From a virus: 36,529 bases of DNA. Below are positions 1 through 36,529 of the stretch, piece by piece. Each line of letters begins with the position of its first letter. Position 1 is the first letter of the stretch. The notes beneath the pieces are model-generated. The model did no database searches and was not told where the DNA came from. It was given only the letters and a program-made list of their open reading frames with translations. Location of the stretch: IMG/VR virus record IMGVR_UViG_3300028399_000017, positions 1 through 36,529 of that record, one strand, 5' to 3'. The position numbers and the translations under genes are program-made.

Positions 1-62
1 GCTATGCCTGCCGGATCTCTAGTCACCGGCTCCTCCTGGTAGCTACTCCAGGGACAAACACA

Positions 63-166
63 CATAACCAAGTGCTTCAACACGGACATATTTCCGCGTT
101 GCTCGTTTGTGCTGAAGGCACAAGCCTCTCAACACTCCAATATGCCGGTTAAGCACGGCGTTAGAT
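63..166 (+). other. Integron attC recombination site A
   Basis: The R'' box CATAAC (63-68) and R' box GTTAGAT (160-166) bracket two imperfect inverted arms. The left arm at 72-85 (GTGCTTCAACACGG) pairs with the right arm at 145-156 (CCGGTTAAGCAC), leaving two unpaired bases, C and A, on the left arm. Unpaired bases confined to L'' are the known polarity mark of attC sites, so the plus strand is the canonical top strand. The leftward gene that follows ends with its TAA inside R'. Bases 1-62 upstream contain only two short hairpins and no gene I can support. Confidence 0.8.
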
Positions 167-358
167 ACGCTTTGGCTGTAGTACATAAACGCCAGAAATA
201 CACATTAAAAATGTAATGATCCAGTCAGCCCAGAAATTAATCAACAGTTGTGTTTCTGTCATTTCTGGGAAGCTAAATCTAATGAAGGCAATCTTAAGTA
301 TTGCAGTAATAATAAGCCCCCAGCCTAGAATTATTTTGCAAACTAGATAAAACCGCAT
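161..358 (-). CDS. Small two-helix membrane protein (cassette gene)
   Basis: A 65-residue hydrophobic protein of unknown function starting MRFYLVCKIILGWG. Two transmembrane stretches are visible, about residues 6-25 and 41-60, so it probably sits in the inner membrane. A longer reading from 430 is possible, but its first 24 codons would lie inside attC B. I chose the ATG at 358 because it directly follows the core-site sequence GTTAGGT read on the minus strand, the usual position of a cassette start codon. The TAA stop lies in the R' box of attC A. I do not recognise a family. Confidence 0.6.
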   Translation of the reverse strand: MRFYLVCKIILGWGLIITAILKIAFIRFSFPEMTETQLLINFWADWIITFLMCISGVYVLQPKRI

Positions 359-489
359 ACCTAACAAAGCAAATTCAGAGCGACCGGCTACCTCGTCATT
401 TGCTTCAGTTTCATGGGTTCCGTCTGTCATTTTCGTGTCCTCAAGTTTTATGGTTTCAATCCGCCGTCGCCTGATTTGCGACGTTAGGT
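359..489 (+). other. Integron attC recombination site B
   Basis: R'' ACCTAAC (359-365) and R' GTTAGGT (483-489) are exact complements. The left arm from 369 (GCAAATTCAGAGCGAC) pairs with the right arm ending at 479 (GTCGCCTGATTTGC), leaving T375 and A379 as extrahelical bases on the left arm only. This is the classical attC layout, with a long variable loop between the arms. The flanking gene 161-358 starts immediately left of it and gene 490-729 stops immediately right of it. Confidence 0.88.
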
Positions 490-729
490 TTACTCTTGCC
501 CAAGGCTATAGCTATCGAAAGGATGTAAATCATTCTCAACATCACGATAATCATCCTGTTTATACTCTCTCCGCAAATAGTCTCGGTACTGTCCTGTGCG
601 CCCCTCTTGATCTTTGGCCTTACAGCTTTTGGAAAAATACCTACCCCATCCGCGCTTAACGTCTGCTGTCCTCACCATTTTTTTACGCCCGCATCCACAG
701 GCGCATGTAATTTCTTGTATTGTTGCCAC
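490..729 (-). CDS. Small cysteine/basic protein, zinc-finger-like (cassette gene)
   Basis: A 79-residue protein whose N-terminal part has the cluster CACGCGRKK, followed by basic and aromatic residues (VKRGWGRYFSKSCKA) and an acidic, tyrosine-rich tail. The cysteine pattern suggests a small metal-binding or nucleic-acid-binding protein, but the function is unknown. I chose the GTG start at 729 because GGAGG lies five bases upstream. A longer TTG reading from 789 would run through the attC-like site. The TAA stop touches the R' box of attC B. The length fits a typical integron cassette gene. Confidence 0.65.
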   Translation of the reverse strand: MATIQEITCACGCGRKKMVRTADVKRGWGRYFSKSCKAKDQEGRTGQYRDYLRREYKQDDYRDVENDLHPFDSYSLGQE

Positions 730-743
730 ACCAACCTCCGTAA

Positions 744-785
744 ACCTAACAATAAAATCCAGCGGACAACAAAAAGCGTTGCCGC
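744..785 (+). other. Degenerate or partial attC-like site C
   Basis: An R'' box ACCTAAC (744-750) is followed by the arm GCGGACAAC (762-770), which pairs with GTTGCCGC (778-785) leaving one extrahelical A. The short arm resembles the truncated attC at the right end of the window (CCAGCGGACAA). No matching R' box (GTTRRRY) is present before the next gene, so the site is incomplete or decayed. Confidence 0.55.
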
Positions 786-795
786 ACAATGAATA

Positions 796-993
796 TCAAC
801 TCCTGACTAACAGCAGAAAAATAAGCGCAGTAAAATAATTCCGCATATTATGTTCTACATAAAATGATGATCCGCCAGACTCCGCCAGACTATTTATCAC
901 CCACAGGGCAAGTATTGGTCCAATCAAAAACAGAGCGATTATCAGCGCGGCAACTGCCGCGCCAGAAGCAAAAATAGTAAAGATTTTTTTCAT
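796..993 (-). CDS. Small membrane protein (cassette gene)
   Basis: A 65-residue hydrophobic protein (MKKIFTIFASG...). It has a strong transmembrane segment at about residues 7-35 and a second hydrophobic stretch at the C terminus (about 52-63), with a polar glycine/serine-rich part between. Function is unknown; it is probably an inner-membrane protein. The start at 993 has a good ribosome binding site (GAGGAA, about 7 bases upstream). The gene lies between attC-like site C and an R''-type box at 1020-1026, so it reads as a third cassette in the same leftward arrangement. Confidence 0.65.
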   Translation of the reverse strand: MKKIFTIFASGAAVAALIIALFLIGPILALWVINSLAESGGSSFYVEHNMRNYFTALIFLLLVRS

Positions 994-1019
994 TTTAAAA
1001 TTCCTCGTAAAGTTTCGTA

Positions 1020-1044
1020 ATCTAACAAGTGGTTGTGCTGTGCG
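1020..1044 (+). other. Orphan attC R''-side half site
   Basis: ATCTAAC (1020-1026) fits the R'' consensus RYYYAAC and is followed by AAGTGGTTGTGC, laid out like the R''-L'' side of attC A (TAACCAAGTGCTTC). No complementary L'-R' half follows; phage-like coding sequence begins at 1045. This may mark the left junction between the cassette region and the phage. Confidence 0.4.
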
Positions 1045-1371
1045 TCATATTTCGCATTCGCAATCCAATTCAATCAGCCAGCGCAATCGGTCGTGAGTAT
1101 CAATCAATTTCATATCGCCCCCACACCCAGCCTCTTTTGCCTCACGACCATAATCGCACTCATAAACAAACCAGGATATGCTGTCAAAATGATCTCCAAC
1201 GAGAAATGACAGCGTGTTAATCAATGAGTGCTCTGACCTGTACTGCGCAGTAATCAGCGGTGATTCAGGCGCAATCAAGAGTCCGTCTGTTGCTGCTGCG
1301 AATGCGTCGCTATTTTTCTGCATGTCATTCAACATGCTAGAAACGAAACTCCATTTGTCATCATCTGTCAT
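1045..1371 (-). CDS. Hypothetical phage protein, 108 aa
   Basis: A soluble 108-residue protein rich in acidic and aromatic residues (MTDDDKWSFVSSML...), with no motif I recognise. Its ATG overlaps the stop of the upstream gene at 1368 (ATGA), so the two are translationally coupled. It is the last gene of the short leftward group 1971-1045 at the left edge of the phage. The position suggests an early or accessory phage gene, but nothing in the sequence fixes a function. Confidence 0.6.
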   Translation of the reverse strand: MTDDDKWSFVSSMLNDMQKNSDAFAAATDGLLIAPESPLITAQYRSEHSLINTLSFLVGDHFDSISWFVYECDYGREAKEAGCGGDMKLIDTHDRLRWLIELDCECEI

Positions 1372-1691
1372 TCTCGCTCATCCCAACTAACAACAAAATC
1401 CCCGCGAACCAGTAGACACATTCTCTGAATATCCGCGTGCGCCGGAATGTCGGGGATTTCGCCTGCTGTCTCGCGCCATTTTTCATATTTGTAGTCGATG
1501 CGACTGCTGACTATCTCAGCGCCGCTATCGATGTTTACATGCGCCCAGTAGTCGCCGCCTGATGTTCTCGATACCTCAACATGACCGCCAGGGAACCGGA
1601 TAACTCCGGTGCTAGGCTCCGGCCTGCGAACGTCGCCCCTGAGCATGACAGTGACACCGTCACTGCTGTGTTTTATCTCAGCCCTAGCCAT
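1368..1691 (-). CDS. Hypothetical phage protein, 107 aa
   Basis: A 107-residue protein with alternating hydrophobic and polar residues suggesting a small beta-rich fold, and no signal peptide or membrane segment. I do not recognise the family. It starts four bases after the stop of gene 1696-1971 and overlaps the next start by four bases, so it belongs to the same leftward transcript. It has no feature of a cassette gene, since no core site lies at either end. Confidence 0.6.
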   Translation of the reverse strand: MARAEIKHSSDGVTVMLRGDVRRPEPSTGVIRFPGGHVEVSRTSGGDYWAHVNIDSGAEIVSSRIDYKYEKWRETAGEIPDIPAHADIQRMCLLVRGDFVVSWDERE

Positions 1692-1695
1692 TCTG

Positions 1696-1971
1696 CTAAT
1701 CCTGGCTGCCGAGGTCGGGTATTGCTAGAAGATCGCTGATTTTATTGTCTACAGCGTTCAGTTCCGCCTCATGCCGAACGAGAAGCAGCGTTTTCTGGTT
1801 TTTAAGCGCGGTGAGCTTTTTTTTCACAACGTCGCTGTGGTTGAGCGGCTGGAAATCCACCTCCACGAACTCCGTGGTGCGCACCCAATCATCAGCATCA
1901 TCGCCATACTTTCCAGCTATGACGTTGGTCGAATACCCCGTGTCAAACATCGCGACTTTTACTTTTTTCAT
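1696..1971 (-). CDS. Hypothetical phage protein, 91 aa
   Basis: The protein starts MKKVKVAMFDTGYS. I used the internal ATG at 1971 because AGGGAAA lies upstream at a plausible distance and the eleven extra codons from 2004 have no ribosome binding site of their own. The C-terminal half (about residues 45-75) is a charged helix (VVKKKLTALKNQKTLLLVRH) that could form a coiled coil. The function is unknown. It heads the leftward group 1971-1045 and lies just downstream of an AT-rich hairpin. Confidence 0.6.
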   Translation of the reverse strand: MKKVKVAMFDTGYSTNVIAGKYGDDADDWVRTTEFVEVDFQPLNHSDVVKKKLTALKNQKTLLLVRHEAELNAVDNKISDLLAIPDLGSQD

Positions 1972-2027
1972 GTCTATTTTCCCTGTCTGTTTGTGAAAAT
2001 ACATCCTAGCACGCCCCCGCTAAAAAA

Positions 2028-2057
2028 TGATAGTTTTTTGTTAAAAAAATATTATCA
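2028..2057 (-). terminator. AT-rich hairpin, possible leftward terminator
   Basis: TGATA (2028-2032) and TATCA (2053-2057) enclose T- and A-runs that also pair. On the minus strand the hairpin is followed by a run of six T. It lies between the leftward genes 2080-2274 and 1696-1971 and could end the first transcript. AT-only stems are weak terminators, and an operator role is also possible. Confidence 0.35.
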
Positions 2058-2079
2058 TGCTGCTTCTTCAGTGATGCCG

Positions 2080-2274
2080 TCACGACTCCAGCGGCTCGTC
2101 ATCGCTGCCTGGCTCCCTGGAGTACGCAGGACAGTCGATCGAGTACGGGCATACATGACGGTAGGCGTTGTTCGAGTCCTCACGACACCGAAGTTCTGGC
2201 AGCCTGTATCCGCCAGCGTCGTGGCTCGACGACACGCACGATGGGCACTGGTATGTTTTGTTTTTGTAGATCAT
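2080..2274 (-). CDS. Small cysteine-containing phage protein
   Basis: A 64-residue protein starting MIYKNKTYQCPSC, with cysteines as CPSC near the N terminus, a single RC and then CPYSIDC. This looks like a small zinc-ribbon-like fold. The ATG at 2274 has a strong ribosome binding site (AGGGGGTGACC). A longer open frame to 2598 exists, but it runs antisense through the regulator gene and lacks support. The gene faces away from the rightward regulator, so the 2275-2359 interval is a divergent control region. Function unknown. Confidence 0.6.
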   Translation of the reverse strand: MIYKNKTYQCPSCVSSSHDAGGYRLPELRCREDSNNAYRHVCPYSIDCPAYSREPGSDDEPLES

Positions 2275-2309
2275 GGTCACCCCCTCTCTGAATTTGGTTG
2301 TCAGATTTA

Positions 2310-2330
2310 TTGTCGCAGACATCTCGACAA
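2310..2330. promoter_or_regulatory. Operator: perfect inverted repeat in divergent control region
   Basis: TTGTCG (2310-2315) and CGACAA (2325-2330) are a perfect 6-bp inverted repeat separated by nine bases. A further half-copy, TTGTC, occurs at about 2298-2302. The right half overlaps the -35 element of the rightward promoter, so protein bound here would block that promoter. The likely ligand is the HTH regulator encoded immediately downstream. Confidence 0.6.
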
Positions 2331-2352
2331 ACCACAACATCCGGCGTATTAT
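2324..2352 (+). promoter_or_regulatory. Sigma70-like promoter, probably giving a leaderless mRNA
   Basis: TCGACA (2324-2329) and TATTAT (2347-2352) are spaced by 17 bases. The expected transcription start falls at about 2359-2360, on the ATG of the regulator at 2360. No ribosome binding site precedes that ATG, so a leaderless transcript fits both observations. Confidence 0.5.
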
Positions 2353-2359
2353 TTTGCCC

Positions 2360-2623
2360 ATGAATGAGATATCAGCGTTAAGAAAGGCGATTGAATTCGC
2401 GGGGAGCCAGGCAGCATTGGCGGATAAAATGACAGAAATAGCGAGGAATGATCGCGGGAGAATGCGCGGCAAGACATTCTCGCAGCAGAATATTTCTAGC
2501 TGGCTGCATCGATCAAAACGTGTTAGCCCTGAATGTTGCAGGATCATGTCATCTGCTGTTGATGGGTGGGTGACGCCCCACGATCTGAGGCCGGACATTT
2601 TCTATTCAGAAGGTCCTGTTTAA
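2360..2623 (+). CDS. Cro/YdaS-like HTH transcriptional regulator
   Basis: An 87-residue protein starting MNEISALRKAIEFAGSQAAL. Residues about 5-60 have the layout of a Cro/YdaS-type helix-turn-helix: a helix with SQAALADKM, then the recognition part FSQQNISSWLHRSKRVSPE. This family represses lysogeny or early promoters in temperate phages. I chose ATG 2360 over the in-frame ATG at 2273 because the regulator fold begins here and promoter elements occupy 2324-2352. It is the first gene of the rightward replication operon and probably controls its own promoter through the 2310-2330 repeat. No separate CI-type repressor with a peptidase domain is present. Confidence 0.75.
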   Translation: MNEISALRKAIEFAGSQAALADKMTEIARNDRGRMRGKTFSQQNISSWLHRSKRVSPECCRIMSSAVDGWVTPHDLRPDIFYSEGPV

Positions 2624-2626
2624 ACC

Positions 2627-3544
2627 GTGTCATCTCCACAGCTAGAGGATGGATACACGCGAATCGCCAACGATTTGCTGGACGCCATCTGCCATTTTTC
2701 GTTCACAAAACGACAAATGAAGGTACTTTTTGTCGTGATGAGAAAAACATACGGCTATAACAAATCAACTGACGACATGACAAATAGCCAGCTAATTGAG
2801 GCGTGCGATCTGGACAAATCCGCAGTTTCTAAAACGATATCAGAGTTAAAATCGATGCGTGTTTTGAATGTTTCTGGCGGAAAATACGGGTACGTTTTAG
2901 GCGTCAACAAACACTACAAAAAATGGATTCAGTTGTCAAAACAACAACAGAAATCAGTTGTTAAAATAACAACCAGTTGTCAAAACAACAACAACCCGGA
3001 GTTGTTAAAACGACAACAGGTAGTTGTTAAAACGACAACTGGCGGTTGTCAAAATAACAACTCGGAGTTGTTAAAACGACAACCACAAAAGACAATCCCA
3101 AAAGACAACTCCAAAAGACAACTCCAAAAGACACTTGCAGCACGGCCTCCGCCGCGCTCCGCTGAAAAAAAATCCGCTGACAAAAAAAAATCAAAAACAG
3201 CAGATGTGTGGTCGGCATATTCGGCAGCGTATTTTTCGAGATACGGCGTCGATCCGGTTCGCAATCTGACGGTGAACAGTCAGCTATCAAATTTTATAAA
3301 ACGCGTTCCGCTTGACGAGGCCCCACACATTGCGGCATTTTACGTTACCCACAACGACATGTTTTATTTGAAAAAGGGGCACGCGGTTGGACAGCTGCTA
3401 GCCGACGCTGAAAAACTCAGGACCGAGTGGGCGACGAATCGAACGATCACAACGACGAGGGCGCGACAGGTTGACGAGAAGCAGTCGAATTTTGACGTGG
3501 TGCAAGAGGCATTGCGTTTGGACGAGCAGGAGGGGAGACTTTGA
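2627..3544 (+). CDS. Phage replication protein O-like initiator
   Basis: A 305-residue protein. Residues about 5-100 match the phage replication protein O N-terminal winged-helix layout (LEDGYTRIANDLLDAI, FTKRQMKVLFVVMRKTYGYNK, then DKSAVSKTISELKS). The middle (about 100-190) is low-complexity, rich in Q, K and N, because it is encoded by the iteron array. The C-terminal part is probably the partner-binding domain. The start is GTG at 2627, four bases after the regulator stop, with a weak AAGG upstream. As in lambda O, the origin appears to lie inside the gene, so the protein would bind its own coding region. A TTG-started partner gene overlaps its stop. Confidence 0.85.
   Translation: MSSPQLEDGYTRIANDLLDAICHFSFTKRQMKVLFVVMRKTYGYNKSTDDMTNSQLIEACDLDKSAVSKTISELKSMRVLNVSGGKYGYVLGVNKHYKKWIQLSKQQQKSVVKITTSCQNNNNPELLKRQQVVVKTTTGGCQNNNSELLKRQPQKTIPKDNSKRQLQKTLAARPPPRSAEKKSADKKKSKTADVWSAYSAAYFSRYGVDPVRNLTVNSQLSNFIKRVPLDEAPHIAAFYVTHNDMFYLKKGHAVGQLLADAEKLRTEWATNRTITTTRARQVDEKQSNFDVVQEALRLDEQEGRL
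2932..3083 (+). repeat. Seven 17-bp iterons inside the initiator gene (putative origin)
   Basis: Seven copies of the near-palindrome GTTGTYAAAAYRACAAC begin at 2932, 2957, 2976, 3001, 3023, 3045 and 3067. Spacing settles at 22 bases for the last copies, about two helical turns. They lie in the middle of the replication O-like gene, the position of the lambda origin. An A-rich stretch follows at about 3166-3198 and could be the unwinding element. This is the expected binding array for the initiator. Confidence 0.85.
3087..3138 (+). repeat. Four tandem 13-bp repeats next to the iterons
   Basis: Four head-to-tail 13-mers (AAAAGACAACTCC and variants) start at 3087, 3100, 3113 and 3126. Each contains GACAA, the half-site of the iterons, so they may be weaker or single-sided initiator sites. 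Since 13 is not a multiple of three, the repeat shifts codon phase through the unit, which suggests selection on DNA rather than on protein. Confidence 0.7.
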
Positions 3545-4227
3545 GAGAAAATATCTACAAATTGCTTGCAGCAACGGCTCAAACGATGGGGCAAAATCTC
3601 AGTGTTGATGCGGCTAGAATGATGGCGGATGATCTGGAAAAATACGACGAGGAGAGCATCGCGTCGTCGTTAAAATTATTGCGCAGGCGCGGCGGCAGGT
3701 TTTGTCTGTCGTCGATAATCGACAACATCTCCGCCCAAGACGGTCGGCCTTCACCCGATTTGGCATGGGCCATGTTCCCAAAAAACGAGGATGTTTCCGC
3801 AGTAATAACTCAGGAGATGGCTGATGCGTGGCATGTCGCATCTGAGCAATATTATTCCGACGACATCATCGGTGCTCAGATAGCATTCAAGCGCGAGTAT
3901 TCGAAAATCGTGGAATCATCTCGCGGAGTAGATGCTCCCGTGAAATGGTTCCCGTCGCTGGGGCGCGACCCGTCTCAGCGTGCCGACGCGTTAGCAGAGG
4001 CGGTCAGATGCCGAAGGTTGACAGTTTCTCACGCGATAAAATTAATTGACGGTGATGGCGACGGGGTGAGAGAGATCGTTTATGTTGCTGTTGGCAGCGG
4101 GGTGATTAATCGCCAGGAGGTCGCAAAACTTCTCCCTGTGCCTGACAGCGAACGAATGAAGTGCCTTGCCGGAGGTAGCGTTAGAAAAATACAAACGTCG
4201 ATCACAGGCGACGAGGCAAGCGCATGA
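3541..4227 (+). CDS. Replication-operon protein, possible helicase-loader-type partner
   Basis: A 228-residue soluble protein. The TTG start overlaps the stop of the initiator gene (TTGA), with GGGGAG just upstream, so translation is coupled. The N-terminal about 90 residues are helical (YKLLAATAQTMGQNLSVDAARMMADDLEKY...). This resembles the small helical domain seen in phage proteins encoded after replication O genes. The rest has no recognisable catalytic motif. In lambda-like layouts this slot encodes the helicase loader P. I infer a replication role from position only, because no Walker motif is visible. Confidence 0.55.
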   Translation: MRENIYKLLAATAQTMGQNLSVDAARMMADDLEKYDEESIASSLKLLRRRGGRFCLSSIIDNISAQDGRPSPDLAWAMFPKNEDVSAVITQEMADAWHVASEQYYSDDIIGAQIAFKREYSKIVESSRGVDAPVKWFPSLGRDPSQRADALAEAVRCRRLTVSHAIKLIDGDGDGVREIVYVAVGSGVINRQEVAKLLPVPDSERMKCLAGGSVRKIQTSITGDEASA

Positions 4228-4631
4228 ATCGCGCACGATACGCCGTCGGAATCGATCCCGGCAGAGACACAGGAAAGGCCATTTATGATCGGCACGAGAA
4301 AAAACTGGTAGATGTTTCGACGACCGATTTCTGGGGTGTCTACAACGCCGCATACGCTAGTTCGCCGGAAGATTTCGAATTTTTTGTGGAGGTCCCGCAC
4401 ACAAAGAAAAATTGGCAAAAAAGCCAGTGCGCTATCACTTCAGTTAATATTGGCAGCGTTTTGCGTGAATCAGTTTTGCTCGCAGACGGGATCGAGCAGC
4501 TCGGATTCATTACCCACAGAATTCATCCGCAGGGTAAAGTCAGTCATGTTGTTTTGAGAAAAATAACCGGCTACAGCGGAAAAACCAATCAGCATGTGCG
4601 CGACGCGATAATGCTCTGTTGGCAGCGATAA
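4224..4631 (+). CDS. RuvC-like Holliday junction resolvase
   Basis: A 135-residue protein with the RuvC/RNase H fold signature: VGIDPGRDTG at residues 8-17 supplies the first acidic residue (D11), EVP at 56-58 the second (E56), and QHVRDAIML at 123-131 the C-terminal catalytic H/D pair (H124, D127). Such enzymes cut four-way junctions symmetrically and resolve recombination or replication intermediates before packaging. The ATG overlaps the previous stop by four bases (ATGA). It ends the rightward replication cluster 2360-4631. The length is close to that of compact phage RuvC-like proteins. Confidence 0.82.
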   Translation: MNRARYAVGIDPGRDTGKAIYDRHEKKLVDVSTTDFWGVYNAAYASSPEDFEFFVEVPHTKKNWQKSQCAITSVNIGSVLRESVLLADGIEQLGFITHRIHPQGKVSHVVLRKITGYSGKTNQHVRDAIMLCWQR

Positions 4632-4703
4632 TTTTGAGGTGATTGATGCGCGTGGCATACTGCGCAATTGAATTGCTAACATAAATCAACGAGGAAATTA
4701 CAC

Positions 4704-5123
4704 ATGAAGCATATTTTTATTTTTCTGATTGCGGCGTCACTTTACGCTCCATTCTCTGCGAATGCCGTAGAATTTCCAGATGACGGCGTAGAAACATCTG
4801 GCCGCGCAACGCTGACGTGGGATGCGCCAACAACGCGGGTCGACGGTTCCGCGCTATCCCCAGATGAGATCGGCGGGTACGAGATTGGTTACGGGCTAGT
4901 CAGCGACGCAGACCCAACGATTATCGAGACGGATGTCACTGGGGTGTTCGAGATAGAAAACATCCCCCCAGGGACGTACAGGTTTGCCGTGAGAACAGTT
5001 GATACTGCCGGTTCGCGGTCGGGATGGTCTGCCGCTGTCGAGAAAAACATACCGTCAAGGCCCGGCGCTCCCGGTGGTGTTACTGTCACCATCAACATCA
5101 ATATCAGCATTTCTGGAGGATAA
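4704..5123 (+). CDS. Secreted protein with one fibronectin type III domain
   Basis: A 139-residue protein with a clear signal peptide (MKHIFIFLIAASLYAPFSANA, cleavage after about residue 21) and one FN3-like domain at about residues 30-115 (TLTWDAPTTR, then GYEIGYG, then GTYRFAVRTVDTAG). No lipobox cysteine is present, so a periplasmic product is expected. A short hydrophobic glycine-ended tail follows. The ribosome binding site GAGGAAA precedes the ATG. FN3 domains are common in virion proteins, but those normally lack a signal peptide. A role at the cell surface, such as altering adsorption of other phages, is possible but unproven. Confidence 0.72.
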   Translation: MKHIFIFLIAASLYAPFSANAVEFPDDGVETSGRATLTWDAPTTRVDGSALSPDEIGGYEIGYGLVSDADPTIIETDVTGVFEIENIPPGTYRFAVRTVDTAGSRSGWSAAVEKNIPSRPGAPGGVTVTININISISGG

Positions 5124-5124
5124 A

Positions 5125-5532
5125 ATGGGTGTAGACCTGGCAGCCATAAAAATGGCAGATACCGGCGGCAGCATAGAGGATGCACTGTCTGCGTTGAAAT
5201 TGATTTCTGAGCAACGCGGAAAAAAATACAGAGCAACTACTGGCGATCTAATGGCGGACCTAGGGCCTGCCGAGGCCCATGGTATTCTGAGCGCGTTGGA
5301 GGCCGCAGCCGCAAATGACGCGCTTCTGGCACGGGTCGTAAAAGTTCTTGACCCGCCGTTTGCAGGCATCGAATTAAGTCGCGATTCGTCTCAGGAAATA
5401 ATAAACCAACTTGAATCAGCAGGCGTGTGGACGGCTGATCAGGCCGCACTTCTGCGTTCTCTGACGATAGAAACATACTACCCATTTGCCAATGTAACTG
5501 CCGCAGAAATTGTTAAATCGAGGGCTATGTGA
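5125..5532 (+). CDS. Hypothetical phage protein, 135 aa
   Basis: The ATG at 5125 follows GGAGGA by a few bases and lies one base after the stop of the FN3 gene. The 135-residue product (MGVDLAAIKMADTGGS...) is mainly helical with alanine-rich stretches (AHGILSALEAAAANDALLARV). No known domain is recognised. It overlaps the next start (ATGTGATG), so it sits in one transcript with the virion accessory genes 5532-8722. A structural or assembly role is a guess from position. Confidence 0.6.
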   Translation: MGVDLAAIKMADTGGSIEDALSALKLISEQRGKKYRATTGDLMADLGPAEAHGILSALEAAAANDALLARVVKVLDPPFAGIELSRDSSQEIINQLESAGVWTADQAALLRSLTIETYYPFANVTAAEIVKSRAM

Positions 5533-5975
5533 TGGCTATAACTAGACCACAAACGCAGGTGCAGTGGGGTGCAGTGGATTTTATCGATATCGGAGCTGGT
5601 GCAATAGAAATCTCTGACGAGATAATTTTTGCTGTAGACATGTATGCATGGTCGCTGTCGATATATCTAGATCATCAGGGAACGCCCGCCAGCGGGGATG
5701 CTGTAGATTTCTATTTATCGTGGACTAACGGAGAAACTGACGGCACGGTAGGGAACGATTACGACACTCCTGAGATGCGTGATCTGTATCAGTTGCGGCA
5801 ATTAGATACGTTCGAAAATGCACTTGATGGTGTAGCTCCTGACAACGGGATCGTCCAGAAAACGTGGCCTGAATTACCCATTGGAGCGGCTGGGTTCAAG
5901 ATAGTCGCAGACTCGCAGGCAGCGGCAACTATCAGGGCAAGAGCTAGAATTACGCAAGTGCTGTCGGGGGGTTAA
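5532..5975 (+). CDS. Hypothetical virion-associated protein
   Basis: A 147-residue protein starting MAITRPQTQVQWGAVDFI. Alternating hydrophobic residues with Gly/Asp turns indicate a beta-sandwich fold (YAWSLSIYLDHQGTPASGDAVDFYLSW). I do not recognise a named family. The start ATG at 5532 is preferred over the overlapping GTG at 5529. Its stop overlaps the start of the LamG-repeat protein (TAATG), which suggests coupled expression with that adhesin-like protein and perhaps a role as an adaptor or small tail component. Confidence 0.55.
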   Translation: MAITRPQTQVQWGAVDFIDIGAGAIEISDEIIFAVDMYAWSLSIYLDHQGTPASGDAVDFYLSWTNGETDGTVGNDYDTPEMRDLYQLRQLDTFENALDGVAPDNGIVQKTWPELPIGAAGFKIVADSQAAATIRARARITQVLSGG

Positions 5976-7651
5976 TGCTACTCCCTCGGCGCGTTCGTTA
6001 TTCAGAAAAACCTAACGCTCAGGATTTGCCTGAGCTGGATTATGATGATCCGATTAATGATGGGTTGGTTGCGCGGTATCTGTTTAATGATAACGAAGAT
6101 ACGCTACATGATCTGACAGGAAACAGCAATGATGGTGCTCTAACAAACGGCCCGCGATGGTTTAATAGTAGCCGTGGCCCAGCACTATATTTTGACGGCG
6201 TAAATGATTATGTGTTAATAAAAAACAGCCCGTCACTTAACGTCACCAACAAAGTATCTATCTCTGCAACATTTTCGCTAAATTCACTACAGGCAAACGA
6301 AAGGGCCATTGTAAGAAAAGACGACCATTTTGCTCTGGGGCTATTCCCCTCATCAAATTCTATCCGATTTTTAGTTAGAACTAACGCTATCTCGGGATGG
6401 ACTGCTGCCAACGACTACGCGTACACGTTCACTGTCGGCCAGGTGGTGGAATTAGATGCTGTGTATAACGGGAGCGTAATAGAAGTTTTTGTCAACGGGG
6501 AGTCCCTGGGCACGAGGATTGTTACAGGCGATATTGTGGCAAATAGTAATGATGTGTATATAGGACTAAATGCCGGAGGAGGAGGAGGAGGCACACACGC
6601 CACTATGCACGACATTTCAATTTCTGCGAGAGATGTGAGTATAGACGATCTGCGTAGAGACATGTTTTCAGGGATACTCCCCCGCACCCGCAGGATATTG
6701 GTTCCTGTTGGTGCTGGCGCAACAATCGCCACGGCAAATATAGATACCGTAATCCGCCGCCAGAACATCGCTGTTGCTGCCTCAATCGACGCAGCGATCA
6801 GACGCACGGGCGTTAATGTTGGCGCTGAAATTGACGTTATCACACAGAAGGCTGCGGAAATATCTGCGGCGGTTGACGCGGCTGTTAGAGCATCCAGGGC
6901 GTCGTCGTCTAGCATTGATGTTGCGGCACAGTCGTCTGTTTCTGCTGCGACGAGCATTGATGCAGCAATACAGTCTGATGAATCAGAGACCTCTAGTATA
7001 GACGCAGTAATTCGGGCGCAACAGGCGCAAATGGCATCAATCGACGCGGCAATCAGGAAAAGCGCTACGTCAGAATCATCGATGGATATAGCGCTTTCAG
7101 TACTGCGCAATCTATCGTCGTCTGTTGATGTTGTTGCGAAAAAAACGCTCGCGGCATCGTCGGCCATCGACATATACATCACCGGCGGAGCTGGAACAGA
7201 GATTCAGGCAATGATCGATGTTGTTGTCAGAAAGGCCATCGAAATTTCAGCGTCAATTGATGTCGCGTTGTCTGCTGTTGTTGCCGTGTCGTCTAGTGTT
7301 GATATAGCAACGTCGCGGCGCGGTCTGGCGTCGTCATCGAGCGTTGACCTGGCTGCGTTACGGCGGGGGATGTCGGCACCCGCCAGCATAGACGTAGCGG
7401 CGCGCACAGGTCGCGCAGGACAGGCCATGATTGATGCGGTTTTGCGGCAGGCTGGAACGGCGTATACTGCTATTGATGTGGCTGCTAGAGGCGTTGGAAA
7501 TGCTGCGGCGTCGATTGATATATTCGTGACATCCCCAGGGGACGTTAACGTGATATCGTTCATTGATGGCAGCGTGAGAATATATCCTGTGATGTCGGGC
7601 GAGCCTTCAGCGTATCCTGCGATGTCCGGGGATGTGAAAATACTAAATTAG
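5975..7651 (+). CDS. LamG-domain fibre/adhesin-like protein with 14-residue repeats
   Basis: A 558-residue protein. Residues about 25-230 form a LamG/concanavalin-A-like lectin domain (YLFNDNEDTLHDLTGNSNDG, ALYFDGVNDYVLI). Residues 255-535 consist of about 19 tandem 14-15-residue units of the form S-I-D-A-x-I followed by small residues. The C terminus ends with two similar short motifs (PVMSG, PAMSG). Lectin plus repetitive shaft suggests a host-binding fibre or surface adhesin. It is transcribed opposite to the main tail operon, which carries a separate tail fibre gene at 8719-10089. The start codon overlaps the preceding stop. Confidence 0.72.
   Translation: MLLPRRVRYSEKPNAQDLPELDYDDPINDGLVARYLFNDNEDTLHDLTGNSNDGALTNGPRWFNSSRGPALYFDGVNDYVLIKNSPSLNVTNKVSISATFSLNSLQANERAIVRKDDHFALGLFPSSNSIRFLVRTNAISGWTAANDYAYTFTVGQVVELDAVYNGSVIEVFVNGESLGTRIVTGDIVANSNDVYIGLNAGGGGGGTHATMHDISISARDVSIDDLRRDMFSGILPRTRRILVPVGAGATIATANIDTVIRRQNIAVAASIDAAIRRTGVNVGAEIDVITQKAAEISAAVDAAVRASRASSSSIDVAAQSSVSAATSIDAAIQSDESETSSIDAVIRAQQAQMASIDAAIRKSATSESSMDIALSVLRNLSSSVDVVAKKTLAASSAIDIYITGGAGTEIQAMIDVVVRKAIEISASIDVALSAVVAVSSSVDIATSRRGLASSSSVDLAALRRGMSAPASIDVAARTGRAGQAMIDAVLRQAGTAYTAIDVAARGVGNAAASIDIFVTSPGDVNVISFIDGSVRIYPVMSGEPSAYPAMSGDVKILN
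6737..7580 (+). repeat. Protein-coding repeat tract (about 42 nt per unit)
   Basis: The tract encodes about 19 units with the core [SAM]-[IVM]-D-[AVI]-x-[IAV] every 14 or 15 residues. The nucleotide sequence is diverged between units while the residue pattern is kept, so the array is old and selected at the protein level. The pattern recalls a beta-solenoid or triple beta-spiral shaft. Confidence 0.75.
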
Positions 7652-7661
7652 AGGTCATGTT

Positions 7662-8153
7662 ATGCCCGCAACAGTAACGATTAATGAGAAAAATGGTGTT
7701 GGTGAAGTGGCCACCGACAAAACTCTGGGAGCTATCCGCTATCAGTCTATCGATTCTGCGGCCGTCGATCTCAACAACCCGATTGACATCCCCGCAGCCG
7801 GTTCTGTTTTCTCGTTCCAGAAATATTTGAGAGCGACCGCAGGCGGAACTTTTACTCAGCTGTCTAACGCGAGATTCTATACCGGTGGTGCCGGTGATGC
7901 ATTCTCGGCAGGCATTGATACATGGGTTAAGGCGGTCGCGGCATATGCGACACCGGTCCAGGAAACAGACTCCGCGACATACGCGGACATGTTTAGTTAC
8001 ACAAGCGCCGCGCCGTTGAGCCTTGGTGCTGGCCCGTTTACATCACTGGGCGAATTCGGCGATTACGTTGTTTCGGCTGCCGAGGTGTCATCAACTGCAA
8101 GTAGCGGCGTCGAGACAGCAAAGACGATCACTTTCGGATGGGATGAAATCTAG
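7662..8153 (+). CDS. Hypothetical virion protein, 163 aa
   Basis: A 163-residue Ala/Gly/Ser/Thr-rich protein with the beta-rich composition of virion accessory proteins (GAIRYQSIDSAAVDLNNPIDIPAAGS). No catalytic motif or membrane segment is present. It lies eleven bases after the LamG gene, with GAGG before its ATG, and four bases before the next small gene. The cluster suggests a co-expressed set of fibre or decoration proteins. The family is not recognised. Confidence 0.55.
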   Translation: MPATVTINEKNGVGEVATDKTLGAIRYQSIDSAAVDLNNPIDIPAAGSVFSFQKYLRATAGGTFTQLSNARFYTGGAGDAFSAGIDTWVKAVAAYATPVQETDSATYADMFSYTSAAPLSLGAGPFTSLGEFGDYVVSAAEVSSTASSGVETAKTITFGWDEI

Positions 8154-8156
8154 CAA

Positions 8157-8381
8157 ATGTTCGAAATAGAACAGGGCGATATTCCTACCGCCGTGCGTGA
8201 TGGTGTCGCCGTGTCTGTGCTGAACGGCGGCACCATGATGCATCGCCGAGCGATCAGAAAACATCTGGATACCGGCGTCACCGAGCGCATAAACTGGCTC
8301 ATGTGCGAGCTGAACGGCGTCAGGCTGTATATCACCGAGGACAACAACATCATCATGACGACAGAGGATTTCAACCCGTGA
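8157..8381 (+). CDS. Small hypothetical phage protein, 74 aa
   Basis: A 74-residue protein (MFEIEQGDIPTAVRDGVAVSVLNGG...) without a recognised domain. Its stop overlaps the GTG start of the next gene (GTGA), so the two are probably translated together. It is part of the rightward virion accessory cluster. Small proteins at this position often assist fibre assembly or attachment; this is inference only. Confidence 0.55.
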   Translation: MFEIEQGDIPTAVRDGVAVSVLNGGTMMHRRAIRKHLDTGVTERINWLMCELNGVRLYITEDNNIIMTTEDFNP

Positions 8382-8722
8382 GATTTGTTTTGCCCCTGAA
8401 CAGTCATGGTGTTGCCGAGCTGTCAGGCCTGCTCGATAAACGAAAAAAAATCGACGGAATATCGGGGTCCTATCTCAACGACGCCAACGTTACCGCGACG
8501 ATTTTAGATGCTGCTGGTGTCGAGGTTGCTGGCCAAAACTGGCCACTTCAGATGCCGTATGTTGCAGGATCATACGGCACCTATCGCGGCGTTGTTGAAG
8601 ACGATCTGGAGGTCAACGAAAATACGGATTACACAGCCAAAGTAGTCGTCATCGTAACAATCGACGGCGATATCTTCAGGCGCGAATTTTATGTGACTGT
8701 TGAGTTCTCGCGATGTGATTAG
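8378..8722 (+). CDS. Hypothetical virion accessory protein, 114 aa
   Basis: The GTG start at 8378 gives MRFVLPLNSHGVAELSGLLDKRK; the longer open frame from 8303 only overlaps the previous gene. Residues 30-110 look like an immunoglobulin-like beta-sandwich (VTATILDAAGVEVAGQNWPLQM, then YRGVVEDDLEVNENTDYTAKVVV). This resembles small head or tail surface proteins. It is the last gene of the rightward operon and meets the leftward tail fibre gene tail-to-tail, with a four-base overlap and no clear terminator. Confidence 0.55.
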   Translation: MRFVLPLNSHGVAELSGLLDKRKKIDGISGSYLNDANVTATILDAAGVEVAGQNWPLQMPYVAGSYGTYRGVVEDDLEVNENTDYTAKVVVIVTIDGDIFRREFYVTVEFSRCD

Positions 8723-10089
8723 TTGTATTCTGCGTCGATTTCGATAGTTGCAGGTATCGGATTGCCTGATGTCAGTGCCAGCATGCCACCCTCGCCAGAG
8801 GTTAGAGGGGCGGAGACTATCGATATCGTAATGTTCGCTCGATCCCTCTGCACGTCCCAGATAGAAACAGTGTCCGCCGCGTCAACAACATAATTTATTC
8901 CGGGCACTTTTATCGTCAAATCATCGTTTTTAACGTTCACAGAAATATTTGATGTATTCTCCTCTCTGATTGTTCGTTTTTCAGAGAATTTCAGCATGGC
9001 ATTGAATGTTGGCGCGCCTCCGCAAAACCCCGCTGCTATGTATGAGTTAGCGCCAACAATTTTCTCGTAATAATACCTGCAATCACGCAGCATCTCATCA
9101 AGCGTGCGGTCCTCGAATGACGTAGCGAACGCACCCTCCTCGAACTGCCATTCGTCAATTGTTATCGAGTACGGAATTGTTGTGTATGGCGGAAATCTAA
9201 CGGCAACAGACAGATAGCTCTGCCCCTCCGACGGGACTGCGCCATCAGTTGATGGGATCAGAACGTTTTCTATTGTGTGTGTTTGGTAATCCAGGCCCGG
9301 CTGGATATCAATAGTGCCGATGGGTATTTCTGTTCCAACCAGCTCTATTCCCTGCGGACACTGTAGCGCAACGATAGTTACAGTTAGAACGCCAGAACCA
9401 CCATGCCTGCATCGCATCGAGAATGACGCCTGTTTTCCGTTGAATTTATGGAAATCAGATATACGCTCTTCAATCTGATATTGCCCGGCACTTTGTGAGA
9501 ACTCCAGCGCATATTCGTTTTCGCGATCTGACTGAGTACGACTAACGCTGACACCGTTTGCAGCGGGGTCTGAATCAAGTTTCACAACCCGAATTCTGTC
9601 TGCCGTGTACCAGCTATTGCTAAAATCTCCAGCACCCTCGTCGAACAGAGTTTCACGCTGCCAAACCGCGAATTTAGGGTTCATAAAAGCGTTTTTTCGC
9701 CCGCCTGCGCCACCAATAAATTTGGGCCTCCAGACAAACGTCGTATCGCCCACTGGGTCTACTATTGTAGAGTCAGGGCCGTTTGGCCATATTGCCTCAT
9801 ATGCAGCGCCGTCACTACCTATTACGCCCCCCCCGGCAGGATAGTTAACGTCCGTGCGATACGGCAAAAACGCATGCTCCTGCACCCATTTTAGCGCCAG
9901 CGTCACGTCGTTTTTGAACTGGTTTTCAACAAGTCGATCAACGTCCTTTTTGTTCGGATCGCCATCTGGCAGTTCGTAATCTGGCGTCCATCCCTCGGAG
10001 TAGCTAGCAGACCCGTCGACCTGCGGATCATCAGGAATCGGGGATTTATCACCAGTGTTGGCGAATGGGATTTTAAAATATTTTGACAT
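8719..10089 (-). CDS. Tail fibre protein
   Basis: A 456-residue protein. The N terminus (MSKYFKIPFANTGDKSPIPDD) with a helical segment (DPNKKDVDRLVENQFKNDVTLALKWV) fits attachment to the baseplate. Residues about 130-350 form a carbohydrate-binding-like beta-sandwich. The stretch ATSFEDRTLDEMLRDCRYYYEK (about 325-346) is the motif that commonly closes this domain in phage fibres. It is the promoter-distal end of the late tail operon, directly after the DUF2612-type gene. It probably binds the host surface. The other candidate adhesin, the LamG protein, is on the opposite strand. Confidence 0.8.
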   Translation of the reverse strand: MSKYFKIPFANTGDKSPIPDDPQVDGSASYSEGWTPDYELPDGDPNKKDVDRLVENQFKNDVTLALKWVQEHAFLPYRTDVNYPAGGGVIGSDGAAYEAIWPNGPDSTIVDPVGDTTFVWRPKFIGGAGGRKNAFMNPKFAVWQRETLFDEGAGDFSNSWYTADRIRVVKLDSDPAANGVSVSRTQSDRENEYALEFSQSAGQYQIEERISDFHKFNGKQASFSMRCRHGGSGVLTVTIVALQCPQGIELVGTEIPIGTIDIQPGLDYQTHTIENVLIPSTDGAVPSEGQSYLSVAVRFPPYTTIPYSITIDEWQFEEGAFATSFEDRTLDEMLRDCRYYYEKIVGANSYIAAGFCGGAPTFNAMLKFSEKRTIREENTSNISVNVKNDDLTIKVPGINYVVDAADTVSIWDVQRDRANITISIVSAPLTSGEGGMLALTSGNPIPATIEIDAEYN

Positions 10090-10090
10090 G

Positions 10091-10705
10091 CTATTCTCCG
10101 CTGTCGAAATCTATGATCATCGGGACGGACGCAGGGCGTGGAAGAAGGTCGTTTTCCTCGATGACTGCGATCATTTCCTGCGACGGTTTCGGGTAGATAT
10201 TGTACTGAATCCAGATGCCAAATCCATCCAGATAAAACTCATTCAATCTGACATCAACGCTCATGTAACCATTCATGACGCTATCAACTATTCTGCTACT
10301 CTCTATCAGCGTCGGTCGGCAAATCATTTTGTAATATTTCAACTGAAGGGCGGCGCGGGCCTCGTCGGGAAGAAGTGTATTTTTTGCAGTGCTCGGTGCG
10401 AAGTTTCCATTGTTGAAATTTTTTCTGTTTGGTCCAAATCCAAACCGATCAGCAGAAACAACCGTGTTGTCCTCGGCAATTATCAGCGGCAAATCGAGAA
10501 TGATTGACCACACATTCAGGCCGAAAATATTGGCTGTTCGCAGGTCGAAAACATCGGTTAGCCAGTTCGTCCAGAAATCGCGGTTCAGCGCATCAATTGC
10601 CTGCTGTTTGTTTTGAATTATTTTCTGAAGTGCAGCCGCGTCCCCGTGACGCCACAAAATCGCCCTCATCACATCAATGGAAAAATCGAACGCTTGAACG
10701 CTCAT
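10091..10705 (-). CDS. Baseplate/tail-fibre connector, DUF2612-like
   Basis: A 204-residue protein with the features of the DUF2612 family: a length near 200, a NKQQAIDALNRDFWTNWLTDVFDLRTANIFGL-type N-terminal region and GFGPNRKNFNNGNF around residues 88-101. Genes of this family follow the gpJ-like baseplate gene in many phages with DUF3383 sheaths, and the product links baseplate to fibres. The start codon overlaps the stop of the gpJ-like gene by four bases. Confidence 0.7.
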   Translation of the reverse strand: MSVQAFDFSIDVMRAILWRHGDAAALQKIIQNKQQAIDALNRDFWTNWLTDVFDLRTANIFGLNVWSIILDLPLIIAEDNTVVSADRFGFGPNRKNFNNGNFAPSTAKNTLLPDEARAALQLKYYKMICRPTLIESSRIVDSVMNGYMSVDVRLNEFYLDGFGIWIQYNIYPKPSQEMIAVIEENDLLPRPASVPMIIDFDSGE

Positions 10706-11916
10706 GACACAACCGTAAATATCAGGTTTTCGGTTGTTGTCGCGATCTGATTTATGGCAATCGGCACTTCAGTTGCAACGAATGTTGAGCCGTCCGTCGA
10801 TAGCCCAACGTTTTTGATGAAAATATCCGGCGTAGATAGATTTATTGCGCTGGCAATTTCAAACGGGCTTGCACTTGCACCAATAACAAACCCGCGCTCT
10901 CCGTCGATGTTGCCGTTGACGTAATCCATCACAGCCGCTTCTATTACGCTGCTGGGGTTCGATACGGATGTTGGCGCGATTGTGACCCTGATGTAAACCT
11001 GGACCTGAGCGGGTCGATCAAAATATATGGGTGTCGTTAGCTCTTGCCCTGACGTCGGGTCAGTGATCGTAGTTGCTACGCTGCCGTTCGTTCTCGCGCC
11101 AGAGAATTTTTTAGATGCGATTGCGAACGCGATATCGTAATCAATGCCGCCGTCAACACACACGTAAATCGATTGCGACTTCATCGTGATGCCGTCAACA
11201 ACGTCCTCAACGGGGAGCGTATTTTCCCTGAATGACATACTCCTGACGCCGGGCAACGCGGACACTGCGGCAAAAATCGCCTCGGGCGTTCCCGTGCCCT
11301 GAAGCGCCAGAACATCACGTCGATGATTTCTCAATGAGTTGTCGCTCTGCTGCGTCAGCCCTAGTGTTGCTGATACTGTATTTGTTATCGTCTCCCAGCC
11401 GACCGGGGCACCCTGCCCAACAGTATTCAGGTCTCCTGCGGGCGCGGGTATGGGGCCATTCTCAACAGAAACAAACGCGACTGATCCCTGCCCTGCGGCG
11501 TCCAGAGTCACGTCGGCGGTAGATACGAACTCGTCGCCTGCCACTGTTGTTGCGATGCTGCCCGCAGGAATTAAGGTGCCTGGCGCCCCGGTCAAATCAG
11601 GGGCTACTGAAAACGTTGATGGAGACGCTAGCCTTCGACCACCTGTGATCGCGTATGACAGAGCCATGATCGCATCGAGAAACGGGCCACCGGCATGATT
11701 GGGGTTGATTTGGTTGGCCAGTTTCGAGTTGTTCTCAGCAATGCCGGTGCGCGAGATCACTTCAGCATTAACTATCACACCGCCGGGCGATCCGTCACTC
11801 AGGTCAACATCGGGATTACCGAGCGCTAGACGAATCTCGTTTTCGACCTCTGATTTTGTTGTCGTCGTGTCAGGGATCACGGTCCCGCTGAGGTCTATGT
11901 AGTCATACACTGCCAT
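10702..11916 (-). CDS. Baseplate J-like protein
   Basis: A 404-residue protein of the baseplate gpJ/gp6 wedge family. It has the typical N-terminal helix (SEVENEIRLALGNPDVDLSDGSPGGVIV), the segment NPNHAGGPFLDAIMALSYAITGGRR, and the downstream SDNSLRNHRRDVLALQGTGTPEAI with the ALPGV that follows in this family. It forms the wedge ring around the hub and contracts with the sheath. The C-terminal half is beta-rich. It overlaps its neighbours on both sides, as expected in a tightly packed baseplate operon. Confidence 0.88.
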   Translation of the reverse strand: MAVYDYIDLSGTVIPDTTTTKSEVENEIRLALGNPDVDLSDGSPGGVIVNAEVISRTGIAENNSKLANQINPNHAGGPFLDAIMALSYAITGGRRLASPSTFSVAPDLTGAPGTLIPAGSIATTVAGDEFVSTADVTLDAAGQGSVAFVSVENGPIPAPAGDLNTVGQGAPVGWETITNTVSATLGLTQQSDNSLRNHRRDVLALQGTGTPEAIFAAVSALPGVRSMSFRENTLPVEDVVDGITMKSQSIYVCVDGGIDYDIAFAIASKKFSGARTNGSVATTITDPTSGQELTTPIYFDRPAQVQVYIRVTIAPTSVSNPSSVIEAAVMDYVNGNIDGERGFVIGASASPFEIASAINLSTPDIFIKNVGLSTDGSTFVATEVPIAINQIATTTENLIFTVVS

Positions 11917-12253
11917 CTATCTGAGCCTCACCATTTTCTGTTCTGATTGTAGCCTGATATTCTACGCCGTCGCCAACAATCTCGGCGCTGAATTCGACTA
12001 TCTCCGTCACTGTGGGGGTGGCCATTATTTGTTTTCTCGCATAGAACTCAAACTGCTGGAGGTTCGGCGATTTATTCCACACGACAGACGCCGTAGGCAT
12101 GCCCACGTTTGTCGCGTAGATCACCTCCCCCCTCTGTGTCTCAATAGCAGCTTTGGACGCCTGAGCGGCAGCGTCACGCCCGGACAGCATGGCCACCTGG
12201 TTGTCAGTGCCGACGTAGATATCCCGATTCTCGTTTTCTGCGAATGTAATCAT
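11903..12253 (-). CDS. Baseplate wedge protein, gp25/gpW-like by position
   Basis: A 116-residue protein lying between the spike gene and the gpJ-like gene, the usual place of the gp25/gpW lysozyme-like wedge subunit. Visible features are DAAAQASKAAIETQRGEVIYATNVGMP (about 27-53) and a C-terminal beta region ending in IDGSV. The characteristic EPR motif of classical gp25 is absent. I therefore assign it by length, position and general layout, not by a diagnostic motif. It overlaps both neighbours. Confidence 0.6.
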   Translation of the reverse strand: MITFAENENRDIYVGTDNQVAMLSGRDAAAQASKAAIETQRGEVIYATNVGMPTASVVWNKSPNLQQFEFYARKQIMATPTVTEIVEFSAEIVGDGVEYQATIRTENGEAQIDGSV

Positions 12254-12945
12254 GTTGCTGTGTGGTTCGAGCTACCGCCTGTTATCGTTCCCGTGTGGGT
12301 TCCTGCCGATGACCCTGACGACACGATCACCTGGACCGTGTCCCCCAGTCTCGCTATTGGCTGCCCGCCGGTACCACCAAGCGCGGCCGCCCCGGTGATC
12401 TCCGCGTCGCCGTCAATAATGACATTCGGCGCTGTCAATTTCAGTTTATCAGGAAACAGTGAAACGCGAACACTGCCGTCAGTCGATTGAAGGACCGCCG
12501 CCCCCTCATCATCGCTGTTTATGCTGTATCCGGTCATCACGTCGGGAATGAATATGCCGTTGCTGAAATCATGGATGCGCCCCGTTGGCGGCTCGGCCTC
12601 TGCGAATGTTTTCAGGAATTCTGCAATGTCTCGATCAGCGGCCTTTATCCACCCGAGGTCACCGGGCAATATATTGAACGACAAAATGAATCCGCCGCCG
12701 CCGAGGTTCAAAACCGGGATGCTGGCATATTGATTCCTGTCAGCTGCTGAACCATCGGTGGCCACGACCAAAATCTGCGGCTGAACCGTTGCCCTGTTCG
12801 CTGACCTGTCGTATGCGATCACGCGCACAGGAAGCATGTCATCGACCGACGACATTAAGAATTTTCTTAGCACCTGGCGCATTGCGCCGGTCATTTCGCC
12901 CGTCGATTCTGCTGGATTCAGCGATGGCTGCACGTGATCCGTCAT
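12250..12945 (-). CDS. Membrane-puncturing spike (Gp138/gpV-like)
   Basis: A 231-residue protein. Residues about 35-130 form an OB-fold-like N-terminal domain as in Gp138-type spikes (DMLPVRVIAYDRSANRATVQPQI, then NLGGGGFILSFNILPGDLGWI). Residues about 165-231 turn into a beta-helical spike with repetitive short strands (TDGSVRVSLFPDKLKLTAPNVIIDGDAEITG). It caps the tail tip and pierces the outer membrane when the sheath contracts. Its place between hub and wedge genes agrees. Confidence 0.78.
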   Translation of the reverse strand: MTDHVQPSLNPAESTGEMTGAMRQVLRKFLMSSVDDMLPVRVIAYDRSANRATVQPQILVVATDGSAADRNQYASIPVLNLGGGGFILSFNILPGDLGWIKAADRDIAEFLKTFAEAEPPTGRIHDFSNGIFIPDVMTGYSINSDDEGAAVLQSTDGSVRVSLFPDKLKLTAPNVIIDGDAEITGAAALGGTGGQPIARLGDTVQVIVSSGSSAGTHTGTITGGSSNHTAT

Positions 12946-13790
12946 GCGATTATCCCCCCTGCACGCCGGGCTTCAACGATGTAATAAAACGGCTGATCCC
13001 GGCTGCTGATATCAAAACTCAATTTGTAGATTATGTACCTGCCGTTAGTCGCCGGGTAAAATTTACTGTCCAACTCTATTTGTTCGCCGACGCGAATTCG
13101 AGAGCTGAAAAGCACCCTCAGTTTCACGCCAAAATCAGTGAATTCAGGCATCCCGACCATGCCGGTTGCAGCGTCTATCGTGCGGACCTCGCCGGATATC
13201 GGCGCGTTCGTGTCTTTGACAACCAGCGTTTCATCGTCAACAAATACATCGACGCCAGCGGGGCCTGAAAGCTCCGCCAAACGTTCAACCTGTTTTGCTG
13301 CCGCGCCGGTAAACCCATAATTCGGAATCTGGGCCTCAGTAGCAGAGAATTGCAACGTCAGCCCGAGGCTGTCGGCCACTTTTTTAGAGAGCGCGGATAG
13401 TGATGTTTGCGCGCCCCCACTTACAGATATGATCTTCCCTTTATCAAACTGCCCGGTGATCGCCCGAATTTCCGTCCAAATATCCGGCGGCTGTGACAGA
13501 TTGACTAGCGTTATGTCGCCGGAAAATATTCGTGTCGTCCCCGTCGAAACGCGGCCTGCGTCGATGAAGACTTTTTGCCTTTTTCTATTGCGCAAACGGT
13601 TAAAAGGCGACCCCTCTGTTGCCAGAAAATCGCGGGCGCTTTTGGAGATGTTGGCTATTTTTATGATCGTTTCGTTCTGCGTTGCGCTCGCATATTTTGA
13701 CCCCTGGGCAGAGATTGCCAGGCTCTCAAACGTGTGCAGCTCGTCGTTTATCGTGATCCCGACGCTGACGACTCGTGGATCAATTGCCAC
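12942..13790 (-). CDS. Baseplate hub protein (gp27/gpD-like)
   Basis: A 282-residue protein whose layout fits tail hub proteins: an N-terminal beta domain (VVSVGITINDELHTFESLAISA), a middle helical segment (LSALSKKVADSLGLTLQFSATEAQ), and a C-terminal tube-like domain with RIRVGEQIELDSKF. The hub binds the spike trimer encoded next. The start overlaps gene 13780-14100 and the stop overlaps the spike start, so the three are co-translated. Confidence 0.75.
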   Translation of the reverse strand: MAIDPRVVSVGITINDELHTFESLAISAQGSKYASATQNETIIKIANISKSARDFLATEGSPFNRLRNRKRQKVFIDAGRVSTGTTRIFSGDITLVNLSQPPDIWTEIRAITGQFDKGKIISVSGGAQTSLSALSKKVADSLGLTLQFSATEAQIPNYGFTGAAAKQVERLAELSGPAGVDVFVDDETLVVKDTNAPISGEVRTIDAATGMVGMPEFTDFGVKLRVLFSSRIRVGEQIELDSKFYPATNGRYIIYKLSFDISSRDQPFYYIVEARRAGGIIA

Positions 13791-14100
13791 GGAACGCGGC
13801 CATCTCTGCTGCTGTCATGTACGTCATGTACTGCGTTCCGCCGAACTCAGTCCACATCGGAAATTCATCGTCGGCAGTGACTACCATGAAGTTGCCGCCC
13901 GTAGATTCCATGTATCGGTACGGGATCACAGGCGAATTCCCCAGCAGTCTATGGCCAGATATTACGAGCGCATCGTCAATGCGGACATCAATAGCCATCA
14001 TGCCGCCGATATCCACAATACGCAGCTCATAACGCAGCCCGTCGAGCTGTACAGTCAACGATTGACGGGGTATTTTTTCGAGCGGGATTATTTGACTCAT
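13780..14100 (-). CDS. Baseplate plug-like protein
   Basis: A 106-residue beta-rich protein (MSQIIPLEKIPRQSLTVQLDGLRYELRI, then GNFMVVTADDEFPMWTEFGGT). The opening IPLEKIPRQSLTVQLDG and the length near 105 fit the phage baseplate plug family that lies beside the hub gene in this virus group. It would close the channel or stabilise the hub. The ATG overlaps the stop of gene 14100-14636. Confidence 0.68.
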   Translation of the reverse strand: MSQIIPLEKIPRQSLTVQLDGLRYELRIVDIGGMMAIDVRIDDALVISGHRLLGNSPVIPYRYMESTGGNFMVVTADDEFPMWTEFGGTQYMTYMTAAEMAAFRGN

Positions 14101-14636
14101 CAGTAAAATGCCTTGAACAGCGCGCTGCTCTTCTCTTGCTGTGCAGGAGTCGGCGCTTTCGCATCCTGCTGGCCACGGCCAACTGTGCCGGTATCGGAAT
14201 CACTTTCGGGAATAGCGACAATTTCAGACGAAAACTCTTGAGACTCGCGCAACGAGATAGACACGATAACGGCATCGTACATGTCTGGGTCTTCGTCGTG
14301 AGGCATTGACTGGATGTACATTTTTTCATACGAGTCTGTGCGCGTCTGAACGACCAGCTCAGTCTGAGTTAAAAAAATCTGTTTGATCTGTTTGTAGGTA
14401 TCGCGGTACGTTTCCCCGCTGAGCAAAACGTTCAACGTGATTTCTATGGGAAGAATAATAACGTGGTCGGTTCGTGTCGCGCCGCTTTCGAGCGGATGCG
14501 TAAAAAACGTGGAGTCCATTTTGATCGCCGCTTTGATCGGGACGCCCTCGGGAAACACCTGGTTGAACACGACATCGAACACGCCGACAACATCAACCGC
14601 CGGAGTTGGAATCAGATTTGACAGGCTGATTGTCAC
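14100..14636 (-). CDS. Dit-like/DUF6046-type baseplate protein
   Basis: A 178-residue protein placed between the tape measure and hub genes. The N-terminal segment (LSNLIPTPAVDVVGVFDVVFNQVFP), the middle basic and polar strands and MYDAVIVSISLRESQEF fit the distal tail or Dit-like domain proteins of sheath-bearing phages. The C terminus (about 140-178) is low-complexity with Q, T and D. It probably links the tube end to the hub. Its ATG overlaps the tape measure stop. Confidence 0.62.
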   Translation of the reverse strand: MTISLSNLIPTPAVDVVGVFDVVFNQVFPEGVPIKAAIKMDSTFFTHPLESGATRTDHVIILPIEITLNVLLSGETYRDTYKQIKQIFLTQTELVVQTRTDSYEKMYIQSMPHDEDPDMYDAVIVSISLRESQEFSSEIVAIPESDSDTGTVGRGQQDAKAPTPAQQEKSSALFKAFY

Positions 14637-16090
14637 CGAACGATCCCGTCATCAAAATTATCAACCATGGAGCGTAATTGACGGTCGATTGTTCCTCGCA
14701 GATCGGCTGCAACATCGTCAGCGTTCGTGGCCTGGGTGTGTATCGTCACGTCGCCAACGTTCACGGCCATGTTTTTAGACGTTAATGTTTTATTGTTGAT
14801 GCTGTTTGACGTGTAAGCGCCGACGTTTGACGCACCGGCGATCTGGAGGCTTCTGCTCGCCTTCAAAACCACGTCGTCATCACCGCCAAATCCCAACTTC
14901 TCCCTGAGCCATTTTCCTGCCGAGTCGCCGATGCTGATTATTTTTTCTAGGGCCTTTAGAGGTGATGTAAAAATGTCGTATAGGAACACTGCCAGGCCAC
15001 CCATGGCACCGACGAACAATTTAATGAATGCGGCAATATTTCTAATGATGTCACCAATGATAGGCCATTTTTTTTCTAGCTCGCCAGTCGCAGACTTGTT
15101 GCCGTCGAGAAACATCATTACGTCCTCGTATACCAGGGCGAACGCCGATCCTAGCCCCAGGACCAGCGTAATCAGGCGGACAATAGGGTTGGCCAAAATC
15201 GCCTTATTCAGCGCGACAATTGCGGGCAATGCTATTGCTCCAGCAACCGTCCCAATGCCGATGAAAAAACCGTGAACCAGGCTCTGATTTGAATCAATCC
15301 AGTCGCCCGCTTTTGTCAGTGTTTTGAATAAACTGGTGATTGATGGCAGCACGTCAACGAGGATTTCTTGCGCCGCGAACCCCATGACTTGTTTCAGATC
15401 AGACCACTGATCGTTGAATTTTTCGGCAATCTCGGTTGATTCTTTTGATGCGACGCCCAGTTCTCTTTGGCGTTTTATTGCGGCCTCCATTTCGCGCCTG
15501 CCGGATTGCAGGAGCAAAATCGTACCTTGGTCCAGCCCGAGTTTTTTTCCGAGGCCTGCGGATTGCGATTTGCTTAAACGCTCGAACGATTCCGCCAATT
15601 CTGGCAGAACACTTAGAGTGCTGCGGGCCTTGCCGTTTGCGTCAACAATAGAGATGCCAAGCTGATTGAAAAACGGAACAATTTCATTCGTCCCTTTGAC
15701 CGACGCGTCAATCATTTTTTCGTTTAGCGATGTTATTGATTGACGAAAACCATCAGCCGAGCCGCCTGCGCGGATGACAGCCTCCTCGTGCGCCTGCACG
15801 CTGCCAACACTCTCGTCAATTAGTTTCGAGAATTTGGCTAAATTGTCGAGCTGCATGGCTTTCGAGAACGTGCCAGTGACAGCCCTCTGCAACGTCAGGA
15901 CGCCAGCAACAGCACCAAGAGCGGCATGGCCCATGCGGGAAAAAGCCTGCCCTGATTTGTCACTAGACTCGACGCTCCTCTGCGCAGTTTTTTCTATGTT
16001 GTCGAGTTTTTTGTCTAGCTCAGAAACGTCTTTTTTGGCCTCGGCCGCGTCGGTCTCGAACAGTATAAAAAATTTATCCAGAATCGACAT
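14633..16090 (-). CDS. Tape measure protein (short)
   Basis: A 485-residue protein. The N terminus is a coiled coil (about 10-50, ETDAAEAKKDVSELDKKLDNIEKTAQRS). A long helical region follows, with a glycine-rich hydrophobic part at about 50-70, then three or four hydrophobic segments between about 275 and 385 (GFFIGIGTVAGAIALPAIVAL, ITLVLGLGSAFALVYE). This is the typical tape measure composition. It sets tail length, and 485 residues predicts a short tail. Its ATG is three bases after the stop of the chaperone frameshift product. Confidence 0.85.
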   Translation of the reverse strand: MSILDKFFILFETDAAEAKKDVSELDKKLDNIEKTAQRSVESSDKSGQAFSRMGHAALGAVAGVLTLQRAVTGTFSKAMQLDNLAKFSKLIDESVGSVQAHEEAVIRAGGSADGFRQSITSLNEKMIDASVKGTNEIVPFFNQLGISIVDANGKARSTLSVLPELAESFERLSKSQSAGLGKKLGLDQGTILLLQSGRREMEAAIKRQRELGVASKESTEIAEKFNDQWSDLKQVMGFAAQEILVDVLPSITSLFKTLTKAGDWIDSNQSLVHGFFIGIGTVAGAIALPAIVALNKAILANPIVRLITLVLGLGSAFALVYEDVMMFLDGNKSATGELEKKWPIIGDIIRNIAAFIKLFVGAMGGLAVFLYDIFTSPLKALEKIISIGDSAGKWLREKLGFGGDDDVVLKASRSLQIAGASNVGAYTSNSINNKTLTSKNMAVNVGDVTIHTQATNADDVAADLRGTIDRQLRSMVDNFDDGIVR

Positions 16091-16093
16091 GGC

Positions 16094-16327
16094 CTACCCA
16101 TTTTTTTCAGCGTGTTTTGCGGCAAGATATTCGTTGTATTTTGGGATCGCTACACATTCCCATAGAAGAAAAGCTTCTTCTAAAGTGTAGTCGTTTTTGA
16201 GTTCTCGGAGCGTTGCTTTTCCGTCTGCAACAATCGCCCCAATGAATCCGTCAATATTGACGAAATCCATCCCTTGGATTCCGCTTTCAATCCGTCCAAC
16301 AAAGCTGATATCTTGCCGTTCGCGAAA
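16094..16327 (-). CDS. Tail assembly chaperone T, -1 frameshift extension of the chaperone gene
   Basis: In the -1 frame relative to gene 16180-16632, an open 77-codon stretch runs from the slippery heptamer T TTT TTC (16330-16324) to TAG at 16094-16096. It encodes IDGFIGAIVADGKATLRELK and YTLEEAFLLWECVAIPKYNE, the composition of the second tail chaperone in this phage type. The zero-frame codons are exactly TTT and TTC, so slippage would give a fusion of about 179 residues. An in-frame ATG at 16270 could instead start a separate 58-residue protein, but it lacks a well-placed ribosome binding site. No start codon at the frame edge supports independent translation of the whole segment. Confidence 0.68.
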   Translation of the reverse strand, partial: FRERQDISFVGRIESGIQGMDFVNIDGFIGAIVADGKATLRELKNDYTLEEAFLLWECVAIPKYNEYLAAKHAEKNG

Positions 16328-16632
16328 AAAGAGCAGTTGTACTCCATCATCGCGATTTCCAGCCGCCCAAGGGTTTCCCAGTCGGGGATGTGATTATCTA
16401 CCAGCGTTCTGGTTTGCAGCGGCAGAGGTCCTGCGTCGGTCTCAACGGCAACGAAGGCCATCAGTTTCAGCATGATTTCCTCGTTCACTTTGTAGTCGCC
16501 GAGTTTCGGCATTGCCGACACAGGGTACTGCGCTATGATCTCTCGCCCAGCAACTGCCGGGAATTTTGAGATGATGTAATTGCGCTCACCACCGCCAGGC
16601 AGTTTTACGCTAATCGTTTTTGGTTCGAGCAT
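16180..16632 (-). CDS. Tail assembly chaperone G
   Basis: A 150-residue protein (MLEPKTISVKLPGGGERNYIISKFPAVAGREII...). It lies between the tube gene and the tape measure, as tail assembly chaperones do. Residues about 75-100 include VDNHIPDWETLGRLEIAMMEYN. The family keeps the tape measure soluble and recruits tube subunits. Codons 102-103 are TTT TTC within a slippery heptamer, so part of the ribosomes probably shift to the -1 frame. The ATG follows the tube gene stop without a gap. Confidence 0.75.
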   Translation of the reverse strand: MLEPKTISVKLPGGGERNYIISKFPAVAGREIIAQYPVSAMPKLGDYKVNEEIMLKLMAFVAVETDAGPLPLQTRTLVDNHIPDWETLGRLEIAMMEYNCSFFANGKISALLDGLKAESKGWISSILTDSLGRLLQTEKQRSENSKTTTL

Positions 16633-17076
16633 TTAGGCCCCCACTTTGTTTTCAAATGCGAACACATATGACCTGGTTTTTTTTCGACCGCTCTGCGCAG
16701 ACGAATTGATCATTTGCGCGTCCGTCATAATGCCGTCAGTCAGCATGTAGATTTCGTTGTCAGGGTAGACAACTATCGCCGTAATTTTGTCTTTAGCGCC
16801 GGTTTTTCCTCGCCCGATTCGGTTCATCTCCGCCAGCATGGACAGGTTTCTATCGTCATCTGAGCCAGGTATCAGATTCAGAATCATGGGTATCGGGCTT
16901 GCCGTTGCCCATGAGACCAAATCACCGTTCAGCCCCATAGCCTTGTCCGCAATCTGTATGCTCGCAGAGTCTAGCGGGTCTGCATCATCCGCAAACTGAT
17001 TGATATTGAATCCAATCGGGAACGTGTTCGACGCAATGATCTGAACCTGAACGCCTGTTGCTGAAATATCTGTCAT
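16633..17076 (-). CDS. Tail tube protein (DUF3277-like)
   Basis: A 147-residue protein with the DUF3277 layout: TFPIGFNINQFADDADPLDSASIQIADKAMGLNGDLVSW near the N terminus (about 13-51) and IVVYPDNEIYMLTDGIMTDAQMINSSAQSGRKKTRSYVFAFE at the C terminus. Those strands stack into the hexameric inner tube. It follows the sheath gene, the standard order. The ribosome binding site GGAGATTC precedes the ATG. Confidence 0.85.
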   Translation of the reverse strand: MTDISATGVQVQIIASNTFPIGFNINQFADDADPLDSASIQIADKAMGLNGDLVSWATASPIPMILNLIPGSDDDRNLSMLAEMNRIGRGKTGAKDKITAIVVYPDNEIYMLTDGIMTDAQMINSSAQSGRKKTRSYVFAFENKVGA

Positions 17077-17087
17077 TTCCGAATCTC

Positions 17088-18581
17088 CTAAATCATGATC
17101 TGAGTGCCGTTGACTTTACGAACTGCGTCGGCTTTCGCGTAAATCAACGTGTAATCGATTGAAAATTCACCGGGCGATCCCTCATTAACAACAGCGTCCA
17201 GCCAATAGCCAATTGACTGCACCTGACGCCATGCGTTCTCATCGCCAGTTACACTGGTGATGTACGCCTGCTGCGTCGGCGTCATCGGTTTGTCGATTGA
17301 AATAACGCCATTGAATTTTGCCTGATCGATGTTGTCCTGCAATATTCCCAGTATTTGGCTGCGCCCGGTATCGTTCGCCTGAATTGCAGGCATTGCAAGA
17401 AGCAGATTCATGATGGACGCAAAATTAGCATCTTTGAGCCACTGTTCATTTGCGTATGTGTTCATGTCCAGCGGATCGGATGACAGGCCCATCAGCAGAC
17501 CGCGCTGATAAAATCGCAACGAGGCCCCGGCCGATTGCGTTTCGCCATAATAGTTCATGCGCTGCGAATCGAGCGTATTCGAGTCGCTAGTTGATGTAAC
17601 TGTTGCAGACACTGGGAACGTCTGGAACATATAGTTTTGGTTTGAGTTGCGTTTTTTGTAATCAGTCGCGGCCAACACCATCATCGGCATCATTTCGTGA
17701 TATTCGTCGGCGACTGTTGCTGGTTTGATAGTGATGCCAGTGCCCGCAATGTCTTTCAGGACCTCGTAATAATCAGACGCATCGACCTCAAGAACGGAAT
17801 GATAAAACTGAAACATCACGTTCTGGTTTTTCGTCCATGTCGCTGCCTCGACCACCTCGTCAATTGATAGCGCAGGCATGAAAAGAAACGAGCCGAAATT
17901 GTTGTTGGCACCGGCGCTTTCAGTAAGAACGTCGGTCACCGATTCGATAGCAACTCCGTCAGACAGAATCGCATTATCCCATCCGATCAGCGACATTATT
18001 TCAGTTCCTGAGCCAGCGTTCGCAACCGAAATCACAGCAGGGCCAGTAGCTCCTCCGGTGAGATCAAACGATTTTCGCGTGACGTTGTATGTGACCGTTG
18101 CGCCGGTCCATTGAGCGCCTGCGTTAGCGGCACGAACAGCAGCCTGAAGCGTCGCCGCAACATCTGCCAACGTGAGGTCTGGAGTAAAGTCGATGCCGGT
18201 GATTACCTCGGTATCGACGCCCAGCGTGAGCGTTATCGCGCCATCAGAAGTCCCAGTAAACGATGCCAGCTGAAACTCATCAGGATCGCCGAAAATCTGA
18301 GGCGCTGTTGCTGCGTCGGCCCATCGTGCGAAGCTGATTTTTTTCGGTGATGTAATGGCCTTCGACACCCAACCGAAATAAAATATTGCTCGCAAATACT
18401 CCTCGGATTGCGTCCCGAAATAGTCGCCCACTGATGCCAGGTCGGTGAATTCATAAAATGATTTTGTTGGGACAAGCGGATTTGTGGTAAACAATCGCCC
18501 GATCAATTCTCTCGTCGGCACCAGCGCAGCGCCGCCAACACCGCTGACAATATCAACGTACTTTTTGAACGAAATGGCCAT
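17088..18581 (-). CDS. Tail sheath protein (DUF3383-like)
   Basis: A 497-residue protein of the DUF3383 sheath family. Visible are the N-terminal strand region with SKAITSPKKISFARWAD (about 72-88), a middle domain with the glycine/threonine-rich inserted part (about 95-210), and a C-terminal region with RMNYYGETQSAGASLRFYQRG (about 345-365) and the closing strand YTLIYAKADAVRKVNGTQIMI. The last element is the handshake arm that links sheath rings. Its presence makes the particle a contractile-tailed virus. Confidence 0.87.
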   Translation of the reverse strand: MAISFKKYVDIVSGVGGAALVPTRELIGRLFTTNPLVPTKSFYEFTDLASVGDYFGTQSEEYLRAIFYFGWVSKAITSPKKISFARWADAATAPQIFGDPDEFQLASFTGTSDGAITLTLGVDTEVITGIDFTPDLTLADVAATLQAAVRAANAGAQWTGATVTYNVTRKSFDLTGGATGPAVISVANAGSGTEIMSLIGWDNAILSDGVAIESVTDVLTESAGANNNFGSFLFMPALSIDEVVEAATWTKNQNVMFQFYHSVLEVDASDYYEVLKDIAGTGITIKPATVADEYHEMMPMMVLAATDYKKRNSNQNYMFQTFPVSATVTSTSDSNTLDSQRMNYYGETQSAGASLRFYQRGLLMGLSSDPLDMNTYANEQWLKDANFASIMNLLLAMPAIQANDTGRSQILGILQDNIDQAKFNGVISIDKPMTPTQQAYITSVTGDENAWRQVQSIGYWLDAVVNEGSPGEFSIDYTLIYAKADAVRKVNGTQIMI

Positions 18582-18594
18582 GTTCTACATCCCT

Positions 18595-19140
18595 CTAAAT
18601 GTTGTGGGCGGCTGAATTTACAGTCGTCGTTGCCGGAGCTGTTGACGCAATCGTTTGATTATATGTCAAAATGAAATCGAATGACGGGAATTGTTCGTAC
18701 TGATCGTAGTCGTTGATTTCGATTGGGTTTCTGATGTCGGTTATGCGAAGTATGCCGATTCGGCTGTCCAGCAGTGACTGCCTTGCTGCCGATGCCTGCA
18801 AAATTGCGGAACATTTTTCAGCAATGTCGTATGCCGTCAGTGATGCCGAGTCCTTCACGTCACGTTGAATCGTGGCGGTTAGTTGAAATGTTGCCTCTAT
18901 CCAGTAGTTATCTGTCACGTCGAAATTGTCATTTGCCACGCTGTATTCAGCAGAGCGGCCCTGTGACGCATATCTCCGAGCCGCCACTTTGAACAAATAG
19001 ATCGAGTCGTCGAGCGAGGCACCCTGAGCGCGAGGCTGGAACGACTGACGAATTTTTACATCAGCATGCCCGTTGCTATCCAGCCCGGACCGCAAAACAG
19101 GAATCAGCGAGCGCCATACGTCAGCCTCGGTCACGGGCAA
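18595..19140 (-). CDS. Tail terminator/neck-type protein (LIC_12616-like)
   Basis: A 181-residue protein (MPVTEADVWRSLIPVLRSGLDSNGHADVKIRQSFQPRAQG...). The position before the sheath gene and the stretch YWIEATFQLTATI with SLTAYDIAEKCSAILQAS fit the LIC_12616-type family, whose members probably terminate or join the tail tube and sheath. The C-terminal strand FDFILTYNQTIAS is typical. It overlaps the preceding gene by 20 bases. Assignment is by position and general pattern. Confidence 0.62.
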   Translation of the reverse strand: MPVTEADVWRSLIPVLRSGLDSNGHADVKIRQSFQPRAQGASLDDSIYLFKVAARRYASQGRSAEYSVANDNFDVTDNYWIEATFQLTATIQRDVKDSASLTAYDIAEKCSAILQASAARQSLLDSRIGILRITDIRNPIEINDYDQYEQFPSFDFILTYNQTIASTAPATTTVNSAAHNI

Positions 19141-19495
19141 TTTCCACGCACAGCACGCCCGCCCATCCGTCCTGCGATGACCAGTCGTTCTCTGACATCA
19201 CCTGAAACGTTCTGCCATCGTATTTGACGATATCGCCCGAGCTATCGCGGCCAACACCAACAACCGGATCGCTAGAATAAACCGTGATGTAGTTTCTTTT
19301 TCGATCCAGTCCCTGCGAATTGTAGACACTGCGCGGCACGGGCTGGACGCTGCCCGACACCGGCACTTCACAATCATACTGCGGAATGTCGTTGCCGATA
19401 TCGTTGATCTCACGACGAACGAATTTTTTCAGACCGAACTGCTGTTGCCCGATAATTGACAACGCCTGGTTTAACAGATTGCCGCCGGGGATCAT
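19121..19495 (-). CDS. Head-tail connector or tail completion protein
   Basis: A 124-residue protein. I used the ATG at 19495 (MIPGGNLLNQALSIIG) because it overlaps the previous stop as ATGA; the ORF extended to 19519 has no ribosome binding site. It is beta-rich (YDCEVPVSGSVQPVPRSVY, RNYITVYSSDPVVGVGRD). Its place between the tail completion and terminator genes suggests a neck component, but no named family is recognised. Confidence 0.58.
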   Translation of the reverse strand: MIPGGNLLNQALSIIGQQQFGLKKFVRREINDIGNDIPQYDCEVPVSGSVQPVPRSVYNSQGLDRKRNYITVYSSDPVVGVGRDSSGDIVKYDGRTFQVMSENDWSSQDGWAGVLCVEIARDRG

Positions 19496-19980
19496 TTGCC
19501 GATCACCACTGAAGTGCAAGTGTTCATCATGATCGCAGTCTCGATAAGTGGCTTTGTGAGGCTGCCAACGGTTTTGCCATCGGCAAGTTTCCGTTGACGC
19601 GCTTTGATTGTTGAATCCTGGATCGGCGGTGACTGCAAAGTGGCTATTTTTTTGCGCACATCACCGGATGCGGCTATTCCCAGCCCGTCCATAATGTCGT
19701 AGGCGGTAGCATTCCCCGCGAGCGCGGCACGTGCGCCTGACGCGGCGAGCGCGGCCCATTCTGAGCTTTTTTCAATGACCGTGGTGCGCATAAAGGAGCG
19801 CGGTGGTATGCCGTTGCTGGGTGATCCGAATTCCTGAATCGTCGCAACATACGCAACCGGGGTGCCATCGCCGTAGTTGTTTCCAGCGAACCAGCCGACC
19901 TGCGTTTTCATGCGATGAGCGCCGAGCGCGACTTTTATGTTGTCGCCAACTTTACCCCTTTGGCGAATCACGCGGCCCAT
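19492..19980 (-). CDS. Tail completion protein (gpS/HK97 gp10-like)
   Basis: A 162-residue basic protein starting MGRVIRQRGKVGDNIKVALGAH. The segment VAYVATIQEFGSPSNGIPPRSFMRTTV (about 44-70) is the hallmark of phage virion morphogenesis proteins that complete the head-tail joint, followed by helices and IATLQSPPIQDSTIKARQRK. I chose ATG 19980, which overlaps the preceding stop as TAATG, over the longer frame to 20106. Confidence 0.75.
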   Translation of the reverse strand: MGRVIRQRGKVGDNIKVALGAHRMKTQVGWFAGNNYGDGTPVAYVATIQEFGSPSNGIPPRSFMRTTVIEKSSEWAALAASGARAALAGNATAYDIMDGLGIAASGDVRKKIATLQSPPIQDSTIKARQRKLADGKTVGSLTKPLIETAIMMNTCTSVVIGK

Positions 19981-20411
19981 TAAAAAGAGCCGCCGACCTT
20001 GCGGAAGGCGGCGGTTTCTGGCCGACCGCCGATGTAAAAACCACCGACGGAATTTGACGCCAACATAGCCTGGAGCTGGGTTCCGTATGGCGTTAGGCTC
20101 AGCCACCAGGCGAACTGGTTCCGGGCGGGAGGGGGAGTCAGGGAGACCGAAACTTTATCCACACCGGCGGACTGAACGTAACCAGGCGTCTGGCCAGCCT
20201 GGATCATTATAGAGAGTTTCATTAAATGGGCAACCATCAGATTAATAGCTGCTCTCCGACAATCGCCGGAGAGCGAGCCATAGTCTTCATTGCTGATATA
20301 GCAGATAGCGCTGTTCCAGAACGTTTGAATCTCAGCGTCAGTGTAAACATTTGGGTCTACGAACGCCTCGAAGCTGTTTCTGAACTCATCGATATCAAGC
20401 TCAATCGCCAT
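19980..20411 (-). CDS. Head-tail adaptor (DUF4054-like)
   Basis: A 143-residue protein with the DUF4054 pattern: FVDPNVYTDAEIQTFWNSAICYIS (about 17-40), a helical middle with RRAAINLMVAHLMKLS, then GVDKVSVSLTPPPARNQFAWWLSLTPYGTQLQAML (about 83-117). The family forms the adaptor ring on the portal. It follows the capsid gene and a small linker gene, the usual place. Confidence 0.82.
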   Translation of the reverse strand: MAIELDIDEFRNSFEAFVDPNVYTDAEIQTFWNSAICYISNEDYGSLSGDCRRAAINLMVAHLMKLSIMIQAGQTPGYVQSAGVDKVSVSLTPPPARNQFAWWLSLTPYGTQLQAMLASNSVGGFYIGGRPETAAFRKVGGSF

Positions 20412-20412
20412 T

Positions 20413-20793
20413 TTATTTGCTCAGCTCAGCCTTTTTTTTGCCCTCTGATTTCAGTTTCGATGGGGTGAGCGGCGCTGATTTGTCCTCCCCCTGATCGTCC
20501 GCGATTTTTTTGACCTCGGATTCTGAGGGGTTTTTGTTCAGGATTTTTAGAAACCCGCGCTTCAGGTGACGGCTAAACTGCGGGCAGTCACGCTGCAACA
20601 TTTCGAGCTGCTGATCGCTGATCTCGGTCACGACGCCGTAGGGCGTAATGACACGTTTATCGGCGACGCCCGCGCCGCCTTTAATCAGCACGACGCTACG
20701 TTTTTTGGGCAGGTCGTTGCCAGTTTTTCCGGCCTCCTCCCAAACAGTGTAGGCGTTATCACACGCCAGTTTTGAGCAGATGTATTTTGCCAT
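20413..20793 (-). CDS. Hypothetical head protein, 126 aa
   Basis: A 126-residue protein with a short Cys-containing N-terminal motif (YICSKLACDNAYTVWEEAG) and a lysine-rich C terminus (about 95-126). Residues 30-50 (KRSVVLIKGGAGVADKRVITPYG) are conserved-looking beta strands. It sits two bases after the capsid gene. It may be an accessory head protein. No specific family is recognised. Confidence 0.6.
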   Translation of the reverse strand: MAKYICSKLACDNAYTVWEEAGKTGNDLPKKRSVVLIKGGAGVADKRVITPYGVVTEISDQQLEMLQRDCPQFSRHLKRGFLKILNKNPSESEVKKIADDQGEDKSAPLTPSKLKSEGKKKAELSK

Positions 20794-20795
20794 TT

Positions 20796-21923
20796 TTAAA
20801 TCCCCGTTCCTCGATAAACCAGATACGGGCGTTTTGTCAGAATGCCCGCTGTCGCGTTAGTGAAATCCTCGATGTACGCCTTCGCCTGCTGCTCAACGCC
20901 CAGCGTCTGGAATTTCGCAGGAACAACCTGGGTGAAGGTGCGTCCGTCATCAGTTGAGTCGCCGGGCGCAGACTCGGCATACATGTAGAAAACGTTGTCG
21001 CCGCCATTCGCGCCGTCCAGTTCTGGAGCCGAGATTACGCGAATATTGGGGTAGTTTTCCTTCAGCCACTCGTTCACGCTGTTGCCGTATGATGATGTGG
21101 TTGTCAACGTTTCACGGGCAGATGTTGGCAATGCCAGCGTTACTGGAGTCGATGCAGGGTCTATTGTGTCCTGAGACTGCACGCGCAGTGCCGCCAGCGC
21201 CGTGCGGATATCTGCGGTGATTTCAAGAAACGTTTTTGTCGTCCACTCAGTAGTTGCGCCGCCGCCAGCAGGAACGGCGACATACGCAGGAAGTGCCGGG
21301 TCATTCAGAAACCCATACGTGCGATTGTCGCCGTTGTTGTAGCCGAAAAATCCGACGCGGTTACGTGCGATCTCCAGTGCCGACGCTGCTGCAATACGTT
21401 TTGCGTCCGCGCTGTTCATCAAAATTGCGGTTGCACGCGCCTCTTCGAGACGACCAACGCGCAGGCCCTCTTCAAACCGAACGATATTCCGTTCTTCATA
21501 AACGACGTTCCAGCTAGACATCGGCACGTTCGTGTAATCGCCGTAAGGCGACGCCTCGCCGACATGCTCCAAAACGCCCTGGATGATGCTTTTGTCCTCC
21601 CATTTTGCCTGGGTGACAAGGCCGACTAAATCATCAATTTTTCGCGCGGCCGTTTCAACTTTTACGAACCCCGGCAGCCATCGCTGTAAATACTGGATTG
21701 GGGTAGTAACGCCGCCGCCGGTCATTGCCGGGGTGATAGCGGCATCCATTCCTAGCGACTGGCCTGCGCCAAACGGGCCAATCGCCATTTTTCGCAGGTC
21801 GTTTTCGTCGAGACAAATGCCCAGCTTGCGCAAATCGCGATACGCCGAAACATCATCGGCAGTGATATTCAGCGGCGCAACGTCACGAGGGCCGATGCTG
21901 TGGATTTCTGGTTGTTCGATCAT
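20796..21923 (-). CDS. Major capsid protein (DUF2184-like)
   Basis: A 375-residue protein of HK97-fold type in the DUF2184 family. Visible are the N-arm (about 1-60), then TPIQYLQRWLPGFVKVETAARKIDDLVG (about 75-102), EDKSIIQGVLEHVGEASPYGDYTNVPMSSWN (the E-loop region, about 109-139) and a middle NRVGFFGYNNGDNRTYGFLNDP-type core (about 187-208). The end carries a beta-rich tail. It builds the icosahedral head. Position after the protease/scaffold and decoration genes agrees. Confidence 0.87.
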   Translation of the reverse strand: MIEQPEIHSIGPRDVAPLNITADDVSAYRDLRKLGICLDENDLRKMAIGPFGAGQSLGMDAAITPAMTGGGVTTPIQYLQRWLPGFVKVETAARKIDDLVGLVTQAKWEDKSIIQGVLEHVGEASPYGDYTNVPMSSWNVVYEERNIVRFEEGLRVGRLEEARATAILMNSADAKRIAAASALEIARNRVGFFGYNNGDNRTYGFLNDPALPAYVAVPAGGGATTEWTTKTFLEITADIRTALAALRVQSQDTIDPASTPVTLALPTSARETLTTTSSYGNSVNEWLKENYPNIRVISAPELDGANGGDNVFYMYAESAPGDSTDDGRTFTQVVPAKFQTLGVEQQAKAYIEDFTNATAGILTKRPYLVYRGTGI

Positions 21924-21934
21924 GTGATAGCCCT

Positions 21935-22438
21935 CTATTCAGCCTCAGTCAGTGTGATGATCGCCGGGCCAACACCTGCAACCGTTTTGTAATCAATTTT
22001 CGCGTTTGCGATTTGGGTTTGTCCGCCGCCAGCCACGCCAGACCCTAAAGCGCCTGTTGCATCGACGTAGAAAACACCCTCGCCAATAGCGCCGGTGCCA
22101 ACGATTGACAAATTCACGGGAATAGTGCCCATGGTCATCAGCTCGCCCTCGACGTTATCAGCAATGTCGAGCGTTGGAGAAAGTGCTCCAGCCGAGCCGC
22201 CCTCGCTCGCGTAGGCTTTCGGGTTTACCAAAATCCCTGCGAACGCCCCACCTCCTGCAGAACCTGCGGCGCATGCGTCGTCGCGACCGGCGATGCGCGT
22301 GTATGCAAATCCAACAGTGTTGGGGGTCGCGCCGTTGGAATCGACGATCATATTGCGCGCACGAACGGGGCCGTCATACAGGATTTCGCCAATGATGAAC
22401 GACGCCTGGTCGCTACGGACTGTTGTTTGGAATGACAT
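21935..22438 (-). CDS. Capsid decoration/cement protein (Gp24-like)
   Basis: A 167-residue beta-rich protein with glycine and alanine turns (IVDSNGATPNTVGFAYTR, NVEGELMTMGTIPVNLSIVG). Length and position between the DUF2213 gene and the capsid gene fit phage structural cement proteins that stabilise the capsid. The stop of the DUF2213 gene overlaps its start by one base. Confidence 0.75.
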   Translation of the reverse strand: MSFQTTVRSDQASFIIGEILYDGPVRARNMIVDSNGATPNTVGFAYTRIAGRDDACAAGSAGGGAFAGILVNPKAYASEGGSAGALSPTLDIADNVEGELMTMGTIPVNLSIVGTGAIGEGVFYVDATGALGSGVAGGGQTQIANAKIDYKTVAGVGPAIITLTEAE

Positions 22439-23610
22439 TAGCGCTCTCCGTTCAAGTAGTTAGTAATGGTGTCTGATTTGCCTGGCTCTTTGCCGTCCAA
22501 CCCAAAACCCTGCGTGCTCGGCTCGCGGTTATGGAGGAATCCGGACAGCGCCGCGATTTCCTCGCCATCCTCACATTTCACCCCGATTTTCTCGACGCCG
22601 TATTTTGCAACATCGGTCAGCGTCATGTCGGAGTGATCGAACACGCCCACAAAATCTGACAGTTGTTTTGCCAGGGCGTCGCGTTTAGAAATGCTGGCCA
22701 GCATGGTCTTCATACCGTCGGCCTCGATTGAGTCAACCGTAGCCTGTAGATTGTCAAGCTGTTTTTTCAGCTCCTGATTTTCGTCGGCGAGAACGTCGGC
22801 GGCATCCATGGCCTTGCCGTCTTTTTTGTCGTCCTTTTTGTCGTCGTCTTCGGCCTTATTTTTGCCGTCGTCGTCAGAATCAGCGGCTTTCGGCGTCATG
22901 GATTTCATTGCTGCACAACACTCGGTCATGGTTTTACAGCACTCGGCCATGACTTTGCAGCACTGCTCGATGCTCATCGCATCCTCTGCTGTGTCATCAG
23001 GCTTTTTATCGTCCGGTTTTTTATCGTCGGGTTTTGGCATTAGAAAATCCTTATGGTCAATGGTGAATGTGAACGCCTGGGCCTCGTCCATTACAGACAC
23101 GTCCGGCCCCATCCTGCCCTCATCGACTGACGCCAGGTGGTTGCCTCTAATCGTGTGTTGTATCACATCGTATGCGATCCCGTCAAAAACGCCGGGTTCT
23201 AGGCGGTACAGGCACCTGTAGCCGCAACTGAGCTCAGTTTTGCCCTGGTCCACATCTCCCATCAGTGATGTTGAAAAAACTTTGATATTTCCTTTGAGGG
23301 TTTGATCGGGTTCGTCAAAGAACACATCCTCACCAATCACGCCCTCAACGCCTTTTTCCTCTGCCGGGGTAAATCCATCACCCAGCATCTCGTGGTTGTC
23401 AATCCACGGCAGTAATTTAAACGACTCTATACATTCGGGGTGTTTTAGCTCGTCAGCGGGTCGATAGACGCTGTATGTTTTTCCTGGATCGAGGCCCATT
23501 TTGCCGTCGGCATCTATGCTCGATCCCAAGTACTGAAAAACACCGGCTTTTGATAGCGGATTGTTTTTGATCTCGTACCAGCCGTTTAGGTCGGGGACTC
23601 TAGCTGTCAT
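22438..23610 (-). CDS. Capsid maturation protease/scaffold (DUF2213-like)
   Basis: A 390-residue protein. The N-terminal part (about 1-175) resembles DUF2213 proteins, which combine protease and scaffold roles ([60 protein letters not shown]). A lysine/aspartate-rich linker, a run of paired cysteines and a C-terminal scaffold-like coiled coil (about 275-315) follow. The protein should direct capsid assembly and be removed or cleaved. It is encoded upstream of cement and capsid genes, as expected. Confidence 0.8.
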
Positions 23611-23626
23611 CGTGAAAACTCCTTAC

Positions 23627-23896
23627 TCATCGCTTGCTGGCATTTTTTGCTTTCTGATTAAGGTTCATGAATGTTTTTTGCGCTGATAGATCGCCTTTTT
23701 TAGCTGACTCGAAAATGGTCATCCTCACCTGTGCTTCGGCTTTCAATCGGCCAACGTCAATAGCTTCACTGTATGTTGATACAAGCTCTTCAACAGTTAT
23801 TTCCATTATTTTTGCAATTTCTGAATCAAGAAATTGTAGTTCAGCCAGCTCTGCTATTCTATCTTTCACTAGCGATCTCCATTTCTTTCGTGCCAT
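23627..23896 (-). CDS. Small helical HTH-like phage protein
   Basis: An 89-residue basic, all-helical protein. Residues 12-40 (DRIAELAELQFLDSEIAKIMEITVEELVS) have the layout of a homeodomain-like helix-turn-helix. The tail (RMTIFESAKKGDLSAQKTFMNLNQK) recalls the small phage proteins that end in a helix with a gly-asp turn. It lies between the PLD-like and DUF2213 genes and overlaps the former by 38 bases. A DNA-binding role is possible; I am not sure of the function. Confidence 0.6.
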   Translation of the reverse strand: MARKKWRSLVKDRIAELAELQFLDSEIAKIMEITVEELVSTYSEAIDVGRLKAEAQVRMTIFESAKKGDLSAQKTFMNLNQKAKNASKR

Positions 23897-24506
23897 AAAG
23901 GAATTTTTTTATGTCTGCAATCCACGAGCATGTAAACTCATACATCAATTTGTCGTTGTCAATGACGTACTGTTCTACCCTGGAATTGTACGTCATGTTC
24001 CCCGACCCCTCTAGAGTGTAGAAATTGCCAGCCTCTGTTTTGCACGAAAATACTTTTGCATGCGACTGACAAAAAAACAGGCTGATATGCTCGTTGCTCG
24101 ATAACTCACCATTTACGATGACCTCTTTTTCCCGGTGGGCCTTATTACGGAGATTCGACATCAGAATATCCAGTTTTAGTATTTTCCTATCGTTAACCAG
24201 CCCTACCAATATTTTTGCGGCATTGAAATTTATCGAATAAACGGCCATGGCCATGTGGGATATGGTTTCTCGTCTAGCAATATACTCAATGAGCTGAATG
24301 GAATTAAATGACCTTCGTGTTACCAGCCTGAATTGCTGCCCAGGGAGGGGTAGGCCGACATCGCCTATAGCGGATATCATTTCATAATGTTTCTCAATGA
24401 ATCGTTTCGACAGCCTGTCATTCATCCCCTCTAGACCTGAGTTCTGCGAATCTTTCGCGACACATATTTTCTCATGAGTGACGATATCAGATATTTCAAA
24501 CAGCAT
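23859..24506 (-). CDS. Phospholipase-D-like phage protein
   Basis: A 215-residue protein whose C-terminal part holds one HKD-like motif: SHAKVF (about 148-153), then LEGSGNMTYNSRVEQYVIDN at about 165-184. The asparagine-containing GSGN follows as in PLD superfamily enzymes. The acidic residue normally four positions after the HxK lysine is not evident. Similar genes occur beside portal and head genes in other phages. It might act as a nuclease or phosphodiesterase, or may be non-catalytic. It sits in the head operon. Confidence 0.62.
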   Translation of the reverse strand: MLFEISDIVTHEKICVAKDSQNSGLEGMNDRLSKRFIEKHYEMISAIGDVGLPLPGQQFRLVTRRSFNSIQLIEYIARRETISHMAMAVYSINFNAAKILVGLVNDRKILKLDILMSNLRNKAHREKEVIVNGELSSNEHISLFFCQSHAKVFSCKTEAGNFYTLEGSGNMTYNSRVEQYVIDNDKLMYEFTCSWIADIKKFLYGTKEMEIASER

Positions 24507-24508
24507 CT

Positions 24509-25396
24509 CTACCCCTCATCAAACCGAACTATCGGTCGCATTGTGCATTCGCAGTTTGGCAACTGCCCCGGAATTCCGCGCTCTCCCGTTTTTTCATCTA
24601 TCACCGGCGGATCATCGAGGCTGAATATACCCCCGTTGAGACCGTCAGGATAGGGTATTTTGTGCAGCTCGCGCGGCCTCTGTCCTCCACCAGAATGCAC
24701 CCATTCGAATTCCTGCAAATTCATCCGCCGCATACGCGCCGAGTTTAGGGCCGAGTATGCTTTGCGCGTCTGGTCGAGAGCGACGTTTTTGGCCTTGTTG
24801 CGCGTTTTCAGCGCCTCTTTTTTTAGAAATTTCTCTATGTCTGGTATGAGCGATTCCAGACCGCCACCGCGCTGTATCGACCGATTGACCGCGCCACGGA
24901 CTGCACTAACGTAATCGCCTGTCATTGTTTTTATCAGGTCGACATTGACGTTGACGGACGCAGTGAAGGCGTCGCGCACGTCGGGCAGGTCGATACCGCC
25001 TTTCAACTCCATGGCCTCACTGATTTTTTTCAGACTGGATTTTAGGCCTACTTTGCTCTGGCGATCCAACCCGCCAACCATGCGCTCAGACATTTTGACG
25101 GCGTTGGCCTGCGTTAATTTCGTGATGTAGCGCAATAATTTGTTCAGATTGATGCGGGCAATACTGGCAATACTGGCATCCGTGGCGAAATATTCACCGG
25201 CAGTTTCGTCGTCAAAAATGCCCAAAACGGTCTTTTCCGTCTCAGCAATAACGCGCTCCATCAGTCTATCCAGATCACGCACATAGCGACGCTGAACAGC
25301 AACATTAATGCGTAGAGCACCACCACGAAAGTGACTGTTTTTTTTTGGCGGCGGTCGTCGCTTTTTATTCAACGTCGTCAATATCCGTGTCGTCAA
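24509..25396 (-). CDS. Minor head protein (Mu gpF/SPP1 gp7-like)
   Basis: A 295-residue protein with the gpF-like domain at about 165-290: helices, then ALKTRNKAKNVALDQTRKAYSALNSARMRRMN, FEWVHSGGGQRPRELHK and the closing cysteine motif GQLPNCECTMRPI. It joins the portal and is ejected or built into the procapsid. The gene overlaps the portal stop by 32 bases, so the true start may be slightly downstream. Its order after the portal gene is standard. Confidence 0.82.
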   Translation of the reverse strand: MTTRILTTLNKKRRPPPKKNSHFRGGALRINVAVQRRYVRDLDRLMERVIAETEKTVLGIFDDETAGEYFATDASIASIARINLNKLLRYITKLTQANAVKMSERMVGGLDRQSKVGLKSSLKKISEAMELKGGIDLPDVRDAFTASVNVNVDLIKTMTGDYVSAVRGAVNRSIQRGGGLESLIPDIEKFLKKEALKTRNKAKNVALDQTRKAYSALNSARMRRMNLQEFEWVHSGGGQRPRELHKIPYPDGLNGGIFSLDDPPVIDEKTGERGIPGQLPNCECTMRPIVRFDEG

Positions 25397-26870
25397 ACGG
25401 CTCCAGGCCGTTGTATCCGCTGCGCTCGTCTGCTATCAAACGTTTGCGAATCTCACTCTCGTCAATCGATCCTGACGCCTGCAAATTCGTATCGGTGCGG
25501 GAGTTTATCTCGTTGATTTCGGCGACTTCTTTAGCTGTCGGCGAGTCAAGTGGCGTCCATGTGATATCAAAATCAAACGGCCTTTCGTCACTGTATTCTG
25601 AGCGCTGCAATAGTGCGTAGTGCCGTTCAAGAAGAGGCGAAAATGAATCGTTTTGAATCGATTCCAGCGTGTCGTACCAGCTATTGCGCTCGAATTCGCC
25701 CGTGGCATTGAACCCTTTTGGCGATGTCTCGATCAGCTCTGACGCCGGTATTCCGGCGAGCGCTGCAACTAGCTGGTATTGCGTCATGATTACGTTGTCG
25801 AGATCAGATAGAGATGTTTCGAGCTGGTCCAGCTCCTCTTCCTTGTCGATAGCATATACGCCCGTGTTATCTCGAAAATCATTAAAAACCCTCAGCCGGT
25901 CCTCAAACGCGGCCTGATTCGCGAGCGCCTTCTGCGTGTCTGTTTTTATGACGTTCAGGCGCTTGGTCATGGCCAGAAGTGGCGCTTCGTTCGATGTGCG
26001 CTCAGCAGCGTAGACTCGCTCATAGATCAGCTGCGGCAACGGCAGCCCACCATAAAAATAACTGGGTCTCAGGATCGTTGGCACGTCGCGGAACCGCCGA
26101 ATTATGAGGTGCGATTTGTGGTACCTGACGCCGTTTATCCGCCACCACGTTGGTTCGTAGAAATCAATGTAGGCGGGGTCGGCAGTGGTCCTTTCGTCCA
26201 GCTCTGGCGTGATCCAGTACGGGTCCACCTGCACTATGCCTTCATAGCTGCCCTCTGTCACGCCGTCGATATTGAACGGTTTCTGGTAATAATTTTTGTC
26301 TTTAGATTTGACCGAAAACAGCGCTATTCGTATTCCGAACACGCGACTCATGCGCTCGAATTCGATCATATTGGTGCGCAGGCCAAATCGCTTGTCGGCA
26401 TTCCTGAGCGATTTTATCAGCTCCTCATCGACTTCAGAGCCATCGTTTACAGTGATTGCGTAGTCATTTTTAGCAGCTTTTTCGCCGGGGCGAGAGCATG
26501 CCTTGTCTACCATGGCGTTCTGAGCAATGATGGCGCATGCCTGGTATCCGATAAAACCCTGCTTCACGTACCATGCCAGAAGCGCCTGCGGCATCATACT
26601 GCCGCCCAGCGAAAACGCGGATTTTATGGCGCTGGAGTCCATTCCGGTCGCGGAATCCATGGCGATTGACGAGCCGTCGTCATTGACGGGGGCTATATTT
26701 TTAGGCGTTCTCTGAAATGCATTGGCCTCGATCCATTCACCGAGCACGGCCTGTTTCATCCGCATGTAGCCGGATATGTCGGTTGAAAATTCGCCTTCGC
26801 CAGGCTCTGAGGCGTCATTGTCTGTCGCTGTCTGCTCGGGCTTGTCGCGTTTCCACCAGTTGAACCACAT
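25365..26870 (-). CDS. Portal protein (DUF1073-like)
   Basis: A 501-residue protein from ATG 26870 (MWFNWWKRDKPE), two bases after the lysin stop. The longer frame to 26888 adds six codons. It matches the DUF1073 anchor portal family: ALLAWYVKQGFIGYQACAIIAQNAMVDKACSRPGEKA, GVRYHKSHLIIRRFRDVPT and LPQLIYERVYAAERTSNEAPLLAMTKRLNVIKTD. A dodecamer forms the DNA gate of the head. The residues ASELIETSPKGFNATGEFE at about 390-408 fall in the expected region. Confidence 0.85.
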   Translation of the reverse strand: MWFNWWKRDKPEQTATDNDASEPGEGEFSTDISGYMRMKQAVLGEWIEANAFQRTPKNIAPVNDDGSSIAMDSATGMDSSAIKSAFSLGGSMMPQALLAWYVKQGFIGYQACAIIAQNAMVDKACSRPGEKAAKNDYAITVNDGSEVDEELIKSLRNADKRFGLRTNMIEFERMSRVFGIRIALFSVKSKDKNYYQKPFNIDGVTEGSYEGIVQVDPYWITPELDERTTADPAYIDFYEPTWWRINGVRYHKSHLIIRRFRDVPTILRPSYFYGGLPLPQLIYERVYAAERTSNEAPLLAMTKRLNVIKTDTQKALANQAAFEDRLRVFNDFRDNTGVYAIDKEEELDQLETSLSDLDNVIMTQYQLVAALAGIPASELIETSPKGFNATGEFERNSWYDTLESIQNDSFSPLLERHYALLQRSEYSDERPFDFDITWTPLDSPTAKEVAEINEINSRTDTNLQASGSIDESEIRKRLIADERSGYNGLEPFDDTDIDDVE

Positions 26871-26872
26871 AC

Positions 26873-27214
26873 CTACACCCGCCCCCAATGCTCTAACGAA
26901 TAATGGTTCCCGTCGTCAAACCGGCCGCCCCACCGGCACAGCTCGTGCTGGCCCTCCCACCATTGCCCCAGCTCAGCGTGATCTGATGTTTTTTCCATGA
27001 ATTTTCCGTCTCTGAACAGATTTAGGTCGATAGCCAGTTTTAATTTGTGGTTCGAGTTTTTGCGGCCATAGCCTATTTTTTTGCCGTAGCGGCCATTCGT
27101 TCTGGGGTCCCTGAATAGATCGCCGCCTCGAATCTCGAACCCTAGCGCATGTGCCTTCATTATCAAACATGGCAGCAATCGCATAAATAGTTCCTGTTTT
27201 TCTCCTAGCCGCAA
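26873..27214 (-). CDS. M15-family peptidase, probable endolysin
   Basis: A 113-residue protein with the M15 D-Ala/L-Ala-D-Glu peptidase zinc site: SNHKLKLAID at 54-63 supplies H56 and D63, and DDGNHYSLEHWG at 100-111 supplies the second histidine with WGGRF before it. It would cut peptide cross-bridges or stem peptides of the cell wall for lysis. A TTG at 27214 preceded by AGGGG gives MRLGEKQELF, the usual N terminus; an internal ATG at 27184 is possible but would cut it short. The gene is compressed between terminase and portal, away from the membrane proteins at 30451-30836. Confidence 0.8.
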   Translation of the reverse strand: MRLGEKQELFMRLLPCLIMKAHALGFEIRGGDLFRDPRTNGRYGKKIGYGRKNSNHKLKLAIDLNLFRDGKFMEKTSDHAELGQWWEGQHELCRWGGRFDDGNHYSLEHWGRV

Positions 27215-27227
27215 AGTGCTGCCCCTA

Positions 27228-28814
27228 TCAAATATCAAAAAATCCGCGAGACATGCGCGCACGCGGTGCATAGAGCATCATAGCCGAATCCGCGAGATTC
27301 GGCGATAGGGAACCTTCAGGCTGTTTGTCCACCAGTATTTTCCCGTTTCTCAGAGTGTAGGTCGGCTGTGATAATTCCGTGCATAGTCGCCTCAATTCTG
27401 TCAATTTGCTGCTCAGCGATATAATGTTTTCCGGGTCGTATTCAGCACCATTGACTGCGCGGAACGTGTCGCGAAATCGCAGACGCAGGCTCCACCAGGA
27501 CTGCTCTTTCCAGTTTGTAAAAAAATCTTTATTACTCCTGCCAGGCACCATTTCATCATCAGGATCAACAATTTCGCCCGAACCACGGAACTGCACCACC
27601 TCTATGATCCGCTGCCCTGCGTCCTCTCTGCGCTCGTTTATGACGCGGGCATCTCCGCGAACACCCGCCCCCAAACCGTCGCCGTCGTAGTGAAACAGCG
27701 GGTAATCGTGGGTGTCGGCTATAAGAAAACAGCGTTCGACACTGTCAAAAATATCGCTGGTGTCTTTGCTGCCGCTCCACGATTCGATGTGATCCAGCAG
27801 TATGCCGTGACGACCTGCAAACGCGTTTTTGTCGCGCCCCTGATCTGCAACGTCGAACGCGCCCTCTCTAGCACCCGTCGGCTCGATACCTAGTTTTTCA
27901 TGTGCATCAATCGCGGCCTGCACCCACGCCGAGGGGATGATTATGCCTTCCTTTGAGGCGTTGAAATCTAGGTCAATCTCCTGGGCAACAGTTACTGGAT
28001 CAAGCTCGTCCAGCTGTTTGTCGTACCACGCCTCGTCTTTTCGCGGGTCGTCGCGCCAATGGAAAATAAACTGTCTGATTTTTCCGGCCAGTATTTTTTC
28101 GGCAAACGGGTTGTCAGAACCGTTTGGAGTCGATATGTCGGCGCGGCAGTTGGTGGTTGCTGACAGCGACGCCTCGGCTATGTGGGGACGCTCCAAGTGA
28201 GCACTTTCGTCAACGAAATAAAACGCCGTTCTATCTCCTCGACCAATCTCGTCGCCACATTCGCCCGTTATGCAGGACCCCGTGCCTGGTATCGTGATGC
28301 GCATTTCAGGGGCGTGTTTTCTCTCGTCGAATCCACACCTAAACTCGGGCGGTATATACCTCAAAAACATACGGGCTTTATATAAAAGCGCCTTCGGGTG
28401 CCCTATCCTATCAACGTATTCTTTTTTTCTGCTGCCGAACCCTGCAACAACGCCATCATTAAACAGGCACACCGAGCACGCCACGCCAATTGACAGCCAT
28501 GACAGGCCCATATCCCTAGATTTCATAGTGATAAACGGAACGCCGTCACTCCACGCGCCCAAAAACTCGTCGATCCATTCGCGTTGGCGGTCGAACAGCA
28601 GGAACGGCACCAGCGCCGGAAGGCCGCGCTCGATATTTCTGGGGTCAAAAGTCACGCCCCAGTCATCGATGAACTGGGCAATGTTGTGTTTGTAGTGGTT
28701 TTTGAGCAGGGGAACCTGCTCGGGGTTCTCGCGCAAATACGCTAGACGTGCAACGCGCTCTCTGAATATCGGGACATAATCAGGGTTTTTGAAATCAAAA
28801 TCAGCCCGAGCCAT
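27228..28814 (-). CDS. Terminase large subunit
   Basis: A 528-residue packaging motor. The ATPase domain has a Walker-A-like KSRDMGLSW (98-106) and a Walker B FYFVDESAHL (198-207) with its glutamate. The RNase H-like nuclease begins with GAFDVADQGRDKNAF (about 319-332; D321, D324), followed by HYDGDGLGAG with a second acid. It drives DNA into the head and cuts concatemers. It overlaps the small subunit by 14 bases. The ATPase motif lacks a classical GKT, which is common in this phage group. Confidence 0.92.
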   Translation of the reverse strand: MARADFDFKNPDYVPIFRERVARLAYLRENPEQVPLLKNHYKHNIAQFIDDWGVTFDPRNIERGLPALVPFLLFDRQREWIDEFLGAWSDGVPFITMKSRDMGLSWLSIGVACSVCLFNDGVVAGFGSRKKEYVDRIGHPKALLYKARMFLRYIPPEFRCGFDERKHAPEMRITIPGTGSCITGECGDEIGRGDRTAFYFVDESAHLERPHIAEASLSATTNCRADISTPNGSDNPFAEKILAGKIRQFIFHWRDDPRKDEAWYDKQLDELDPVTVAQEIDLDFNASKEGIIIPSAWVQAAIDAHEKLGIEPTGAREGAFDVADQGRDKNAFAGRHGILLDHIESWSGSKDTSDIFDSVERCFLIADTHDYPLFHYDGDGLGAGVRGDARVINERREDAGQRIIEVVQFRGSGEIVDPDDEMVPGRSNKDFFTNWKEQSWWSLRLRFRDTFRAVNGAEYDPENIISLSSKLTELRRLCTELSQPTYTLRNGKILVDKQPEGSLSPNLADSAMMLYAPRARMSRGFFDI

Positions 28815-29304
28815 CTTTTTCTAGCATTTGCTGATACGCCCTTGCAGCAGCAACAGGGTCGTCGGGGATGTTTTTCGTGGTGATCGGCTCGGCATCTGGA
28901 TCGCCGCCGATCAGGTGTTTTACCGCAGCATGATTGCCGTCCATCCGGTTTATTTCAGACAACGCTGATACTGTGCCGGCAATGCTGACTGGGATAGAGT
29001 TACCAAGTGCGTCATTTTTTATTTCCAGCCCCAGGTTTGCGGCCTGCGCGAGCATCGATTTTATCTTGCTTACAGACAGTCCAAACTCCTCCTCAGACTG
29101 CGCCAGGAGCTTGTCACGCAGCGTTTTAATCCTTTTCTGAACCTTCTCGCATTTATGGAACGTTGATGCCTTTGAGTGGACCGTAGCAGGAAGCGCCGTC
29201 GTATCAGGAAATACTGCCCGAAAAGCGCGTGTCTGGTCCCCGTTTACAATAAAATCCTTGGCGTAGGTATCCGCCTCAACGTCAGTTGGTCGCATCTGGC
29301 TCAT
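28801..29304 (-). CDS. Terminase small subunit
   Basis: A 167-residue protein with an N-terminal helix-turn-helix (PTDVEADTYAKDFIVNGDQTRAFRAVFP, about 6-33), the layout of the small terminase family, and a long helical oligomerisation region (about 45-90). Residues 130-167 are a proline/aspartate-rich tail (DPDAEPITTKNIPDDPVAAARAY). It recognises the packaging site and hands DNA to the large subunit. It is the first gene of the late leftward operon. Confidence 0.82.
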   Translation of the reverse strand: MSQMRPTDVEADTYAKDFIVNGDQTRAFRAVFPDTTALPATVHSKASTFHKCEKVQKRIKTLRDKLLAQSEEEFGLSVSKIKSMLAQAANLGLEIKNDALGNSIPVSIAGTVSALSEINRMDGNHAAVKHLIGGDPDAEPITTKNIPDDPVAAARAYQQMLEKDGSG

Positions 29305-29354
29305 GATGCGGTCCCGTGTGTTTTTTTATTCTCCATGGCGCTGATTCTATGCGG

Positions 29355-29379
29355 AAAAGCGCCCCGTGAACAGGGGCCT
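29355..29379 (-). terminator. Rho-independent terminator, leftward
   Basis: On the minus strand the stem GCCCC-TGTTCAC-GGGGC (29377-29361) is followed by GCTTTT. It lies between the stop of gene 29383-29592 and the small terminase start, so it separates early leftward transcription from the late operon. A second overlapping stem, GGCGCT/AGCGCC, adds to the structure. Confidence 0.65.
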
Positions 29380-29382
29380 TAA

Positions 29383-29592
29383 TCATGCAACGATATCCAT
29401 TACTTTCTTGCACGCAACTATTCTTCCCCCGAATCTCGCCCTTAGCATCAACGCCTTTGCCGCAGCCTCCCCCGGATCGGTTCCTATTCTGCTATACACG
29501 TACTGCTCTTCCCCCTTGCTGTCAATTACTGACGCGCAGTACCCAAAGTTCCCTTGCCTTCTGTCAAAGCTTACCGATATTGTCGCTTCCAT
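29383..29592 (-). CDS. Small hypothetical phage protein, 69 aa
   Basis: A 69-residue protein (MEATISVSFDRRQGNFGYCAS...). Its pattern of strands then a helix (GEAAAKALMLRARFGGRIV) suggests a compact alpha/beta fold. The function is unknown. It is the last early leftward gene before the terminator at 29355-29379. Only two bases separate it from the upstream gene stop, so the two share a transcript. Confidence 0.6.
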   Translation of the reverse strand: MEATISVSFDRRQGNFGYCASVIDSKGEEQYVYSRIGTDPGEAAAKALMLRARFGGRIVACKKVMDIVA

Positions 29593-29594
29593 CT

Positions 29595-29972
29595 TTATCC
29601 CTTTTTCTGCTGATTGTTCATGTCGCGGCTGGCATCGCTGCTCATTGTGATCAGATTGCAGATCATCGCCTTTGTAACGCGACCTTTAAGGCTCTCAGAT
29701 GCTGCAACAAACGCTTCAACTTTGCTTGTATCCTTGTCTGTATTGCGCTCAATAGTGATTTTTTGGCTTGCAACCAAGCGCGAAAGCTTTTCCTTGAGTG
29801 CGTCAAGCTTCATCCAGGCATCAGGATGAACTTCTTTTCTTTCTTTTTTTTCTGGCTTTGCAAAGATGGCTTTATACCCAGCTCTTGCTTGATTCAATTC
29901 TGACTCGCTGGCCAGGCCAATGCTCAAGCCCAGGAAGTCATCGCAGTAGTCTTCGAAAGTCAATTTAGCCAT
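29595..29972 (-). CDS. Hypothetical early phage protein, 125 aa
   Basis: A 125-residue charged helical protein starting MAKLTFEDYCDDFLG. I chose ATG 29972 because AGGAAAAAG lies just upstream. The longer reading from 30005 begins MAPNSKTRKKK, which recurs almost unchanged before gene 32244-32516 and is probably an untranslated leader. The region about 45-110 (KKERKEVHPDAWMKLDALKEKLSRLVASQK) is a likely coiled coil. It is driven by a strong promoter at 30024-30052. Function unknown. Confidence 0.6.
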   Translation of the reverse strand: MAKLTFEDYCDDFLGLSIGLASESELNQARAGYKAIFAKPEKKERKEVHPDAWMKLDALKEKLSRLVASQKITIERNTDKDTSKVEAFVAASESLKGRVTKAMICNLITMSSDASRDMNNQQKKG

Positions 29973-29976
29973 TTTC

Positions 29977-30053
29977 TTTTTCCTTGTCTTTGAGTTTGGG
30001 GCCATTCCCTAACTTCTGAATCTATTATATACCCGGTGTGTACGAATTGCAAG
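29977..30053 (-). repeat. Duplicated promoter-leader block, copy A
   Basis: This 77-base block (promoter plus untranslated leader) is nearly identical to 32521-32597, differing at only a few positions. It spans the ribosome binding site, the apparent MAPNSKTRK leader and a consensus sigma70 promoter. The repeat shows recent duplication of a transcription start module. Confidence 0.8.
30024..30052 (-). promoter_or_regulatory. Consensus sigma70 promoter for gene 29595-29972
   Basis: On the minus strand TTGCAA (30052-30047) and TATAAT (30029-30024) are separated by exactly 17 bases. Both hexamers are close to consensus. Confidence 0.75.
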
Positions 30054-30090
30054 GGGTTTTTAGACTATTACAGTAATTTTTTCCCATCAG

Positions 30091-30285
30091 CTAAACGACT
30101 GACAAAGCAGCTTTTCCGCTTCTCGAGATCAATTTGGCTGAGATTACGCGCTCAACCCACCGAGCAGCGGTTCTTTCTGTCACACCGAAATGTGACGCAA
30201 CTTTGCCACGAACCTGATATTCGAATTGAACATAGGTTTGCGAGGAGATAAAAGAGGCGACTTCTTTGGCGTTGAATTTAGTCAT
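30091..30285 (-). CDS. Small HTH-like DNA-binding protein
   Basis: A 64-residue protein from ATG 30285 (MTKFNAKEVASFISSQTY), preceded by GGAGAAAACATC. The segment VRGKVASHFGVTERTAARWVERVISAKLISRSG (about 26-58) is a helix-turn-helix of MarR/winged type. It may regulate early genes. The longer frame to 30393 runs through the promoter. It lies between two of the repeated promoter modules. Confidence 0.66.
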   Translation of the reverse strand: MTKFNAKEVASFISSQTYVQFEYQVRGKVASHFGVTERTAARWVERVISAKLISRSGKAALSVV

Positions 30286-30324
30286 GATGTTTTCTCCGTT
30301 GCGCTTGTTAATGTCTATGGGCTT

Positions 30325-30353
30325 ATAGTATATCCATCGGGCACGCATTACAA
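30325..30353 (-). promoter_or_regulatory. Sigma70-like promoter for gene 30091-30285
   Basis: On the minus strand TTGTAA (30353-30348) and TACTAT (30330-30325) are spaced by 17 bases. The upstream block TTTATCACAAAA...AAAATTGCCTT (about 30357-30386) recurs at 32600-32629, so this is a third, more diverged copy of the promoter module. Confidence 0.6.
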
Positions 30354-30450
30354 GGGATTTATCACAAAATCCAGAAAAAAATTGCCTTTTCACTCGCTCC
30401 TGATCTGCGTTATATTCGTCGCCTCTAATGTTTGAAAAGGATTTTTATCG

Positions 30451-30681
30451 ATGAGCGGCCCGCAACCTGGAACAGTCGGAAACACACTTTCAACATTAAC
30501 GCTCATTGCGATAATCTACAGCATATCCGCGCTGAACGATTTCCGAGAGACGATGGCGGCGCATCAGCATAATATTGCTGTGATATCCGCCAACCAGCGC
30601 GTGCACGCAGAGAAACTATCAAATCACGACAGACGAATAGCGAGGGTCGAATCAGAAAAATGGGCAATAAAACAACAGTAA
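30451..30681 (+). CDS. Single-pass membrane protein with coiled coil
   Basis: A 76-residue protein (MSGPQPGTVGNTLSTLTLIAII...). One hydrophobic segment at about residues 10-28 is followed by a charged helix (about 30-70) with heptad character (ALNDFRETMAAHQHNIAVISANQRVHAEKLSNHDRRIARVESE). This is the shape of small phage lysis or holin-associated proteins, including spanin subunits, but no lipobox is seen. AAGGA precedes the ATG. It overlaps the next small gene by 22 bases on the rightward strand, an island inside the leftward early region. Confidence 0.6.
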   Translation: MSGPQPGTVGNTLSTLTLIAIIYSISALNDFRETMAAHQHNIAVISANQRVHAEKLSNHDRRIARVESEKWAIKQQ

Positions 30682-30836
30682 CAGTGGGGGCAATCGCGGG
30701 CGCGATTGCTTCAATCGGGTGGTGGACAGCGAGCGAATTCGCGGGGATTAACGCGCCGGAGGCAATCGTTGCATCTAGCGTTGTCGTCGTGACGGCGCTG
30801 CTGTCGTTCGTTTTGCCAACAAAAACAGGCGGTTAG
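30660..30836 (+). CDS. Short hydrophobic holin-like protein (58 aa)
   Basis: A 58-residue frame MGNKTTVTVGAIAGAIASIG... ending KTGG, with two hydrophobic stretches (about 5-22 and 36-53). It overlaps the 3' end of gene 30451-30681. The size, the two hydrophobic segments, the short charged ends and the lysis context fit a class II holin. The M15 lysin lies about 3.4 kb away on the other strand. Function is inferred from shape only. Confidence 0.55.
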   Translation: MGNKTTVTVGAIAGAIASIGWWTASEFAGINAPEAIVASSVVVVTALLSFVLPTKTGG

Positions 30837-30858
30837 CTCCGCCCCAGCGACAAAATGG

Positions 30859-30876
30859 CGGGGCCCTGCGACCCCG
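30859..30876. terminator. GC-rich hairpin between convergent genes
   Basis: CGGGG (30859-30863) pairs with CCCCG (30872-30876). It lies between the rightward holin-like gene and the leftward lipase gene, so it could stop both. The following T-run is weak. Confidence 0.4.
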
Positions 30877-30888
30877 TCAATAATTTCA

Positions 30889-31629
30889 TTAAAATAACCT
30901 TACGTTCTGCCGGAGAATCCTTTCCCGGATACTGTCAATGTACGCCTCCGGGACGTGGTTTTTCATTATCAAATCTCTTAAATCGTTGCCTTTTGCAGCT
31001 CTGATAAAATGACGCAAACGCAGCCACCACGGCTCTTTTTCGCCGACAAATATAGCTGGCGTGTCATGTTTGTAGCCCAGTTTTCCGCCTGGTAATTTCA
31101 CGACCGGATCGCCGTATTTTACGACGCGAAAAAACTCGACATTCGAGACCTGTTTTTTAGACGGAACATTGCTCACACGCCACCCCGTCATTGTCATCGG
31201 AGCGCCGAACGTCATGCATGTTATCGGAACGCCTGACGCAATAACCGGGCTGAAGAAATTTTCCAGCAGAATCTCCAGCAGCGCACCACCTCGACTATGC
31301 CCTGCCATAAAAACCCGCTCAGGGTTCGAGGCCAGAACGCTGTTCATAATGCCGTTGGCCATGCCGTGCAGCCCTCGATAGAACCCTGAGTGGAAATCAT
31401 TCGTTGGTTGAAATGCGACATTATTTAGCCAATCCTCGGCGCTATCTGATCCGGCTATTGCCACCATCGCGACGCCGTTTTTCACTGCAACGGCAGCGTG
31501 ATCGTCTGCTCCAGCCGCTGTAGACCTGAATATTTCCACACCCGTCACGGATGGCAACTTCGACATGTCATAAGCCGCGTTTGCCAATAGCATTGCGTCA
31601 ATCATTTCTCGATTTTTTTCTGTATACAA
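30889..31629 (-). CDS. Class 3 lipase-like protein
   Basis: A 246-residue alpha/beta-hydrolase. GHSRGGALLEI at 110-120 holds the nucleophile S112, KYGDPVVKLP holds D174, and MKNHVPEAY holds H225. The spacing matches the class 3 (Rhizopus-type) lipase triad. No signal peptide is visible at the N terminus, so it is probably cytoplasmic unless released at lysis. It may act on host lipids during lysis or infection. A lipase gene is unusual for a phage of this size. It begins just after a small HTH regulator gene. Confidence 0.75.
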   Translation of the reverse strand: MYTEKNREMIDAMLLANAAYDMSKLPSVTGVEIFRSTAAGADDHAAVAVKNGVAMVAIAGSDSAEDWLNNVAFQPTNDFHSGFYRGLHGMANGIMNSVLASNPERVFMAGHSRGGALLEILLENFFSPVIASGVPITCMTFGAPMTMTGWRVSNVPSKKQVSNVEFFRVVKYGDPVVKLPGGKLGYKHDTPAIFVGEKEPWWLRLRHFIRAAKGNDLRDLIMKNHVPEAYIDSIRERILRQNVRLF

Positions 31630-31633
31630 TTTA

Positions 31634-31894
31634 TTAGCCTCTTTTTGTTTGCTGATCGCCCGCCTCGTGCGCGAGCATTTTCTCCATGACTACAGGCTCA
31701 TTTTCGTGAAGCCAGACCATGCGCCGCAGCAGTGTCGCTGCGGCTTTGTTTATTTTCCGCTCTCCTCGCGCCCACTTGTTCCAGGTGGAACGCCCGGAAC
31801 CCATGAGAGATGCCATTTCGTTGATCGAGAGGCCCAGTGCTTTCTGGGTCTCAAGGACATCTTCTGCGCTCATGTTTAGGTTTTTGCTTGCCAT
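31634..31894 (-). CDS. XRE-type HTH transcriptional regulator
   Basis: An 86-residue protein from ATG 31894 (MASKNLNMSAEDVLETQKALG). GGTGAG lies just upstream; the longer reading adds four codons. The stretch LGLSINEMASLMGSGRSTWNKWARGERKINKAAATLLRRM (about 20-59) is a classical XRE helix-turn-helix. It could repress early promoters or control the lipase gene, which starts four bases after its stop. It is the only other clear HTH besides the Cro/YdaS-like regulator. Confidence 0.75.
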   Translation of the reverse strand: MASKNLNMSAEDVLETQKALGLSINEMASLMGSGRSTWNKWARGERKINKAAATLLRRMVWLHENEPVVMEKMLAHEAGDQQTKRG

Positions 31895-31905
31895 GATCTC
31901 ACCCA

Positions 31906-32187
31906 CTATTCGCCGCTACAATCAAGCACTGACGGCACCCAGCCGCACAATTCTAGCGCCCACATTGATTCAACAGAGCTGTTGATCACATCTGTCGGCC
32001 TGCTGTCGTAAATTTCCCTGCTAATTGTCACTGGCTTTCCGGCGCTTGCCATAGTTCTAGCGCTCTCTGCCTGCAAAACAATATCGCCATCCTTCTTTTC
32101 GTATACAGCGACCTTTATCATTTTGAATAATTTTCCGTGACCGTTGCATTCCAGGCCTATTCCAGCGTATTTGATAAATTGTCTCAT
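31906..32187 (-). CDS. Hypothetical early phage protein, 93 aa
   Basis: A 93-residue protein (MRQFIKYAGIGLECNGHGKLFK...). I used the second ATG, at 32187, because GAGG lies about seven bases upstream of it and almost touches the first ATG. Short beta strands followed by a helix are visible; there is no known motif. A strong GC hairpin lies directly upstream. It is part of the leftward early operon that ends at the lipase. Confidence 0.58.
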   Translation of the reverse strand: MRQFIKYAGIGLECNGHGKLFKMIKVAVYEKKDGDIVLQAESARTMASAGKPVTISREIYDSRPTDVINSSVESMWALELCGWVPSVLDCSGE

Positions 32188-32205
32188 TTCCATTTCCTCT
32201 TTTTA

Positions 32206-32227
32206 CCCCCCCCTCCATCAGGGGGGG
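32206..32227 (-). other. Poly-C/poly-G hairpin
   Basis: Eight C (32206-32213) and seven G (32221-32227) flank the loop TCCATCA. It lies between gene 32244-32516 and the ribosome binding site of gene 31906-32187. It may slow or partly terminate transcription. Its runs are also likely to vary in length. Confidence 0.4.
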
Positions 32228-32243
32228 CGAAAATCACGGGTGG

Positions 32244-32516
32244 TTATTTCTTGGCTTCAACGACGGCACAGGCTGCTGTATCAACATTCAAACAGATTAT
32301 GCCAAGGTCACGTATCAGATCGTTGTTCACCTTTTTTTCAGCAGACGTGTCATAAATGACATTCTCTTCGTTGTCGTTACCGCTGTAAATTTTCATTGAT
32401 TTAACATCGATGATGTCATCAGAATCAACATAAGTTTCGGCTTCAATGTTGAGCTGTAGGTCAACGCTGACACCGTTGAAAGATGCGTTTACTGTGTAAG
32501 TAGTTTCTACGATCAT
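32244..32516 (-). CDS. Hypothetical early phage protein, 90 aa
   Basis: A 90-residue acidic, beta-rich protein starting MIVETTYTVNASFNGVSVDLQ. I chose ATG 32516 by analogy with the copy A leader; the upstream MAPNSKTRKNK frame is the duplicated leader. It carries a consensus promoter at 32568-32596. It has no recognised domain. The near-identical upstream regions suggest it and gene 29595-29972 are expressed together although their proteins are unrelated. Confidence 0.6.
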   Translation of the reverse strand: MIVETTYTVNASFNGVSVDLQLNIEAETYVDSDDIIDVKSMKIYSGNDNEENVIYDTSAEKKVNNDLIRDLGIICLNVDTAACAVVEAKK

Positions 32517-32520
32517 TTTA

Positions 32521-32597
32521 TTTTTCCTTGTCTTTGAGTTCGGGGCCATTCCCTAACTTCTGAATCTATTATATACCCGGTGTGTACGAATTGCAAG
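32521..32597 (-). repeat. Duplicated promoter-leader block, copy B
   Basis: This block is the second near-identical copy of 29977-30053, with the same promoter, transcript start and leader. It extends upstream into the TTTATCACAAAA element shared with the third module at 30357. Confidence 0.8.
32568..32596 (-). promoter_or_regulatory. Consensus sigma70 promoter for gene 32244-32516
   Basis: On the minus strand TTGCAA (32596-32591) and TATAAT (32573-32568) are separated by 17 bases, exactly as in copy A. A-rich sequence upstream (about 32600-32629) resembles an UP element. Confidence 0.75.
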
Positions 32598-32653
32598 AGG
32601 TTTATCACAAAACCCAGAAAAAAATTGCCTTCATTAAATCAGATGATGGACCA

Positions 32654-33034
32654 TCATCTCCACGACAATTCGTTGATTTGCTTACGGAGGTACCCCACCT
32701 CTTCTTTTAGTTGCTCGTTCTCGAGAACTAAATCCTGATTCAGATCGCGGACGATTTCCTCTTTATTGTTTCTGTAAATGGCCTGCCGCAACTCCTTGTA
32801 GTCATACTGATGATTGGGTTTTCCGCCGCCGTACCCTTTAAATCCGTCCATCAACGCTTCGCGGTAATTGCTCCAATGGTCGCTTTCTACGTAATAACTA
32901 ACGTCACAATATAATTCCCCCATTACCTCATCAATCAGCGATAATAATTTTGGCCTAAAGCTGTCCATTATTTTTTGCGCCTCCTCCTTCCCTTGCTCTG
33001 TGAGCTCTGGATAAAGTGGATATTCTTCGCTCAT
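32654..33034 (-). CDS. Hypothetical early phage protein with C-terminal coiled coil
   Basis: A 126-residue protein. The N-terminal part (about 1-60) is acidic and aromatic, and residues 85-122 form a coiled coil (NKEEIVRDLNQDLVLENEQLKEEVGYLRKQINEL). It is probably oligomeric. No enzyme motif is seen. GGAGG precedes the ATG. It lies downstream of the recombination genes in the leftward early operon. Confidence 0.6.
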   Translation of the reverse strand: MSEEYPLYPELTEQGKEEAQKIMDSFRPKLLSLIDEVMGELYCDVSYYVESDHWSNYREALMDGFKGYGGGKPNHQYDYKELRQAIYRNNKEEIVRDLNQDLVLENEQLKEEVGYLRKQINELSWR

Positions 33035-33081
33035 TTCCGTACCTCCATTAAAATCAATCCGGCCTAAGCCGTTTCCTGAAA

Positions 33082-33255
33082 CTATTTTTTACAAACCCCT
33101 GGCGAGCTATGGACGTTAAAATAAACGTTGCCAATAGTCGATTTTTCCACGTCCTCGATGATCGCCTTTGCGAGCGCTGGGCGGCCGGAATCAATCGCCG
33201 CGAGCGCTTTTCTTAGACACTCCTCCAGGGTTTTTCCACGATCCAGCTCATCCAT
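33082..33255 (-). CDS. Small hypothetical protein, 57 aa
   Basis: A 57-residue frame with ATG at 33255 and TAG at 33082-33084, running MDELDRGKTLEECLRKALAA and ending in GVCKK. GGAGG lies nine bases upstream. It overlaps the stop of the gene above by eight bases, which supports coupled translation. It is helical at the start and has no recognised motif. It has strong coding features despite its size. Confidence 0.55.
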   Translation of the reverse strand: MDELDRGKTLEECLRKALAAIDSGRPALAKAIIEDVEKSTIGNVYFNVHSSPGVCKK

Positions 33256-33826
33256 TTTCTGCCTCCTGGGCTAGTTTTTCGAACTCTGGCCAGTGTGGGT
33301 TGAGAATTTTTTTCTCCTCCCTCTCAAGCCCAAGCCACCAGGTTTTCAGGTTTTCCACCCCCCCCATCGCCGCGTCTTTTGCCCTCGATTTCAGTGCCAA
33401 AATATCCGGACCTTCATCATCTGCGGGGAATGGCAGTATGGTGAATGGCACTTTTACATGCCGCGAAATTGCCATCATGAATGTGACGGGGGCGGATATC
33501 TCTGCGTGTGATATCTGTATCCCACCAGCCGCTTTTCCTGCGTAAATCACATCAGGGTTTCGGAATAGCCGTATTTTTTTTCCTATCCATCCGCTGCGTT
33601 TTTTCCCAAAACACAAAATGAGACCGACGCACATGCCTTTTGCCGGGATGTACGGCATATGCGGAGGAATCGCAATTTTTGCTTTTTCTCCCCTTCCGTT
33701 GCCAGCGATTTTTGTCACTGCCGTAATTGTCACGTCAATCGGCTCTATGAGCAGGTCGTCAGCGTTCAGACGATCTGAATTCACGGCGATTGTCCCCGTC
33801 ATGTCATCGTCATCAATCGAATTCAA
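33248..33826 (-). CDS. Recombination-associated phage protein (partner of exonuclease)
   Basis: A 192-residue protein. Residues about 18-110 (RLNADDLLIEPIDVTITAVTKIAG, then FRNPDVIYAGKAAGGIQISH) match a beta-rich domain seen in many phages beside exonuclease and single-strand annealing genes. The C-terminal region is helical (about 145-190). I infer a single-strand DNA-binding or annealing-support role from its place next to the PD-(D/E)XK exonuclease, whose stop overlaps its start by 14 bases. Confidence 0.62.
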   Translation of the reverse strand: MNSIDDDDMTGTIAVNSDRLNADDLLIEPIDVTITAVTKIAGNGRGEKAKIAIPPHMPYIPAKGMCVGLILCFGKKRSGWIGKKIRLFRNPDVIYAGKAAGGIQISHAEISAPVTFMMAISRHVKVPFTILPFPADDEGPDILALKSRAKDAAMGGVENLKTWWLGLEREEKKILNPHWPEFEKLAQEAENG

Positions 33827-34877
33827 TTTCTGCCTCCCCTGGGTCGTACAGATACCACGATGGGTAATCTACGTCCCTCATTGCTGCGTGATCCAGCTCC
33901 GTCACCCACGGTGTGTCAGTCCCGAATTTGCTCATGAAATGCGAGTACGCACTAATGGCGTCTGTGATAACCGAGGCGCTCCGAGTGCTGATATCCGTGC
34001 GCACGAATTTGCCGGGCCGCTCGATGTCCTCTTTTTTCTGCTCGTAGTCGCGAACGAGAATGTTCGGCGTTCCTGATGACTGCATGAACAGCCACTGGAA
34101 CGTAAAATCTCCGTCATAATCGAACGGCAACAATTTTGCACCCTGCGCGATCCGGGCCGCGCGCAGATACCATTCTGCCTGAACTGTCATCATGCGCCGC
34201 CCGATTTCTGAATGACAGCACTCGCGGAAAGGGACGCAATTTTTATTGGCAACATTTTTCAGATCAAGGACGATGCCGGGGGCCAGAAAATCGAGGCGCG
34301 CTTTGCAGCTAATTCCGCCATCCTCCCACAAAATCGTGACTTCAGGATGCCCTCCAGAATCTCGCAGTGGACCAACAATCTGCGCGGACTGTTTCGATTT
34401 CTCCAGCGCGTCGGCGTACTCGTTCTGCGTCAGTATTGTTTTCCCGCTATCAGTTGCGTCGGCTGCGTAGTCCTGGGTCAGCGTCGGCCATAGCGCCGGT
34501 GTGTTTATCCCTGATGATTCGCAGTATTCCGCGATGCGCTCGCACAAAACTTTTTTCGTGCCGCCAACCTTCAGGTCGTGGCGTTTGCACCATGTTTTTA
34601 GATCGTCATGAGAATCCAAAACGTCATCAAACATGGTTTTGTCGAGCGCCGGGGTGTATTTTTCGCGGAGTTTCTCAACGCCTTCGAGAGCCGCTTTGTG
34701 TTTCGCGCTCCCGTTCATCTGGGCGCGGGTGCCTGATTCTGATTTACCAGGCCCGTAGATTTTATGCCAGTAGTCCAGCGGTCCAGTGTTCAGCAATTTT
34801 ATCCCGCTGGCCGACAGCGCTGGGATGGCATGATAGTCGTCCTCCGGCATGTCGAGAATCAGCTTAACGTTTTTCAT
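33813..34877 (-). CDS. PD-(D/E)XK exonuclease with inserted SAP-like segment (exodeoxyribonuclease VIII-type)
   Basis: A 354-residue protein. The N-terminal EDDYHAIPALSASGIKLLNTGPLDYWHKI is typical of the DUF3799/RecE-type exonuclease. The catalytic core is visible at GISCKARLDFLAPGIVLDLKN (about 190-210), giving the D-(x)n-DxK metal site. HSEIGRRMMTVQAEWYLRAA supplies the Q-Y motif. A SAP-like insert (DDLKTWCKRHDLKVGGTKKVLCERIAEY, about 91-118) lies between the N-terminal part and the core. It probably resects double-strand ends for recombination. Confidence 0.82.
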   Translation of the reverse strand: MKNVKLILDMPEDDYHAIPALSASGIKLLNTGPLDYWHKIYGPGKSESGTRAQMNGSAKHKAALEGVEKLREKYTPALDKTMFDDVLDSHDDLKTWCKRHDLKVGGTKKVLCERIAEYCESSGINTPALWPTLTQDYAADATDSGKTILTQNEYADALEKSKQSAQIVGPLRDSGGHPEVTILWEDGGISCKARLDFLAPGIVLDLKNVANKNCVPFRECCHSEIGRRMMTVQAEWYLRAARIAQGAKLLPFDYDGDFTFQWLFMQSSGTPNILVRDYEQKKEDIERPGKFVRTDISTRSASVITDAISAYSHFMSKFGTDTPWVTELDHAAMRDVDYPSWYLYDPGEAEIEFD

Positions 34878-35074
34878 TGCTCGGCCTCCGCGCTCGCCCC
34901 TGCGTCCTCCACGGGAACGTTATCGCCCAGCATTTCCAGCAGATCGTCCTGAGTTGCCACGCGGACCTCGTGCGTGTCCAGCGCTACATGTCGAAGCGCC
35001 TGCTGGCGATTGTTCCCGCGAACCAGGCGCTTGGCCTGCCCATTATCAACCACATAAATCGTTTTTCGTCCCAT
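34874..35074 (-). CDS. Hypothetical early phage protein, 66 aa
   Basis: A 66-residue protein from ATG 35074 (MGRKTIYVVDNGQAKRLVRGNNRQQALRHVA), with GAGGA upstream. The first 45 residues resemble small recombination-region proteins; the tail is acidic. It overlaps the exonuclease start by four bases. It opens the recombination operon directly downstream of the inverted repeat at 35132-35212. Function unknown. Confidence 0.62.
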   Translation of the reverse strand: MGRKTIYVVDNGQAKRLVRGNNRQQALRHVALDTHEVRVATQDDLLEMLGDNVPVEDAGASAEAEQ

Positions 35075-35131
35075 GATATTTTCCTCGTTTTGCGTTAAAT
35101 CAACTGCCAAATTTTAGGCGAAAAAAAACCC

Positions 35132-35212
35132 AGAAATTAGGCGGTCTGGTGGCGAGCAGGATTGTGATAGACAAGGAAAAAAAACACAAACCGCACAGAC
35201 CGCCTAATTTCT
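35132..35212. other. Perfect 17-bp inverted repeat around a 47-base loop
   Basis: Positions 35132-35148 (AGAAATTAGGCGGTCTG) and 35196-35212 are exact complements. On the minus strand the structure ends in GGG followed by eight T, so it may be a terminator or attenuator for gene 35251-35469. It separates that gene from the recombination operon. Unlike attC arms, it has no unpaired bases. Confidence 0.6.
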
Positions 35213-35250
35213 AGGCTTTTCCCTTGTTTTAACTGACGCCACATCAGACA

Positions 35251-35469
35251 CTAAACACCATATATTTTCTCCTCCCCGTTGTCCAGAGATTTTTTGTTTT
35301 TTACTAAAAAAAGCGTCTGGTTTTTTGTTGCATTCTCCGCCCGTTTCTGCCTGATGCATGCAGCGTGGATTTCATTTAAATGATGAAGCGCGGCGCGTCT
35401 CTCTGTCTCCGTGTCCGCGTTGCATAGTTCGTTATCGAGTCGCTCTATTGTTTTTTTTAGACTGTTCAT
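35251..35469 (-). CDS. Small helical protein, 72 aa
   Basis: A 72-residue helical, charged protein (MNSLKKTIERLDNELCNADTETERRAALHHLNEIHAACIRQKR). It looks like a short coiled coil followed by a basic tail. No family is recognised. It is the right-most gene that still belongs to the phage by context. A perfect hairpin, GCTATGC/GCATAGC, lies upstream at 35493-35513. Confidence 0.55.
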   Translation of the reverse strand: MNSLKKTIERLDNELCNADTETERRAALHHLNEIHAACIRQKRAENATKNQTLFLVKNKKSLDNGEEKIYGV

Positions 35470-35543
35470 TTTCTGATCCTCGTTTGTTTTTTGCTATGCC
35501 GACTCTGCATAGCTCTGGGCTATACGGATTCTGGATAATATAT

Positions 35544-35557
35544 GTTAGGCGTTAAGC
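35544..35557 (+). other. Orphan R'-type integron core sites (GTTAGGC then GTTAAGC)
   Basis: GTTAGGC (35544-35550) and GTTAAGC (35551-35557) are two adjacent R'-like boxes with no matching R'' to their left. CTGGAT at about 35531-35536 is the complement of ATCCAG in attC-like site C (757-762). The leftward gene stops inside the second box. Confidence 0.5.
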
Positions 35558-35773
35558 CCAGCTATAAGCTTTATCAAGCAAGTCGTCAATTTTGCTTAAC
35601 TCATAAATACCTTCTAGGTTCGGCTCGCCGCCATACTGCGGAACCTCGCTCAGGTGGTAACGACCAGCAATTAGCTGAACCTCTCCACCGCTTTCTTCAG
35701 ACCAATTTATATATGCTGTATCACCCTCCTCCATTAGCAAAAGCGTATTTTTATCAGTGGTTCTATTTGCCAT
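35552..35773 (-). CDS. Hypothetical cassette protein, 73 aa
   Basis: A 73-residue acidic protein starting MANRTTDKNTLLLMEEGDTAYINWSEES. I used ATG 35773 because GAGG lies upstream and because it follows the minus-strand core site GTTAGGC of attC E; the longer frame to 35848 would run through that site. The TAA stop lies in the R' box at 35551-35557. No recognised domain. It has the size and boundaries of an integron cassette gene. Confidence 0.62.
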   Translation of the reverse strand: MANRTTDKNTLLLMEEGDTAYINWSEESGGEVQLIAGRYHLSEVPQYGGEPNLEGIYELSKIDDLLDKAYSWA

Positions 35774-35797
35774 CTGTGCCTCATCACTTCGTAGCAC

Positions 35798-35883
35798 GCC
35801 TAACAAAACAAAATCAGTGTGACGGTCATACCGCAGCGCTATTTCCATTTACGTCACGCCGCACCTGTTTTGTGACGTTATGA
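35798..35883 (+). other. Integron attC recombination site E
   Basis: R'' GCCTAAC (35798-35804) and R' GTTATGA (35877-35883) bracket arms ACAAAATCAG (35808-35817) and CTGTTTTGT (35865-35873), with one extrahelical T on the left arm. GTGACG and CGTCAC extend the stem inward. The gene on the right stops inside R' and the gene on the left starts just outside R''. Confidence 0.82.
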
Positions 35884-36102
35884 AGAAAAGTAATCAACAG
35901 GATTAAATACCGGAACTTCCCCACATCGCCCACGCTCTGTATAAATGTACCCAGCTTTGATTTTGCTATTGATGCCGCCAACAAGAACATCACAGTATTT
36001 GTCGCCATCATAAGAAAGTGGCAGCACTTTACGCACTGGTGCAATTTTTCCCGGCGTATCCCCAAGTTCTACAAATGGGTAGTCAGTGAAAAAAACATGC
36101 AT
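35878..36102 (-). CDS. Hypothetical cassette protein, 74 aa
   Basis: A 74-residue protein (MHVFFTDYPFVELGDTPGKIAPVRKVLPLSYDGDKYCDVLVGGI). The mix of beta strands and a short turn suggests a small soluble fold. The ATG lies inside the R'' box of attC F (minus strand GTTATGC) and the stop inside R' of attC E, so the gene fills the cassette. No domain is recognised. Confidence 0.62.
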   Translation of the reverse strand: MHVFFTDYPFVELGDTPGKIAPVRKVLPLSYDGDKYCDVLVGGINSKIKAGYIYTERGRCGEVPVFNPVDYFSS

Positions 36103-36195
36103 AACAATTAGCTCCAGCCGACGTAGTGGCGTCGGGCTTTGTCGTTAAATTTAAAAATCAGTGCGCCCACTACGCGGCTGAGCACGGCGTTATGC
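36099..36195 (+). other. Integron attC recombination site F
   Basis: R'' GCATAAC (36099-36105) and R' GTTATGC (36189-36195) are exact complements. The arm GCTCCAGCCG (36111-36120) pairs with CGGCTGAGC (36175-36183) leaving one extrahelical C. The stem continues with GTAGTGG/CCACTAC. The plus strand closely resembles the classical class 1 integron consensus (TAACAATT...CAGCCGACG...GGCGTTATGC). Confidence 0.9.
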
Positions 36196-36196
36196 C

Positions 36197-36490
36197 TCAC
36201 ATCGAATTCAGTATTTTCATGCCCGCGTAAAACTGGGTTTTAGATGAGGCAAATTCCTTCTTTGCCTCATAGATGCGCTCACGCCACTGCTCTCTGGTTT
36301 GTAATGTGAGTAAAATCTGATCCCTGCTTAGCTCTCCGAATTCTTCACGCAATTGCTCTAAGCTCATTTCTGATATTTTTATTTTTTCAAATTCTACACA
36401 GCTGTCATCCCGGCTTGATGGGTAAATAGGACATGTTCTATTTGCTTTAAAACAAAAGAAACACTGACTTTTTTGTGGGGCACAAGGCAT
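36197..36490 (-). CDS. Cysteine-rich hypothetical cassette protein, 97 aa
   Basis: A 97-residue protein with an N-terminal cysteine cluster (MPCAPQKSQCFFCFKANRTC), which may bind metal, then a charged helical region (ISEMSLEQLREEFGELSRDQILLTLQTREQWRERIYEAKKEF). The ATG lies inside the R'' box of the truncated attC at 36487. The stop lies next to R' of attC F. No named family is recognised. Confidence 0.62.
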   Translation of the reverse strand: MPCAPQKSQCFFCFKANRTCPIYPSSRDDSCVEFEKIKISEMSLEQLREEFGELSRDQILLTLQTREQWRERIYEAKKEFASSKTQFYAGMKILNSM

Positions 36491-36529
36491 AACAAGTAGC
36501 TCCAGCGGACAAAATACCGCGTTGTTTAA
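36487..36529 (+). other. Truncated attC site G at window edge
   Basis: R'' GCATAAC (36487-36493) is followed by AAGTAGCTCCAGCGGACAA and CCGC, the left half of an attC. The right half and R' lie beyond the window. The array therefore continues to the right. Confidence 0.75.

Follow-up and report, generated by a model that had tools for sequence, protein, structure and literature searches.

The window analysed here covers positions 1 to 36,529 of the IMG/VR virus record IMGVR_UViG_3300028399_000017 (36,529 nt), and its right-hand part carries two copies of a short intergenic module on the minus strand. Copy A (29970-30059) and copy B (32514-32603) are 97% identical over 90 nt, from just 5' of the -35 box to the ATG of the following gene (start codons at 29972 and 32516), and both promoters read leftward. 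The first-pass annotation had reported near-identity over 77 bases (29977-30053 and 32521-32597), which holds, the repeat being somewhat longer. Copy A combines an upstream end, a predicted promoter of TTGCAA (30052-30047), 17 nt and TATAAT (30029-30024), a predicted +1 near 30017, a putative stem-loop AGUU-A-GGG-AAUGGC-CCC-A-AACU (29993-30014) and a Shine-Dalgarno sequence AAGGA (29981-29985) that lies 8 nt 5' of the ATG. Copy B has the same promoter (32568-32596), a predicted +1 near 32561, the putative stem-loop AGUU-A-GGG-AAUGGC-CCC-G-AACU (32537-32558), and AAGGA (32525-32529), again 8 nt 5' of its ATG. From the predicted +1, the leader order is thus stem-loop, A-rich spacer, Shine-Dalgarno sequence and ATG.

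TTGCAA-17-TATAAT (29 nt, up to three mismatches) occurs in the window only at A and B, and in none of 100 shuffles. Between 28500 and 36529 these are also the only sites with 10 of 12 matches to the promoter consensus, in a scan that overall stays at chance level (11 sites, 9.1 expected). A candidate operator in the promoter spacer, TACACACCGGGTATA, is confined to A and B, arguing against a wider regulon, and was rejected. On the minus strand, the terminator scan lists nothing terminator-like immediately 5' of A or B, and the promoter stretch of copy A folds weakly (-3.9). An AT-rich stem-loop of 8 bp (32641-32659, minus strand, -8.6 kcal/mol) lies 5' of copy B; it has no T-run directly behind it and is absent from the terminator scan list.

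Copy B is preceded by a T/A-rich upstream element (32597-32632, minus strand) that matches copy C, a partial copy at 30325-30389 on the same strand, at 32 of 36 positions and copy A at 19 of 36. The annotated sharing of an upstream element by B and C is therefore correct; A and C agree there at 19 of 36 positions. Copy C has a diverged promoter, TTGTAA-17-TACTAT, and the 17-base spacing claimed for it requires TACTAT to be taken as its -10. Over the 65 nt of upstream part and core, B is closest to C (51/65, with A at 38/65 and background at 33/65), but the core alone, identical to A and to B at 19 of 29 positions from -35 to -10, hardly exceeds background (18/29). The leader of C matches that of either copy at 16 of 48 positions and gives no hairpin on folding. 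Since C lacks the leader, the description of 30325-30353 as a third copy is too strong, although its upstream part is that of B.

The genes behind the copies are small and, as had been noted, unrelated, with no mutual similarity by blastp at an E limit of 1. Copy A precedes a gene for 125 aa (29595-29972, minus strand) with no family in Pfam or NCBIfam and only weak PHROG matches, and copy B one for 90 aa (32244-32516, minus strand) whose Pfam and NCBIfam matches are all below cut-off. The gene behind copy C (30091-30285, minus strand, 64 aa) is HTH-like, with HTH_23 and HTH_28 matches below cut-off. The operon behind copy B also includes an HTH gene (31634-31906) whose matches to the Xre-like, MqsA and Aca2 families fall below cut-off.

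The leader, described by the first-pass annotation as part of the block, is indeed repeated in A and B, but its stem-loop had been missed. The A and B leaders alone are predicted to fold from +4, with unremarkable hairpin energies (z of -1.0 and -1.2). Extending the leader by 62 nt of coding sequence removes the hairpin from the best fold of copy A, in which the Shine-Dalgarno sequence becomes buried (unpaired 0.25), but not from that of copy B. Among 17 aligned leaders from several phages, 13 cells have a two-sided change, a count inflated by kinship among the copies, compared to a shuffled mean of 4.8, and none of 500 shuffles is as high; slid versions of the alignment give far fewer than 13. 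The number of pairs with a two-sided change is ordinary (132 of 500 shuffles are as high). These compensated changes support the predicted stem. The alignment A1 includes the irregular leaders L007, L009 and KLEP7 51012, all three of which are omitted from A4 and A5; the 4L372D leader was left out as a near-duplicate of one of the phiA047 leaders, and that of G001_10106 was kept despite mis-registered outer pairs. The loop letters (AAUGG, AAUAG, AAAGG etc.), like the GUUAGGG half, show conservation that pairing does not explain, and those of the loop are better conserved than mRNA protection alone requires. A fixed promoter test is passed by 14 of the 17 leaders, many of them originally found with the help of the -10, and by 0.025-0.44% of positions generally. 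Rfam has no match to the window, or up to E=5 to 29900-32700, and a title-level literature search gave nothing on this leader.

The first-pass annotation proposed looking for the block beside other small genes in related phages. The exact block is not found there, but a promoter-leader family is. A 41-nt stretch of -10 and leader matches an intergenic stretch of Aeromonas phage phiA047 (87.8%, E=4e-5), and the leader stands behind a -10 box, at a near-fixed position, in a range of unrelated phages, namely Aeromonas phiA047 (three copies), PhAER-3 (five), Serratia phage Smarc4 (two), 4L372D, MyoSmar, Pseudaeromonas KLEP7 and uncultured phages. In phiA047, PhAER-3 and Smarc4, as in the window with its two, the cassettes are repeated between small genes; the records were chosen for holding a match, so these counts do not estimate prevalence. 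The downstream genes compared across carriers are unrelated except for one orthologous and one paralogous pair. Several of the Aeromonas-phage copies carry a terminator stem-loop joined to the promoter.

A pattern scan that includes a leader 6-mer identified four contigs, one of which (L011) has a different hairpin and was set aside, and the same scan with the 6-mer scrambled identified none. A hairpin model, R1, built from five leaders, found KLEP7 51736 and G003 7961, which are outside its training set, were missed by the patterns and both lie behind -10 boxes. Copy A is recovered by R1 and by the model R2, but belongs to both training sets. At E<=0.1, R2 has seven non-training places, five of them behind a -10 box, one of which is a near-identical orthologue. 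The other two, G003 26503 and phiA047 93523, lack a promoter; like PhAER-3 79949 and others, they are promoterless model matches and were not counted as modules.

Searches of named phages and viral_contigs turned up no close relative of the window. Its terminase is nearest to that of Burkholderia phage Magia (61%) and its portal to those of Leptolyngbya and Pseudomonas 66-kb phages. A terminase search of viral_contigs gave one distant contig, L003, in which R2 has no match. The near-exact promoter pattern is absent from viral_contigs, and pattern matches to the proteins encoded downstream of A and B number 2 and 12 there, none of them confirmed as a relative. The 2.9-kb region has no match in named phages. 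Four plasmid records with 37-nt matches (E=4) were taken as chance, and E. coli genomes gave no match to one 36-nt query, a weak test over 28 billion bases. In genome_contigs a first pattern found nothing; a second hit one Lachnospiraceae contig (L015), also taken as chance.

We lean towards reading A and B as two copies of a modular, self-contained early-expression cassette, a sigma70 promoter with an mRNA-protecting hairpin at the 5' terminus, which has been duplicated and passed between phages. Host sigma70 RNA polymerase would initiate at TTGCAA-17-TATAAT, the first ~25 nt of the transcript would form a stem-loop at its extreme 5' end, and the A-rich spacer would then present AAGGA and the ATG at about +46. 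Most likely the hairpin would protect early mRNA against the 5'-end-dependent decay pathway (RppH/RNase E), and the small gene behind the cassette may in this way reach strong expression at an early stage of infection. As the cassette stops at the ATG and is gene-independent, duplication and recombinational exchange could let it serve unrelated genes. We infer promoter activity, the +1 and the hairpin in cells, and likewise propose that the cassette protects its mRNA, acts early and spreads through recombination. Of the earlier suggestion of a mobile or duplicated module that recruits genes, duplication before unrelated genes stands for A and B; recruitment and mobility are possible extensions, and the searches found no mobility mechanism.

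It is possible, if rather doubtful, that the leader is instead a regulatory binding site co-tuning several early genes, either a DNA dyad operator just 3' of +1 or a protein-recognised RNA stem-loop. Aca2, a regulator of anti-CRISPR operons, recognises an RNA stem-loop, and both the conservation beyond pairing and the HTH gene behind copy B, with its sub-cut-off Aca2-family match, fit such a role. That gene, however, has no homologue in the eight other carrier records (of nine, only the window itself matches), and PF08965, the test for an Aca2-family HTH gene, is found in none of the nine. Variation in loop length (4 to 6) and the presence of some G-U pairs fit an RNA element better than a rigid DNA dyad. 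It is unlikely that these are ordinary strong early promoters, alike because selection favours the sigma70 consensus together with an open leader, with the A/B repeat a local duplication of no wider meaning. In favour of this, T5-like promoters have TATAAT-(A/T)GATTCA-type letters as well, with a leader that begins AAUUAGGGAA, and no such hairpin accompanies most of the promoter-like sites listed in phiA047 and PhAER-3. The phiA047 match nevertheless continues through the leader, where the sigma70 consensus demands nothing, scrambling the leader 6-mer abolishes every pattern match, and the stem changes are compensated.

A cassette that is chiefly a recombination site, its short repeated homology serving to swap genes between copies with expression secondary, is very improbable. 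The mosaic structure, in which A and B share promoter and leader and B and C the upstream part, would suit it, as would the multiple copies per genome in several carriers and the similar role credited to the PeSLs of T4-type phages (PMC4503421), but the searches found no close relative of the window in which exchange could be compared. Hardly credible is a coding leader, in which a start at the loop ATG adds MAPNSKTRKKK to both proteins. This frame stays open and in register in A and B and, on reading the sequence, in one Smarc4 copy, but the second Smarc4 copy, read in like manner, has a stop in it, most of the 17 leaders lack an ATG in the loop, and AAGGA lies 8 nt 5' of the downstream ATG.

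The favoured reading, an expression cassette with a protective hairpin, has several known counterparts. The ompA and papA leaders and the T4 gene 32 leader are 5'-terminal stem-loop mRNA stabilisers. The window leaders resemble these in having a putative stem-loop a few nt from the predicted 5' end with a Shine-Dalgarno sequence behind it, but differ in sequence and in recurring across several phages as a family joined to nearly identical promoters. The conserved stem-loop of the window would lie inside the transcript, at its 5' end, whereas that of the PeSL (promoter early stem-loop) cassettes of T4-type phages (Arbiol 2010) is reportedly a terminator. PeSLs too are short repeated cassettes between genes, each joining a stem-loop to an early promoter of host type, which in the window is a predicted one, ahead of small genes, and are credited with a role in gene swapping (PMC4503421). 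In contrast to these, A and B lack a terminator-like site immediately 5' of them, and the phage of the window is not of the T4 type; the taxonomy lines of five carriers name no T4-type family, and the PhAER-3 and Smarc4 records give no taxonomy. The archaeal virus HGTV-1 is described as having a region of its genome in which a conserved promoter with an inverted repeat precedes many of the ORFs (PMC3950731), a likeness by description only, and its promoter is archaeal TATA-type. T5-like early promoters, such as P16-17 before rnaX in Salmonella phage 5 (AJ604531), are alike in TATAAT, in (A/T)GATTCA-type or ATATTCA letters and in a leader starting AATTAGGGAA; that leader diverges after ~15 nt, and R2 has no match there.

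More speculatively, this may be a new stem-loop leader family joined to sigma70 early promoters (in Aeromonas phages with an overlapping terminator containing the -35 in its stem) in a cassette of ~60-90 bp moving among unrelated temperate-type and large phages, the conserved loop being recognised by a shared host factor to the advantage of these messages. The module would extend the idea of a mobile promoter cassette from T4-type to other phages and add a conserved RNA element within the transcript. Should the hairpin stabilise early mRNA, the cassette would flag strongly expressed early orphan genes, whose products would be promising candidates for a part in host takeover or counter-defence, and such cassette-driven genes can be found with the covariance model.

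Copies A (29970-30059) and B (32514-32603) of the promoter-leader block, both on the minus strand, are 97% identical over 90 nt. Each stops at the ATG of its own gene, and these two genes, 125 and 90 codons long, are unrelated. Both have the order TTGCAA, 17 nt, TATAAT, leader, AAGGA, 8 nt and ATG. Copy C, on the same strand with its core at 30325-30353, matches B at 32 of 36 bases of the upstream element, but at 19 of 29 core positions and 16 of 48 leader positions. The first-pass annotation had counted three copies of one module; A and B bear this out, but its core and leader keep C from counting as a full third copy. Read this way, the three are a mosaic, with promoter and leader common to A and B and the upstream element common to B and C. 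None of the three proteins encoded behind A, B and C scores above a family cut-off.

With the RNA start placed 7 nt past the -10, the predicted A/B RNA begins AGAAGUUAGGGAAUGGCCCC(A/G)AACUC, and from +4 onward it forms a stem-loop of -6.9 kcal/mol. Of eight leaders folded, that of copy C forms no hairpin and the other seven form one close to their 5' end. Taken alone, the hairpin energies of A and B do not stand out (z -1.0 and -1.2); the argument therefore depends on relatives. When 62 nt of coding sequence are added, the hairpin persists in copy B; in copy A the best fold drops it and has the Shine-Dalgarno sequence (SD) paired, a fold that a hairpin forming first during transcription may escape. 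Rfam has no matches in the window.

A BLAST search with copy A at E≤10 listed 62 of 50,697 phage records; the sole significant match is to Aeromonas phage phiA047 (41 nt, 87.8%, E=4e-5), where it falls between two genes. In Aeromonas phage PhAER-3 a weaker one (E=0.2) precedes a small gene, and both matches span the -10 and leader. Leader queries also reached MyoSmar, TropicalSun, KLEP7, Smarc4 and 4L372D. Three pattern scans of viral_contigs returned contigs L007 and L008; L008, L009, L010 and L011; and L008 and L010. Scrambling the leader 6-mer of the second pattern left no matches there. L011 was rejected as a family member, its hairpin being different.

R1, a covariance model built from five leaders only, found two previously unseen leaders, KLEP7 51736 (GGTTAGG...CCTAACC) and 7961 of the uncultured phage G003 (GGTTGGGG-ATTGG-CCCCAACC), both with a gap of 9-10 nt between -10 and stem; its remaining new weak matches are mostly without a promoter. 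A second model, R2, from 12 leaders, gave 40 rows at E≤5 on 21 records. Twenty lie at E≤0.1; as one of them reads a palindromic copy on its other strand, 19 places remain: the 12 training copies and seven others. Four of the seven are behind -35/-10 pairs (PhAER-3 113319, 114797 and 115179; Smarc4 33704), TropicalSun is a near-identical relative of MyoSmar, and G003 26503 and phiA047 93523 have no promoter. Above E 0.1, eight of 20 rows are behind a promoter by eye (phiA047 104893, five 4L372D sites and the irregular leaders of L007 and L009); the other 12 have no promoter in front or are opposite strands. Promoter-linked copies number two in the window, three in phiA047, five in PhAER-3, two each in Smarc4 and G003, one plus a weak one in KLEP7, and one each in MyoSmar, TropicalSun and record G001; in 4L372D there are five sites, which are of two types and include within-record repeats.

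Of the 17 aligned leaders, 14 pass a fixed promoter test (-10 of at least 5/6, placed 6-8 nt ahead of the model start; TTG spaced at 16-18 nt). Because the -10 had helped to find many of these 14, the clean evidence is that of the leaders found by the models. The MyoSmar leader shows just the -10, and neither Smarc4 copy passes, their stems being 1-3 nt closer. Across eight sequences, 0.025-0.44% of all positions pass. In the alignment of the 17 leaders, put in register with N pads, a register that leans to the structure, 84.4% of cells are paired over eight positions, and slid versions score far lower. Two-sided changes occur in 13 cells against a shuffled mean of 4.8 (0/500 shuffles as high), counts that related copies inflate. 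The number of pairs with a two-sided change (four; 132/500 shuffles as high) is not exceptional, and further pair types are not strongly so (42/500). The outer pair changes from G-C to A-U and the inner pair from G-C to C-G; at the junction pair A-U, C-G and G-C occur, with a mismatch in 10 of 17 leaders.

The genes that follow differ. An all-against-all comparison (E limit 1) of 14 proteins encoded behind promoters gave nothing below E=0.1 except phiA047 100221 versus 4L372D (89%). Both G003 copies, at 7961 and 11986, precede genes whose translations read as paralogous (MAKTVNYTPEM...), so cassette and gene were duplicated together there.

By its title, the 2014 paper on promoter early stem-loop cassettes (PeSLs) reportedly concerns promoter-terminator motifs. 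According to two papers, PeSLs of T4-type phages are cassettes of early promoter and stem-loop tied to gene shuffling (PMC4503421, PMC3950731). The window copies lack the terminator part and the window phage is not T4-type; the cassette is therefore not filed as a PeSL, though it would work like one. Several copies in PhAER-3, phiA047 and 4L372D have a terminator-like hairpin whose 5' arm includes the -35 letters TTGC(A); the -10 and the leader hairpin come next, and some of these copies have a T-run within the spacer; these Aeromonas-phage copies combine PeSL-like and leader-hairpin parts. Such overlapping terminator-promoter-leader elements lie at PhAER-3 111099, 113319, 114797 and 115179, phiA047 104893 and 4L372D 6293; the -35 in the stem is TTGCA or TTGCT, and five tested fold at -8.6 to -21.8 kcal/mol. 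In T5-like phages (L022 1-100, L023 500-600), promoter P16-17 precedes rnaX, a 'stable RNA with unknown functions', and its leader, starting AATTAGGGAA(C/T)AGCGAGCCGATT, resembles the family.

The window, a 36.5-kb virus record, encodes myovirus-type proteins (tail sheath, tape measure, baseplate wedge, portal, terminase) and an O-like replication protein, and its terminase is closest to that of Burkholderia phage Magia (61%). The match of one short ORF to a family of phage repressors is why we call the phage temperate-type by sequence. Within the O-like gene, 22-nt repeats (AACAAC.../GTTGTT, 2943-3074) are probably origin iterons. A 35-nt direct repeat (77%) lies near both record ends (747-781 and 36490-36524), and at 35124-35220, between early ORFs, two 25-nt arms spaced by 47 nt form an inverted repeat (92% complementary). 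The promoter-leader repeats sit among leftward genes, which include a Lipase_3/esterase-like gene (30889-31629; Pfam above cut-off, PHROG esterase/lipase). Embedded between leftward genes and upstream of copy C, a pair of small rightward ORFs (30451-30836) overlap each other and have membrane-like sequence; by eye, they are possible lysis genes.

Behind promoter B, 31634-32516 holds two small unknown ORFs followed by an HTH gene that weakly matches the Xre-like, MqsA and Aca2 families, a layout that, speculatively, recalls anti-CRISPR operons. The loop letters, conserved among the leaders, leave room for binding of the leader by a protein. A search of the eight other carrier records gave no homologue of the window's HTH, Aca2 is in none of the searched carrier records, and loop lengths of 4 to 6 with some G-U pairs argue against a rigid DNA operator.

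As a message leader, the cassette would work through host polymerase, which would make an mRNA that opens with a stem-loop in its first 25 nt and continues through an A-rich spacer to the SD; leaders are 44-59 nt including the ATG. An mRNA-decay-slowing effect of a T4 leader is cited in PMC8948821. The first-pass idea of a reusable expression module is supported as a family across phages, while we infer its promoter activity, mRNA protection and mobility. In E. coli, as Emory in 1992 and Bouvet and Belasco in 1992 (both among the references of PMC3997798) reportedly found, a 5'-terminal stem-loop slows mRNA decay, and so the cassette would confer strong early expression on whatever gene follows its ATG.
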